In this document: piece by piece, positions 1 through 39,561 of the stretch
Layout: each line of letters starts with the position of its first letter
Position numbering within the stretch: the stretch's first letter is position 1
Virus record (IMG/VR): IMGVR_UViG_3300046463_000374
Span: 1-39,561 of that record
Source: a virus
Length of the DNA stretch: 39,561 bases
Strand: one strand, 5' to 3'
The notes under the pieces: model-generated
What the model was told of the DNA's origin: nothing
Database searches by the model: none
What the model saw: only the letters and a program-made list of their open reading frames with translations
Made by a program: the position numbers and the translations under genes

Positions 1-198
1 GCGCTCGGTTGCGGTTGCGTAGATCGACACATGCGCGACGCCGGCCGCGAGGTCGGAATCGAGCGTTGCGGCAGTAGGCCAACCGGCGCCCACGCGCACA
101 GGAAAGCCGACCGCCGAAGGGTTGTTAGTGCCGCTCGGGTAGAGCCAACCGGCGATCAACCCGACGAGAACATTCTGCACATCAGAAACGTCGCTCAT
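1..198 (-). CDS. Head-tail/tail completion-type protein, 3' end cut by window edge
   Basis: The first 66 residues of a minus-strand gene are visible, starting MSDVSDVQNVLVGLIAG, and the frame is still open at position 1. The ATG (198-196) overlaps the TGA of the preceding gene as ATGA, so it is translationally coupled to the virion operon. I do not recognise a named domain. Position, directly after the capsid and completion genes and before the missing tail genes, suggests a head-tail connector or tail terminator-like structural protein. That role is inferred from synteny only. Joining position 1 to position 39561 gives an early stop in this frame, so the window is not simply circular here. 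Confidence 0.75.
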   Translation of the reverse strand, partial: MSDVSDVQNVLVGLIAGWLYPSGTNNPSAVGFPVRVGAGWPTAATLDSDLAAGVAHVSIYATATER

Positions 199-839
199 GT
201 CTGCCCCTGTTGGCATGTAATTCGCCACCCGAGGTCGCTAAGTTCCGCGCTTGACACGATGTATCGGCGCCCGAGTTCATCGGCGATCAGGTCGCCCGCG
301 CGCAGCACGACGCCAGGAACCGCCGGCAGCAGCACCGCCCACCATGCATCGCGAACGTCACCGGGCAGCGCGACGCCGCCTTTCTCGCCCTTCGTGCCTT
401 GCAGCACCGATGCGGGCCAACCGCTCATCAGCGGCGTTTCGTTCGCCGCGGTCGTGCCTTCGTAGTCGGTGACAGCGCCGTATGCGGTTTGAACCTGCGG
501 GCGCGTGATATTGATCGTACGATTGCACTCGACGACGAGAATCGGCAAAAGCGGCTGTTGTGCGGCGACGAAGAATTGACCGGTGTCACCAATGAGGTAA
601 TCGCCGACCTGCGTTTGTCGACCGTCCATCACCGCGAACCATGTCGGCTTGCCGTATTTGTTCGGGCGCCGATACGTCATGTCTTCGGCGTTCAGACTTG
701 CGAGGAAGTTGGTTGCGACGATCGCCGCGGCGCTCATGTCTGCCGACGTCGGCCGGTAGAGCGTGAACGAACTTCCGAGCCGCTTCGCGACCTGCGCGTA
801 GCCCTTGAAGACCTGGGCTTGTGCCTTGGCGCCCTCCAT
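195..839 (-). CDS. Virion structural protein, probable head-tail connector (214 aa)
   Basis: A 214-residue protein encoded in the late head operon. Its ATG at 839-837 overlaps the previous TGA by one base (TGATG), and its stop overlaps the next gene by four bases. Such packing is typical of co-translated morphogenesis genes. The sequence is globular, with no signal peptide or membrane segment. The N-terminal segment (GYAQVAKRLGSSFTLYRP) recalls phage proteins lying between the capsid and tail genes, but I cannot assign a family with certainty. A head-tail adaptor or stopper role is inferred from its place downstream of capsid and upstream of the tail block. Confidence 0.8.
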   Translation of the reverse strand: MEGAKAQAQVFKGYAQVAKRLGSSFTLYRPTSADMSAAAIVATNFLASLNAEDMTYRRPNKYGKPTWFAVMDGRQTQVGDYLIGDTGQFFVAAQQPLLPILVVECNRTINITRPQVQTAYGAVTDYEGTTAANETPLMSGWPASVLQGTKGEKGGVALPGDVRDAWWAVLLPAVPGVVLRAGDLIADELGRRYIVSSAELSDLGWRITCQQGQT

Positions 840-1225
840 CAGACCACCAGCGTGATAGAACCGCCGCCGCCCGAGATGCCGAAGCCAGGGCCGGGCGGAA
901 TGCCGAAGAATGCGCAGAAGCGCCGGCGCGTCGAGTCAAACAACGCCTCGCGATCGCGCTGCTCGTTCTTGTTGTGCGTCCATACCGCAGCGACGTCGGT
1001 ATCGAGGTTGTCGCTCGTGCCGTAGATCGCCGTTTCGAGCGCGTTGAGTTGCGTCAAGTAGTTGACGACAACCGCCTCTTCGGCGTCTTGCATTTTCGAC
1101 ATGCGATATTCGAGCGTGCCGTAATGCTGATAAAAGCGATGCCCGAACGCTTGAACGGGATCGCCACCAAAGAGCGCAAAGCCGCAGAAGCGTCGAACAT
1201 CGACCCGTTGAGCGTCGGTGAGCAT
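839..1225 (-). CDS. Virion-associated protein of unknown function (128 aa)
   Basis: A 128-residue protein in the head operon, coupled on both sides: its ATG overlaps the preceding stop as TAATG and its TGA overlaps the next ATG as TGATG. The N-terminal half is helical, with a segment on tyrosines and glutamines around residues 28-60. The C-terminal end is glycine-rich (GISGGGGSITLVV). No catalytic motif is visible. In phages of this layout, genes of this size after the capsid commonly encode head completion or neck proteins, which is the best guess here. The specific function is unknown. Confidence 0.75.
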   Translation of the reverse strand: MLTDAQRVDVRRFCGFALFGGDPVQAFGHRFYQHYGTLEYRMSKMQDAEEAVVVNYLTQLNALETAIYGTSDNLDTDVAAVWTHNKNEQRDREALFDSTRRRFCAFFGIPPGPGFGISGGGGSITLVV

Positions 1226-1494
1226 TAGTCGTCCCCGAATCCGACCAGGCGCGCGCCGCGCTCGATCAGTAGTTTAATTTCAGCCTTCGCCGTGACGATC
1301 CAGCCTTCATCCCAAAAATGCGGAGTGTTGTCATCGTCGAAAAAGCCGTAATGCGCCGCGAGCGTCACCGATTCCGGTAGCGCGGGCGCATTCTTTGCCG
1401 CCTTGGCGGGCTTCGTGACCTTCGGTGCGTCTATCGGTGCATCCGAGGTCACGAGAGCCGCTTGTGCGCCGTCAGGCGCCGTTGCGTCACTCAT
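1225..1494 (-). CDS. Small virion-operon protein (89 aa)
   Basis: I start this gene at MSDATAPDG (1494) because GAGGAAA lies just upstream, in preference to an in-frame start 12 codons earlier that has no ribosome site. The first 45 residues are low-complexity, rich in Ala, Pro and Lys. The C-terminal part (PESVTLAAHYGFFDDDN to the end) looks folded, with a motif resembling small phage head proteins that follow the capsid gene. The stop overlaps the next start as TAATG. Function is unknown; it may be a capsid-associated or completion factor. It lies 43 bases downstream of the capsid stop, so it belongs to the same transcript. Confidence 0.72.
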   Translation of the reverse strand: MSDATAPDGAQAALVTSDAPIDAPKVTKPAKAAKNAPALPESVTLAAHYGFFDDDNTPHFWDEGWIVTAKAEIKLLIERGARLVGFGDD

Positions 1495-1536
1495 GATTTC
1501 CTCGAAAGAAGGGGCGCCGAAGCGCCCCATGACCGA

Positions 1537-2847
1537 TTAGGCCGATTCGATCACGACAGCGCGCTTGAAATAGCTGTTCGTCGCGGTCGGGATGATGTTT
1601 TGGTTCGCGGTGATGTCGGTCGGAACCGCAAAGCCGCCGATCCAGTACCACGACTGCGCGATGATTTGCTGCAAGCGGTCGAGCGGTTCACGCGTGACCA
1701 TTGCGATGCCGTCGATCATCTCGATCAGCGCGTTGTCGTCGCCGATTTCGTTGTTCGTGATCGCTTCGTAATCGCCTTCGATCAGCGCGCCTTGGCCGCA
1801 CATGATGCCGCGGTGAACAGCGACCGAACCAAGCGTCTGTTGCGGTGCTTCGACGGTCGGGATGATGCGCAGGCCCATCAACTCCATCACTTGACCGGTC
1901 TGATACGCTTGCGAGCCGTACTGGCCTTGATAGAGCAGCTTGAAATCCGGGTCTTTGAACAGACCCTTCAACTGCGCGTTGTCCGCGTAGAAGTTGTAAA
2001 GCCCGCCGATGGTCGGCACGCGGTTGTTGCGCAGCACCGTCACGCCCGCGATCAGGTCTTGCATCGTGATCAGGTCGGTGCCGAGGATTGCCGAGGTCGA
2101 CAGGCGACCGCTCGGACGCAGTACCGACGCGGCGTTCGATGCGATGACCGAGTTGCCGGCCGTTGCGTCGGCGACGGTCACATTGCCCGAGAACGTCAGC
2201 GTTCCCGAGACGCCGTTCGGTGCGGTCGAAACGTTCGAGCCGTCGACAGCGACGCCGGTCAGCGTGTAGCTGTTGCCGTTTGCGAAAGCGACCGACAGCG
2301 TGTTCGATCCGGAAACCGGAACCAGAACGCCGTTCACGCTCACGTACTGGAAGCCGCGCACGTCGTCGACTGCAACCGTCGCCGCCGGAGCGCCGAGGGT
2401 CGTGCGAACGCGCGTGTTGCCCGACAGGTATGCGCCGAACAGCTTGTTGCGCGCGAGACGGTCGAGCGATTGCAGCGCTTGAACGCCATTCACATGCGCG
2501 TTCTGAAGGAATTGCGACGCGATGCCGACGCGAGTCGTGACCATGTTCAGGTCCATCGTGTCGCCGTACATGTCGATGCCGAGCGTGTATTGCTCGATCG
2601 TCCAACCGGACGGCGTGAGACCGTTGTCGAGGTTCGTGTTTCCGGCCGGGTTCAGCGGAGCCGTAACCGGCGCCTTCAGGCCGCGGCGGGTCTTGGTGAT
2701 CGTTTCACCGACCGCGTTCGCGAACTTCTCGCGATCGGCGACTGCGCGATACGTGATTTGCGATTCGAGGCCCGATTGAAATTCGCGAGCCAGGAAACCT
2801 TGCTGAATCGCCGGTTGAAGAGCGGCGGGGAAATTGCTGATCGGCAT
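1537..2847 (-). CDS. Major capsid protein
   Basis: A 436-residue protein from MPISNFPAALQ (2847), preceded by AAGGA; an upstream TTG lies inside a terminator hairpin and is rejected. The N-terminal half (YRAVADREKFANAVGET, then NLDNGLTPSGWTIEQY and DTMDLNMVTTRVGIASQF) has the look of phage major capsid proteins that build HK97-fold shells. A beta-rich, Thr/Ser/Val-rich stretch at about residues 165-250 looks like an inserted domain, comparable in position to the extra domains of P22-type coats. The C-terminal half (YQGQYGSQAYQTGQVMELMG) resumes the core. It lies directly after the scaffold gene, the standard order. An intrinsic terminator just upstream may tune its expression. Confidence 0.88.
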   Translation of the reverse strand: MPISNFPAALQPAIQQGFLAREFQSGLESQITYRAVADREKFANAVGETITKTRRGLKAPVTAPLNPAGNTNLDNGLTPSGWTIEQYTLGIDMYGDTMDLNMVTTRVGIASQFLQNAHVNGVQALQSLDRLARNKLFGAYLSGNTRVRTTLGAPAATVAVDDVRGFQYVSVNGVLVPVSGSNTLSVAFANGNSYTLTGVAVDGSNVSTAPNGVSGTLTFSGNVTVADATAGNSVIASNAASVLRPSGRLSTSAILGTDLITMQDLIAGVTVLRNNRVPTIGGLYNFYADNAQLKGLFKDPDFKLLYQGQYGSQAYQTGQVMELMGLRIIPTVEAPQQTLGSVAVHRGIMCGQGALIEGDYEAITNNEIGDDNALIEMIDGIAMVTREPLDRLQQIIAQSWYWIGGFAVPTDITANQNIIPTATNSYFKRAVVIESA

Positions 2848-2861
2848 GTGTGATGCGTCCT

Positions 2862-2893
2862 TAAAAGCAAAAAGCCCGCGCAATGGCGGGCTT
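2862..2893 (-). terminator. Intrinsic terminator between scaffold and capsid genes
   Basis: On the minus strand, stem AGCCCGC (2892-2886), six-base loop, GCGGGCT (2879-2873), then a T-rich tract to 2862. It follows the scaffold stop and ends about 15 bases before the capsid start, so part of the late transcription must read through to express capsid. Confidence 0.8.
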
Positions 2894-2930
2894 CGGTTTT
2901 GAGTTGGTTACTGCTCGGTTTCGGGCGGGT

Positions 2931-3533
2931 TTAGCGCGACGCCTTCAGGTACGCCGCTTTTTGTGCCTCGTAATCCTTCGCGTCTGCGGTGCGAACGTCG
3001 ACCGGCTTTTTGTCGCCCGGCGGCGGCGTCTTTTGCGTGCTCGACGTGCTCACTGCGGCGAAGAGGTACGGCTTCGCTTTCTTCGCGGCTTCGAACAGGT
3101 CGTCGGCGCCGATGAGGTCGCCGTTCTCGTCGAGCTTCACGCCGGCGAGGTCGAGCACCTTCAGCGCGTCGCTCACGTCGACGACGCCATGCTTTGCTGC
3201 GACGGCTTTCAGTTCGGCGCGCAGCACGCGCTCGTTCGCGGCTTGTTCAGCCTTCGTGAGCGCATCTTTGCCGCCGGCTTCGAGTTCCGTGACCTTCGCT
3301 TTGAGCGTCGAGAGTTCCGTGTCGCGCTCGCTGATCTTCAGCCGCCACGACTTGTTCTCTTCGCGCAGTTCGCTCACGTACTCGCGGGAGAAAGACTCTT
3401 TCGGCGCCGCCGGCCGGTTGTCGGGAGCGTTGCCGCCTGCGTCATCGCCATCGGCGCGCAGTTGGAAGGCGCCCGAGAAGCCGAGCAGGGTAGAAAGCAG
3501 GTTCGAGATTCGCATGTGTCTGGATTCGGGCAT
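2931..3533 (-). CDS. Scaffolding protein
   Basis: A 200-residue, highly charged protein upstream of the capsid gene. Residues about 45-115 are a long helical/coiled-coil region (EYVSELREENKSWRLKISER, then KAKVTELEAGGKDALTKAEQ), as in GP20-type internal scaffolds. The C-terminal 60 residues are Lys-rich (KKAKPYLF near 150-157, DAKDYEAQKAAYLKASR at the end), like the capsid-binding tails of scaffolds. Start is taken at MPESRH (3533), preceded by AGGG. MRISNLL six codons later is an alternative without a clear ribosome site. It would be removed during head maturation; no protease domain is visible in it. Confidence 0.78.
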   Translation of the reverse strand: MPESRHMRISNLLSTLLGFSGAFQLRADGDDAGGNAPDNRPAAPKESFSREYVSELREENKSWRLKISERDTELSTLKAKVTELEAGGKDALTKAEQAANERVLRAELKAVAAKHGVVDVSDALKVLDLAGVKLDENGDLIGADDLFEAAKKAKPYLFAAVSTSSTQKTPPPGDKKPVDVRTADAKDYEAQKAAYLKASR

Positions 3534-3552
3534 CTAGCCCGCCCTAAAAATG

Positions 3553-3576
3553 AAAAAAGCCCGCATCGAGCGGGCC
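3553..3576 (-). terminator. Intrinsic terminator upstream of scaffold gene
   Basis: Minus-strand stem GCCCGC (3575-3570), loop TCGAT, GCGGGC (3564-3559), followed by six T residues. It lies between the methyltransferase stop and the scaffold start. It shares its stem with other late-operon terminators of this phage. Confidence 0.8.
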
Positions 3577-3601
3577 GTTCGGTGTTGCGCATCTGCGCGG
3601 T

Positions 3602-4402
3602 TTATGCTGCGAGTAAATCGTTCGGCGTCGCTTCTGTGATGCGCTTGTCTGCAATGGCGAAATAGCTTTCATCGCGCTCGATGCCGATGAAATTTCGACC
3701 GGTGCGCATGGCTGCGACGCCGGTTGTGCCGCTACCCATGCACGAGTCGAGCACCGTGTCGCCTTCGTTCGTGTACGTGCGGATTAGGTACTCCATCAGC
3801 GCGACGGGCTTTTGCGTGGGGTGAAAGGCGCCCGCGCCGACGTTGTGCTCGCTGGCGATCTTTATCACCGAGCGCGGATACCCCTCAAACTCCTGTCGAA
3901 TCGTCTTTTTGTGTGACGGACGAACGCTATAGAGCGCATCAGCCTCATCGCTCAACCGCTCGCCGCGAGACGGCCGGTAACTCTCTCTGTCAACGCGCAC
4001 AAGCCCTTGCGGGTTGTATGTCATGCGCGACTTGCTCTGAGATGCGTGAACCGTTGTTCCGCCTGAGAACACGCAAACATCCTCGTGCGATTTCATCGGC
4101 TTGTTCTTCGCGTGAACATGACCTGTAGCGCGCGTCTTTTCCCACACGAGGCAATACTTGAACATTTCCATGTTCGACGCGATCAGCGCCGTCGTGAACG
4201 GCTGACTGGCCGTAAGCACAATCGCCGCGCTCGGCTTTGCAATGCGCCGGTATTGCGTCCACAACGGCTCGAACGGAATCACCGAATCCCACTTGCAAGC
4301 CGTCGTGCCGTAGGGCAAATCGCACAGAATCAAATCAACGCTGTTATCGGCGAGCGTCGCCATCACGTCTAGGCAGTCGCCTAAGCGCAAATCCGCGTCC
4401 AT
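3602..4402 (-). CDS. DNA N6-adenine/N4-cytosine methyltransferase (beta class), copy 1
   Basis: A 266-residue SAM-dependent DNA methyltransferase of the N6_N4_Mtase family. Motif IV, written DLPYG (residues 28-32) in place of the usual DPPY, comes first. The SAM-binding motif follows near the C-terminus (HPTQKPVALMEYLI, then DSCMGSGTTGVAA), the beta-class order. I start at MDADLRLGDC (4402), whose ATG overlaps the portal stop as TAATG; the longer open frame upstream is Arg-rich and overlaps portal. No restriction partner is present, so it is probably a phage orphan enzyme protecting virion DNA or changing host methylation. It is a paralogue of the gene at 6002-6700. Confidence 0.88.
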   Translation of the reverse strand: MDADLRLGDCLDVMATLADNSVDLILCDLPYGTTACKWDSVIPFEPLWTQYRRIAKPSAAIVLTASQPFTTALIASNMEMFKYCLVWEKTRATGHVHAKNKPMKSHEDVCVFSGGTTVHASQSKSRMTYNPQGLVRVDRESYRPSRGERLSDEADALYSVRPSHKKTIRQEFEGYPRSVIKIASEHNVGAGAFHPTQKPVALMEYLIRTYTNEGDTVLDSCMGSGTTGVAAMRTGRNFIGIERDESYFAIADKRITEATPNDLLAA

Positions 4403-5880
4403 TAATTCCCCGTATTGTCCGGAATAGGTTTGATCGCCGTCGCCTTCGCAATTTCGGCCGCGTCCGCTTCTGCGGATTCGGCTTTGATGCGCGCGAGTTC
4501 GGCGGGCACGTCTTCGACGTCGTATTGCTCGGCGAGCGAGGTCGTCGCGGTTTCCTTCGAGAGCAAGCCGCCCGACGTCAGTGCGCCGAGCGTCGTCGCT
4601 TCGTTGGTCTTGTCGGCCCAGGTCGGCATATACCAATCCGGCCATTTCAGAACGAACGGCTTGTCGGTCGCGATGGCGGGAATCTTCTCGCCTTCGGAAT
4701 TGACAAGCGCGGCTTTCTGCGACGCCTTCGCGATCATGCGATAGAGTTGCAGCAAGCCTTTTTCGCCGTAGGAGATGCGCAGCTTGTCGGCGAGCCAGAT
4801 AAGCGCCTGATTCATCAACTCCATTGCGCGCCCTGACTGAGCCGCCGCGATCTTGTCGGCGTCCGCCTTGTTGCCGTGAATCGATTCGAGCGCAACCTGG
4901 CGCGCGAGCCGCACGTATTCGAGCAGCGCGTTCGTACCGTCACCGCTCATTTCGAGCAACTTCGCGTCGCCGTCCGCGCCGACCGTGATCGCGTTGCCGC
5001 CGCCCTTGACGAGCGTTCCGCCTTGACCTGTCGCCGGCTCTTTGATGAGCAACGTCGGGTCGCTGGCGTACTTCAGCGCGCGCCCGCCTTGCGAGAGCAG
5101 GTAATCGAGTTCGATGTTCGTGTCGATCGCTTTCGCGAACGTGCACTTTCCGTCGATTTCGTCGCCGCCGGGAAGGTTGCGAATCCAGACGATCGGCACG
5201 AAGCCGAGCGAGTGCGAGACAGAGCGGCCGGCATCGCGCGCCATCGTTTCAGGGTCGTTGCCCTTCGCGACCGGCATCGGGTCGAACCACGATTCGGCGC
5301 TCGCATCCCACTCGCGCCGGAACCAGAAGTCTTTCGCAAGGTCGTCGTCGCCGATCGGATAGCCGAGCGCCTTCAGCGCGCGACCCTTCGTTTTGTACAG
5401 TTCGACGACTTTCGCGAGCGTGTCGGGCGCGTCGGCTTGCCACACAGGCGTGAGGTATTGCGTGTTCAGCGCGTCGAAGAACAGCCGATTTTTCAGCACG
5501 CGCATCAGCACCGCGACCGAGCCGACCGAGCCGCGCGTCGCCGCGTCGATCATGGTCTCGTTCAGGTGGCAATCCTTCGCGATCGCTTCGAGCGCTTCAG
5601 CCGCGTCCGGGTTCTCGCTCGTCACCTTCGGAAAATGCTCTTCGGAGAACAGCAGGCCGACAGAATCATCGACGACCGCGGAGCAGAGCGCGTAAGGAAC
5701 AGACGGGCGGCGCTCGCGCAACTGGATATATTCTTGCGCGTCGTTCTTTTCCGTATGGAAAGGGTAGGGCAGAACGTCGTAAATCGTGCCGTCGAGAACA
5801 GCCGTCAAACAACCGACTGTGTGCGCTCGATCGGGCAAATCATTGTCCTTCGGGTGTCGGTCGCGGAGGGATTTCCACAT
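4402..5880 (-). CDS. Portal protein
   Basis: A 492-residue protein at the portal position, between large terminase and scaffold/capsid. Features typical of SPP1-gp6-like/phage portal proteins are a long helical stem region with LLEYVRLARQVALESIHGNK, the clip-like stretch before it (TLVKGGGNAITVGADGDAK), and an acidic, alanine-rich C-terminus (RIKAESAEADAAEIAKATA). The dodecameric ring would form the DNA channel at the capsid vertex and dock the terminase. Its ATG follows immediately after the stop of a 59-residue gene with no spacing and no good ribosome site, so translation is probably coupled. Its stop overlaps the methyltransferase start. Confidence 0.85.
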   Translation of the reverse strand: MWKSLRDRHPKDNDLPDRAHTVGCLTAVLDGTIYDVLPYPFHTEKNDAQEYIQLRERRPSVPYALCSAVVDDSVGLLFSEEHFPKVTSENPDAAEALEAIAKDCHLNETMIDAATRGSVGSVAVLMRVLKNRLFFDALNTQYLTPVWQADAPDTLAKVVELYKTKGRALKALGYPIGDDDLAKDFWFRREWDASAESWFDPMPVAKGNDPETMARDAGRSVSHSLGFVPIVWIRNLPGGDEIDGKCTFAKAIDTNIELDYLLSQGGRALKYASDPTLLIKEPATGQGGTLVKGGGNAITVGADGDAKLLEMSGDGTNALLEYVRLARQVALESIHGNKADADKIAAAQSGRAMELMNQALIWLADKLRISYGEKGLLQLYRMIAKASQKAALVNSEGEKIPAIATDKPFVLKWPDWYMPTWADKTNEATTLGALTSGGLLSKETATTSLAEQYDVEDVPAELARIKAESAEADAAEIAKATAIKPIPDNTGN

Positions 5881-6060
5881 TCAATGAATCCGGTATTGTG
5901 TGAGATGGGTCGAGCCGATCACGCCATCAGGAACGCGCGTCATGACTGCGGAAACCGTGTCGAAGCCCGTTTGCTCGAACACCGCCTCGAACAGCCGCAG
6001 CTCATGTTCCGGTTCGTAATGCTCCATTTGAAGCAAGGTCGAATAGGTCTTGATTTTCAT
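5881..6060 (-). CDS. Small uncharacterised protein between methyltransferase and portal (59 aa)
   Basis: An open frame of 59 residues beginning MKIKTYSTLLQMEHYEPEHE and ending THLTQYRIH. GAGG lies seven bases before its ATG. Its first 59 bases overlap the 3' end of the upstream methyltransferase gene in another frame, and its TGA directly abuts the portal ATG. That exact fit, filling the whole gap, supports it as a real gene. It is acidic, with no Cys pairs, signal or membrane segment. I do not recognise the family. A role in packaging or portal assembly is possible from position only. Confidence 0.6.
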   Translation of the reverse strand: MKIKTYSTLLQMEHYEPEHELRLFEAVFEQTGFDTVSAVMTRVPDGVIGSTHLTQYRIH

Positions 6061-6700
6061 GTGCCGCCTCGATGCGCTTGCGCGCGATGTCGAAATACGT
6101 TTCGTCGCGCTCGATGCCGATGAAATTGCGGCCGGTGTTGGCGCATGCGACGCCGGTTGTGCCGGAACCCATGCAGTTATCGAGCACCGTGTCGCCTTCG
6201 TTGGTTGAAGCCAGAATCAAGCGCTCCATTAGTCCGACAGGCTTTTGCGTGGGGTGCAATTTGGATCGACCGCTAGGCGCCTGCCATAGAGCTTTTTTGC
6301 AATGCTCATTGAATGTGGCATTGGGTCGGCGTGCGAACACGCAAAACTCCAAGCCGCTGACCCATAAGCGCGATCCATTCATCGGACTAGGATTCGTCTT
6401 TTCCCATGCGCCGACGCGCGTCGTCAGACCGTGAGCGCGGAAGGCCGCCACAAGCGGGCTGATTTGCTCAGTGCCGCAGAATGCATAAAAGGAGCCAGTG
6501 CAAAGCCGCACGAACTCGCTCACAACCGCCGTCAAATCCATTTCGCACCTGTCGGCCGTTCCGCGATCCAGCATCCTCAACCCGCTGCTCTTCTGCGAAA
6601 CCTCGCCGTAGGGCAAATCGCATAGGATCAGATCGACCGACGCCGGCGCGAGCGTTTCCATCACCTGAAGGCAATCGCCCAGGCGCAAATCATGAGTCAT
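6002..6700 (-). CDS. DNA N6-adenine/N4-cytosine methyltransferase (beta class), copy 2
   Basis: A 232-residue DNA methyltransferase with motif IV as DLPYG near residue 28 and the SAM site near residue 170 (HPTQKPVGLMERLI, then DNCMGSGTTGVAC). The C-terminal third is nearly the same as copy 1, while the central target-recognition part (residues 40-130) differs and is shorter. The two enzymes are therefore likely duplicates that diverged to different DNA targets. It lies directly downstream of large terminase, three bases from its stop. The last 59 bases overlap the next small gene. The missing first proline of DPPY is shared by both copies, so it is a family trait rather than damage. Confidence 0.87.
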   Translation of the reverse strand: MTHDLRLGDCLQVMETLAPASVDLILCDLPYGEVSQKSSGLRMLDRGTADRCEMDLTAVVSEFVRLCTGSFYAFCGTEQISPLVAAFRAHGLTTRVGAWEKTNPSPMNGSRLWVSGLEFCVFARRPNATFNEHCKKALWQAPSGRSKLHPTQKPVGLMERLILASTNEGDTVLDNCMGSGTTGVACANTGRNFIGIERDETYFDIARKRIEAAHENQDLFDLASNGALRTGT

Positions 6701-6703
6701 GTT

Positions 6704-8062
6704 TTATCGGTTCATGTGTTCGGATTGATGGCGCTTCGCCGGGATATGAACGAACTTCGTGAACAGGTAATAGCCAATCGCGTCGGGAACGTGATCGAAG
6801 CCGAGTTCCTTGTCGGGGTCGTTCGTGCCTTCCTTGTAGATCAACTGCTCTAGGCACTTGACCGTTTCTTTGCAGGTCGGGTCGACGAAGTAATGGCGCG
6901 TGCCGTCCGCAGACTTGATGCGCCCGTTGACGTAATTGATCCGGTCGCGCACCAGCGGGTGAGCGTCCATCGCTATGACCGTGAAGCCATACGAGCGAAG
7001 AATCGAAATATCCGTTTTGCCTTGTGCGCTCGTCTTGCGTTGCGCGCCGGCCGGATCGGGGTAGATCGTGATGTGATCGAGCTTCGGCTTTAGCGGGTCG
7101 AACGACGGCAGACCGTAGGCGTCGCGCAGCACGCCGGCCATTTCATCGGTATTCGACGTCGGAATGACGTGCTCGGCGATACACCAGATTTCGCCGTTCG
7201 CTTGCTCCTGGTGAACGACCGCCGACATCGGATTTACGTTAAAGTCCATACCGATGTGAAGCGGGAGCGCCGGGTTATACGCGCACGGCTTGACCGATTC
7301 TTTCCGGTGAAAGTCGTAATAGACGCGCCCGCTGTAGTTCTCGAACGAGCCTTCATACTCCTGGCGGAACGTGCGCGGGTCTAGCGTGCGGCGCGCGGCG
7401 TCGACCTCTTCGGGCGGGACGTTTCCGCCTTGCACCGAGGTATAGAGCCACGATTTGTGATCCGGCTCGCCGCCGTCCTGGCCCGCTACATACGAGTCAT
7501 AGCAATGGTTGAAGCCCTTCGGCGTGCCGATGCGCAGACAATGCCCGCCGACATACTTGATGCCGTCGATTTCGTATTTGCACGTCGAGAGCATCGGGCG
7601 CAGAACTTCTTTCCACGCCTCATAGGGGCAATCCGCCCATTCGTCGACGAGCGCGAAGAACAAGCCCGAGCCGCGCAGGTTGTCGTATTCATTCAGGCCG
7701 ACGATTCGGATGATGTGACCGGTGCGGAGCAGAATGAAACACTCGGATTCGTTCGGCTTGCCGTCGATCCATGCGCGCGGGATAGCTCGCTTCAGACGAC
7801 GCCAGAAAACGCGCTTGGCTTGCTTGAACGTCGGGGCCGCATACCAGATTTCGTCATCGGGGCTTACTTTCCAGCGTGCCGCGAGTTGCGCAGCGCGGCG
7901 CATCTCTTTCGCACCGAGAAACGTCTTGCCGAATCGGCGCCCGCACACCGCATCGCGGAAACGGGCTTTCGGTTGCCATCCCCAGGCGTAAATGTTCGCC
8001 TGCTTCGGCGTTAGCTGGATCGACTCGAATACGCTCGTCGGCCCTGTTGGTCGTTTCGCCAT
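6704..8062 (-). CDS. terL: Terminase large subunit (packaging ATPase-nuclease)
   Basis: A 452-residue packaging motor. The ATPase half carries a Walker A motif GRRFGKT at residues 41-47, a Walker B FFALVDEWAD at 135-144 with catalytic Glu141, and a coupling-like IGTPKGF near 178. The RNase H-like nuclease half shows the first acidic residue in IGMDFNV (Asp273), a second in IYPDPAG near 340, and a third in FDHVPDAIGYY near 425. Both activities look intact and length is normal. It would cut concatemeric DNA and pump it through the portal. The gene follows the small subunit by one base and precedes the second methyltransferase. Confidence 0.93.
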   Translation of the reverse strand: MAKRPTGPTSVFESIQLTPKQANIYAWGWQPKARFRDAVCGRRFGKTFLGAKEMRRAAQLAARWKVSPDDEIWYAAPTFKQAKRVFWRRLKRAIPRAWIDGKPNESECFILLRTGHIIRIVGLNEYDNLRGSGLFFALVDEWADCPYEAWKEVLRPMLSTCKYEIDGIKYVGGHCLRIGTPKGFNHCYDSYVAGQDGGEPDHKSWLYTSVQGGNVPPEEVDAARRTLDPRTFRQEYEGSFENYSGRVYYDFHRKESVKPCAYNPALPLHIGMDFNVNPMSAVVHQEQANGEIWCIAEHVIPTSNTDEMAGVLRDAYGLPSFDPLKPKLDHITIYPDPAGAQRKTSAQGKTDISILRSYGFTVIAMDAHPLVRDRINYVNGRIKSADGTRHYFVDPTCKETVKCLEQLIYKEGTNDPDKELGFDHVPDAIGYYLFTKFVHIPAKRHQSEHMNR

Positions 8063-8063
8063 A

Positions 8064-8618
8064 TCAGAGAATCGGCTTTTCGGGAATCGGCTCGTCGGGC
8101 GAGATGAATGTGTCTGTCGCCGTCATTCCGCCGTCGTCGCCGCCCCCGCCCGCCTCGCGCTCGATCTTAAGCAGTTCGGCGCGCGTGCGCTCTAGCGATT
8201 CCACGCGCCGCGCGATGCGCTCGACGTGCTCGCCGTAATCGACGCGCTTGCGCACCGTTTCATCGCCTGGGCCGAACTCTGACGCCTCGCGATCGTGACG
8301 CTGCACGACTTCGAGGCCGTCTTTGTCGCTCTCGAACGCCTTCGCCTCTGCATCTAGCGCGCGGCGCATGCGGAACCGCAGCAGCGTGATTTCCGCGTCA
8401 AGCGTGCCGATGCGCGCCGTCACCGCGTCGAAGTCGCCTTTTTCCTCGTCGGTCAGGAACTTCCCGTAAATGCCATGCTTCGTGGCGTGCTGGTTCTGCT
8501 TGGGCGCCCCGTCCGATGCGCCGCCGTGAATGCGGCAGACGGTTTTACCGGGGACCGCCTTCGCTTGGCACTGCGCGCCAGTGGAGCGCGCGAACGCCTT
8601 GCATTGCGCGCGCTTCAT
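8064..8618 (-). CDS. terS: Terminase small subunit
   Basis: A 184-residue protein directly upstream of terL. I start at MKRAQCKAFAR (8618) because AGGAG sits seven bases ahead; an ATG six codons earlier has only a weak site. The N-terminus has a Cys/His cluster (CKAFARSTGAQCQAKAV, CRIHGGA) seen in a set of phage small terminases, which probably binds zinc. The middle is a long coiled coil (residues 60-165), suited to ring formation. The tail is acidic and would contact the large subunit. It should recognise the packaging start site. It is the first gene of the leftward late block, divergent from the plus-strand accessory genes. Confidence 0.82.
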   Translation of the reverse strand: MKRAQCKAFARSTGAQCQAKAVPGKTVCRIHGGASDGAPKQNQHATKHGIYGKFLTDEEKGDFDAVTARIGTLDAEITLLRFRMRRALDAEAKAFESDKDGLEVVQRHDREASEFGPGDETVRKRVDYGEHVERIARRVESLERTRAELLKIEREAGGGGDDGGMTATDTFISPDEPIPEKPIL

Positions 8619-8629
8619 TGAATCTCCTG

Positions 8630-8657
8630 TTGACATATGCTCTCGTTAGGGTAGTAT
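8630..8657 (+). promoter_or_regulatory. Sigma-70 type promoter for the plus-strand accessory genes
   Basis: TTGACA (8630-8635), 16-base spacer, TAGTAT (8652-8657), directed rightward into the GTG-start gene at 8693. It overlaps the 5' end of terS, so early rightward and late leftward transcription start from the same 70 bases. Confidence 0.65.
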
Positions 8658-8692
8658 TTCAGAACAGCACAACCCGAAAGAGAGGATACGAA

Positions 8693-9037
8693 GTGAAACC
8701 GTTTGATCTTGAACGCGCCAAAGCGGGCGCGAAACTGGTGACGCGCGATGGGCGCAAGGTGACGCGCTTTGAGCACGATGCAAAATGCGTCGTCGAAGAG
8801 TTTCCTTGCGAAGCCCACTTTGAGAACGGCGAGTTCGGCTATTTCACCGCCGCCGGGTCGTATTACGGCTTTGGCGTGAGCGACCTAGACCTTTTCATCG
8901 CACCCGACACGCGCACCGTCTACGTGAACGTGTTCCCCGGCGGTCATGCCGACTGGTTCGACACCGAAGCCGAAGCCCGCGCCGGACTCAACGCCCGCGC
9001 GCTGAAAATCGCCGTGCCGGTCACGTTCGAGGTCTGA
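8693..9037 (+). CDS. Hypothetical phage protein with PFDLERAKAGA N-terminus (114 aa)
   Basis: Starts with GTG at 8693 after AGGA. The N-terminal pattern VKPFDLERAKAGAKLVTRDG is a recurrent module in proteobacterial phage proteins of unknown function, which I know only as an uncharacterised family. The rest is a small beta-rich domain (FENGEFGYFTAAGSYYGFG), then DLDLFIAPDTRTVYVNVFPG. No catalytic residues, signal or membrane segment are seen. It is the first gene of the rightward accessory block and probably expressed early from the promoter at 8630. Function is unknown. Confidence 0.75.
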   Translation: MKPFDLERAKAGAKLVTRDGRKVTRFEHDAKCVVEEFPCEAHFENGEFGYFTAAGSYYGFGVSDLDLFIAPDTRTVYVNVFPGGHADWFDTEAEARAGLNARALKIAVPVTFEV

Positions 9038-9038
9038 C

Positions 9039-9188
9039 GTGCCCTATGTGAAGTGGTGGATTTACCGGGGCGCCGCGCTTGTCGCGACGCTGATGCAGAA
9101 AACCGAGAGCGGGGCACTTGAACTCGCCGCGCTAATGACGCAGATTCCGAGCGATCAGTTGATCGCGCAGACTAGGGAGCGGAAATGA
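9039..9188 (+). CDS. Small hypothetical protein (49 aa)
   Basis: A GTG-initiated frame one base after the previous stop, VPYVKWWIYRGAALVATLMQ to RERK, whose TGA overlaps the next ATG as ATGA. The tight joints on both sides support it as a gene. A short hydrophobic patch (IYRGAALVATLM) is flanked by positive residues, so it may touch a membrane or simply form an amphipathic helix. The C-terminal half is polar and helical. No family is recognised. Confidence 0.5.
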   Translation: MPYVKWWIYRGAALVATLMQKTESGALELAALMTQIPSDQLIAQTRERK

Positions 9189-9874
9189 CAGACAACAAAC
9201 GCGCGGCAGACGATGCGGAGCGGGAAGCGTTCGAGGCGTGGGAAGCAAGTGCGCCGGTGATTTCGCCATTTGCGGCATGGAAAGCCCGAGCCGCGCTGTC
9301 GTCCCGCGCCGATGGCGGCAAGGATTCGAGCGATGCGCTGACAGTATGGCGAGCGATAGCCGAAGAAGCCGAAGCCGTGGTTCAGCGGGGTGTGAAATAC
9401 CTGCTGCTGAGCGAGGAAATGTGCATTCGCTTGGGTGGCGCACTCGAAACCGCCCCGCAAGCCGAGTGCGCACACAAGTTCGTGCCGTATTACGAAGGTG
9501 TGCAACTGTGCGAGAAGTGCAAAGCAACGCAAGCCGAGTGCGCACCGCGTGAGGCGCAGCCGGATGGATACGGGGCAACAGACTTCGGGTACGAGATTGT
9601 GGGAGCGCACATTGAGGAGGGGGACAGGCGCCTGATGGCGATGCTTATCTCCGCACTCGGAAGCGATCATCCGGCAATCGCTGATCTCGTCGCGCTTATC
9701 TTCCGCGCTAAACCCGCCGCCCCTACGCCTGAGCGTGCGGACGCCGAACTGACGCCGGATCGCATCTGCCAGATTGCATACATGCACTCGTCAGACGACG
9801 ATGAACCTCTTTTCAGCTTCGGTCGTCGTGAATTGCTTGAATTCGTTGCGGCCGTGAGGGAGTTGAGCAAATGA
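9185..9874 (+). CDS. Mosaic hypothetical protein with CxxC segment (229 aa)
   Basis: A 229-residue acidic protein that looks assembled from modules. There is an N-terminal helical part (REAFEAWEASAPVISPFAAW), a Cys/His segment near residues 93-120 (CAHKFVPYYEG, LCEKCK) that could bind one metal, and a C-terminal helical part. The linker ERADA near residue 182 is encoded by a 16-base sequence that recurs exactly twice in the next gene. Similar modular small proteins are common in Burkholderia phages; this is background knowledge, not a database result. Its ATG overlaps the previous stop. Function is unknown. Confidence 0.7.
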   Translation: MTDNKRAADDAEREAFEAWEASAPVISPFAAWKARAALSSRADGGKDSSDALTVWRAIAEEAEAVVQRGVKYLLLSEEMCIRLGGALETAPQAECAHKFVPYYEGVQLCEKCKATQAECAPREAQPDGYGATDFGYEIVGAHIEEGDRRLMAMLISALGSDHPAIADLVALIFRAKPAAPTPERADAELTPDRICQIAYMHSSDDDEPLFSFGRRELLEFVAAVRELSK

Positions 9875-10188
9875 CAGACTCTGAAATTAATAAGCTTTGG
9901 TGCGATTGCGGTGGTTATCACAAACAATTCGCCCGCGCCATTGAATCCCGTTTATTGGCTGAGCGTGCGGACGCCGACACAGCGGGGGCCGCTGAGTATA
10001 TTGGGCCGCATGGTCGGGCGCTGTTGGATGCTATGGCGAGTCAGGAGCGTGCGGACGCCGGGAAGGATGCGGCGCTGACGGATGAACAGATTCGCCGCGT
10101 GGCCGTCGCGTATTACGCAGATGGCTCGTATGACGATGAACTGATCGGATTCGCCCGCGCAATCCTAGCCGCGAACAAGGGGCGCTAG
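9871..10188 (+). CDS. Hypothetical protein sharing ERADA linkers with its neighbour (105 aa)
   Basis: Starts at an ATG that overlaps the previous TGA. The protein is acidic and helical, ending in ALTDEQIRRVAVAYYADG and a short FARAILAANKGR tail. Two of its linkers (LAERADADT and SQERADAGK) come from the same 16-base DNA repeat as the one in the upstream gene, pointing to growth by recombination between short repeats. It starts with MTDSEINKLWCDCGGYH, a possible metal-binding Cys/His patch. The last four bases overlap the stop of the convergent minus-strand gene. Confidence 0.65.
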   Translation: MTDSEINKLWCDCGGYHKQFARAIESRLLAERADADTAGAAEYIGPHGRALLDAMASQERADAGKDAALTDEQIRRVAVAYYADGSYDDELIGFARAILAANKGR

Positions 10189-10457
10189 ACCGGACTCATT
10201 CCCGCCAGGCGGTCGGCTACCAATTTCGAGTAGCCGATAATATCGTGCCAGTTGTCGTGATAGTCCGGGTCGCCGTTCAGGATTCTCGCGATCTTGTCGC
10301 CGATGACCTCTAGCGCCTGCTTCTGATCCGGTTGCAGGCGCGCCCATCCTGGCGCCTGCCACATCACTTCCTTAATCCCCTGCGCGATCACCGCGTGATC
10401 AGCAAACACGCCATATCGAGCGCCGCGCTCGGCGAGTGTGTGCGCGATGTCGGTCAT
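10185..10457 (-). CDS. DUF6378-like protein (90 aa)
   Basis: A 90-residue minus-strand gene among plus-strand genes, preceded by AGGGAGA. The sequence TLAERGARYGVFADHAVIAQ, the later KQALEVIGDKIARILNGDP, and HDNWHDIIGYSKLVADRL match my memory of the DUF6378 family found in many phages and prophages. The family has no established function; its conserved Asp/His/Trp positions hint at an enzyme or nucleotide-binding role. It is divergent from the gene at 10570 across a shared regulatory cassette and convergent with the gene ending at 10188. Confidence 0.7.
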   Translation of the reverse strand: MTDIAHTLAERGARYGVFADHAVIAQGIKEVMWQAPGWARLQPDQKQALEVIGDKIARILNGDPDYHDNWHDIIGYSKLVADRLAGMSPV

Positions 10458-10478
10458 CCGGGTTTCTCCCTAGCAAAT

Positions 10479-10525
10479 AACAGCGAAAATAGTTGTTGAC
10501 TGTTCAAATCTCTCGGCGGTATGAT
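10479..10525 (+). promoter_or_regulatory. Regulatory cassette copy 1: promoter plus upstream element
   Basis: A 26-base element (10479-10504) with inverted ends AACAG and CTGTT contains the -35 TTGACT (10496-10501). An 18-base spacer leads to -10 TATGAT (10520-10525). The downstream leader has a GCGCT/AGCGC hairpin and a CCGGAGAGA ribosome site. The 26-base element is identical in copy 2 at 12309. Confidence 0.7.
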
Positions 10526-10569
10526 TCATCTCATGCGCTGAACGAAGCGCGCCAACCGGAGAGAAGAAA

Positions 10570-10803
10570 ATGAACGCATCGCACACCACCGAATTCATGT
10601 TCGACAACGGCGAATACTTCGCGGCACACACCTCGAACGGCGGCGTCCGCGTTGGCATGAACAACGTTGTTGCGCTGGAAGTCGCCGCGGATCACGAGTT
10701 GTACGCCGAAATGCTCGCGCTGACCGAAGACAACGCCGAAGCGTTCATCGACGCGCAGATCGAAGCCGGCCGCATCCCCCTCAGCGTTTTCAACCGCATC
10801 TAA
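10570..10803 (+). CDS. Small acidic hypothetical protein (77 aa)
   Basis: A 77-residue acidic protein (MNASHTTEFMFDNGEYFAAH at the start, ending LSVFNRI) with an ideal ribosome site CCGGAGAGA eight bases ahead of its ATG. It is driven by regulatory cassette copy 1. It mixes short beta-like segments at the start with an acidic helical second half. No enzyme motif, membrane segment or Cys is present. Its small size, acidity and strong expression signals would suit an inhibitor or DNA mimic, but that is speculation; no family is recognised. Confidence 0.7.
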   Translation: MNASHTTEFMFDNGEYFAAHTSNGGVRVGMNNVVALEVAADHELYAEMLALTEDNAEAFIDAQIEAGRIPLSVFNRI

Positions 10804-10841
10804 CAACCGCGCCCGGTACGCCGGGCAAGCCGAGGCAGACC

Positions 10842-10994
10842 ATGACCGTAGCCGAACTGATAATAGCCCTGCAAAAGCTCCCGCAGAACCAAGAGGTGCG
10901 AATCTACGATGCGACCGCGGGCGAATACCGCCAGATCGCGCAGACCGAGCAGGAGCCGAACTGGATCACCGTCGACGTCGAGCCCATAATATGA
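10842..10994 (+). CDS. Small hypothetical protein (50 aa)
   Basis: ATG at 10842 after GAGGC, giving MTVAELIIALQKLPQNQEVR and ending ITVDVEPII. The pattern of a helical start followed by a strand with an aspartate (RIYDATAGEYRQI) is common to a family of tiny phage proteins beginning xxVxELIxxLxxLPQ, which has no known function. The stop overlaps the next ATG as ATATGA. It is most likely co-transcribed with the gene at 10570. Confidence 0.6.
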   Translation: MTVAELIIALQKLPQNQEVRIYDATAGEYRQIAQTEQEPNWITVDVEPII

Positions 10995-11080
10995 GCCGCC
11001 TCGCGTACTACCGCCACCTTCGCGCGCAAGGGTTCGCCGCCCTTGACGCGTTCCGATACATCAAGCATTGGAGCAAGTGA
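10991..11080 (+). CDS. Very small basic protein (29 aa)
   Basis: A 29-residue frame MSRLAYYRHLRAQGFAALDA to HWSK, coupled by stop-start overlaps at both ends (10991-10994 and TGATG at 11078-11082). The composition is basic and aromatic, consistent with one amphipathic helix. Short proteins of the form YRxLRAxGFxAxxA are frequent in phage early regions. I infer it is real mainly from its exact packing. Confidence 0.5.
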   Translation: MSRLAYYRHLRAQGFAALDAFRYIKHWSK

Positions 11081-11262
11081 TGACCGAACAAATGCCGCGG
11101 CGCGTGAAAGATGCACTTGGCGACGCGAAGAAAAGCCTGCTCGACGCGATCAGAGAAATCGAAGATATGCCGCCAACCCGACGTTCGGCGAATGCGCAGC
11201 GCTCCCTGCTGTCGATTGCAGAGCGCATCGAGACTTGGCAAAGCCGATACTGCGACGGCTAA
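11080..11262 (+). CDS. Small hypothetical protein (60 aa)
   Basis: Starts at 11080 (MTEQMPRRVKDALGDAKKSL), where the ATG overlaps the previous TGA; an ATG four codons upstream lies inside the previous gene. The protein is mostly one long amphipathic helix with a short turn (DMPPTRRSANAQ) and a second helix. No motif is recognised. It ends the short plus-strand group that began at 10570; the following 114 bases to the convergent minus-strand gene hold nothing I can support. Confidence 0.55.
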   Translation: MTEQMPRRVKDALGDAKKSLLDAIREIEDMPPTRRSANAQRSLLSIAERIETWQSRYCDG

Positions 11263-11376
11263 CCCCGCACGTCACCAGGAGAGCAGCAGCGCGCCCCGAC
11301 CAAGTGCGGGCGCGAGCAGTACCAACAGCGGACCTCGCGCGCGTCACAGGGTTGATTCGCGGGCGCGCGCGGGTAA

Positions 11377-11670
11377 TTAGTGACCTTGTATCGAATCGCG
11401 TTGCGCAGCGCGTCGTTCATCGCCCGATCGCTCCTTCATCATTTCATCAGCAACGCCGAATCGCATCACCGCAAGCATTCTCGCCACCTCCGGCCCGGTC
11501 CTGAAGATCGTTCCGTTCTCGGTCGCGGTCATATAGGCGTCTTCCCACGTCACGCCCGAATGCGCCGCAAAGTAATCGCGCAGGGTCTTTCCATCTTCGC
11601 GCAGTTCCCGTACCTCTTTCAGCACGTCATCGAGCGTTGTCGGTTCGCGCATCAGCACGTCGTCACTCAT
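11377..11670 (-). CDS. Hypothetical protein (97 aa), last gene of a minus-strand accessory group
   Basis: Start is taken at MSDDVLMREPTTLDDVLKEV (11670), whose ATG overlaps the stop of the upstream membrane-protein gene. The first 40 residues form an amphipathic helix or coiled coil (LDDVLKEVRELREDGKTL). A second acidic part follows (TWEDAYMTATENGTIF). The C-terminus is charged. It might associate with the upstream small membrane proteins, but no family is recognised. It is the end of the four-gene run from 12297 to 11377. Confidence 0.6.
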   Translation of the reverse strand: MSDDVLMREPTTLDDVLKEVRELREDGKTLRDYFAAHSGVTWEDAYMTATENGTIFRTGPEVARMLAVMRFGVADEMMKERSGDERRAAQRDSIQGH

Positions 11671-11840
11671 GGCGCCACCCGCCATAGAACCATCGCAACG
11701 CCCGCAGCAATCGAGAGGACGCCACCAGCAAAGGAGATGACGCCGATCGCCGCATACCAATCCGGCCTGTCAGCGAATCCGAGATCGAATACCATCATCA
11801 GCGCCACGACGCACAGCAGGAAAAATCCGATGGCGATCAT
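11667..11840 (-). CDS. Small two-helix membrane protein (57 aa)
   Basis: MIAIGFFLLCVVALMMVFDL starts the protein at 11840; GAGG precedes it and the ATG overlaps the preceding TGA. Two hydrophobic helices, about residues 2-18 and 30-53, are joined by a short polar loop (GFADRPDWYAA), so both ends should be on one side of the inner membrane. It lies in a minus-strand run of small proteins that includes another membrane protein. Holin-like size, but it sits far from the lysis cassette, so superinfection exclusion or another membrane role is as likely. Confidence 0.6.
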   Translation of the reverse strand: MIAIGFFLLCVVALMMVFDLGFADRPDWYAAIGVISFAGGVLSIAAGVAMVLWRVAP

Positions 11841-12016
11841 GCGCGCCTCGCAAGATATTTCTTCGCCGCCCACTGCGCGACCTCGCAAAACACGGTCACA
11901 GCTACGCAGATACCAGAGACGATCGCATCAACCTTGCTTCCGCGCTTAAGAGCGTCGAGAAACGTAATGGTGACGGCGCCGAAAACGAACCAGTGACACT
12001 TGTCCGAAAGTTTCAC
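11837..12016 (-). CDS. Small membrane protein (59 aa)
   Basis: A GTG-start frame (12016) that overlaps the previous TGA, reading VKLSDKCHWFVFGAVTITFL and ending KKYLARRA; its stop overlaps the next ATG. There are hydrophobic stretches at residues 8-20 and 32-47, and a basic C-terminus, so probably one or two membrane passes with the basic end inside. The joints on both sides make it convincing despite its size. No family is recognised. Confidence 0.55.
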   Translation of the reverse strand: MKLSDKCHWFVFGAVTITFLDALKRGSKVDAIVSGICVAVTVFCEVAQWAAKKYLARRA

Positions 12017-12297
12017 CCAAACCTCGCAATGCGCATCCCGAGAATGTGCGCGTAGTCCCGCATGTGGCTCAACTGAACGCCGAGCAAGTGACGGTCGATG
12101 TCGCCCAGGTCGCGATATGCGCCGCTTCCGAAGAAATCGCAGAGCTTGTCGAGCCGCGCGTCGAGTTCGGCTTTCTCGTCGATTACGCGCTGTTGCCAGT
12201 CAGGACGGCACGCGCCGCACATCGAGCGCTCGGCACTCATGCAACGCGGTTCGCTCGTCGTGTCGACCAACATCGAGAACCCGGATTCGTCCATCAT
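12013..12297 (-). CDS. Phage protein with conserved VIDEKAELD C-terminal domain (94 aa)
   Basis: Start is at MMDESGFSML (12297), with GGAGA six bases upstream. The first 30 residues contain four Cys (CMSAERSMCGAC) that could bind metal. The remainder (RVIDEKAELDARLDKLCDFF, then LSHMRDYAHILGMRIARFG) is a two-helix hairpin that I recognise as a recurrent small phage domain of unknown function. It is the first gene of the minus-strand group and lies back to back with the gene at 12400 across regulatory cassette copy 2, an arrangement repeated at the two other cassettes. Confidence 0.68.
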   Translation of the reverse strand: MMDESGFSMLVDTTSEPRCMSAERSMCGACRPDWQQRVIDEKAELDARLDKLCDFFGSGAYRDLGDIDRHLLGVQLSHMRDYAHILGMRIARFG

Positions 12298-12308
12298 CTC
12301 TTTCTCCG

Positions 12309-12354
12309 AACAGCGAAAATAGTTGTTGACTGTTAAATCTCGCGCGAATATGAT
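12309..12354 (+). promoter_or_regulatory. Regulatory cassette copy 2: promoter plus upstream element
   Basis: The 26-base element (12309-12334) is identical to copy 1. It carries -35 TTGACT (12326-12331), then a 17-base spacer and TATGAT (12349-12354). The leader again has a GCGCT/AGCGC hairpin and CTACCGGAGAGA before the ATG at 12400. Confidence 0.7.
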
Positions 12355-12399
12355 TCGTCCATGCGCTGACAGAAGCGCACCTACCGGAGAGAATAAAAA

Positions 12400-12678
12400 A
12401 TGAACCAGACCTTTGCTCAATACATCGCCCGCACCATTGAAGGCGCGACCGCCGCCGCCGAATTCGCGCACCTGTCGGCTCGACTCGACTTCGACTCAAA
12501 CGCGGAGCGCGCGATGAAGCTGCTCGCGGGCGGAACGAAGAGTGATGGATACCTTCACGGCTTTTCTAAGCTCATGGCGCGTATCACAAAGCGGGGCGAG
12601 GGCATCGAATCGGCTCTAGACTCGGTAATTTCCGAGTTTCGGGAGGCGCTCGAAGTTGCCGAGGCCGACGCGGAATGA
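12400..12678 (+). CDS. Hypothetical protein (92 aa)
   Basis: A 92-residue mostly helical protein (MNQTFAQYIARTIEGATAAA to VAEADAE) with a strong ribosome site CTACCGGAGAGA. It is expressed from regulatory cassette copy 2 and followed by an intrinsic terminator, so it forms its own transcription unit. The C-terminal half is acidic. No family, signal or membrane segment is recognised. Its leader contains the sequence complementary to the predicted small RNA at 15.0 kb, so it may be under that RNA's control (inference). Confidence 0.7.
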   Translation: MNQTFAQYIARTIEGATAAAEFAHLSARLDFDSNAERAMKLLAGGTKSDGYLHGFSKLMARITKRGEGIESALDSVISEFREALEVAEADAE

Positions 12679-12682
12679 AACC

Positions 12683-12705
12683 AAGCCCCGAAAGGGGCTT
12701 TTCTC
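12683..12705 (+). terminator. Intrinsic terminator after the 92-aa gene
   Basis: AAGCCCC (12683-12689), GAAA tetraloop, GGGGCTT (12694-12700), then TTCT. A compact rightward terminator. Confidence 0.8.
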
Positions 12706-13330
12706 ATTGGTTGAGAGCGGCGGGGTTTCGCTCAATGGCTGTCTTACGCGCGATAGTCCGTCGCGCTGCCCGCTGTCGGCTTTGACATGCCCTAGCTCTC
12801 ACGGCTGGCGAATCGGACGCGCCATCACTGAAGTTCGCGCCGTTATGCGTTGAAACGACTCCGTTTCGCCATGCGTGAGAGGCCCGGTTACGTTGTCCGG
12901 GGTCGCTTAGGTGATCGCGACCGTGACCGACTTACTTCCGCTTCGCAGGGGTGTGTAGAGAGTCGGTTTCTGCCCATCGAGCGAACCGGCATGCGCGGGT
13001 TCGTTGTATGGCCGACCCTCACGACTGGGGACTCAATCCCGATACTTCGCCGCATCCATGGGGATCGGGTTCCACGTTTTGGAGTCGCCATGCGCGAGAG
13101 TGCCGGTTACAGCGCGGTTCCGGCGCCGGCGTCCCGGCTGACACACTGGTGCGCTAAACATCGCCGCTGCCTTTCGGCTACTACGGCAAGCGTTGTGCCG
13201 CGACTTGGTGAGCAGGTAGGGAAGGGAACGCAGAGCGGCGCGCGACCTTATCGCCACGTTCGCCGGACGTCGAAACAATCCGGTGTAGGCGGAACGATCA
13301 AGCCGTCACTCGCGCATTCACGCGCCGCGC
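12705..13330. other. Gene-free, highly structured region with two copies of a long helix; candidate non-coding RNA
   Basis: No frame here has ribosome sites or protein-like composition. Pairing is dense. CTCTCACG-GCT-GGCGAA (12796-12812) pairs with TTCGCC-ATG-CGTGAGAG (12865-12881), giving 14 pairs around a three-by-three internal loop. A related pair is CTCACGACTGGGGACTC (13018-13034) with 13082-13098, 13 of 17 paired. The right arms belong to a 25-base repeat (12867-12891 and 13086-13110, 22 of 25 identical). Other stems are GGTCGC/GCGACC (12901/12917), GAACC/GGTTC inside GTCGG/CCGAC (12962/13012), and CCCGAT/ATCGGG (13038/13064). Strand is undecided. A decayed gene is the alternative. Confidence 0.5.
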
Positions 13331-13345
13331 CCCTTCCCATGATCG

Positions 13346-13495
13346 TTATCGCAGGAACTTCACAATCGGCAGCACGACGATCGATAGCACGCCAACCGCG
13401 CCAGCGACCCAGGCAGTGCCGAGCGCAAGGCCGATCGCAAGCTCTTTCGCGTGATGCAGCACGGCCGACGTGCGGCGAATTCGAATGGCCTTCAT
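13346..13495 (-). CDS. Small membrane protein (49 aa)
   Basis: A 49-residue frame MKAIRIRRTSAVLHHAKELA to IVVLPIVKFLR whose ATG overlaps the preceding TGA. The N-terminus is basic. A long hydrophobic segment (about residues 20-46, IGLALGTAWVAGAVGVLSIV) is followed by KFLR, so a single membrane pass with positive charges on both sides. It is coupled to the gene at 13492-13866. No family is recognised; it is another member of this phage's set of coupled small membrane proteins. Confidence 0.6.
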   Translation of the reverse strand: MKAIRIRRTSAVLHHAKELAIGLALGTAWVAGAVGVLSIVVLPIVKFLR

Positions 13496-13866
13496 GCCGC
13501 AATCCCTTCCGTGATCGTCACGCACTCGCCGGGCGCCTTCGCCTCGCGGATATGCGGCGCCTCGCGTTGCAGATACTTCTCGTCGTATGCCGGCTTGCGG
13601 TCAGGTTCGCCGCCGGGTTCCTCGTCATCCTTCGTGGGCGCGATCGCGAGCAGAACGTGTTCAGCGATACGGCTTGCCGGCCCGAGCGCGCGAGACACTT
13701 CGAGCGGGTCGGACTCGCCGCACATGACGCGCTTCACGAGACCAGTCATCGCAACCCGGTATTGCATCGTGTGATCCGCCCAGGCGGGTTCGCTATGCCG
13801 GCCGGTGTCGACGTGCCACTGTCGAACGACTTCGTGAAGGATTCGCGCGCATGTTCCGGGAGTCAT
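13492..13866 (-). CDS. Hypothetical protein (124 aa)
   Basis: Start is taken at MTPGTCARILHEVVRQWHVD (13866) with GAGG ahead; the open frame extends upstream but without a better site. It is a mixed helical protein with charged regions (APTKDDEEPGGEPDRKPAYD near residue 80), which is probably a flexible linker, and a C-terminal ECVTITEGIAA. No catalytic motif is seen. It is transcribed leftward, away from regulatory cassette copy 3, and overlaps the next small membrane-protein gene by four bases. Function is unknown. Confidence 0.55.
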   Translation of the reverse strand: MTPGTCARILHEVVRQWHVDTGRHSEPAWADHTMQYRVAMTGLVKRVMCGESDPLEVSRALGPASRIAEHVLLAIAPTKDDEEPGGEPDRKPAYDEKYLQREAPHIREAKAPGECVTITEGIAA

Positions 13867-13993
13867 CAAAGCCTCGCATTGGTGTGAGATGCAAGGCATG
13901 ACCGAAAGGGACGCTCCCCGTCGTCGAATACCCTGCGAGATGCAGAGCATATCGTATCACACCTTCGAGGTAGTTTAGAAGCGCATTTTTCAT
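13793..13993 (-). CDS. Possible short overlapping protein (66 aa), weak
   Basis: A frame from 13993 starts MKNALLNYLEGVIRYALHLA. The leader GGGCAAACCCGG before its ATG resembles the GGGAGAAACCCGG leader of the minus gene at cassette copy 1. Its second half runs in another frame over the 124-aa gene and has Arg-rich shadow-like composition. It may be a real short gene, a leader, or chance. The shared leader with copy 1 is the only good argument for it. Confidence 0.25.
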   Translation of the reverse strand: MKNALLNYLEGVIRYALHLAGYSTTGSVPFGHALHLTPMRGFDDSRNMRANPSRSRSTVARRHRPA

Positions 13994-14013
13994 CCGGGTT
14001 TGCCCTATCGAAT

Positions 14014-14060
14014 CACAGCGAGATATTCTGTTGACTGTTTGAATCTCTGTGCGATATGAT
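14014..14060 (+). promoter_or_regulatory. Regulatory cassette copy 3 (diverged): promoter plus upstream element
   Basis: A diverged version of the 26-base element (14014-14039) with CACAG and CTGTT ends contains TTGACT (14031-14036). An 18-base spacer leads to TATGAT (14055-14060). It drives the acidic small gene at 14095. Confidence 0.65.
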
Positions 14061-14094
14061 TCAATCACTGGATCAACACCGCGAGGGACCGAAA

Positions 14095-14220
14095 ATGCTG
14101 CGCTACTATGACGACTTCGAAGCCGACAATTACGACGAAGAAGAGATGACAGACGAAGAGCGCCGCGCAGCACGCGACGAAGCGCAAGCCGATCGACACT
14201 TTGCACGGATGGACGACTGA
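14095..14220 (+). CDS. Very acidic small protein (41 aa)
   Basis: MLRYYDDFEADNYDEEEMTD leads into a charged helix ending DRHFARMDD. About a third of its residues are acidic. It starts with ATG at 14095 after GAGGGACC and is the first gene under cassette copy 3, two bases before the next gene. The acidity suggests a DNA-mimic or protein-binding role, but this is a guess with no family behind it. Confidence 0.55.
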   Translation: MLRYYDDFEADNYDEEEMTDEERRAARDEAQADRHFARMDD

Positions 14221-14222
14221 AA

Positions 14223-14561
14223 ATGATCGAACTGCAACTTTCCTCGCTGCCGAAACACCTTCTCGTGGAACTTCACCGGAAGGTGATCGGCGCGCCCGGT
14301 GACTATGCCCGCAAGCCGAAAGAGTTCTATGCCGAGGCGCTTAGTGGGCGCAGCGCCGCAGAGCTTGCCGAAGCACTGGCAACCATCGAGCGCAAGCCGC
14401 GCAAGCCGCAGCAGCGCATGATCGACAAGCGGAACGCGCTTGCAAATGCGAAAGAGTTTCACGCAATTGCAAGGGCGCTCGTTTCCTGGGGCGATGACCT
14501 CGCCAATAATCCCGAAGCGATCCGCACGCTACAAGCGCGCGCGCGTAAGGCTTTGGAATAG
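14223..14561 (+). CDS. Hypothetical protein (112 aa)
   Basis: A 112-residue helical protein (MIELQLSSLPKHLLVELHRK to ARARKALE) two bases after the previous stop. The middle is basic (ATIERKPRKPQQRMIDKRNA), so nucleic-acid binding is possible. No recognised fold or catalytic motif. It closes the cassette copy 3 transcription unit and is followed by a 577-base stretch without a convincing gene. Confidence 0.65.
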   Translation: MIELQLSSLPKHLLVELHRKVIGAPGDYARKPKEFYAEALSGRSAAELAEALATIERKPRKPQQRMIDKRNALANAKEFHAIARALVSWGDDLANNPEAIRTLQARARKALE

Positions 14562-14989
14562 ATTCGGCCTTCTCTTTAGCGTTTCCGCTTTATCCTGCGC
14601 ACGGGCAAGGGGTGATTTCTCACCGAGGCGCCACACCTTCTTTCAAAGGTTCCGGTGTGCGGCGACTTTGGAATAATTCGGCTTGCCCGCCAGCACTGGC
14701 CGGGCTTCCGACTGTAGGCTCAGACGCACTCTTTGCCGCCGCTCCGTTGAGCGGCTTTCGTCATTTGACGCTTGAAACATCGCGCGGTCGCGCAGTTGAT
14801 CGCATCGACGGCGGGGTTCCGTCGACGCTTGGCCCTTCGGGTCTCGCGCCTCATCACCCTCGCGAGGGGAGAGGCCCGCGAGAAAGGTGACATCGGAGCG
14901 TTGCGCACCAGACAAAGCGCGAGACCCGAAGGGATCGGTTACGCCGATCAGTCGGCCCGATGTGGACTCGGGACTTGTGTCGCGACCGG
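14562..14989. other. Gene-free structured region with a 17-bp inverted repeat and several hairpins
   Basis: No convincing gene; open frames here are Arg-rich shadows. CCCTTCGGGTCTCGCGC (14833-14849) is perfectly repeated inverted at 14917-14933. It encloses a second helix, TCACC-CTCGCG (14854-14864) with CGCGAG-AAA-GGTGA (14877-14890). TCGACGG/CCGTCGA (14805/14819) lies just before. A hairpin GGTGA-TTTC-TCACC (14611-14624) after GGCAAGG, followed by CGCCACACC/GGTGT-GC-GGCG (14629-14664), resembles one unit of the array at 20.7 kb. GCCGCTC-CGTT-GAGCGGC-TTTC (14738-14758) is a rightward terminator. Structured RNA or a DNA site are both possible. Confidence 0.5.
14738..14760 (+). terminator. Rightward intrinsic terminator
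   Basis: GCCGCTC (14738-14744), CGTT loop, GAGCGGC (14749-14755), then TTTCG. It would end transcription coming from cassette copy 3 after about 700 bases. Confidence 0.55.
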
Positions 14990-15071
14990 CAAAAAGAAAG
15001 GGGCGCCGACCTTTTGAGTTGGCGCCCCTTCAAGTACTACCGGAGAGATTCGGTACGGATTACTTCAACAT
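14990..15071 (-). ncRNA. Predicted about 80-nt small RNA with anti-ribosome-site sequence
   Basis: A consensus minus-strand promoter (15106-15078) fires toward a strong terminator only about 45-80 bases on: GGGGCGCC (15028-15021), 13-base loop, GGCGCCCC (15007-15000), then a T-rich tail to 14990. The only reading frame is three codons. The RNA contains ATCTCTCCGGTAGT (15050-15037), the exact reverse complement of the leader ACTACCGGAGAG at 16070, CTACCGGAGAGA at 12380 and ACCGGAGAGA at 10555. It may therefore block translation of early genes in trans, like phage immunity RNAs. Transcription is not proven. Confidence 0.55.
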
Positions 15072-15077
15072 GACAAA

Positions 15078-15106
15078 ATTATAGTTTAGTGTAACGCTCC
15101 GGTCAA
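15078..15106 (-). promoter_or_regulatory. Strong promoter for the predicted small RNA
   Basis: Minus strand: TTGACC (15106-15101), 17-base spacer, TATAAT (15083-15078), the best -10 in the window. The sequence ACCTTTGAGAGAT (15108-15120, plus strand) directly upstream of the -35 shares a half-site with the operator at 15346-15370. Confidence 0.7.
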
Positions 15107-15138
15107 TACCTTTGAGAGATGAAACCTATCCGAACGGT

Positions 15139-15300
15139 TTAGTGTGTTGCGCAGTTGCAACGAACGAACTCCCGACGCTCTTCGAGACTCAGCGCGCGAA
15201 ACGCTTCCACGAATTCCGCTTCGGACATCACGAGCGGCGCCGGGATCAGCGCGCCGTCATTCACTTGGCCCAGTACCGCTTCGTTTTGCTCGATCAACAT
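15139..15300 (-). CDS. Small protein under operator control (53 aa)
   Basis: Start at MLIEQNEAVLGQVNDGALIP (15300), chosen for AAGGA seven bases ahead; the frame is open upstream from a TTG that would fall at the transcription start. The rest is helical (SEAEFVEAFRALSLEERREF) and ends with VRCNCATH. It is not an obvious helix-turn-helix protein. It lies downstream of the repressor gene on the same strand but has its own promoter with an operator palindrome in it, the position of an early lytic or establishment gene. Function is unknown. Confidence 0.6.
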   Translation of the reverse strand: MLIEQNEAVLGQVNDGALIPAPLVMSEAEFVEAFRALSLEERREFVRCNCATH

Positions 15301-15344
15301 TTCTTGTTCCTTGGTCTTGGTCGGCGCCGCCGCCGACAAGACAA

Positions 15345-15373
15345 ATCATACCTTTGAGGGATAGGTATGACAA
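15345..15373 (-). promoter_or_regulatory. Promoter with embedded perfect operator palindrome
   Basis: Minus-strand TTGTCA (15373-15368), 17-base spacer, TATGAT (15350-15345). TCATACCT-N9-AGGTATGA (15346-15370) is a perfect 8-bp inverted repeat covering -35 to -10, so a dimeric repressor would block it completely. The likely ligand is the repressor encoded at 15445-15885. Confidence 0.72.
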
Positions 15374-15444
15374 GGAAATGATTCAAGAAAAATAACAGTT
15401 TGTTACGCCGCCACGGTAAAAATTGCGCGCCGTCGAATTCTTGT

Positions 15445-15885
15445 TCACCGATGCAGTTTGTTCCGCATTGCGCGCATGATCGCCGACTGTGCCGCGAGCG
15501 GGTCGCGCCGGTAGAAGTCGACGACAGTCTCTAAAAATTCCAACTCGTCCGCATCGGTAGGATTCGCGAGGCTGGCACTTTGCTCGCCGTCCGCATGCGC
15601 AGGAGCGGGCGCGACCGGTTCCGGCTCTCGTCTATTTTCGTGCTGCTGATCCATCCAGCCGTGAGGGAGCTTTAACGCTTCCTCCATGAGTCGGGCCGTC
15701 TTTGGGCCGATGTTCTTGTATTGGGTGTTGATGTGCGACATGTACGCCTCGCGCACGCCTAGCTTCTCGCCGAACGCCTTCATCATGCCTTTTTCCGGCG
15801 CGCCTGGGTCGTCGCGCCGAACCTCATCCTTGAAACGCTCGAACAACACTTTGAAGTTCTTAAAGCGAATTGAGTTGATGTCCAT
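15445..15885 (-). CDS. Phage repressor, XRE/lambda-type HTH
   Basis: A 146-residue protein starting MDINSIRFKNFKVLFERFKD at 15885 with CGGAG ahead. Residues about 33-75 hold a helix-turn-helix (MMKAFGEKLGVREAYMSHIN, followed by KTARLMEEALKLPHGWMD), typical of phage Cro/C1-type regulators in Burkholderiales. There is no LexA-like peptidase domain; the second half is a Pro/Ala linker and a short helical C-terminus (ELEFLETVVDFYRRDPLA) that may dimerise. It would keep lysogeny by binding operators such as the palindrome at 15346. Lack of self-cleavage suggests induction by another route, for example an antirepressor. Confidence 0.8.
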   Translation of the reverse strand: MDINSIRFKNFKVLFERFKDEVRRDDPGAPEKGMMKAFGEKLGVREAYMSHINTQYKNIGPKTARLMEEALKLPHGWMDQQHENRREPEPVAPAPAHADGEQSASLANPTDADELEFLETVVDFYRRDPLAAQSAIMRAMRNKLHR

Positions 15886-15936
15886 CTTGGTAGCTCCGCC
15901 GGTAACAAATATTATTTTTTGGATCAGATGGGAGGA

Positions 15937-15965
15937 AACATATCACGTCGATACGACATGTGCAA
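15937..15965 (-). promoter_or_regulatory. Candidate repressor-maintenance promoter
   Basis: Minus-strand TTGCAC (15965-15960), 17-base spacer, TATGTT (15942-15937). An imperfect inverted repeat CACGTCG-ATA-CGACATGTG spans the spacer and could be an autoregulatory operator. Confidence 0.5.
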
Positions 15966-16030
15966 CTTTTTCAATTAGTAAAATCACTGTATGAAGGTAA
16001 TACAAATGCCGCTTAAATCTCTGATAGCGC

Positions 16031-16059
16031 TTGCGTACTCTCTTTCGGGTGGCTATACT
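16031..16059 (+). promoter_or_regulatory. Rightward early (pR-like) promoter
   Basis: TTGCGT (16031-16036), 17-base spacer, TATACT (16054-16059), followed by ACTACCGGAGAG before the ATG at 16091. It is divergent from the repressor promoter and starts the early operon. Confidence 0.7.
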
Positions 16060-16090
16060 CTCTCCATCGACTACCGGAGAGGGGTGACAC

Positions 16091-16429
16091 ATGCAAGGCC
16101 AAAAGAACATGTACGGCGTTCCAGGAGAGTACGACGCGCAGATTCGAGCGCTTCCGGCGCTGACCGCTCACCGGGTATGGAAGCAAGCCGGAACGCCCGT
16201 CATGATGGCAATCTGCGAGGCGGCGGGAGTGAGCTACAGGGGATTCGAGATGGTTCGAATCGGGCAAAAGAACCTCTCGTATGCAAGCGCGCGAGTGCTT
16301 CAATACGGGGTTTTCATATCGCTCGGCGTTGCCGTCGATCTCGACACACTGTGCAATGCGATCAACTACCGCGAGCACCAAGAAGAATTAGCGCGCCAGG
16401 AATTCGAAGCGGCAAGGGCGGGCGCGTGA
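16091..16429 (+). CDS. First gene of the early operon, probable regulator (112 aa)
   Basis: A 112-residue protein in the cro position, divergent from the repressor. Residues about 35-75 (VMMAICEAAGVSYRGFEMVR, then NLSYASARVLQYGVF) could form a helix-turn-helix, weaker than in the repressor. It starts after ACTACCGGAGAG. Position, size and the possible HTH suggest a Cro- or CII-like early regulator; this is not certain. Its TGA overlaps the GTG of the replication protein gene, so the two are coupled. Its ribosome-site leader is the best match to the predicted small RNA. Confidence 0.65.
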   Translation: MQGQKNMYGVPGEYDAQIRALPALTAHRVWKQAGTPVMMAICEAAGVSYRGFEMVRIGQKNLSYASARVLQYGVFISLGVAVDLDTLCNAINYREHQEELARQEFEAARAGA

Positions 16430-17277
16430 ACTACTACCAACACCACATCGGCGACTACAAAGCCGCGACAGCGCACCTGACGCTGATCGAGCACGGCGCG
16501 TATCGGCAACTGCTCGACATGTACTACCTCGACGAGAAGCCAATTCCGCTCGAAACCCAAGTGGTTTTTCGTCGGTTATGCGCAAGAACCCAAGATGAAC
16601 AAACTGCCGTCGAGATAGTGCTGAAAGAGTTCTTCGAAGAGACCGCAAAGGGGTGGCGACATAGGCGCTGCGAGTCGGAACTAGCTCACTATGCATCGAA
16701 AGCCGCAGCGAACCGGGAGAACGGAAAGCGAGGCGGGAGGCCGAAGAAAACCCAACTGGTTTCTGATGAGAACCCAACCGATAGCGAACACGAAGCCAAC
16801 GAAAAGGCAACCAAGAACCAAGAACCATTAACCAAGAACCAAGAACCAAAGAAAAACGTAACGCGCTCTGCGAGCGCTCGCGCCCAAAAGTTCGACGGCC
16901 GGGCTTATCTCGTCGAGCAAGGCGTAGCTCCGCAGGTTGCCGACGATTGGCTGAAGGTTCGCAAGGCAAAGCGTCTGCCCGACACAGCGACCGCATTCAC
17001 CGCGATCAAAGCGCAAGCGGACCTGGCGAACTTGACGATGGACGAGACGATTCGGATTTGCGTCGTGCGCGGCTGGGGCGGTTTTAGCGCGAACTGGGAT
17101 CGCGACGACAGCCCGAGCACTGCGGCATTGCAAGCGCAGCGCAGCGCCGGCCCGCGCCAGGGGTACGTGAGCAAGCAAGAGCAACTCGAACGCAACAATC
17201 GCGCCGTTGCAGAGCGGTACATCGCGCGTCTACAGGCTGAAGAAGCCGAAAAGGGGAGTGACCATGAAAGCGAATGA
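16426..17277 (+). CDS. DUF1376-type replication protein
   Basis: Begins at GTG 16426, giving VNYYQHHIGDYKAATAHLTL. The first 90 residues are the DUF1376 domain (LIEHGAYRQLLDMYYLDEKP, with the conserved RRLCARTQDEQTAVEIVL), found in phage and prophage proteins at the position of lambda O or primosomal DnaT-like genes. A charged linker (GGRPKKTQL, repeated TKNQEP) leads to a second helical domain (residues about 150-230). The 283-residue length is normal for the family. It is thought to act in replication initiation or helicase loading. It may serve lytic replication, separate from the plasmid initiator at 26845-27636. Confidence 0.8.
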   Translation: MNYYQHHIGDYKAATAHLTLIEHGAYRQLLDMYYLDEKPIPLETQVVFRRLCARTQDEQTAVEIVLKEFFEETAKGWRHRRCESELAHYASKAAANRENGKRGGRPKKTQLVSDENPTDSEHEANEKATKNQEPLTKNQEPKKNVTRSASARAQKFDGRAYLVEQGVAPQVADDWLKVRKAKRLPDTATAFTAIKAQADLANLTMDETIRICVVRGWGGFSANWDRDDSPSTAALQAQRSAGPRQGYVSKQEQLERNNRAVAERYIARLQAEEAEKGSDHESE

Positions 17278-17938
17278 AAAAGCCCGCCTTGCTGTCGTGC
17301 TGTCGGACGTGCATGCGTTCTACCGTCAGGATTTTTCAGAGTTCGCGCTGAACGTTTGGTCAATGGCGATGGAGCCGTTCGACATCGCTGCGGTCGAGCG
17401 CGCGGTCGGTCAGCACGCCATGAACCCGGATTCGGGCCAATGGTGCCCGAAGCCCGCCGACATCGTGAAAATGCTTCAGGGTTCGACGAAAGATTCGGCC
17501 AATGCAGCATGGTCGGCCGTCGATTACGCGATTCGCACGCGCGGCGACCAATATTCGGTCGTGTTCGACGATGCTCTGATTCACCGCGTCATCGAGGATA
17601 TGGGCGGCTGGATCAAGCTCTGCCGCGTCGACGTCGAGCAATACCCGTTCACGCAGAACGAGTTTGTGACGCGATACAGGGGCTACAAGATGCGCGGCGA
17701 GGTTCCGCCCTATCCGGCGAAGCTCATCGGCGTGCCGGAGGATTTCAACGCGCGTCAGGGGTATCCCGTCGCGGCGCCGGTGCTGATCGGTGACGCCAGA
17801 AAGGCGCAACTCGTGTTGCAAGGCGGCTCGAACTCGCCGCGCATCGCATTCACCGAGGCGGCTAATTTTTTGCCTGCCTCCACTACCCCGGCGAGATTAA
17901 TTGCGCTAAAATCTCCAAAGGATATTCAAGCCGCGTAG
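17264..17938 (+). CDS. Hypothetical replication-operon protein (DUF6475-like), 224 aa
   Basis: Start at MKANEKARLAVVLSDVHAFY (17264), GAGTG ahead; it overlaps the upstream gene by 14 bases. The N-terminal part (FYRQDFSEFALNVWSMAMEP, then QHAMNPDSGQWCPKPADIVK) matches a protein family that follows DUF1376 genes in Burkholderia phages, which I recall as DUF6475, with moderate certainty. Cysteines are few and no ATPase motif is present. By analogy with other phages the gene occupies the helicase-loader slot (lambda P position), so it may recruit host helicase to the origin. That role is inferred. Confidence 0.68.
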   Translation: MKANEKARLAVVLSDVHAFYRQDFSEFALNVWSMAMEPFDIAAVERAVGQHAMNPDSGQWCPKPADIVKMLQGSTKDSANAAWSAVDYAIRTRGDQYSVVFDDALIHRVIEDMGGWIKLCRVDVEQYPFTQNEFVTRYRGYKMRGEVPPYPAKLIGVPEDFNARQGYPVAAPVLIGDARKAQLVLQGGSNSPRIAFTEAANFLPASTTPARLIALKSPKDIQAA

Positions 17939-17947
17939 GCGAAAAAA

Positions 17948-18232
17948 ATGACCGCATCGACCAGTTCGCAAGCGCTCGAAGAACATCAAGCCGAAGGCAA
18001 GGCCGACCGCCAGCGCATCGCGGTCGCGCGGTTCCTGCGCACGATCTACCCGGCCGGCGTGACGCGTAATGCAATCTCGCGCGCGCTGCGTCTGCCGATT
18101 CAGTCTGTCACCGGCCGCGTGAACGAACTGCTCGCGACTGGCGCCGTCATCGAGCCGGGCGCCAGGATCAAAGACCCGATCACGCGCCGCACATGCAAGC
18201 TCGTCGCGAGCGCGCCGGACCTGTTTTCATGA
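17948..18232 (+). CDS. Winged-helix DNA-binding protein (94 aa)
   Basis: Residues about 22-90 form a winged helix: RIAVARFLRTIYPAGVTRNA for the first helices, SRALRLPIQSVTGRVNELLA as recognition helix, and ATGAVIEPGARIKDPITRRT as the wing. It is similar in layout to MarR-type and phage wHTH adaptors. The 20-residue N-terminus is polar. It lies between replication genes, so it could bind the lytic origin or regulate the operon. Its stop overlaps the next ATG. Confidence 0.7.
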   Translation: MTASTSSQALEEHQAEGKADRQRIAVARFLRTIYPAGVTRNAISRALRLPIQSVTGRVNELLATGAVIEPGARIKDPITRRTCKLVASAPDLFS

Positions 18233-18456
18233 CATGGGAGCGGCGCGGCGACGTGCGCGATCCGCTCGTGATCTTGATCGAGCGCGAGGAACGGAACCCA
18301 CAATGCAAGCATTGCGTGTGGTCGATCGGCAAAACGGAATTTTTTGGGGATTGGATATGCGCGAAGCAACGGGTAATGCGTCATCGGTGCGGCGAATTCA
18401 GCCCTTTGCAGACGTACATCGAGCGCTCGAAAGCATTTTCGAAACGCTCGCGCTGA
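18229..18456 (+). CDS. Small Cys-rich, zinc-binding-type protein (75 aa)
   Basis: Start is MTWERRGDVRDPLVILIERE (18229), with ATG overlapping the previous stop. The C-terminal half has CKHC, then CAKQRVMRHRC, which makes a plausible four-ligand zinc site. The basic C-terminus could bind nucleic acid. The last 100 bases overlap the start of the following gene in another frame. Proteins with CxxC...C...C and KHC motifs in this slot are common in phages and have no known function. Confidence 0.62.
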   Translation: MTWERRGDVRDPLVILIEREERNPQCKHCVWSIGKTEFFGDWICAKQRVMRHRCGEFSPLQTYIERSKAFSKRSR

Positions 18457-18962
18457 TCGAAGCCGTCAAAGTGCCCGGCTATTCCGAGTCCGTCGCGCGC
18501 TCGACCGTCGTCGATAAAGTCGAGTGGACAGATCGCGTCACCGACGCCGCCTGGGCGATGCAAGCGCTCGACTCGACGCTGACCGCCATCGAGCGCGCCG
18601 CGATCGTCGCACGCTATCACCGCGACCCTGGCACGTTGCGCCGATACGAGGGGAGCCGATGGAGCGCCGCGAAGGCCGACGACGCCGACCAGAAGCACGC
18701 GCACGCGCTCGCGCTGCTCAAGCTGCACCTGACCCATCAGCACGCGAAAGGCGACCTCCTGGAAGCCGTGATAGAGCGCGAATTCGTTCACGGCGAATCC
18801 TACATGGAAACGACGCGGCAAATCGGCGACCGACTTGGCGTTTCGGCGATGGCAGTCTCGCGCCTCGCGCAGAAGGTCGAGCGCGCCGTGCGTGCGCTCG
18901 AAGTGCGGGCGCACGCAGCGCTGAAAGAGCGCTTCGCCGAACTCGGATTCGTGCCGCGATAA
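18357..18962 (+). CDS. HTH protein with sigma-70 region 4-like C-terminus; candidate late regulator
   Basis: A 201-residue protein from MREATGNASSVRRIQPFADV (18357), GGGGA ahead. Residues about 80-120 hold ALDSTLTAIERAAIVARYHR, and the C-terminal 55 residues (REFVHGESYMETTRQIGDRL, then SAMAVSRLAQKVERAVRAL) look like an HTH similar to sigma region 4 or Q-type antiterminators. It ends the replication segment, just where lambda-like phages place the late regulator. The repeated intrinsic terminators inside the late operon would need such an antiterminator or a dedicated activator. Role is inferred. Confidence 0.6.
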   Translation: MREATGNASSVRRIQPFADVHRALESIFETLALIEAVKVPGYSESVARSTVVDKVEWTDRVTDAAWAMQALDSTLTAIERAAIVARYHRDPGTLRRYEGSRWSAAKADDADQKHAHALALLKLHLTHQHAKGDLLEAVIEREFVHGESYMETTRQIGDRLGVSAMAVSRLAQKVERAVRALEVRAHAALKERFAELGFVPR

Positions 18963-18988
18963 TTTCATCTCTATCGGAGAGAAAACGC

Positions 18989-19016
18989 TTGACACCGTAT
19001 CTCCGAGTGATATGAT
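18989..19016 (+). promoter_or_regulatory. Promoter for the ERF-SSB recombination segment
   Basis: TTGACA (18989-18994), 16-base spacer, TATGAT (19011-19016), followed by TTCATCTC as at cassette copy 1. An orphan CGGAGAGA lies just upstream with no gene behind it. Confidence 0.7.
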
Positions 19017-19068
19017 TCATCTCAGCAGCACGGAACACCACGACAAACCAGCGAAAGGAAACACGATC

Positions 19069-19287
19069 ATGAGCCAGCAATACAGCCCCTTCAAAGAACT
19101 CATCGAATCGGCACGCAGCGCCGTTGCCGCGAAACTTCAGGTCGCGAATGACCTGATGAACGCGAACGATGATCCGCGCCTCTTTGCCGACTATCTTCGC
19201 GCCCGCGAAGAGCTTGCCGCGAAGGTTGAACGCCAAATCTCCATTCTCGAACGCATGAGCGCCTTTTTCGAAGAGGCGACGGTATGA
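19069..19287 (+). CDS. Small helical hypothetical protein (72 aa)
   Basis: MSQQYSPFKELIESARSAVA starts at 19069, with GAAAGGA ahead, in preference to an ATG 19 codons upstream that lies at the promoter. The protein is nearly all helix, with heptad-like hydrophobic spacing in LREEL-type sequence (residues 42-65), so it may be a coiled-coil dimer. It is the first gene of the recombination transcription unit, and its stop overlaps the next start. No family is recognised. Confidence 0.62.
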   Translation: MSQQYSPFKELIESARSAVAAKLQVANDLMNANDDPRLFADYLRAREELAAKVERQISILERMSAFFEEATV

Positions 19288-19373
19288 ACCCGCGCGCCGC
19301 GTTTGATTGGGCCGTCGCGATCGCCTTCGGGCTTTTCCTTGGCTACATGGCGGCGAAAGGAATCGCGCCATGA
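19284..19373 (+). CDS. Tiny membrane protein (29 aa)
   Basis: MNPRAAFDWAVAIAFGLFLG followed by YMAAKGIAP, with stop-start overlaps at both ends. Residues 8-24 form one hydrophobic helix, and the tail has a lysine. It is too short for standard gene finders but its coupling to both neighbours supports translation. Function is unknown. Confidence 0.5.
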   Translation: MNPRAAFDWAVAIAFGLFLGYMAAKGIAP

Positions 19374-19465
19374 ACGACGACGACCGGGAAGCGCAGCAAT
19401 ACCTCGAAGAACAAGAGCAGCAATATCTCGAACTGAACGGAGAGAGCGAAAATGAAAACGTCTGA
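19370..19465 (+). CDS. Tiny acidic Gln/Glu-rich protein (31 aa)
   Basis: MNDDDREAQQYLEEQEQQYL then ELNGESENENV, overlapping the previous stop and running 14 bases into the ERF gene. The ribosome site of ERF (GGAGAGA) is inside this frame, so translating it would open or compete with ERF initiation. It may be a coupling peptide rather than a functional protein. Confidence 0.45.
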   Translation: MNDDDREAQQYLEEQEQQYLELNGESENENV

Positions 19466-20087
19466 AAGCATCAGCAAGATCGCGCCGGCCCTGTTGCAAG
19501 CACAGAAAGCCATTAGTTTCGCCGTGAAGGACGCGCACAACCCTCACCTGAAGAACCAATACGCGGGCCTTCCCGCGGTGATCGACGCCGTGAAAGGCCC
19601 GCTGAATGACGCCGGCATCATCTTCATCCAATCTCCCGCGCCGTCCGATGATGGCAAGCTGCACCTGACGACGCGCCTCATTCACGAGTCGGGCGAATGG
19701 ATCGAATCGACGGCGGTCACGCCACTGCAAAAGGCTGACCCGCAAGGCGTCGGCTCGGCGATCACCTACATGCGCCGCTACTCGCTCGCAGCGATTACGG
19801 GCTTGTATCAGGATGACGACGACGGCAACGCCGCATCGGGCGTCGGTCAGCGCGCGCAGCAGGAACAGAAGCCGCAAGCGATGAAGCCCGCCGACGTGAA
19901 GCGCCACATTGCCGCGATCAGGGGCGCCAAGACTGGCGACGCGCTAAAAGCTGCATTCAACGCAGCGCGCACGCATGCGGCCGAACTGAACGATGCCGAC
20001 GCGTTCGAACAGTTCAAGCTCGCGAAACAGGAAGTCATCGACGCGCACACGAAGGCAACCGAGCAACCCGAACCCGCGGAAGCGTAA
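19452..20087 (+). CDS. erf: ERF-family single-strand annealing protein
   Basis: A 211-residue recombinase of the ERF superfamily. The N-terminal domain shows AHNPHLKNQYAGLPAVIDAV, then TTRLIHESGEWIESTAV and the conserved GSAITYMRRYSLAAITGL, ending in DDDDGNAA. The rest is a polar, helical C-terminal region (residues 140-211). ERF proteins anneal single strands and circularise or recombine phage DNA, usually with an SSB partner; here ssb follows 54 bases later. GGAGAGA precedes the ATG. Length and motifs look intact. Confidence 0.9.
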   Translation: MKTSESISKIAPALLQAQKAISFAVKDAHNPHLKNQYAGLPAVIDAVKGPLNDAGIIFIQSPAPSDDGKLHLTTRLIHESGEWIESTAVTPLQKADPQGVGSAITYMRRYSLAAITGLYQDDDDGNAASGVGQRAQQEQKPQAMKPADVKRHIAAIRGAKTGDALKAAFNAARTHAAELNDADAFEQFKLAKQEVIDAHTKATEQPEPAEA

Positions 20088-20141
20088 TTGATACCCGGCG
20101 CGCCCCGCGCGCGCCATCACTCACCAGCGAAAGGAAAGAAA

Positions 20142-20609
20142 ATGGCGTCATATCAGAAGGTAATCGTTGCGGGCAACCTGGGCCAAGACCCGGAAGTGCG
20201 CTACCTCACGAACGGCGATGCCGTCGCGAACTTCAGCGTTGCCGTCACCGAGTCATGGAAGGATTCGGGCGGCCAGAAGCAAGAGCGCACCGAATGGTTT
20301 CGCGTCGTCTGCTTCAAGCGCCAAGCGGAAATCGCTGGCGAATACCTGAAGAAAGGCGCGCAAGTGCTCGTCGAAGGCCGCATGCAAACCCGGTCGTATG
20401 AGGCGAAGGACGGAACGCAGAAGTACGTCACCGAGCTACGCGCCGACACGTTCAAGATGCTCGGGTCGCGCGCCGACAACGAGAGCGCGCCGCGCAATCC
20501 GAGCACAGGCGCCCCGCGCCAGCAGCGCAACAATGCGCCCTCGCGCCAGCAACCGAGCGCGCCGAGCGGCGGTGGATTCGCAGATATGGATGATGACATT
20601 CCTTTTTGA
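20142..20609 (+). CDS. ssb: Single-stranded DNA-binding protein
   Basis: A 155-residue SSB. The OB-fold (residues 1-107) has VIVAGNLGQDPEVRYLTNGD, NFSVAVTESWKD and EWFRVVCFKRQAEIAGEYLK. A Gln/Pro/Asn-rich linker follows, with the acidic tip DMDDDIPF that binds partner proteins. I start at MASYQKV (20142) with AAAGGAAAG ahead, since the in-frame upstream sequence is Pro/Arg-rich. It protects single strands during replication and works with ERF. Its stop is followed by the repeat array described at 20662. Confidence 0.94.
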   Translation: MASYQKVIVAGNLGQDPEVRYLTNGDAVANFSVAVTESWKDSGGQKQERTEWFRVVCFKRQAEIAGEYLKKGAQVLVEGRMQTRSYEAKDGTQKYVTELRADTFKMLGSRADNESAPRNPSTGAPRQQRNNAPSRQQPSAPSGGGFADMDDDIPF

Positions 20610-20618
20610 GATTCTTGC

Positions 20619-20646
20619 TTGCGTTTCAATCTCTCTGTGGTAGTAT
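20619..20646 (+). promoter_or_regulatory. Promoter upstream of the pentamer-hairpin array
   Basis: TTGCGT (20619-20624), 16-base spacer, TAGTAT (20641-20646). Start of transcription near 20653, so the whole array and the gene at 21125 would be transcribed rightward. It gives a leader of roughly 470 nt or a separate RNA. Confidence 0.65.
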
Positions 20647-20661
20647 GACGTTGCTGCTTGT

Positions 20662-21079
20662 GTGGTCTGGCGTGGCGAGGCGGGGCAAGGTCTGGTCAGG
20701 CACGGCAAGGCAAGGGCTGATTTCTCAGCGGATAGGCGGTTGATTCAGCCGCCCTTCCGATGCGAAAGCATGGCGCGGTCTGGTGTGGCACGGCTTGGCC
20801 GGGCGAGGCAAGGACTGGCAAGGCAAGGGCTGTTTTCAGCGGAAAACTTCAGGGTTTTCCGATGCGAATAGCGTCACGTGGCTTGGTATGGCAGGGTCAG
20901 GCAAGGCGGGGCGGGGTGTGGCAAGGGCTACAAAATAGCGGTAAGCCTTCGGGCTTACCGGTGTTCGTAGAGCATCGCAAGGCGCGGATCGGCGCGGCAG
21001 GGCTAGGCGCGGCGTGGCTTGGAGCGGCAAGGGCTGATCTCAGCGGGAAGCGTAAGCGCTTTCCAGTGCGATTAGCACG
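20662..21079 (+). repeat. Four tandem units of GGNNN pentamer runs plus three covarying hairpins; candidate structured RNA
   Basis: Each unit has a run in which GG recurs exactly every five bases (10, 11, 9 and 10 pentamers), ending GGCAAGGGCT. Then come hairpin 1 (starting 20716, 20829, 20927, 21033: GCTGA/TCAGC, GCTG/CAGC, GCTA/TAGC, GCTGA/TCAGC), hairpin 2 and hairpin 3. Hairpin 2 always has eight pairs but a different stem: GGCGGTTG/CAGCCGCC, GGAAAACT/GGTTTTCC, GGTAAGCC/GGCTTACC with TTCG loop, GGGAAGCG/CGCTTTCC. Hairpin 3 is ATGC/GCAT with GAAA loop, GATGC/GCGTC, GGTGTT/AGCATC, GTGC/GCAC. The compensated changes show selection for pairing. Function is unknown. Confidence 0.85.
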
Positions 21080-21124
21080 ACTTACGAAGCAATGAGGCTT
21101 CGTATCTCTCAAAGGTGATACAAA

Positions 21125-21694
21125 ATGGCAACGATCAACATTCGCGCAACTTCGATTTCCCCGATGCTCATGCACTCGGATCGCTTCGCAAACCCGCTCG
21201 ATCCGATGACGAAGGCGCATAAGAGCCTGACGAGCAAGCGCAAAAAGACCGACTCGGATCACGAGGACATCGCAAAATCCGAATGGCTCGGCGCGCTGTA
21301 CTTCGACAAGAAACTCGGCATCCATATCCCCGGCCAGAACATCGACGCATGCTTGATCGGCGGCGCCAAGCTCCGCAAGCAGGGCACGAACATCAAGCGC
21401 GCGGCAATGGTTGTCGAGGATATGGTGAAGCTCGAATACGTCGGCCCGAAAGACCCGGAAAAGCTTTTCGAGGATACGCGCTTCGTCGACGTGCGCGGCG
21501 TGAAGGTCGGAACCGCCAAACTCATGCGCTGCCGCCCGAAGTTCATCGAATGGTCGATGTCGTTCTCCGTATCGCTCGACACGGAATTACTCAACGTCGA
21601 CGAGTTCGTTGAAATCGCCCGCGACGCCGGCCGCTTGATCGGTCTCGGCGATTACCGCCCGCGCTTCGGCAAGTTCTCGGTCGAGGTCGCGTAA
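21125..21694 (+). CDS. Conserved-type phage protein downstream of the repeat array (189 aa)
   Basis: A 189-residue protein, MATINIRATSISPMLMHSDR, with a basic loop (KAHKSLTSKRKKTDSD, residues 30-45), then LGIHIPGQNIDACLIGGAKL and a C-terminal IGLGDYRPRFGKFSVEV. The strand-helix alternation and the Gly-rich end recall ferredoxin-like RNA-binding folds such as those of RAMP/Cas7-type proteins, but this is a shape impression only and no family is assigned. AAAGGTGAT is the ribosome site. Its long leader is the repeat array, so the protein may bind or be regulated by that RNA (speculative). Confidence 0.68.
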   Translation: MATINIRATSISPMLMHSDRFANPLDPMTKAHKSLTSKRKKTDSDHEDIAKSEWLGALYFDKKLGIHIPGQNIDACLIGGAKLRKQGTNIKRAAMVVEDMVKLEYVGPKDPEKLFEDTRFVDVRGVKVGTAKLMRCRPKFIEWSMSFSVSLDTELLNVDEFVEIARDAGRLIGLGDYRPRFGKFSVEVA

Positions 21695-22167
21695 TGGAAA
21701 CCATCACCCTTTATCCACTGTGGAAGCAAGCCGTTGAGAACTTCCTTGCTCTCCCGCACGCGCCCGGTGCGATCATCAAAAAAAGCTGGCTCGCCGACGA
21801 GTTCGGACTGAAGGCGCCGGAAACGGCGCAGGAACAGAAGGATTTCGAAATCGAATTTATGCGGTCGTTCAACCAGTTCCGCGACTCGATTTTGAAAGGG
21901 CACAACGTCTGCCTCAAAACGCTCTATAACGGCGCCTATGAGGTTGTCGCACCCCAGGCGCAGACGGAGCACGCCGAGCAGGTTCACATTAAGGCGGTGC
22001 ATCGCGAATTGTCGCTGATGATGAACAAAATGCGACATGTGGATTTTGAAGCGCTGACCGACGAGGAGCGGCGCCGGAACGCTGACGCACTCGCGCGCGC
22101 GGCGCAGTTGAAACAGACGGTGCGCGGGCGCCGCCAAATCACGATGACCGCCAAGAGGATCAAATGA
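21694..22167 (+). CDS. Hypothetical early protein (157 aa)
   Basis: A 157-residue mostly helical protein whose ATG overlaps the previous stop as TAATG. The N-terminal segment METITLYPLWKQAVENFLAL and the ASWLADEFGL-like stretch (KKSWLADEFGLKAPETAQEQ) suggest a small winged or helical DNA-associated domain. The C-terminus is strongly basic (RGRRQITMTAKRIK), consistent with nucleic acid contact. No catalytic motif is seen. Its stop overlaps the MazG-like gene, so both are in one operon. Confidence 0.66.
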   Translation: METITLYPLWKQAVENFLALPHAPGAIIKKSWLADEFGLKAPETAQEQKDFEIEFMRSFNQFRDSILKGHNVCLKTLYNGAYEVVAPQAQTEHAEQVHIKAVHRELSLMMNKMRHVDFEALTDEERRRNADALARAAQLKQTVRGRRQITMTAKRIK

Positions 22168-22562
22168 AACTGACGTACAAACAAGAGATTAAAGTTGCGG
22201 ACGCCGCGATAACGCTTACAGAAGCGTGCCACGGCGCATCATTCGCCGCCGGATGGTGGACCAATCTATCGACCGGCGAGGATTTGCGGTACGCAAACAA
22301 CATTCCCGAAAAGCTGATGTTGATCGTGTCTGAAGTCGCCGAGGCAATGGAAGGGCATCGCAAAAACCTGATGGACGACAAGTTGCCGCATCGCCCGATG
22401 ATCGAGGTCGAACTTGCCGACGCGGTGATTCGGATTTTCGACCTAGCGGGCGCGAAAGATTACGACCTGGCGGGCGCGATCATCGAAAAACTGGAATTCA
22501 ACGCGAATCGCCCCGATCACAAGCGCGAGAACCGGCTTGCGGCCGGCGGCAAAGCGTACTGA
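22164..22562 (+). CDS. MazG-like nucleotide pyrophosphohydrolase
   Basis: A 132-residue all-helical protein with the MazG/NTP-PPase signature: EKLMLIVSEVAEAMEGHRKN (acidic EVAEAMEGHR motif near residues 57-65), followed by EVELADAVIRIFDLAGAKDY, where ExxD-type acids complete the Mg site. Such enzymes hydrolyse nucleoside triphosphates to monophosphates. In phages they may clean the nucleotide pool or lower host (p)ppGpp. The motif residues appear complete. It overlaps the upstream stop by four bases. Confidence 0.83.
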   Translation: MKLTYKQEIKVADAAITLTEACHGASFAAGWWTNLSTGEDLRYANNIPEKLMLIVSEVAEAMEGHRKNLMDDKLPHRPMIEVELADAVIRIFDLAGAKDYDLAGAIIEKLEFNANRPDHKRENRLAAGGKAY

Positions 22563-22569
22563 GCACGAC

Positions 22570-22791
22570 ATGACCGAACAAACGAAGAACTCCGCCGAAG
22601 CCCTGATTGAACTGCGCGCCGCGCTGCACAAGCTCGACCAATCGCTGACGAGCGGCGTCAACAAGGCGAGCGTCGGGCTTGCCCTGCAAGTGCAACGCCT
22701 CGCGATGACCGTGCTCGAAACAGTCACCGACGAGCGTTGCGTGCAGATCGGCGCGGACCTGATCTTAAAAAACGCTCGCATCTCCGCTTGA
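22570..22791 (+). CDS. Small helical hypothetical protein (73 aa)
   Basis: MTEQTKNSAEALIELRAALH starts at 22570, seven bases after the MazG-like stop. It is all helix with leucine-rich spacing (HKLDQSLTSGVNKASVGLAL), so it may dimerise. The C-terminus contains a single Cys (DERCVQIG). The stop codon lies inside the -35 of the next promoter. No family is recognised. Confidence 0.62.
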   Translation: MTEQTKNSAEALIELRAALHKLDQSLTSGVNKASVGLALQVQRLAMTVLETVTDERCVQIGADLILKNARISA

Positions 22792-22816
22792 CGGTATCGC
22801 ACCGCAAAGGTATTCT
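22788..22816 (+). promoter_or_regulatory. Promoter upstream of a leader terminator
   Basis: TTGACG (22788-22793), 17-base spacer, TATTCT (22811-22816). Transcription would start near 22823, only about 10 bases before a strong terminator hairpin. Confidence 0.6.
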
Positions 22817-22830
22817 ATCAACGTCGTAGC

Positions 22831-22862
22831 AAAGAGAGCGCCTTTAGCGGCGTTCTCTTTTT
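22831..22862 (+). terminator. Terminator hairpin acting as attenuator or operon end
   Basis: AGAGAGCGCC (22833-22842), loop TTTAGC, GGCGTTCTCT (22849-22858), then TTTT. Ten pairs with one G-U. Placed between a promoter and the Gp157 gene, it either ends the upstream operon or attenuates the next one; a terminated RNA would be about 40 nt. Confidence 0.75.
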
Positions 22863-22890
22863 GACCCAAACAACTACCACGGAGAGAGTA

Positions 22891-23385
22891 ATGAACCTGT
22901 TTGAAATATCCCGCGAATATCTCGAATCGGCGCAAAAGCTCGCCGACCTGGAATTGGACGATCAGACGTTCGCCGACACGCTGGAAGCGATCGGCGGCGA
23001 CCTTGAAACGAAAGCGATGAACACGGCTTTCGTCGCGCGCAACCTCGAAGCGACCGCCGAGCAGATCAAAGCGCACGCGAAATCGATGGTCGAACGCGCG
23101 AAGGCGATGGAAAACCGCGCCGAGCGAATCCGGAAATACCTGATGGACGGGCTTGAACTGGCGGGCGTCGAAAAGATTGATACGCCGTTTTTCCGCATCA
23201 AGATCGCACTGAACCCGCCGAGCGTGACGATCGATGATGAGTCAATGATCCCCGCGAACTACAAGACTGACCCGCTCCCGCCCGCGCCGACGCCAGACAA
23301 AAAACTGATCGCCGCAGCACTGAAAGACGGCTTTGAAGTGCCCGGTTGCCGCCTCGTGCGCGGTCGCCGAATCGACATCAAGTGA
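22891..23385 (+). CDS. Gp157-family protein
   Basis: A 164-residue protein of the Siphovirus Gp157 family. The first two thirds are a long coiled coil (residues 5-85, including EAIGGDLETKAMNTAFVARN and KSMVERAKAMENRAERIRKY). The last third is the conserved beta part (FFRIKIALNPPSVTIDDESM, IPANYKTDPLP, KLIAAALKDG, and a terminal CRLVRGRRIDIK). The family is linked to phage-encoded resistance or replication functions, but its mechanism is not established. Start at 22891 follows GGAGAGAG. Confidence 0.85.
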   Translation: MNLFEISREYLESAQKLADLELDDQTFADTLEAIGGDLETKAMNTAFVARNLEATAEQIKAHAKSMVERAKAMENRAERIRKYLMDGLELAGVEKIDTPFFRIKIALNPPSVTIDDESMIPANYKTDPLPPAPTPDKKLIAAALKDGFEVPGCRLVRGRRIDIK

Positions 23386-23570
23386 TGAATGAGCAGCATC
23401 GCGCGGAATGCTGGCAAAGGTTCCGCGACGCAGCAAAAGACGGGCGCCAAGGCTATTACTGGAAAGCTGGCGCGCTCGTCGAGAAAGTGAGGGTCGAGCA
23501 CGGCGAGCAAGCCGCGCAAATCGCCCGAAGAGAACTGAACGCGTATATCAGGAGTGACAAGAAACTGTGA
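23385..23570 (+). CDS. Small basic hypothetical protein (61 aa)
   Basis: MNEQHRAECWQRFRDAAKDG begins at 23385, overlapping the Gp157 stop as TGATG. It is helical and rich in Arg, Lys and Gln (GYYWKAGALVEKVRVEHGEQ, ending YIRSDKKL), possibly contacting DNA. Its TGA overlaps the GTG start of the HNH gene. Function is unknown. Confidence 0.62.
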   Translation: MNEQHRAECWQRFRDAAKDGRQGYYWKAGALVEKVRVEHGEQAAQIARRELNAYIRSDKKL

Positions 23571-24049
23571 AGCTGATTCCGCTGACGCAAGGCAAGTTCG
23601 CGATGGTCGACGACGAGGACTATGAGCAACTTGCCGAGTTCAAATGGTATTTCAAAAATGGATATGCGCAGCGCGGCACATATCCAGACGGAAGGTATGG
23701 CCGGCAAGTGATTGTATATATGCACCGCTCGGTTTATGGAGAGTGCCAGCCCCACTCTTTTGATCGCGAAGTCGACCATATCGACGGCGACAAACTGAAC
23801 AACCAAAAGTCAAATCTTCGAATCGCAACGCGATCGCAGAATAACGCAAACAAGCGTCGCGCCAAGAACAACAAATCAGGTTTCCGAGGAGTTAGTTTCA
23901 AGTCGAAGCAAAGGCGATGGGTCGCTCAGATATGCGTGAATAAGCACAAGAAGCATCTCGGTTATTTCGATTCGCCGGCAGAGGCGCACGAGGCATACAA
24001 AGCCGCAGCCTCCAAATATTTCGGCGAGTTTGCAAACTTCGGAGAATGA
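23567..24049 (+). CDS. HNH homing endonuclease with AP2 DNA-binding domain
   Basis: A 160-residue free-standing homing endonuclease. An HNH_3-type core is visible (YMHRSVYGE, VDHIDGDKLNNQKSNLRIAT, and SQNNANK, residues 50-105), followed by an AP2 domain (GFRGVSFKSKQRRWVAQICV, then HLGYFDSPAEAHEAYKAAAS). It starts with GTG at 23567. The gene is more A/T-rich, with Lys, Asn and Tyr codons unlike its neighbours, a sign of recent transfer. Such genes spread by cutting alleles lacking them and copying in during repair. It may also help displace competing phages. Confidence 0.9.
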   Translation: MKLIPLTQGKFAMVDDEDYEQLAEFKWYFKNGYAQRGTYPDGRYGRQVIVYMHRSVYGECQPHSFDREVDHIDGDKLNNQKSNLRIATRSQNNANKRRAKNNKSGFRGVSFKSKQRRWVAQICVNKHKKHLGYFDSPAEAHEAYKAAASKYFGEFANFGE

Positions 24050-24052
24050 CCA

Positions 24053-24448
24053 GTGGCAAGAGAAGAAAAGCGCGGTGTCGAGCACGTTCCGATGGAATCG
24101 ACTGAGCAAACGATGCTGTTCCAATGGATTCGCGCGGCGCTGCCGGGATTGATCGCATACGCGGTGCCGAACGGCGGCAAGCGGTCACTCAGGACGGCTG
24201 TGAGGATGAAAAAGGAAGGCGTGACGGCCGGCGTTCCCGATGTCGTGATCAACAAGGCGCGCGGCATCTATCACGGCATGTTCATCGAACTCAAGAGGCG
24301 CAAGGGCGGATCGTTGAGCGAGGGGCAGAAGGAAATGATTCGAAGCCTGCGCAGCGAGGGCTATCACGTCGTCGTCGCCAAAGGATTTGACGAGGCGCGC
24401 GACGCGGTGCTCGCGTATCTCGAAATGGGTGAGCCGGTCTATGGATGA
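24053..24448 (+). CDS. VRR-NUC domain nuclease
   Basis: A 131-residue PD-(D/E)XK nuclease of the VRR-NUC type, GTG start at 24053. Motifs in order: EQTMLFQWIRAALPGL (Glu of the first helix), AVPNGGKRS, GVTAGVPDVVIN (catalytic Asp), HGMFIELKRRKGG (ELK catalytic pair) and LSEGQKEMIRSLRSEG, then VVVAKGFDEARDAV. Similar stand-alone proteins in phages process branched DNA, including Holliday junctions, in the slot of RusA or similar resolvases. The active site looks complete. It overlaps the NinB gene by eight bases. Confidence 0.88.
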   Translation: MAREEKRGVEHVPMESTEQTMLFQWIRAALPGLIAYAVPNGGKRSLRTAVRMKKEGVTAGVPDVVINKARGIYHGMFIELKRRKGGSLSEGQKEMIRSLRSEGYHVVVAKGFDEARDAVLAYLEMGEPVYG

Positions 24449-24839
24449 AGTCGCCGTAATTCTGAACGATGCGACGCGTCAGCGGGCCGCGCAGGCGTTT
24501 GTCGACGCTCCCGATGGGTGGGCGATGGTACTGAAGCCGCCGACCCGCACGACCGAGCAGAACGCGCTCCTGTGGCCGCTACTCACCGAAGTCTCGCGCG
24601 CGGTGTGCTGGCACGGTCAATATCTCTCGAAGGAATCTTGGAAGGATATTTTCACGGCATCGCTTCGCAAGCAACAGGTCGTGCCCGGTCTCGATGGCGG
24701 GTTTGTCGTCTGCGGACTCTCGACGCGGGTTTTCAGCAAAAAAATGTTCTCGGACCTGATCGAATTGATTCTGGCGTTCTGCGCGGAGCAAGGGGTTCGA
24801 ATTTCAGCACCAAAGGGGTATGAAACATGGCAACAGTGA
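24441..24839 (+). CDS. ninB: NinB-family recombination protein
   Basis: A 132-residue NinB/Orf homologue, from MDEVAVILNDATRQRAAQAF at 24441. The family signature is clear: RTTEQNALLWPLLTEVSRAV, then KESWKDIFTASLRKQQVVPG and GGFVVCGLSTRVFSKKMFSD. NinB (lambda Orf) binds single-stranded DNA and SSB and replaces RecFOR in loading recombinases. It fits with the ERF and SSB genes upstream. Its 3' end overlaps the next gene by 13 bases. Confidence 0.88.
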   Translation: MDEVAVILNDATRQRAAQAFVDAPDGWAMVLKPPTRTTEQNALLWPLLTEVSRAVCWHGQYLSKESWKDIFTASLRKQQVVPGLDGGFVVCGLSTRVFSKKMFSDLIELILAFCAEQGVRISAPKGYETWQQ

Positions 24840-25375
24840 AGAGACGCGGCAAGACCTATTTTCGGTTGCTCGATCTTTTGAGCGGCGGCGGCACCATGAG
24901 CCTGAAAAGCATTCAAGAAGCGCTCGGCGTCGCGCAGTCGACAGCCTATAAAACGGTCGAGCAAGCGCGCAACGATCGAAAGGTGTACGTGTCGAAATGG
25001 GTTCATGTGTACGGCACGGAAACCGGTCATTCCATGTATCGACTGTTCCGCGCCGGGAGCCGCAAAGACGCCCCGAACCCGGCCCCGAAAACGCCAGCGG
25101 AGACGCAAAAGCGATACCGCGAGCGCCAGAAGGCGGCAAAGCTCACCGAGCAGAAGAAGCGCGACTGGCATGCGAAGCGCGACGAGGCGCGGCGCGTGGC
25201 GCGCGAGGCCCGCGAGAAAGCGAAACTCCAATCCGAAGAAAAAGCCATGCGCGACGCTGACAAGGCGATTCGCGAGGCGGCACGCAAAGCGCAGCGCGAG
25301 ACCGTGCAGCGCGTCAAGACGCTCGTCGCGCAACAGCCGAGAAACCCGTTCGCTTCGCTGATGGCGCAGGTCTAA
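24827..25375 (+). CDS. HTH protein with long basic coiled coil (182 aa)
   Basis: An N-terminal helix-turn-helix (residues 12-50: RLLDLLSGGGTMSLKSIQEA, then GVAQSTAYKTVEQARNDRKV) is followed by a wing-like segment, a Pro-rich hinge, and about 90 residues of strongly charged coiled coil (Lys, Arg, Glu, Ala). The coiled coil would form a rod that can bind nucleic acid. It may be a replication or condensation factor, or a regulator. No named family is recognised. Start overlaps the NinB gene. Confidence 0.66.
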   Translation: MATVKRRGKTYFRLLDLLSGGGTMSLKSIQEALGVAQSTAYKTVEQARNDRKVYVSKWVHVYGTETGHSMYRLFRAGSRKDAPNPAPKTPAETQKRYRERQKAAKLTEQKKRDWHAKRDEARRVAREAREKAKLQSEEKAMRDADKAIREAARKAQRETVQRVKTLVAQQPRNPFASLMAQV

Positions 25376-25443
25376 AAATTCGCGCGGAAATACTACCTTT
25401 TCGAGAGCAAAGCCTGTATGATGAATCACATAGAGGTAGCAGA

Positions 25444-25776
25444 TTGAGCAAGGCAACACCGGCAGCAGAACGACGCTACATGGGGCTCGTCGCCGCGCGC
25501 GGGTGTTGCGTGTGCCGACGGCTCGGATACGACGTCGACGACATGCAGGCGCTTGTTCATCACCAGATTCATTTTCGAGGCGGGTGGGGAAAGGCATCGA
25601 ACTATCGAACGATTCCGCTTTGCCACCATCACCACGCCGACCCGCACGAAGGCGTTCACGGTCTCAATAGCGAAGCATTCGAAGCGATGTACGGGTTTAG
25701 CGAGATGGATTTGATCGACGAGACGCAGCGAGCGCTCATCGTTCACGTACCGAAAAACGAGAGGGTTTATCAGTGA
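25444..25776 (+). CDS. HNH-type recombination nuclease, Ref-like
   Basis: A 110-residue protein, TTG start at 25444 after AGAGG. It has GCCVCRRLGYDVDDMQALVH with HHQIHFRG, then PLCHHHHADPHEGVHGLNSE and FEAMYGFSEMDL. The Cys pair, His cluster and Asp/His pattern match phage Ref/DUF968-like HNH nucleases, which stimulate RecA-dependent cutting and recombination. A weak promoter may lie upstream (-10 TATGAT near 25418), with an ACCTTTTCGAGAG sequence resembling the operator half-site. It ends by coupling to the next gene. Confidence 0.78.
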   Translation: MSKATPAAERRYMGLVAARGCCVCRRLGYDVDDMQALVHHQIHFRGGWGKASNYRTIPLCHHHHADPHEGVHGLNSEAFEAMYGFSEMDLIDETQRALIVHVPKNERVYQ

Positions 25777-26177
25777 AGTCGATCAGCACACAACAGATTT
25801 TGGATTTCATGCGCGAGGGCCAGGCATATGCGCGCGTGTCGTTTTACAAGCAGTTTCCCGACGTCGACACGAAGCTCGTGAACGACGCGCTGCAATTGCT
25901 CACGAGCCGCGGCGAGATTTGGAACGGGAACATGCTGACTTACGTCAAGTTCGCGCCGAAGAGCACGAAGGCGAGCGCAGTGCCGCAGGTCTGCCCGTCG
26001 CACAGTTGGGGTGATCTGACCGGGTACGAATCGAACCTGCGGCGATTTCGTGGCGCTGCCGAGGCAACGCGCGGCGAAGGGTACGCGGCGCCGGAGTTCG
26101 GCGGGAACGCGATGACCGGGCGCGCGAGCAATGAGAGTTTCCAGCAACGCGCAGTTTCGATTCGGGTGATGCAATGA
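25773..26177 (+). CDS. Hypothetical winged-helix-like early protein (134 aa)
   Basis: GTG at 25773 overlaps the previous TGA. The first 60 residues (TQQILDFMREGQAYARVSFY, KLVNDALQLLTSRGEIWNGN) look like a small winged helix. The rest is low-complexity, rich in Gly, Ala and Arg, and probably flexible. It may regulate early expression or join DNA in replication. Its stop overlaps a tiny membrane-protein gene. Confidence 0.66.
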   Translation: MKSISTQQILDFMREGQAYARVSFYKQFPDVDTKLVNDALQLLTSRGEIWNGNMLTYVKFAPKSTKASAVPQVCPSHSWGDLTGYESNLRRFRGAAEATRGEGYAAPEFGGNAMTGRASNESFQQRAVSIRVMQ

Positions 26178-26245
26178 TGTTCGCGCTCTGCTATGTCGCC
26201 TTGGTCGGTCTCATCGTGATTTTCAACCGCAGCGCGCACAAATGA
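26174..26245 (+). CDS. Tiny membrane protein (23 aa)
   Basis: MMFALCYVALVGLIVIFNRS then AHK, with start and stop overlapping both neighbours by four bases (26174-26177, 26242-26245). One hydrophobic helix (residues 2-17) is followed by a basic tail, so the C-terminus is likely cytoplasmic. The exact coupling on both sides is the evidence that it is translated. Confidence 0.5.
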   Translation: MMFALCYVALVGLIVIFNRSAHK

Positions 26246-26439
26246 CCGATCACGACATCATCGGCGCCGCGCTGAAGCTCTACGCGGCGCGCGCCATCGA
26301 AGAGGCCGGCAAACTGGCGCAGAAGTCGTTCCGGTTCCCGAACGGAGCGCCGGCGAGCGCGAAGCAGGTCAGCGCAGCGTTCCGGCTCGCGGAGCGCGCG
26401 CGGCAACTTTGGCTGAACCATTCGCGGCCGGCAAAATAA
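26242..26439 (+). CDS. Small helical hypothetical protein (65 aa)
   Basis: MTDHDIIGAALKLYAARAIE to LNHSRPAK, 65 residues, almost all helix with a basic C-terminus. The ATG overlaps the stop of the tiny membrane protein. Alternating hydrophobic residues suggest a helix pair or dimer. No motif is recognised; it is the last gene before the DfrB-domain gene, 18 bases away. Confidence 0.62.
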   Translation: MTDHDIIGAALKLYAARAIEEAGKLAQKSFRFPNGAPASAKQVSAAFRLAERARQLWLNHSRPAK

Positions 26440-26457
26440 CACTGAGCGGAGAGATAA

Positions 26458-26826
26458 ATGCTGAATAAAGACGACGTGATGCACCTGTGGTTCCGAGAGC
26501 CAGACGGCAACGACTATCAGGAAAAGTTGTATAGATTCGCGCGCGCCGTGATGGATGCGGACGCAGCAAAGATGCGCGTCGACCTCAGTAGGGCGGAATC
26601 AACGATCGCGAAGCTGAATAACAGGATCGCAGTCGAGGTCGCTGATCGACAAAAATTCAAGCTCGGCGACTTGGTGCGCAAAACGCGCGGCTCGCAATGG
26701 CATGGCCGCGTTGTCGGCTTCTACTCGACCGAGCTAACGCCGATCGGCTATGCGGTCGAGAGTTCGACCGAGCGTGGCAGCGTGCAGATTTACCCGGAGT
26801 CGGCGCTAGAGAAATACGGCACTTGA
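26458..26826 (+). CDS. Protein with type II (DfrB/R67-like) dihydrofolate reductase domain
   Basis: Residues 66-120 align with plasmid R67 dihydrofolate reductase over the whole SH3-like barrel: [17 protein letters not shown], then [10 protein letters not shown] and [12 protein letters not shown]. The R67 residues Lys32, Trp38 and Gln67-Ile68-Tyr69 correspond to Lys75, Trp81 and Gln110-Ile111-Tyr112. Residues 1-65 are an extra helical, coiled-coil-like domain absent from R67 (78 residues). R67 works as a tetramer with one shared active-site pore and is insensitive to trimethoprim. Whether this one is active, or an SH3-like protein with another job, cannot be told from sequence. CGGAGAGA precedes the ATG. 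Confidence 0.85.
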
Positions 26827-26844
26827 CATAAGCTTATTTATCAA

Positions 26845-27636
26845 TCAAAACGCGAGCGTGCCTTGCGGGTCGGGTTCGAACTCGAACCGCAGGCCGATCA
26901 CCTTGCGGCCGGCCTTCACCGGCGACCATTTGACAATCAAGCCGTTTTTCTCCTGCAATTCCTTCACGGCCGGCTCGATCACGCGCAGACGCAATTCTTT
27001 GAAGTTCGCGCGCGCGGTCGGCGTCGCTTCGGTCGCGTCCTGAAATTCGGCGATCGTCGGCATCCAGCGGCCGGCGCCTTGCCACGACTTCAGGCATTCG
27101 AATAGGCGCCAGGAATAGATCGATCGGAACGCTGCGGCGTGCTTCAGCTTGTAGGTCGTGAATTCCGTCCGCAGGCCGAACAGGAACGGCACGAGGTCGG
27201 GATGCCAGCGTACTTCAACGCTTCCCTCGCCCTTCGAATATTTTCCGGTGATCACCCATGCGCGGACCTCGCGCGTCACGCCGCGCCGTGTCGGCACGTC
27301 GACAATTATTTTGGGTTGCTGTAGCGCTATCGCCCCATCCTGCAATTGCTCATACGCCGTGTTTAGCGTGAGGCCGAAGGTTTCGGCGTATTCCATCGCC
27401 GACAGCTTCACCGTCTGCATTTGCTGATCCATCAGGCCGCGCGCGTCGGTACTGTCGGTTTTCGCGAGCGCAGCGGCAATGAACCGCTTTTCAGGAAGCG
27501 TCAGGCCGTGCGCGGCGCGCGTGATAGCGTTCGCCATGTTGACCTTGCGATCAGCGATGTCCGTCTGACTGTTGGGCTTTGCCGTGAGCGGGTTTCTCAT
27601 TGGAGCAATCGCCGGGTTATTGGAGGTGATTGTCAC
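26845..27636 (-). CDS. Rep_3-type plasmid replication initiator
   Basis: A 263-residue initiator protein. After a polar N-terminus come two winged-helix domains: NAITRAAHGLTLPEKRFIAA with KLSAMEYAETFGLTLNTAYE for the first, and YKLKHAAAFRSIYSWRLFEC with PTIAEFQDATEATPTARANF and LRLRVIEPAVKELQEKNGLI for the second. This is the RepB/RepA Rep_3 pattern, which binds iterons and opens the origin. I keep the GTG start at 27636; a later ATG (MRNPL) is possible. Iterons and a DnaA box lie just upstream. It implies the phage replicates as a plasmid in lysogens. Confidence 0.85.
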   Translation of the reverse strand: MTITSNNPAIAPMRNPLTAKPNSQTDIADRKVNMANAITRAAHGLTLPEKRFIAAALAKTDSTDARGLMDQQMQTVKLSAMEYAETFGLTLNTAYEQLQDGAIALQQPKIIVDVPTRRGVTREVRAWVITGKYSKGEGSVEVRWHPDLVPFLFGLRTEFTTYKLKHAAAFRSIYSWRLFECLKSWQGAGRWMPTIAEFQDATEATPTARANFKELRLRVIEPAVKELQEKNGLIVKWSPVKAGRKVIGLRFEFEPDPQGTLAF

Positions 27637-27654
27637 GATACCACCATTGCGACC

Positions 27655-27691
27655 CCGTTTTAATACCGTTTTACCGTTTTAAACCGTTTTA
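27655..27691. repeat. Four CCGTTTTA repeats upstream of rep
   Basis: CCGTTTTA occurs at 27655, 27666, 27674 and 27684 in a region richer in A/T than its surroundings, between rep and the iterons. It may be the origin melting region or an autoregulatory Rep site covering the rep promoter. Confidence 0.7.
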
Positions 27692-27735
27692 GGCATGGGC
27701 GGAGCCTTATCCGGCAAGGGTTTGCGAGGCGCTAT

Positions 27736-27825
27736 TGGTGAAGCGGCCGTGTCCTATTGGTGGAGCGGCCGTGTTAAATGGTGGAGCGGCCGTGTCTATG
27801 GTGTAACGGCCGAGTCTTATCCACA
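27736..27825. other. Iteron origin of replication with DnaA box
   Basis: Four copies of TGGTGNAGCGGCCGTGT start at 27736, 27758, 27779 and 27799 (spacing 22, 21, 20), the last one diverged (TGGTGTAACGGCCGAGT). A perfect DnaA box TTATCCACA follows at 27817-27825. With the Rep_3 gene alongside, this is a standard iteron plasmid origin; direction of replication is not determined. Confidence 0.88.
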
Positions 27826-27831
27826 GGGCTT

Positions 27832-28110
27832 TTACTCGCTACCGCCCTGCTTTCTGAGCCGAGCAAGCTCGCGGCGCGCGCCTTCGACCAGGACATCGGA
27901 CATCGGAACGTCGGTCAGTTTCATATACGCGCGCAATTCTTCGTACAATTCTTTCGGCATGTTCACCGTCATTTTCTGTGTCGCCTCGCGCTCCCGGAAC
28001 AGCGGCCGAGCGTCGCGCACGGTAGCGACGTTTGCGGGCTTTGGCGCGGCTTCTGGCGGTGTACTCACGAAGGCGTCGACCATGCCGCGATTGAGCGGAG
28101 GATTAGCCAT
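27832..28110 (-). CDS. Ribbon-helix-helix partition protein (centromere-binding)
   Basis: A 92-residue protein overlapping the 3' end of parA by eight bases. A disordered, proline-rich N-terminal tail (1-42) leads to a ribbon-helix-helix domain: QKMTVNMPKELYEELRAYMK followed by VPMSDVLVEGARRELARLRK. This is the design of ParG/omega-type centromere-binding proteins, whose tail stimulates the ParA ATPase. With the parA gene and the 8-bp repeat array upstream it forms a complete type Ib-like partition system. It probably also represses the operon. Confidence 0.83.
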   Translation of the reverse strand: MANPPLNRGMVDAFVSTPPEAAPKPANVATVRDARPLFREREATQKMTVNMPKELYEELRAYMKLTDVPMSDVLVEGARRELARLRKQGGSE

Positions 28111-28753
28111 TGAACACCCCCGCCATCAGCGTGCCGAATTCGTCTATCGCTTTGCCGTCGCGATATTCCTGCGGCAATTCCATCACCGAGAGACCGAGTT
28201 TCGCCGCCCTTCGATACGCAGCGCGGTCGATAAGGGTCGGTCCTAGTTCGAACTCTTCGCTCATGTCTTTAATCAGGTCAATCGACTCTTCGAGTTCCGA
28301 TTTGATGTAATGCGGAACGCCATTCACAAAGGCGATCACGCGCACCGGCGTCGGAAGCGCCTTCCTCCTGCGAATGAGTTGCCCCGTCTGCGCGAGACTC
28401 CACGCGTCGAACTGCCCGATCGCGAGCGGAATCAAGATGACTTCAGCGACGGCCGCAGCGACCTCGCTCTCTGTTCCCAGGCTCGGCGGGCAGTCGATGA
28501 CGATGTGATCGAAATTCGGCGCATCAGCGATGACCGCGTGCCCGTAGTTGCGTTCAGCCCGCACTACGCTAAGGTTCTGTGGCACGCCCGCGTCGATGCG
28601 GACCTGCCCCCATTGATACGCGCTGCTCTGATACGGGTTTGCATCGTACAGGCGCACGGCGCCGCCCTGCATGGCAAGCGTACCGGCGACATTCGTTGCG
28701 ACCGTAGTCTTGCCTACACCGCCCTTCTGCATCACGACTGCAATGATGGACAT
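28103..28753 (-). CDS. parA: ParA-family partition ATPase
   Basis: A 216-residue ParA/ParF-type ATPase. It has the deviant Walker A KGGVGKTT at residues 10-17, Walker A' aspartate in VRLYDANP near residue 37, Walker B VIDCPPS around residue 87, and PLAIGQFDAWSL in the middle. There is no N-terminal HTH, so autoregulation must come from the RHH partner, as in short ParF-like systems. GGGAGAG precedes the ATG. It segregates the prophage plasmid to daughter cells using the nucleoid. The centromere array lies just upstream. Confidence 0.9.
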   Translation of the reverse strand: MSIIAVVMQKGGVGKTTVATNVAGTLAMQGGAVRLYDANPYQSSAYQWGQVRIDAGVPQNLSVVRAERNYGHAVIADAPNFDHIVIDCPPSLGTESEVAAAVAEVILIPLAIGQFDAWSLAQTGQLIRRRKALPTPVRVIAFVNGVPHYIKSELEESIDLIKDMSEEFELGPTLIDRAAYRRAAKLGLSVMELPQEYRDGKAIDEFGTLMAGVFNG

Positions 28754-28833
28754 GCGCTCTCCCGGTTGTGTTTCCCGGAAGGGTAGCCGAGAGGCGCATG
28801 AACTTCAAGTGATGCGCGAACGCGTATGTGCGC

Positions 28834-28900
28834 CCATACGTCAATACGTACAGCCGCCCATCAGGCCATCAATACGCCCATGCGCCCATACGTCCATACG
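28834..28900. repeat. Centromere-like (parS) array of 8-bp repeats
   Basis: CCATACGT-type octamers occur at 28834 and 28842, and in four exact 8-bp steps at 28870, 28878, 28886 and 28894 (CAATACGC, CCATGCGC, CCATACGT, CCATACGG). CCATCAGG (28858) keeps the phase of the first pair. Tandem 7-8 bp sites are the binding pattern of RHH partition proteins. Confidence 0.72.
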
Positions 28901-28903
28901 GGA

Positions 28904-29407
28904 TTACGGCTCGATGTACCCGCGCGCCTGCATCTCGCGGACATACGATTGGAGCGCCCGTAGCTTATCAATCTCGCCCTGATCGGCGCCCGCTACTTCT
29001 GCAAGGCCGCTTGCAACCTCAGGAGCGAGGTCTGCTCGGGCGGCGCCACCATCAGCGCTTGAGGGGGCGCTGGCGCTTTCGCCTGCGGGAGAACAACGGG
29101 TGACACGGACTGACACGCGCTCAGTGCCGGAAGCAAGGCGAGCGCGATAATCGAGAGCATCTTTGGCATGTTGCGATACCTCTGCGTTGAACTGCGTTTC
29201 GATGGCCGCGACCTTTGATTCGGCGGCTCGTTGATTGGCGAGCGCTGCGGCGAGCGCTTTCGACGTCGCCTGTGCGGTCGCCACCTTCTCGGCGGACCAT
29301 TGCGCGGAGACGTGCGCCGCGCCGAAGTGCCAGCCGAGCGCACACAGCGCGGCGGCAACAAGCGCGACGAGCGCCGCGCGCCAGTGCAAAGCGAGCGCTG
29401 CGATCAT
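28904..29407 (-). CDS. Inner-membrane spanin (Rz)
   Basis: A 167-residue i-spanin. Residues 9-27 are a membrane anchor (WRAALVALVAAALCALGWHF), then a long coiled coil with Ala, Gln and Glu (about 35-85) faces the periplasm. The C-terminal part (EIDKLRALQSYVREMQARGY) is also helical. Rz binds the outer-membrane lipoprotein Rz1 and fuses the two membranes in the last step of lysis. The Rz1 gene is embedded in another frame. Its start overlaps the stop of the next upstream gene. Confidence 0.85.
   Translation of the reverse strand: MIAALALHWRAALVALVAAALCALGWHFGAAHVSAQWSAEKVATAQATSKALAAALANQRAAESKVAAIETQFNAEVSQHAKDALDYRARLASGTERVSVRVTRCSPAGESASAPSSADGGAARADLAPEVASGLAEVAGADQGEIDKLRALQSYVREMQARGYIEP
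28993..29169 (-). CDS. Outer-membrane spanin lipoprotein (Rz1), embedded in Rz
   Basis: In the +1-shifted frame inside Rz, MPKMLSIIALALLPALSACQ encodes a signal sequence with lipobox LSAC (Cys19), giving a mature lipoprotein of 40 residues rich in Pro and Gln (VLPQAKAPAPPQALMVAPPE). Size, lipobox, proline content and nested position are typical of Rz1. It would sit in the outer membrane and pair with Rz. Confidence 0.85.
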   Translation of the reverse strand: MPKMLSIIALALLPALSACQSVSPVVLPQAKAPAPPQALMVAPPEQTSLLRLQAALQK

Positions 29408-29715
29408 TGCGAGACTCCCAGGATGACGCGCGGGCCGACCGACACTTGAATCGTCCGGCTGTCGACGCGCGAGCCTGTTGTGACAGTGACGGTCACGGCG
29501 TAGGTCGCGCCCGACGTGCCGCCGCCGAGCCAGAACGTCACGACGCCAGCGGCGACGCTCGTCGCCTTGCCCGCCGGATTCACCGTCAGACCGGTAGCGG
29601 CCGACACATCAGCGCTTGAGATGGTCTCGCCGGCCGCGAGCCAGTTCGACCAATCCATTTGATAATCGAGAACCGCCGCCGGAGCTTTCGGCGGCAGCGG
29701 AGAGGCAAGACCCAT
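29404..29715 (-). CDS. Ig-like phage structural protein (103 aa)
   Basis: A 103-residue protein of short Thr/Val-rich strands (TSGATYAVTVTVTTGSRVDS and RTIQVSVGPRVILGV), a typical Ig-like beta-sandwich. The N-terminal DYQMDWSNWLAAGETISSAD is a motif seen in small phage fibre- or decoration-associated proteins. It has no signal peptide. It lies between the large repeat protein and the spanins, overlapping Rz by four bases. A surface-exposed virion role is inferred. Confidence 0.72.
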   Translation of the reverse strand: MGLASPLPPKAPAAVLDYQMDWSNWLAAGETISSADVSAATGLTVNPAGKATSVAAGVVTFWLGGGTSGATYAVTVTVTTGSRVDSRTIQVSVGPRVILGVSQ

Positions 29716-29727
29716 ATTGAGACCCTT

Positions 29728-31392
29728 TTAACGTGCGGTGAACTTGCGGGATTCAGCGGGAACGACGAAGCGCCGCGATTCGGCGCCGATGGATGCCGAC
29801 CGCACTTCGGGCCGCGCAGCGATGCGCCGAGACTCGGAGGCGACCGGCGCCGAGCGGATTTCTCGCAGAGCCGACAAGCGAATCGGGGCCGGCGTGCTCG
29901 TGTCGATGGACGTCGCGAAGAAGCGACCGGAAACGCCCGCCAGCGCGCCGGAGATGGTTGCGACGGGGTTCGCATAGAACAGCGCCGAGAACGCGCCAGA
30001 AACGCCCGCAAGCGACCCGGAAATCGAACTGATAGCGATGCTCTCGGACGCGGACAGCGAGCCGCCGACGTCGCCGAGACGCCCCGCGATGATTGCAGCA
30101 GAACCGGCGAGCGACGCCGCCGAGAAATTGCCGGTCACGCCGGCGAGCGAACCCGCGAGAGAGGCCGCGATGACTTCCGCCGCCGAGAATGCGCCGCTCA
30201 TCCCGCCGAGCGTTCCGGCGATCGCCGCGCCCGAGCCGGACGCCGCTGAAAGCGAGCCGGTAACGCCAGCGAGTGACCCGGAGAGCGTTGCGCCGACAGA
30301 TTCGGAAGCGGAGAGCGCGCCGCTTGCGCCCGAGAGCGCGCCGGAGACGGATGCTGCGATCGACTCGGTTGCGACGATCGCGCCGGTAACGCCTGAGAGC
30401 GCGCCCGCGACCGATGCGCGGAATGACTCAGCCGCTGAAAGCGAGCCGGTAACGCCAGCGAGTGAGCCGACAACCGACGCGCCGATTGATTCGCCGCCGA
30501 AGAGCGCGCCCGTCACATTGCCGAGCGTGCCGACGATAGAGGCGGGCAGCGATTCGGACGCGGAGAGCGAGCCGGTGACATTGCCGAGCGCGCCGGCGAT
30601 GGTCGCGGTCGTCGTCGACGAAGCCGTGAAGGTGACGAGGATTTGACCGACGCCGCCTGTGCCGCCCGTACCGGTGTTATCCGACCCGCCGCCGCCGCCG
30701 CCCGGTGCGCCACCGCTGCCTCCGGCCGCGCCCGTCTGCGAGTTGTACGCGCCCGACCCGCCGCCGCCGCCCTTTGTGTTCGCCGTGCCGGCTTTGCCGG
30801 CCGGTGCGCCCGAGGTCGAAGCCGTGCCGCCAGCGCCGCCGAGCGCGTTGTCGCCAGCGCCGCCAGCGCCGCCCGCGCCGTTCGAGACGCCCGTCGAGCC
30901 GTTCTTGCCCGCGCCATCGGGGCCGGCCGCACCGCCGCCGCCACCGCCGCCGCCAGTCGCCGAACCCGCAGCGCCGCCGCCCAATCCGCCATTGCCGCCC
31001 GAATAGACGGCATCGCCGACAGACGCCGACGCCTGACCGCCGAGCGATGCTGACGCTTGCAGGTCGCCGCCTGCTGCATACCCCGCGCCTTTGCCGCCTT
31101 TCGCAAGCGCGGTCGTCGTCGAGCCGAACCACGTATCGCCGCCGTCAGCACCCGCCGCGCCTGTGCCGTCGCCGACGCCGCCCGCGCCGATTGAATAACT
31201 GAACGCCTGGCCCGACGCGACTGTGATCGTCTTTTTCGCGTATGCGCCGCCGCCCGCGCCCGCCGATCCATAGTTGCCGTTACCCGATGCGCCGCCGCCC
31301 GCGCCGGTCAGTTCGACGACGATTGTTCCGGCGCCCGACGCGGTATATGTGCCGGTCCCGGCCGTGTTGATTGTTGTCGTTGCCACGGCCAC
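29728..31392 (-). CDS. Gly-rich fibre-like protein with about eleven 21-residue repeats
   Basis: A 554-residue virion-type protein. The first 255 residues are extremely Gly/Ala-rich, with GGGGGGG stretches like the polyglycine tips of phage adhesins. From about residue 262 to 490 a 21-residue unit repeats about 11 times, with the consensus SxxGxLxGVTGxLSAxESxxA (63 bp in DNA). The last 60 residues carry four R-S-A/ESRRF patterns. It is probably a fibre or spike that varies by repeat gain and loss. Membership of a named family is not certain. Confidence 0.72.
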   Translation of the reverse strand: MAVATTTINTAGTGTYTASGAGTIVVELTGAGGGASGNGNYGSAGAGGGAYAKKTITVASGQAFSYSIGAGGVGDGTGAAGADGGDTWFGSTTTALAKGGKGAGYAAGGDLQASASLGGQASASVGDAVYSGGNGGLGGGAAGSATGGGGGGGGAAGPDGAGKNGSTGVSNGAGGAGGAGDNALGGAGGTASTSGAPAGKAGTANTKGGGGGSGAYNSQTGAAGGSGGAPGGGGGGSDNTGTGGTGGVGQILVTFTASSTTTATIAGALGNVTGSLSASESLPASIVGTLGNVTGALFGGESIGASVVGSLAGVTGSLSAAESFRASVAGALSGVTGAIVATESIAASVSGALSGASGALSASESVGATLSGSLAGVTGSLSAASGSGAAIAGTLGGMSGAFSAAEVIAASLAGSLAGVTGNFSAASLAGSAAIIAGRLGDVGGSLSASESIAISSISGSLAGVSGAFSALFYANPVATISGALAGVSGRFFATSIDTSTPAPIRLSALREIRSAPVASESRRIAARPEVRSASIGAESRRFVVPAESRKFTAR

Positions 31393-31401
31393 CTCCGGCC
31401 G

Positions 31402-31797
31402 TTAGGCGTTCGCTTCGGTGAACGTGCCGCTTGCGTTGATCGTCACGGTTGCGCTCGCGACAATCGAAGTCGTTGCCATCTGAATTTCAGCAGCACCGCC
31501 GGTCGTGCCAACGTCCATATCAGCGATGAATGTGCCACCCGAGGTCGTGAGCCGCGCCCACGTCGCCGTGCCCGTAGCCGCCGCCGTTGCGCTGCCGATG
31601 GCGTTGAACGTCAGAACGCCGCTCGCGACCGTGCCGAGGGTTGCTGCGCAGGTATGAGCCGAAAGCGTGGTCGTTGCAGTGCCGCCGGTCGCCGGTCGCG
31701 TGCCGGCGTAGATCGTGAGAATTGCGCTTGCGCCTGCCGCGGTCACGATCGCCGAAAGGCGGGAATTGCGAACAGTCGAAGAAAGGCCGATCGTCAT
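31402..31797 (-). CDS. Small beta-rich virion protein (131 aa)
   Basis: Start is MTIGLSSTVRNSRLSAIVTA (31797), GGAGA ahead. The protein is made of short Thr/Ala/Val-rich strands, for example TATTTLSAHTCAATLGTVAS and TATWARLTTSGGTFIADMDV, and has one Cys. This is the pattern of small phage tail or fibre-associated beta proteins. It follows an intrinsic terminator and lies nine bases ahead of the Gly-rich protein gene. Function is not known. Confidence 0.7.
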   Translation of the reverse strand: MTIGLSSTVRNSRLSAIVTAAGASAILTIYAGTRPATGGTATTTLSAHTCAATLGTVASGVLTFNAIGSATAAATGTATWARLTTSGGTFIADMDVGTTGGAAEIQMATTSIVASATVTINASGTFTEANA

Positions 31798-31810
31798 TGC
31801 TTCTCCAAAA

Positions 31811-31834
31811 CAAAAAGCCCGCACGAGGCGGGCG
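31811..31834 (-). terminator. Intrinsic terminator upstream of the 131-aa gene
   Basis: Minus-strand GCCCGC (31833-31828), loop CTCGT, GCGGGC (31822-31817), then TTTTT. Same stem as at 3559, 32489 and 36124. Confidence 0.8.
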
Positions 31835-31856
31835 ATTGATGCAATAGGGGAGGGGA

Positions 31857-32066
31857 TTACTTGCCGAACTTGGCCGACATGCCGAGGCCGGTGAGCAGCG
31901 CGCCGGCGCCAATGCCGTATGCCTGCATGTCGAAGGGCTTGCCCGCGACGACGGAAAAGATTTCGAGACCGAGGCCGATCAGGATTGCGAGCGCGGAGAA
32001 CGCGTAACTCGGTTCCAATGTGGCGCCGTCATCGCCTGTCACGAGGTCGAGCAGCTTTTTAAACAT
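31857..32066 (-). CDS. Small membrane protein, putative holin (69 aa)
   Basis: Start is MFKKLLDLVTGDDGATLEPS (32066), whose ATG overlaps the HNH stop. Two hydrophobic segments, about residues 22-40 and 49-65, are joined by a short loop (GKPFDMQAYG), and a basic N-terminus is followed by an acidic patch. Two-TM proteins of this size next to an endolysin and spanins are often holins, which time lysis by opening the inner membrane. This is the best holin candidate here, though the protein at 33163 is also possible. Confidence 0.65.
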   Translation of the reverse strand: MFKKLLDLVTGDDGATLEPSYAFSALAILIGLGLEIFSVVAGKPFDMQAYGIGAGALLTGLGMSAKFGK

Positions 32067-32482
32067 CAATGAACCTCATCAGGAGAGAAAACGAAGTCAT
32101 CACGCATGACCTTCTGCGCGATCCACATCGGGTAGGGCAACATGTGGATGCCGTGATTCACGCCGCGATGATGCTTCTCACAGAGAACGCGCATGTTGTA
32201 TTCGGAGTCGACGAAATCGGCCGGTTCCTTGAACGTCGACCATTCGAAAGCGGGATGCAGCGCGCGCATCTTTTCCCAATCGACGCCTTCGCTGTCGGCC
32301 CATTCGATGTGGAAGTGATGAACCTCGCGCTTCTCTTTCGTGCCGCACACCCAACACGGCGTATCGAGGTCGTGCACGAGATGGCGCTTCGTCTTTCGGA
32401 ACAGCGCCGACTCGGTGCGCGGCGCGTGATCGGGATAGTTGATCGAGAAGTGAATCGTTTCGGTTTGCGTGTGTTCGAGCAT
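32066..32482 (-). CDS. HNH-like zinc-binding protein in the lysis region (138 aa)
   Basis: A 138-residue protein with CWVCGTKEKREVHHFHIEWA and CEKHHRGVNHGIHMLPYPMW. The two Cys pairs and the paired His look like an HNH/zinc nuclease with its His-metal centre. It starts directly after a terminator T-tract with no ribosome site between hairpin and ATG, so translation start may depend on melting of the hairpin or on readthrough. It is encoded between the holin-like gene and the endolysin. Homing or packaging-related cutting is possible. Confidence 0.72.
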   Translation of the reverse strand: MLEHTQTETIHFSINYPDHAPRTESALFRKTKRHLVHDLDTPCWVCGTKEKREVHHFHIEWADSEGVDWEKMRALHPAFEWSTFKEPADFVDSEYNMRVLCEKHHRGVNHGIHMLPYPMWIAQKVMRDDFVFSPDEVH

Positions 32483-32506
32483 AAAAAAGCCCGCGCGAGG
32501 CGGGCA
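32483..32506 (-). terminator. Intrinsic terminator after the endolysin gene
   Basis: Minus-strand GCCCGC (32505-32500), loop CTCGC, GCGGGC (32494-32489), then TTTTTT, with the next gene's ATG right at the end of the T-tract. Confidence 0.82.
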
Positions 32507-32512
32507 GTTGCG

Positions 32513-33166
32513 TTAGATGCCGAGCGCGGCTTTCGCCTTCGCCCATCGCGCGCGGCGCGCATCGGCGCCGACCATCGCAGGGTTTATGCGCCGGGTGATG
32601 GCGTCGAACTCGCCGGCGTCCGCGAGCGCGTTCAAGCCGTGATTGATCCAGAAGAAGCCCGCGACGAGTGCCGCTGTCGCCGGGTCGGTGCGCACGAGGT
32701 CGGGATTCGCAACGATGTCGGCGCCAATATCTTTCGCAGCGTCCGCGAAGTTCGCTTTGAACGTCGTCTGCACGAGGCCCGAGCCGCGGTATCGCCAGCC
32801 GTCACCGCTCGCCGCGTTGCCGTTGCCGTACTTGTTCGCGTAGACCATGTTCGCGATCTGCTCCTGGCGCGCGAGCGGCACGGCTTTCTCGTTCGGCTGC
32901 CGGCCGTACTTCACGGCGACCGCATACGTCATCACGCGCGGGAACGTCGCCATCAGTGCGGGGATCGCGTAATTGAACGATTCGGACGTCGCGCCGAGCG
33001 AGCCGGACTCATGGCCGACCTGGGCGAGAAATGCCGCGAGGCGTTGCGGCGTGTTGATCGAATAGCGCTCGCATGCGGCGGTCAGCGGTGCGGCGAATTT
33101 GGCCGCGTTCACCGTCATCGACTGGCATGCGTTTTCGAGTAGGGCCGGCGTGATGACGATCGTCAT
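32513..33166 (-). CDS. Endolysin, glycoside hydrolase family 19 type
   Basis: A 217-residue muramidase/chitinase-like endolysin. Start is MTIVITPALLENAC (33166), with AAGGCGGA ahead; the frame upstream lacks protein character. It has RLAAFLAQVGHESGSL with catalytic Glu at residue 53, ESFNY near 62, and YRGSGLVQTTFKANFADAAK around residue 137, the GH19 family pattern. There is no signal peptide, so it needs a holin to reach the cell wall. It overlaps the gene upstream by four bases. Confidence 0.88.
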   Translation of the reverse strand: MTIVITPALLENACQSMTVNAAKFAAPLTAACERYSINTPQRLAAFLAQVGHESGSLGATSESFNYAIPALMATFPRVMTYAVAVKYGRQPNEKAVPLARQEQIANMVYANKYGNGNAASGDGWRYRGSGLVQTTFKANFADAAKDIGADIVANPDLVRTDPATAALVAGFFWINHGLNALADAGEFDAITRRINPAMVGADARRARWAKAKAALGI

Positions 33167-33426
33167 TTGTCCGCCTTCTTGTCGAGTTTTTCGTCGATGC
33201 GATCCAGCTTCGCAAAAACCGCTTTGATGGTGTCGTTCAGATTGGCAAGCGATTTTTCGAGCGCGTTCGATGTGACATAGGTTTTCGCGCATTCGAGCTT
33301 GAACGCGTCAAGCGTGTCCTCTGCCTTTTCGACGCGAGCGTGAAGCGATCGGAACAGCCACCAAATGACGACTCCGCAGCCAGTCGCGACAAGAATCAGC
33401 CAGCCGTTGAGAATGTTGAAATCCAT
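33163..33426 (-). CDS. Membrane-anchored coiled-coil protein in the lysis cassette (87 aa)
   Basis: Residues 7-25 (NGWLILVATGCGVVIWWLF) form one membrane segment, and the rest is a charged coiled coil (RVEKAEDTLDAFKLECAKTY, then KLDRIDEKLDKKADK). Its ATG is 42 bases or so downstream of nothing else in the operon, so it starts this leftward lysis segment. Its topology resembles DUF2730-like phage proteins and some holin partners. A role as holin accessory or antiholin is inferred from position. Confidence 0.7.
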   Translation of the reverse strand: MDFNILNGWLILVATGCGVVIWWLFRSLHARVEKAEDTLDAFKLECAKTYVTSNALEKSLANLNDTIKAVFAKLDRIDEKLDKKADK

Positions 33427-33442
33427 CGGTCATCCAAAAAAA

Positions 33443-33472
33443 CTTGCAATGCTATCTGCAAGGTAGTATTGT
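33443..33472 (+). promoter_or_regulatory. Promoter of the lipoprotein moron, with palindrome
   Basis: TTGCAA (33444-33449), 17-base spacer, TATTGT (33467-33472). CTTGCA-N8-TGCAAG (33443-33462) is a perfect 6-bp inverted repeat overlapping it, so a repressor may act here. Confidence 0.6.
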
Positions 33473-33526
33473 CGAGCAAACGGAGATGAGACCCGTTCGA
33501 CGCTAATCAACAACAAAGGGGAAAAA

Positions 33527-34333
33527 ATGAACTGCTTCGCGCGTATGATTCAGGCTGCAAAATTTATGGCAGCGAGAAAGGTAATGAGGGGAATAGCGGC
33601 ATCGCTTCTTGGCGTGCTTGTAATGGCGTGCAGTGGATGCGGCGGCGGGGGAGGCTCCGACGCGCCGAGTCAGGCAACAAAAAAACCATCCGGCCCGGTG
33701 CTTATCGAGTCTTACGGCGACTCGACGACCGAGGGTTACACGACCGGCATTTACGGGGTAAATCCCGACAATCAGGTCGCCGTTCTGCAAAGACTTCTGC
33801 AAGCAAAGTACGGCTCGACCGTCACCGTTTCGAACCAAGGCGTCGGCGGAATGGAGTCATCGCAACTGCTAAACGGCACGGACGGGCGCCACCCGACGTG
33901 GGCGCAACAAATGGCCCAATCGAAGGCGCAAATCATCACGATCGAATTCGGACTCGGCGACAATGACAATTTCACGCGCCCTGATCCGCTTCCTGATCGT
34001 GAGCGGAGCAGCCCGCAGCGCTACGCGCAAATATTGACCGAACTTGTAACGACCGCACGCGCAGCAGGAAAGCAGGTTGTTTTGATTGAATCAAACCCGT
34101 CCTGCACCGTGTATCGCGAGCAAAATCAAGGTTATTACGCAATGCAGGTCGATGAAGTCGCGAAGCAATTAGGCGTGCCCGTCGTCAGCCACTATTGGAG
34201 CATCGTCGCGATGCCGAATTGGCAATCTCTTCTCAGCGAGGGATGCGTGCACCCCTCGACTGAACTCTACGCAATGGAGGCCAAACTAACATTTGATGTC
34301 GTTTCGCCTATCGTTGCCGACGCACTCAAATAG
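33527..34333 (+). CDS. SGNH/GDSL hydrolase lipoprotein, lysogenic-conversion moron
   Basis: A 268-residue plus-strand gene inside the minus-strand late operon, with its own promoter and AAGGGG ribosome site. It has a signal sequence and lipobox LVMAC (Cys35) or CSGC (Cys38), a Gly-rich spacer, and an SGNH hydrolase domain: ESYGDSTTEG with nucleophile Ser66, NQGVGGMESS, EFGLGDNDNF, and EGCVHPSTE with Asp/His. It is likely an outer-membrane esterase or deacetylase made by the lysogen, for example altering O-antigen acyl groups to block superinfection. That purpose is inferred. Confidence 0.82.
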   Translation: MNCFARMIQAAKFMAARKVMRGIAASLLGVLVMACSGCGGGGGSDAPSQATKKPSGPVLIESYGDSTTEGYTTGIYGVNPDNQVAVLQRLLQAKYGSTVTVSNQGVGGMESSQLLNGTDGRHPTWAQQMAQSKAQIITIEFGLGDNDNFTRPDPLPDRERSSPQRYAQILTELVTTARAAGKQVVLIESNPSCTVYREQNQGYYAMQVDEVAKQLGVPVVSHYWSIVAMPNWQSLLSEGCVHPSTELYAMEAKLTFDVVSPIVADALK

Positions 34334-34754
34334 ATGGCGAGTCGGGCCAGACTGGCGCTTGTAGCGATAGGTCTACCAGTTTGACAGCGCGAGCATAGGC
34401 GACCCACGCTTTCGCAGCGGACGCCTCTGCGTCGGTCGCCTCTCCGAGCGAAACCGCCATTTGAAGAGGCGCAAGCGCAACCGACGCAGATTGCAGACGC
34501 GCATCACGCTCGGCGGCGTTGATCGCGATAACCTGATCGGCGCTCGGCGCCGGGTCGACGTAGACGGAGAACGTTACGCCGTCATACGCCATTCCCTGCG
34601 TCGGCACAGGAAAAATGCCCGTCACATCGACAAGGGTTGAAACGAATTGCGGAGTAAAGCGCTGCTCGATCGGAATCTCTTCGCCATCCGAACCGATGAT
34701 CGGGGAAATAACCTCAAAAACACGACCATCCAATATTTGTGCGTATGATTTCAT
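34326..34754 (-). CDS. Tail fibre assembly-like protein
   Basis: A 142-residue protein directly downstream of the fibre gene and coupled to it (overlap of four bases). It opens MKSYAQILDGRVFEVISPII, like Caudo_TAP/tail fibre assembly proteins, and then has a helical second half with Ala-rich segments (RDARLQSASVALAPLQMAVS). Such proteins act as chaperones for the fibre. Its end overlaps the convergent lipoprotein gene by eight bases. Confidence 0.78.
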   Translation of the reverse strand: MKSYAQILDGRVFEVISPIIGSDGEEIPIEQRFTPQFVSTLVDVTGIFPVPTQGMAYDGVTFSVYVDPAPSADQVIAINAAERDARLQSASVALAPLQMAVSLGEATDAEASAAKAWVAYARAVKLVDLSLQAPVWPDSPSI

Positions 34755-36106
34755 TGATATTCCCGAACGATGATGGCGCCAGGAGCGCCGGCCCCGCCAG
34801 CGAGCGCAGCGCTTGCCGATCCGTAAAACGACGCACCGCTGCCGCCCGCGCCATATCCGACCGCAGTTGCGCCGGAAAAGTTGGTGTTTCCAGAGAAGCC
34901 AGTGCCAAGCGGGTTTGATCCACCCGAACCGCCTTGCACGTTTGTATTGGCCGACTGATAGATGCCGCCCGTCGCCGACGTCATCCCGCGCGAAACGGCA
35001 ATACCGCTGGAAACGCTTGCAACCGACATTCCTGTTGTCGGGTTGTAAATCGAGATGGTGTTTGCGAACGCAAGGCCAGCATTGCCGCCCGATCCGCCAG
35101 GGGCGGTGATAAGAGAGCCAAAGGAGCTTGAGCCTCCGTTTGAGCCGGACGAACCAGCACCAGAAGTGCCGGCCGCTCCTGCGGTGATGGCAACGCCGCC
35201 GCCGAATCCAGAACCAAGGACAACCCTGACATACGCGCCGGATTGCCCGCCAGAACCCGCCGCAATTTGGCTCGCCGTCGTCGCGAGCGTTCCGCCGCCG
35301 CCGCCGCCGCCGCCGACTGTCTCCACGTCAACCAAGTTTGTGGCCGGAATCGCCGCGAAAGAACTTGCGCCGACCGTCGTGAATGCGCCCCCATTCACCG
35401 ATACTTGCTGCGAACCGCCGATGACCGTGAACACCGTCGTCCGCAGCAGCCGGCCGGTCGAAATCGGCCCGGTCAGGAACGGGGCGCTCGCCAGTTTCGT
35501 GATATTTGCCGCTGTGACGCTCGTCGCGCCATATGCGACCGTGACCGTGTAAAGCGCGATTTGACCGGATGGCGTCGCGGGCGTTAACTGATTGCCGGTC
35601 GTCGCCGGGACGCCCGTCGTGAGCGTCAATTGAACCGTGTCTTGCCGGAGCGTGTTCTGCGACGTGCCGAGATTGTTCGGGCCGCTATACGCCTGCGCCG
35701 GGTTCGATGCGTTGTAATACGGCAGCACGGTCGCGCTCGTATCGGCTTCGAGGAACGCACCGGAAATCAGATAGACGATCGATTGGCCCGACGTCACCGG
35801 CGCCGGCGTCGCGAAGGTCTGCGCCGTTTTGAGAATGCCTTGCTTCTGCGTCACGGTCGAGTCGGCCGCGAGCGACGAGTAAGCGGTCGCGTCGAGCGCC
35901 GCCTGCGCATACACGACGCCCGGTTGCACGATGACGTTCATCGCTGCCGGCGTGTTCGGCACGCACGCGAGGCCGTTGAACACCGTGCTCGTGCCGAATA
36001 CGTCTTGCGCGAACTGACCGAGCGCGAACATCGTGTTTTTGTTCGTGCTGAGCAAATCTGTTTCGAGCGGAATCTGCCCGGCGAAATTTATAACGCGGTC
36101 GATGAT
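34751..36106 (-). CDS. Tail fibre protein with Gly-rich tip; start codon unclear
   Basis: The protein is about 451 residues if it starts at ATC 36106, or 434 from TTG 36055. The N-terminus IDRVINFAGQIPLETD then LLSTNKNTMFALGQFAQDVF is the usual start of tail proteins in Burkholderia phages, which normally begin MIDR. GGAGA lies four bases before ATC-ATC-GAC, and no ATG, GTG or TTG precedes it in frame. The middle is beta-rich with Thr. The last 190 residues form a Gly-rich tip (VETVGGGGGGGGTLATTASQ, with GGSGG and GAGGSG), likely the receptor-binding part. Confidence 0.78.
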   Translation of the reverse strand: MIDRVINFAGQIPLETDLLSTNKNTMFALGQFAQDVFGTSTVFNGLACVPNTPAAMNVIVQPGVVYAQAALDATAYSSLAADSTVTQKQGILKTAQTFATPAPVTSGQSIVYLISGAFLEADTSATVLPYYNASNPAQAYSGPNNLGTSQNTLRQDTVQLTLTTGVPATTGNQLTPATPSGQIALYTVTVAYGATSVTAANITKLASAPFLTGPISTGRLLRTTVFTVIGGSQQVSVNGGAFTTVGASSFAAIPATNLVDVETVGGGGGGGGTLATTASQIAAGSGGQSGAYVRVVLGSGFGGGVAITAGAAGTSGAGSSGSNGGSSSFGSLITAPGGSGGNAGLAFANTISIYNPTTGMSVASVSSGIAVSRGMTSATGGIYQSANTNVQGGSGGSNPLGTGFSGNTNFSGATAVGYGAGGSGASFYGSASAALAGGAGAPGAIIVREYQ

Positions 36107-36112
36107 GGTTCT

Positions 36113-36142
36113 CCAAAAGAAAAGCCCGCGCGAGGCGGGCTT
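36113..36142 (-). terminator. Intrinsic terminator upstream of the fibre gene
   Basis: Minus-strand AAGCCCGC (36142-36135), loop CTCGC, GCGGGCTT (36129-36122), then a T-rich tract ending at the ribosome site of the fibre gene. Confidence 0.82.
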
Positions 36143-36162
36143 GGTGCTGCGAAGCGAAGGGA

Positions 36163-36204
36163 TTAGTTACTGATGGCGACCCATGCAATCGTCGCGGCGG
36201 GCAT
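36163..36204 (-). pseudogene. Duplicated 3' remnant of the tail gene at 37806
   Basis: Reads MPAATIAWVAISN then stop. Its DNA (36179-36203) matches 37885-37909, inside the tail gene, at 24 of 25 bases. It is a leftover of that gene's old end, now separated by the inserted SGNH gene. The old terminator and fibre gene follow immediately. Confidence 0.75.
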
Positions 36205-36205
36205 A

Positions 36206-37753
36206 TCAGGCATTTTCCAGAGCGCCGATAATGTTCCGCGCATACATCGTGTGGCCGAGCAAGTTAGGATGCAGTCCGTCTGCCGTGTACACGCTGTTAT
36301 CTAGCCCGGCAAAAATCGAATAGTTGTCGATTACGTCCAGACTGTTGTCGCTGCCGAGTTGATGAACCATATTCCTGACATCCTGCATGCCAAAGGCGTA
36401 AGTCGGCTTCGAATCGGCAGAGGCCGGGTTCGAATTCATCAAGATCACGGACGCGGTGGGCGCGACGTTTGCGAGAAGCGCGTTCATCCACTTCTTGAGG
36501 CTGTTGATGCCGTTCGCGATGCTGTAACTCGTCATCGTACTTGCGCGGTCATTCGTGCCTAGCTGCACAAAGACATAATTCAGATCGGGCGTTACCACTG
36601 ATGGCCCAAATCCGTTTTGACCAAAGTTGTAATAGTTGTATTGGTACGCAGTCGTGCCGATCACACCTTGATTGAGGATCGAGCACTGCTTGATGATCTC
36701 AATTCCCTCGAAGTTCAGGTGCGCGACGCTCGTGTTTGCAGCCGCATACTTGACGTTTATTTGAATGGTCTTGTTGCGCACATAACCGAATGTGTGTGTA
36801 CGCCGCTGCTGGTACGCGCTTCCCGTCGTGAAGCTCGAAAACGTTCCCTGACTTACGCCGTTGACAACAACCTCGTAATCTGCCGAATCAGTCGCGCTAA
36901 TCGACGTAAAGACGAGGTTGAACGAGGTTCCGGTGAACGGGAACGAGATCGATGCGGTTGAGCCGGTCGCGTTGATTCCGAGCGTATGACGATAGCCGAG
37001 CAGCGCGCCTGCGTCCTTCGTTTCGACGCTGTTTGCGCTCGACAGCGCAACAGTGAAAGGTGCATACGCTGTGTAAAGCTGCTCGGTGCGAGAGAAAATC
37101 GCCGTTGACTGGCCGCCGCTCGAATAGCTCCAATTCGAAAGCACAGGCGCGGCATTGTCGAAGTACATCGCGCCAATGTAACGCTTGAACTGGTTCACCC
37201 ACGATTCAGACGCGTAGTTGTCTCGTTGGTCTGCCAGCGTGCCATTGCGAGGTGTAGAAATGGCGTTCTCGGCAAGCTGAAGCCCCCATGTGATCGAGTC
37301 GCCCATAAAAGCGATCGCCGTCTGCTGCTCTAGTGGATTCGTCAGCGACTTATGCAGCGCGCGCAGTTGTCCACCGAATTGATGAAAGCGTGGCCGGCCA
37401 ATGGAATAGGTTTTAGAAAGGATGGCGCGCTGCGTGACGCCACCAACCGCGAAAACGCCGTTGTGGTAAGCGTTTTTCGTTGGGATGGAACTCACGACAT
37501 AAGTTAAGCCGCACAGATCAACTATTCGCCCGGAATATGATGCCTCGAACGTTGAGAATGCAGCCGTGTCGTCCGTTAATCCGTCACCCTTCGCCCCGGC
37601 ATCTTTTAAAGTCAGTATCTCGGACAATTTGTCGGAAACTTGCCGTGAAACCATTCCGCTTCCAGCTTGCGTGAACGTGACGGATGCCTTTTCAGAGAAG
37701 GCGGAGGCAAGCTGCGCGGCCGTCAGTACTTGGCCGTCTAAGAAATTCGCCAT
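36206..37753 (-). CDS. Tail-associated SGNH/GDSL hydrolase (tail spike/esterase)
   Basis: A 515-residue virion-type protein. After MANFLDGQVLTAAQLASAFS comes a pectate-lyase-like N-terminal motif (LKDAGAKGDGLTDDTAAFST, residues 49-68), common where spikes attach. The SGNH domain has FMGDSITWGL (Ser153), SYSSGGQST, QLGTNDRAS near residue 400 and DGLHPN with Asp492 and His495. An Ig-like beta domain interrupts it (about 235-340). It probably removes acetyl groups from capsule or O-antigen during adsorption. It appears to be a recent insertion, with a remnant of the flanking gene behind it. Confidence 0.83.
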   Translation of the reverse strand: MANFLDGQVLTAAQLASAFSEKASVTFTQAGSGMVSRQVSDKLSEILTLKDAGAKGDGLTDDTAAFSTFEASYSGRIVDLCGLTYVVSSIPTKNAYHNGVFAVGGVTQRAILSKTYSIGRPRFHQFGGQLRALHKSLTNPLEQQTAIAFMGDSITWGLQLAENAISTPRNGTLADQRDNYASESWVNQFKRYIGAMYFDNAAPVLSNWSYSSGGQSTAIFSRTEQLYTAYAPFTVALSSANSVETKDAGALLGYRHTLGINATGSTASISFPFTGTSFNLVFTSISATDSADYEVVVNGVSQGTFSSFTTGSAYQQRRTHTFGYVRNKTIQINVKYAAANTSVAHLNFEGIEIIKQCSILNQGVIGTTAYQYNYYNFGQNGFGPSVVTPDLNYVFVQLGTNDRASTMTSYSIANGINSLKKWMNALLANVAPTASVILMNSNPASADSKPTYAFGMQDVRNMVHQLGSDNSLDVIDNYSIFAGLDNSVYTADGLHPNLLGHTMYARNIIGALENA

Positions 37754-37764
37754 ATTTTAGCCAT

Positions 37765-37788
37765 AAAAAAAGCGCCCGCAGGCGCTTT
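37765..37788 (-). terminator. Intrinsic terminator between tail gene and SGNH gene
   Basis: Minus-strand AAGCGCC (37787-37781), loop TGCG, GGCGCT (37776-37771), then TTTTTT. Its stem differs from the GCCCGC/GCGGGC type of its neighbours, consistent with arrival as part of the inserted module. Confidence 0.78.
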
Positions 37789-37805
37789 ATGTTTCATTGG
37801 GACGA

Positions 37806-38534
37806 TCAGACCAGGCTTGAAGAGCCGAGAACAAATGTCGATCCGAGATATGCTGGCGCTGCGGGCGGGTTATTCGCGATGCTTACCCATGCAATCGTCC
37901 CGGCGGGCAGAACGGAAGCGATTGCGGCATAGATCGCCGCGTCGGTGACGCCGGTCGTCATGTCGCCAATGTTTGCGTAAGCGGCGCGCGACGGCGTTGC
38001 GTAGCCGCCCGGCGATGTGCCGTAACCCTGAAGGTATGGAAGGCCGGAGCCGGCCGGGCGGTACGCGGTGACGAACGCTTGATAGTTGAGTAGCAGCGAG
38101 CCATAAGCGCCGGCGACGCCGTAGCCGAGCGCGAAGCCGTAGGCGCCCGTATCCTGCGGCCGGGTCGGCTCGACGATCGTCGGTGCGCGCCCGGTGAGGT
38201 CGGTCAAAATCTTCGTGATCGCCGCGCGTGTACCGCGCTCGCGAACGATGTTGATTTTGATACGCGTCCGATAATTCGCGTCGGTCTCGTTCTGCAAGCG
38301 CCGCAGCCCGTTCGGGCCGAAGTAGTCAGCCGCGGCAATGTCGAGCCAACCATCGGTCGACGTCTGAAGCCGCGTTTGCGCGAGCATGTACTGATAGGCC
38401 GCATACACCGTCACGAACGCCGACGCGATGCCGTTGAGTAGCGCATCGAGAATCGGCGAGTCGGAGCCGAACCAGCCCGTCGGCATGCGCGACTTAATGC
38501 GGGCGAAGAAATCCGATTGATCGCCCGTCATCAC
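37806..38534 (-). CDS. Tail/baseplate protein, P2 gpI-like position (242 aa)
   Basis: A 242-residue protein directly after baseplate J, coupled by ATGA. The N-terminal half (DFFARIKSRMPTGWFGSDSP, AYQYMLAQTRLQTSTDGWLD, AAADYFGPNGLRRLQNETDA) is typical of phage tail proteins following J. The C-terminal half has aromatic Gly/Tyr repeats (GYGVAGAYGSLLLNYQAFVT). The last part, PAGTIAWVSIANN, continues past the point where the remnant at 36163 stops, so its C-terminus was exchanged when the SGNH module entered. It should link the baseplate to the fibres. Confidence 0.8.
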   Translation of the reverse strand: MMTGDQSDFFARIKSRMPTGWFGSDSPILDALLNGIASAFVTVYAAYQYMLAQTRLQTSTDGWLDIAAADYFGPNGLRRLQNETDANYRTRIKINIVRERGTRAAITKILTDLTGRAPTIVEPTRPQDTGAYGFALGYGVAGAYGSLLLNYQAFVTAYRPAGSGLPYLQGYGTSPGGYATPSRAAYANIGDMTTGVTDAAIYAAIASVLPAGTIAWVSIANNPPAAPAYLGSTFVLGSSSLV

Positions 38535-39561
38535 GAAACACTCACAGAAGCCGCTTTGATAACCTGCTGATTCGTCGCCGCTAGGTCAACCGTTGCGCCG
38601 TTGATCGTCAGGGTGAGCACGCTTGTGACGTCGCTCGACGCGTCAATCGCAATCTGTCCGAGCTTGAAGTACGGCAGCGACGCGCCGAGCGGTAGCGTGT
38701 TGATGTACGCGGAAAGCGCAGACTGCACGAGCGCGCACGTCGTCGAGTGATTGACGCCGGTCGAGGTCGTTTGCAGCGTCATCACGACGTTCGCATTGAC
38801 GACCGTCGGCGCGAACACACCGAACGTCGATGTGAAGGGCCGCACCGCGTCGACGGCGTTATAAACCGCAGAGAGAATCGACGAAGTAGGCGCGCCGGTT
38901 CCATCGTCGACGACAACGAAGAAGTACCCCATCTGCGTAACGCCGGCCTTCGTCTGGTTCTCGGTGATCGTGTAGCTATAGTTCGAGCCGAGCGCCGTGA
39001 TTGCCGCGCCGATTGCCGCTTTCGTGGCCCGCGCGAGTGACGCGAGATAGGAGACGAAGCGAATGCGCGCCGAGGCGTCAGTTTCCGCGTCGACGCCGTT
39101 CGCGAAGGGCAGTGCGTTCGTCACCGTGTCGACAAACGGAATCGACTGATAAAGCGCGGTGATGGTGTTCGCGCTCACGTTGCCGGACGAATCAGGCAGA
39201 CTGAGCGAGTTAGAGCCGGCGGTGATGCTGACGACCGCACACGTCACCGACGCCGAGCCAGCCGCGATCACGAAGCCGCCGAGCGTCGCGCTGTAGGCGC
39301 CGTTCGTCGTGTCGACGACGACTTTATATTGCTGCGAACCGTCGGTCGTTTGCACGATCGAGCCGACCGGAATCACCGCCTGTTGCGTCGTCGTGAAGCG
39401 CGAGAACGTGACCGAGCCGCTTGCCGCGTTCGGCGCGAGCCGCGTGAATCCGTACTGCGCGAACCATGTGTCGAGGTCCGCGCCGTTCGACGTCGCCGCG
39501 CGCGTGAGTGCGATCGCGCTCAGAATGAGACCTTGGAGCCAGAGCGCGACCCATGCCGTAC
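38531..39561 (-). CDS. Baseplate protein J (5' end cut by window edge)
   Basis: The frame is open to the edge at 39561 and runs TAWVALWLQGLILSAIALTR, NGADLDTWFAQYGFTRLAPN, then FTTTQQAVIPVGSIVQTTDG to the stop at 38531. At least 342 residues are present. This is the baseplate J-like (P2 gpJ/Mu gp47) pattern, with the D-L-D-x-W and FxR motif before the VPVG/IPVG strand. The internal GTG at 39376 is not the start. J forms the wedge of the contractile baseplate, so the phage has a contractile tail. The missing upstream part should hold W, V and the sheath genes. Confidence 0.88.
   Translation of the reverse strand, partial: TAWVALWLQGLILSAIALTRAATSNGADLDTWFAQYGFTRLAPNAASGSVTFSRFTTTQQAVIPVGSIVQTTDGSQQYKVVVDTTNGAYSATLGGFVIAAGSASVTCAVVSITAGSNSLSLPDSSGNVSANTITALYQSIPFVDTVTNALPFANGVDAETDASARIRFVSYLASLARATKAAIGAAITALGSNYSYTITENQTKAGVTQMGYFFVVVDDGTGAPTSSILSAVYNAVDAVRPFTSTFGVFAPTVVNANVVMTLQTTSTGVNHSTTCALVQSALSAYINTLPLGASLPYFKLGQIAIDASSDVTSVLTLTINGATVDLAATNQQVIKAASVSVS

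What the first reader, a model, noticed from the sequence alone, without database searches (positions are those of the whole stretch)
12796..13110. Two copies of a long helix in a gene-free 620-bp region: candidate large non-coding RNA
CTCTCACG-GCT-GGCGAA at 12796 pairs with 12865-12881, and the related arm at 13018 pairs with 13082-13098. The right arms share a 25-base repeat, but the inner part of the helix differs between copies (GGCGAA/TTCGCC versus GACTC/GAGTC) while remaining paired. More stems lie between and after. Protein-coding character is absent. Several large phage or prophage RNAs (for example GOLLD, ROOL) have comparable size and density, but I do not recognise this as one of them.
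Basis: partly seen in the sequence, partly recalled or inferred. Interest (0 to 1): 0.72.

Follow-up and report, generated by a model that had tools for sequence, protein, structure and literature searches.

The report
Phage RNA with exchangeable hairpin cargo
Two copies of a folded, non-coding RNA unit sit at the head of this phage's late genes, and they belong to an apparently undescribed RNA family found in many phages, in which conserved stems carry interchangeable inserts and the far end imitates a transfer RNA.

Summary
Both helices exist, and a covariance model built from viral relatives finds both copies on the MINUS strand: 12791-12886 (E 3e-16, a training sequence) and 13011-13105 (E 9e-13, not in training). 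The outer and inner stems covary strongly across 54 relatives. G-U wobbles favour the minus strand, so this is RNA, not a DNA site or a gene. Minus is the late-gene strand here.

The hairpin is one part of a larger modular phage RNA: small hairpin P1, arm X'1, hairpin with variable cargo, arm X, a 3' domain, arm X'3. The middle arm X is complementary to both X'1 and X'3, and covaries with both. In most relatives the 3' domain is tRNA-like: a 7-9 bp acceptor-like stem, two hairpins with complementary loops, and often N-CCA. Cargo and flanks are exchanged independently; the window's own second copy shows it.

Relatives lie at heads of late operons, by repressors or in tRNA clusters, are usually unannotated, and match no Rfam family. 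A related 138-nt element is in 840 of 5426 E. coli genomes. Structure is well supported. The proposed mechanism (a bistable leader that yields a processed tRNA-like RNA) is inferred. No transcript was seen.

The parts
13102..13124 (-). P1 hairpin of unit 1 (GCCGG...CCGGC)
   Evidence: coordinates; the same kind of small hairpin precedes many relatives (seen)
13011..13105 (-). type A hairpin, unit 1 (arms X'1 13093-13100 and X 13015-13023, cargo between)
   Evidence: cmsearch R1 E 9.2e-13, not in training; filters off 45.6 bits on minus versus 3.9 on plus
12955..12963 (-). candidate arm X'3 of unit 1 (ACTCTCTAC)
   Evidence: homologous position in L081 reads ACTCTCAC, 8 pairs with its X
12983..13002 (-). 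hairpin inside the 3' domain of unit 1 (GAACC...GGTTC)
   Evidence: sequence; not tested by covariation
12883..12901 (-). P1 hairpin of unit 2 (CCCGG...CCGGG)
12791..12886 (-). type A hairpin, unit 2 (arms X'1 12872-12881 and X 12795-12804, cargo between)
   Evidence: cmsearch R1 E 3.1e-16, training sequence; pair counts; 56.3 bits minus versus 13.4 plus
12708..12801 (-). divergent 3' domain of unit 2: 7-bp stem TGAGAGC (12801-12795) with GCTCTCA (12718-12712), then A-CCA (12711-12708)
   Evidence: sequence; lacks the canonical type C core; the ACCA is not kept in the 97% identical L005
12683..12700 (.). terminator-like hairpin between the RNA and the opposing plus-strand ORF 12400-12678
   Evidence: strong T tail on plus, weak on minus
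13346..13495 (-). 49-codon ORF (hydrophobic) just 5' of the RNA on the same strand
   Evidence: a similar short ORF was read by eye in L005

Best explanation
SHOWN by comparison: a non-coding RNA locus on the minus strand at the head of the late operon, with two tandem units P1 - X'1 - [type A hairpin with exchangeable cargo] - X - [3' domain] - X'3, in a phage RNA family outside Rfam. X is complementary to both X'1 and X'3. INFERRED: the two pairings are alternatives. As the RNA emerges, X'1:X forms the long type A hairpin. When X'3 appears, X can switch partner and close a tRNA-like domain (type C): acceptor-like stem stacked on a T-arm-like hairpin, with the two hairpin loops kissing. That form would look like a precursor tRNA to RNase P and the CCA enzyme, which would cut before X and free a stable tRNA-like RNA, often just before a terminator. 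The cargo is the fast-evolving part, exchanged between phages by recombination in the conserved stems. Late-expressed tRNA-like RNAs with changing cargo most plausibly engage host tRNA or RNA factors, for instance as decoys. For this window the 3' domain is a divergent version, so the switch is least certain here.
For: Covariation: 93.1% of cells paired, 122 double changes versus 40.9 in shuffles, score 0.372 versus 0.144, 0/500. Strand: 123 G-U versus 30 A-C cells on minus in 80 non-redundant sites. Shared arm: in 31 composite units X pairs 5.77/6 with X'1 and 5.81/6 with X'3; shuffle maxima 5.06 and 5.00. Same stem within a phage: right arms agree at 5.17/6 positions within a locus versus 3.53 between, 0/5000 permutations. 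Kissing loops: with both loops left free, 82 of 99 keep 6 complementary bases; compensated variants in L037, L092, L098. N-CCA exactly after the stem in 29 of 188 versus 4.3 per background position. T-arm motif in cargo 5/83 and 7/110, opposite strand 0. Cargo exchange. Terminator within 130 nt in 44/182 versus 7/182. Late-operon site.
Against: No transcript, processing site or phenotype was examined. Predicted energies favour the type A form by a median 3.3 kcal/mol in 45 units, kissing not counted, range -4.1 to +14.2. Most type C elements lack an encoded CCA, and their T-like loop is 9 nt without TTCRA; ARAGORN calls no tRNA in the window. Rfam scanned permissively on one type C element gave no tRNA match. 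tRNA neighbours are a minority (8/77 and 10/105). No promoter is enriched directly before X. The window lacks the canonical type C core.
Confidence: 0.45

Rival explanations
1. Antisense or attenuation control like phage P4 immunity: X, made as a stable RNA, pairs in trans with X' arms of nascent leaders and provokes transcription termination, giving immunity or timing.
For: Same topology as recalled for P4 (seqB complementary to seqA and seqC); terminators enriched just 3' of the element; some elements follow repressor genes (mEp460; repressor families lead the upstream list, phrog_4 in 14 of 93); HK620 element lies between pR' and tQ. Different stem in different phages would give phage-specific immunity.
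Against: No Rfam C4 match in scanned relatives although C4 is found in P4; R1 finds nothing in P4. X is held in tRNA-like or hairpin stems in cis.
Confidence: 0.2
2. tRNA-like decoys against host defence: cargo and 3' domain mimic tRNAs and occupy tRNA-cutting or RNA-sensing defence proteins; cargo turns over in an arms race.
For: tRNA-like cargo on one strand only and a whole tRNA in L250; N-CCA; cargo exchange; some in tRNA clusters.
Against: Only a minority of cargos carry a T-arm; no defence linkage was tested.
Confidence: 0.15
3. GOLLD/ROOL-like assembly: repeated X and X' arms pair between molecules and build an RNA particle.
For: Phage RNAs near tRNA islands with tRNAs in a linker (PMC12286853, passages); arms of different units in one phage pair as well (5.35/6) as own arms (5.40).
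Against: No Rfam match; no fixed ornate core; short units.
Confidence: 0.1
4. Cis-acting antiterminator like HK022 put RNA, which modifies RNA polymerase.
For: Leader positions of late and repressor-side operons.
Against: put is about 70 nt with two stem-loops (PMC9378689, passages); neither R1 nor type C patterns occur in 16.8 kb of HK022.
Confidence: 0.07
5. DNA-level site: recombination or transposition hairpin (attC-like).
For: Imperfect inverted repeats, modular exchange at the arms.
Against: G-U wobbles on one strand only, arms not of a fixed sequence, T-arms and terminators on the same strand.
Confidence: 0.02

Closest known systems
GOLLD and ROOL RNAs
   Same: phage and prophage RNAs without known function, near tRNA islands, tRNAs inside a GOLLD linker (PMC12286853, passages seen)
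   Different: no Rfam match; a tandem array of modular units with a shared stem and exchangeable cargo rather than a large fixed fold
P4 CI RNA / C4 antisense RNA (RF01695)
   Same: an internal segment complementary to one arm upstream and one downstream in a phage leader (P4 scheme recalled)
   Different: no sequence or model match either way; tRNA-like 3' domain; cargo
tRNA and tRNA-like structures (Y RNA-like, plant virus TLS; recalled)
   Same: 7-9 bp acceptor-like stem, two hairpins with interacting loops, N-CCA in a subset
   Different: 9-nt T-like loop without TTCRA, 6-bp kissing, variable insert of 25-161 nt, no anticodon arm required
HK022 put antiterminator RNA
   Same: phage leader RNA, hairpins
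   Different: no match in HK022; different size and fold

Membership tests
GOLLD / ROOL | match to the Rfam covariance model | tested here: not met
   no match in the window or in scanned relatives at gathering score
GOLLD / ROOL | phage-borne, near tRNA islands | tested here: inconclusive
   tRNA within 1 kb on the same strand in 8/77 and 10/105, expected 3.4 and 3.3; none in the window
GOLLD / ROOL | forms an RNA-only cage | not testable with these tools
   needs cryo-EM
C4 / P4 CI antisense RNA | match to Rfam C4 | tested here: not met
   C4 matches P4 at 8420-8507 but no element here
C4 / P4 CI antisense RNA | segment complementary to both an upstream and a downstream arm | tested here: met
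   31 composite relatives; weaker in the window (7-bp X'3 in unit 2)
tRNA | cloverleaf accepted by ARAGORN or Rfam tRNA | tested here: not met
   one type C element scanned permissively gave no tRNA
tRNA-like structure | about 7-bp acceptor stem stacked on a T-arm, interacting loops, NCCA end | tested here: inconclusive
   stem of 7-9 bp in 159 of 188, kissing in 82 of 99, N-CCA in 29 of 188; aminoacylation and RNase P not tested
HK022 put RNA | same element present in HK022 | tested here: not met
   (16.8 kb of HK022 searched)
attC / DNA hairpin site | fixed arm consensus, no strand preference of wobbles | tested here: not met
   arms vary with compensation; 123 G-U versus 30 A-C
protein-coding gene | conserved protein across the region | tested here: not met
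   no PHROGs or Pfam family; cargo replaced wholesale between relatives

The most novel reading that the evidence does not exclude
A phage-wide RNA platform in Proteobacteria: conserved stems and a tRNA-mimicking end form a bistable leader that switches between a cargo hairpin and a processable tRNA-like RNA, while RNA 'cassettes' are swapped between phages much as protein morons are. It would be an RNA counterpart of modular accessory loci, used for immunity or counter-defence.
Probability: 0.3. Interest if true: 0.95.

Novelty: categorically new. Interest (0 to 1): 0.84.

Why it matters
If right, a highly structured RNA present in many phages, and in at least one variant in 840 of 5426 complete E. 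coli genomes without annotation in the rows listed, has gone unnamed. It has testable anatomy (a stem that must choose partners, loops that must kiss, an RNase P site) and exchangeable RNA cargo, which would be a new way for phages to vary non-coding functions.

Tried and rejected
Finding relatives through the 92-aa plus-strand protein gave none. blastn of the region against phages and plasmids gave only terminator matches or nothing. A near search with L010 (probably phage Bcep22, by size and record only) found nothing. A promoter directly before X looked likely from a few cases but was not enriched, 4 versus 3.8, and was dropped. HK022 put and P4 CI/C4 were considered and not matched. Rfam at E up to 5 or 10 gave only chance-level rows. 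My first translation of the short ORF used a wrong frame; one search corrects it.

Rows dropped: searches left out nine pattern hits judged by eye to be chance hits in coding DNA (L016, L019, L031, L032, L064, L066, L087, L114, L117). One search left out none beforehand, and then set aside five with fewer than 4 of 6 outer pairs; its 80 still hold L064 and L066. Alignment A1 uses 54 of those 80, my choice: L064, L066 and 24 others, many with long or odd cargo, were left out. Neighbour lists: A2 65 of 66, A3 73 of 93, A4 93 of 162. The 20 multi-unit loci were picked. Proteins in A2-A4 are unrelated and were aligned only to be scanned together.

Full report
What was checked. Folding energy gives only modest support, so the case was built on relatives. 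The window is an IMG/VR virus record.

Relatives. The 26-base repeat, written as a pattern, found three IMG/VR contigs; the replication protein found three more, of which L005 and L006 carry related hairpins at the same place. In all, the core reads, on the minus strand, CG-CA-TGGCG ... CGCCA-GY-CG inside an outer stem of varying sequence. A slightly tighter pattern hit only 34 stretches in the much larger collection of bacterial genomes. Positions the pattern leaves free decide what is real: of 101 distinct viral sites, 96 pair at 4 or more of the next 6 positions and 83 at 5 or 6; of 35 genome sites only 8 pair at 5 or 6, and those are in Burkholderiales or an unnamed proteobacterial MAG.

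RNA, minus strand. In 80 non-redundant viral sites the outer pairs (seven positions, the seventh weakly) and four inner pairs exceed shuffled partners, with G-U 123 and A-C 30 over the first eleven of these when read on the minus strand. On 54 aligned sequences 11 of 19 pairs show double changes (8 are fixed by the pattern), 122 such cells against 40.9 in shuffles, and sliding the partner by 1-3 columns destroys the signal. Model R1 finds both window copies on minus; the opposite strand scores far lower.

A larger unit. Just 3' of many type A hairpins lies GAATGCGCAGGCTGATGCGC. This 20-mer occurs exactly in Pseudomonas, Klebsiella and Escherichia phages, and its 19-base core in at least 120 IMG/VR stretches. 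It opens a second element, type C, closed by GCCGGAGATCAGCACCGGC and the complement of X. Among 100 loci chosen through type C, R1 finds 12 type A hairpins in 8 loci, including Burkholderia phage CSP3. The 3' arm of A is the 5' arm of C. In 31 composites X pairs with both X'1 and X'3. Units of one phage share the stem, those of different phages mostly do not. E. coli phages such as HK620 have another hairpin, which I call type B, in the place of A: by a loose signature 37 of 209 distinct type C elements carry B, 46 A, 1 the small hairpin alone, 125 none of these.

Type C looks like a tRNA. The outer stem is 7-9 bp in 159 of 188 distinct elements, and N-CCA follows at the exact tRNA position in 29, against 4.3 per position elsewhere. 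The two hairpin loops are complementary: with both loops left free, 82 of 99 keep 6 bases and 12 keep 5, while shuffled loops reach 6 or more in 23 of 1980. Compensated loop changes occur in L037, L092, L098 and in two more. Cargos contain T-arm motifs only on the RNA strand (12 of 193, opposite 0), and L250 holds a complete tRNA between the two hairpins.

Cargo exchange. Among 101 type A elements, 6 pairs have like cargo in unlike flanks and 21 the reverse, against 11 pairs alike in both. The window's copy at 13011-13105 has flanks 98% and 95% identical to L081, with a cargo no more alike than background (57%; median 55%), while that cargo is 89% identical to the one in L053, in unrelated flanks.

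Place. On the window's minus strand lie terminase, portal, head and tail genes; on plus the replication and Erf genes. The RNA is therefore at the head of the late operon. Terminase families lead the genes downstream of type A relatives (phrog_2 in 12 of 65). HK620 and HK633 have their element between pR' and the holin gene, D3 in its tRNA cluster, mEp460 just after the repressor gene. Terminators follow type C in 44 of 182 against 7 of 182 in a control window. By established lambda biology (recalled), a pR' leader is transcribed even in the lysogen, so the RNA may be made before induction.

Spread. R1 matches 3 of 65 genomes of the Burkholderia relative's genus and the 19-mer 5 of 398 Pseudomonadota genomes, as expected of prophages. 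One 138-base type C variant is in 840 of 5426 E. coli genomes; in the 12 listed rows no feature is annotated under it.

Known or not. No Rfam family matches the element in the window or in the relatives scanned, where only tRNAs, isrK, isrJ and an IS1222 element elsewhere appeared. The paper library gave no use of the 20-mer and nothing that describes such an element in the listings read; most subscription papers are not held, so novelty in print is not settled. The Pas sRNA preprint (PMC13192938, abstract and two sections) describes other prophage RNAs.

Mechanism. Shown: RNA structure, strand, shared arm, kissing loops, partial tRNA likeness, cargo exchange, place. Inferred: alternative folding in time, RNase P cleavage, stable product, target. 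Constrained folds make the two forms close in many units (median 3.3 kcal/mol in favour of A without the kissing energy), which permits a switch but does not prove it. In the window, unit 2 ends in a 7-bp X:X'3 stem followed by ACCA, but its 3' domain lacks the canonical core, and L005, 97% identical there, lacks the ACCA.

Noticed in passing
window 12326-12678 (+): A small plus-strand ORF with its own promoter-like site and terminator opposes the late operon; L005 has a different gene behind the same promoter sequence at the same place, as in a moron slot.
   Followed up: partly
window 3602-4645 and 6002-6700 (-): Two DNA methyltransferase-like ORFs lie among the head and packaging genes on the late strand.
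   Followed up: no
L161 1741-1892 (HK620): The 5' part of the HK620 leader region (query about 22-173) matches hundreds of phages including Felixounavirus and other large phages; probably a further RNA module.
   Followed up: partly
L155 260-1020: Caballeronia prophage piece with three type A units and a tRNA-like unit whose acceptor stem is the shared arm and whose anticodon arm seems to end in a GAAA tetraloop.
   Followed up: partly
L008, L069, L106, L046, L094 cargos: A recurring cargo type with GCGG-GTAAA-GACC-GGCC elements appears in different scaffolds; likely a defined sub-structure.
   Followed up: no
window 12013-12300 (-): ORF with a crAss001_48-related domain directly downstream of the RNA on the same strand.
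   Followed up: no

Follow-up and report, generated by a model that had tools for sequence, protein, structure and literature searches.

Within a 39,561-base stretch of viral DNA (hereafter the window, meaning the whole stretch that was analysed), a four-unit tandem array at 20662-21079 is flanked by an ssb gene (20142-20609, Pfam SSB) and a gene at 21125-21694, raising the question of what such an array encodes and upon what it may act. A sequence-only reading of the locus had described spaced GG runs and covarying hairpins, had proposed several roles for them, and had known of no named family that possesses this structure. Such a family was named in April 2026, when a bioRxiv preprint described VIPR (Viral Interference Programmable Repeat), a CRISPR-like, RNA-guided phage system (PMC13142463). 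VIPR comprises a phage-borne RAMP protein, Vipr, together with vrRNAs, each consisting of 9-16 YNNGG repeats in which GGY is fixed and NN is hypervariable, followed by a structured tail that contains a pseudoknot in the SUSP1 clade (PMC13142463). Target DNA is read through the NN pairs, one base being skipped for each; RNP formation and silencing were shown for SUSP1, with copurification also for a P. fulva system, and VIPR has been proposed as a forerunner of CRISPR (PMC13142463). A literature search for a second VIPR paper found none, and a search on the sequence GGCAAGGCAAGG and on pentamer repeats returned nothing relevant.

Anatomy and position of the array

All four units share one make-up, a run in which GG recurs every five bases, then GGGCT, then three hairpins (Table 1). 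The runs contain 11, 12, 10, and 11 GGs in units 1-4, including the GG of GGGCT, and 10, 11, 9, and 10 full pentamers, and each of the four terminates in GGCAAGGGCT, as had been described from the letters of the window. When the whole window was shuffled 200 times by a first-order Markov model and both strands were read, the longest strict GG run was 6, and the runs of the array are therefore not attributable to chance. The three hairpins were likewise found in 4/4 units, with the cTTCGg loop in hairpin 2 of unit 3 and the GAAA loop in hairpin 3 of unit 1. Hairpin 2 had been taken to have eight pairs throughout, which holds for the uninterrupted 8-bp stem of units 2-4 and, with a bulge, for unit 1, in which 8+3 bp surround an internal loop. 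A promoter had also been proposed upstream of the array, where a sigma-70 consensus scan, a crude one, recognised none. Comparison of the window with known phages yielded only similarity to a Pseudomonas phage, at the level of the terminase, and no match for the other half. Among the late genes, a GDSL-type lipase/acylhydrolase gene (33527-34333) has tail-fibre-like PHROG matches.

Table 1. Predicted features of the array locus and its surroundings; guide runs begin at the first GG of the strict five-base period.
Feature	Position	Strand	Remarks
vrRNA unit 1 guide run	20664..20718	+	NN: [GT] CT GT GA GG AA CT CA AC, then AA AA (end partly constant); terminates GGCAAGGGCT
Unit 1 tail	20716..20771	+	hairpin 1 20716-20729 (loop UUUC), hairpin 2 20730-20758, hairpin 3 20760-20771 (loop GAAA)
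vrRNA unit 2 guide run	20772..20831	+	NN: [AT] GC CT GT AC TT CG GA AA CT, then AA AA
Unit 2 tail	20829..20875	+	hairpins 20829-20840, 20841-20860, 20861-20875
vrRNA unit 3 guide run	20880..20929	+	NN: [GT] TT AT AG CA AA GG GG GT, then AA
Unit 3 tail	20927..20976	+	hairpins 20927-20939, 20940-20959 (cUUCGg), 20960-20976
vrRNA unit 4 guide run	20981..21035	+	NN: [AA] GC TC GC AG TA GC GT TT GC, then AA
Unit 4 tail	21033..21078	+	hairpins 21033-21044, 21045-21064, 21066-21078
vipr gene, 189 aa RAMP (phrog_4652)	21125..21694	+	profile match PDB 36pp; Cas7/Csm3 fold of model
Putative vap gene, 157 aa (phrog_5926)	21694..22167	+	start overlaps vipr stop; homolog in wV8
Own-ssb stretch resembling guide 1	20364..20390	+	3 mismatches of 18, confined to a pair of adjacent codons, which read GRM in place of GKL

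The vipr gene and its neighbor

By profile and by predicted fold, the gene at 21125-21694 is identified as encoding a Vipr protein of the Cas7/Csm3 RAMP type. A profile built from 46 homologs gave a single strong match in the PDB, to 36pp ('SUSP1 Vipr protein', E=3.4e-64, residues 1-190). The best PDB matches of an AlphaFold2 model (pLDDT 96.2) are Csm3/Cas7 subunits of class 1 CRISPR effectors, with VIA-align Z scores of 9.5-11.3 across fifty listed entries, all of which are CRISPR effector proteins. Homologs this close occur in around 130 of 50,697 phage records; the protein of the window is closest by homology to those of SUSP1-like and Pseudomonas phages, and the nearest cellular Vipr lies in a Rhodoferax MAG. 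A Felixounavirus-type vipr was also seen at 91697-92263 of GU169904.1 ('Staphylococcus phage SA1'), a record that may be mixed or misnamed, and another Vipr homolog lies at 3672-4445 of L154, a contig reached via the guide of unit 2 (terminase match).

The following gene, 21694-22167, has a homolog behind vipr in the SUSP1-like Felixounavirus wV8, an Escherichia phage (hhalign 98.7%, E=2.7e-16), and is therefore very likely a vap gene, the wV8 gene being presumed to correspond to SUSP1 vap1. Homologs were found in about 30 array loci. The modelled product consists mainly of helices, plus a small beta hairpin; a PDB fold search with it yielded no significant match, only weak winged-helix rows.

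Arrays of the same type in other viruses

An IMG/VR scan with a query of six pentamers plus GGCAAGGGCT found the array type in 111 further viral contigs, nearly all with the same design and mostly in tandem. Over 307 distinct runs, the number of GGs is mostly 9-14 (mode 12), the third pentamer position is C in 69% or T in 23% (Y 92%), and the last two positions are near uniform; the strict GG period of the sequence-only reading was thus borne out, its better description being GGY followed by NN. TA is under-represented among the NN dinucleotides (0.79 of expectation), a bias that targets in coding sequence would produce. One strand alone bears the pattern in each of 31 whole records, and a reversed-pattern control gave zero throughout.

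Several loci depart from this design. Those of L097, L100, and L104 have a shorter, single-hairpin tail (GGGCTGCACTCGGTAGTGAAAGCCTATCGGTGCGGATTTGC), up to eight runs, and a linked Vipr homolog, and probably represent another VIPR type. GG runs lie very close together, with ~5-20 bases between them, at 5727-6025 and 6621-6772 of L030, perhaps corresponding to the 'staggered' arrays of the preprint (PMC13142463). GGYNN arrays in L015, L025, L035, and L067 occur on stored stretches without a Vipr homolog and are either stand-alone vrRNAs or accompanied by a more divergent Vipr. In wV8 (EU877232.1), the 'DR_4' direct repeats beside gene 95 (60811-60868 and 59418-59475) adjoin its VIPR vrRNAs; L165 is listed with them.

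Conserved structure of the RNA tails

RNAalifold applied to 40 diverse tails predicts hairpins 1 and 2, with compensatory changes in 11 of 14 pairs. Paired cells amount to 95.2%, as against 69.9% in shuffled alignments, and the covariation score is 0.642, as against 0.177 +/- 0.018 (0/500 shuffles) and at most 0.152 in slid controls, the shuffles in both comparisons ignoring relatedness. The stem covariation first noticed among the four units is thus real over homologous tails. No Rfam family exceeded the gathering threshold in the window, and tRNAs were the only families to do so in 15 related loci; the earlier view of a structured, phage-borne RNA in tandem units outside Rfam stands.

The loops also appear to be coupled. 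Complementarity between loops 1 and 3 within a tail totals 340, as against 278 +/- 12 when loops are exchanged between tails (0/2000, a test that ignores relatedness), and the same exchange applied to loops 1 and 2 as a control revealed no excess complementarity. Loops UUUC and GAAA of unit 1 are perfectly complementary, and in unit 4 loop 1 (AUC) can pair with loop 3 (GAU). There is thus evidence of a kissing contact between loops 1 and 3, with covariation of the two, that is conserved in this clade and agrees with the published pseudoknot (PMC13142463).

Guide code and candidate targets

The skip rule was assessed by comparing 305 guides with 1 Mb of fetched phage DNA, GG runs masked, at skips of 0, 1, 2, and 3 bases. 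Exact matches of 18-20 bases were obtained at skip 1 for 3/305 guides, all three in wobble phase, and skips 0, 2, and 3 gave none, so that the rule is re-derived independently, from sequences other than those of the preprint. One of these guides (L053, 7196-7248) matches the vipr gene of L074 (662) in wobble phase, with no mismatch over 18 guide bases (peptide SEDIGPYLP); judged by this match, the system of one VIPR phage is directed against another such phage.

With each NN taken as an NNx codon, unit 1 of the window gives V-L-V-D/E-G-K/N-L-H/Q-T, the SSB signature VLVEGKLQT, and unit 3 gives F/L-I/M-S/R-H/Q-K/N-G-G-V (FISQKGGV), the ParA P-loop. The 16-base core of guide 1 was found in 18 IMG/VR contigs, in five of which it lies in ssb genes (Pfam SSB) in wobble phase, and in the ssb of three phage contigs (L118, L119, L122) the match is exact over 18/18 bases, all nine dinucleotides included. 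The 16-base core of guide 3 was found in 13 contigs, twice in ParA-type P-loops (L137, L140). Seven SSB genes, that of the window included, were assembled independently of the guide; against this set guide 1 has 3 mismatches of 18, a score equalled by 0/200 other real guides and by 1/200 order-shuffled versions of guide 1. A self-target search in the window found only the site with 3 mismatches in the phage's ssb (Table 1), and in 250 genomes from the order to which a Rhodoferax MAG belongs guide 1 matched nothing at 0-1 mismatches.

It is conceivable, at perhaps one chance in a few, that the array is a true VIPR array whose ssb and parA readings reflect a chance likeness to conserved motifs, the real targets being other genes. 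Consistent with this, no contig matches more than one guide at <=2 mismatches, the sole second match, one of guide 1 with 3 mismatches, lying in the ParA contig G288, and units 2 and 4 point to no clear gene. The relaxed matches of unit 2 (terminase, sigma-like, and other genes) do not permit a gene to be chosen; exact 18-20 base IMG/VR scans with guides 1-4 gave 0, 0, 0, and 1 hits, the one hit, of unit 4 in L114 (18 bases), being rejected as out of wobble phase and chance-level; and no exact full-length targets of units 2, 3, and 4 were found in these scans. However, the exact wobble-phase matches of guide 1 in three ssb genes and its rarely equalled score on the independent SSBs argue against a chance likeness. 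The targets are most likely the ssb (unit 1) and parA (unit 3) genes of rival phages or plasmids, although, as both motifs are conserved, the exact rival cannot be named. Whether the phage silences core housekeeping genes of its rivals (SSB and a ParA-type partition ATPase), its own ssb escaping guide 1 through two changed codons, is an evenly balanced proposition.

Arrangement of the loci and alternative roles

A vipr homolog was found in 94/113 array loci by tblastn and in 95/113 by profile, and in many of the 18 loci without one the stored stretch ends at the array. Of the runs within 2.5 kb of a vipr homolog, 345/353 lie on the same strand and 8 on the opposite strand. The array is upstream only in 29 loci and downstream only in 32, and 34 loci have arrays on both sides of vipr; in the P. 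aeruginosa phage LESphi2 it again immediately precedes vipr, in the integrase-side part of the genome.

These positions bear on the proposal that the array is a leader riboregulator, which in its most explicit form would make it a cis-acting 5' leader of the downstream gene, bound by Vipr as a TRAP-like autoregulator recognizing a triplet every five bases. The array of the window does lie directly upstream of the vipr start codon, and its 9-11 triplets at a 5-nt spacing resemble a TRAP site in form. However, with the array downstream only or on both sides in so many loci, a leader role is not general; further, a near-random NN is needed by guides and not by a leader, and exact skip-1 targets exist. 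A leader is thus very improbable. An RNA sponge, also suggested, is wrong or unsupported. A recombination or replication site linked to SSB/ERF, with phased protein binding or G-quadruplexes, is scarcely credible in spite of the ssb and erf genes that adjoin the array in the window, as ssb accompanies 7 and erf 2 array loci against the 94 with the downstream gene, array or vipr loci occur in early, regulatory, and tail regions of phages, the tails show compensatory pairing, and the conserved pyrimidine of GGY and the free NN, both of which belong to the published vrRNA design, would be left unexplained. With ssb so rare near other arrays, the place of this array beside the phage's own ssb looks coincidental.

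A model for the window locus

Taken as a whole, the array almost certainly represents four plus-strand VIPR vrRNAs that would be coated by Vipr and silence targets, most likely ssb for unit 1 and a parA-type gene for unit 3. The anatomy, homology, fold, covariation, strand-specificity, linkage, and, in related phages, the skip rule give direct support to the VIPR assignment, and the locus combines the parts by which VIPR is defined, namely a Vipr RAMP, 9-11 GGYNN pentamers, a structured tail, and a gene beside vipr homologous to that of wV8. RNA binding, DNA targeting, and silencing by the window system are proposed by analogy with the published one (PMC13142463). This model holds that four vrRNAs would be made from the plus strand of the array, and that Vipr, a minimal Cas7-like RAMP, would coat each RNA with one subunit per GGYNN pentamer, keeping the GGY bases unpaired and presenting the NN pairs. 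These pairs could then bind double-stranded DNA as NNxNNx, the skipped base usually falling at the wobble position of a codon. A kissing contact of loops 1 and 3 would close the three-hairpin tail, which would cap the guide in the manner of a crRNA handle, and target binding would silence the gene, aided by the accessory protein of 21694-22167. VIPR itself is already known; with this locus it gains an uncultivated phage carrying guides of its own, and what is new, the inferred ssb and parA targets, provides candidates open to direct testing.

Relation to known systems

The closest counterpart is VIPR type II, the clade of SUSP1 and a Pseudomonas fulva prophage (PMC13142463), which shares with the window a Vipr RAMP homolog, GGY/NN runs of 9-16 repeats, a structured tail with a pseudoknot-like contact, an adjacent accessory gene, carriage by a phage, and, as predicted for the guides of the window, targets read with a one-base skip. 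However, one SUSP1 vrRNA lies upstream and three downstream of vipr, whereas all four in the window lie upstream; the tail sequence is unlike that of SUSP1-like wV8 and similar to the tails of LESphi2 and Medea1, both Pseudomonas phages; and the targets of type II are a satellite phage or lysogeny regulators, in contrast to the ssb and parA predicted here. Class 1 CRISPR-Cas (Cas7/Csm3) shares the RAMP fold and a guide with a structured handle. It differs in its identical repeats and unique spacers, which the array of the window lacks, its units showing pentamer runs and tails whose sequences differ from one unit to the next, and the guide of the window is gapped, with 2/5 bases informative, and served by a single small protein. 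TIGR-Tas likewise has a phage-borne tandem guide-RNA array. Its guide-RNA-binding domain, a Nop domain, is a different one, and it is not known to have a GGY/NN code. The gapped code of VIPR is unlike that of other guide RNAs.
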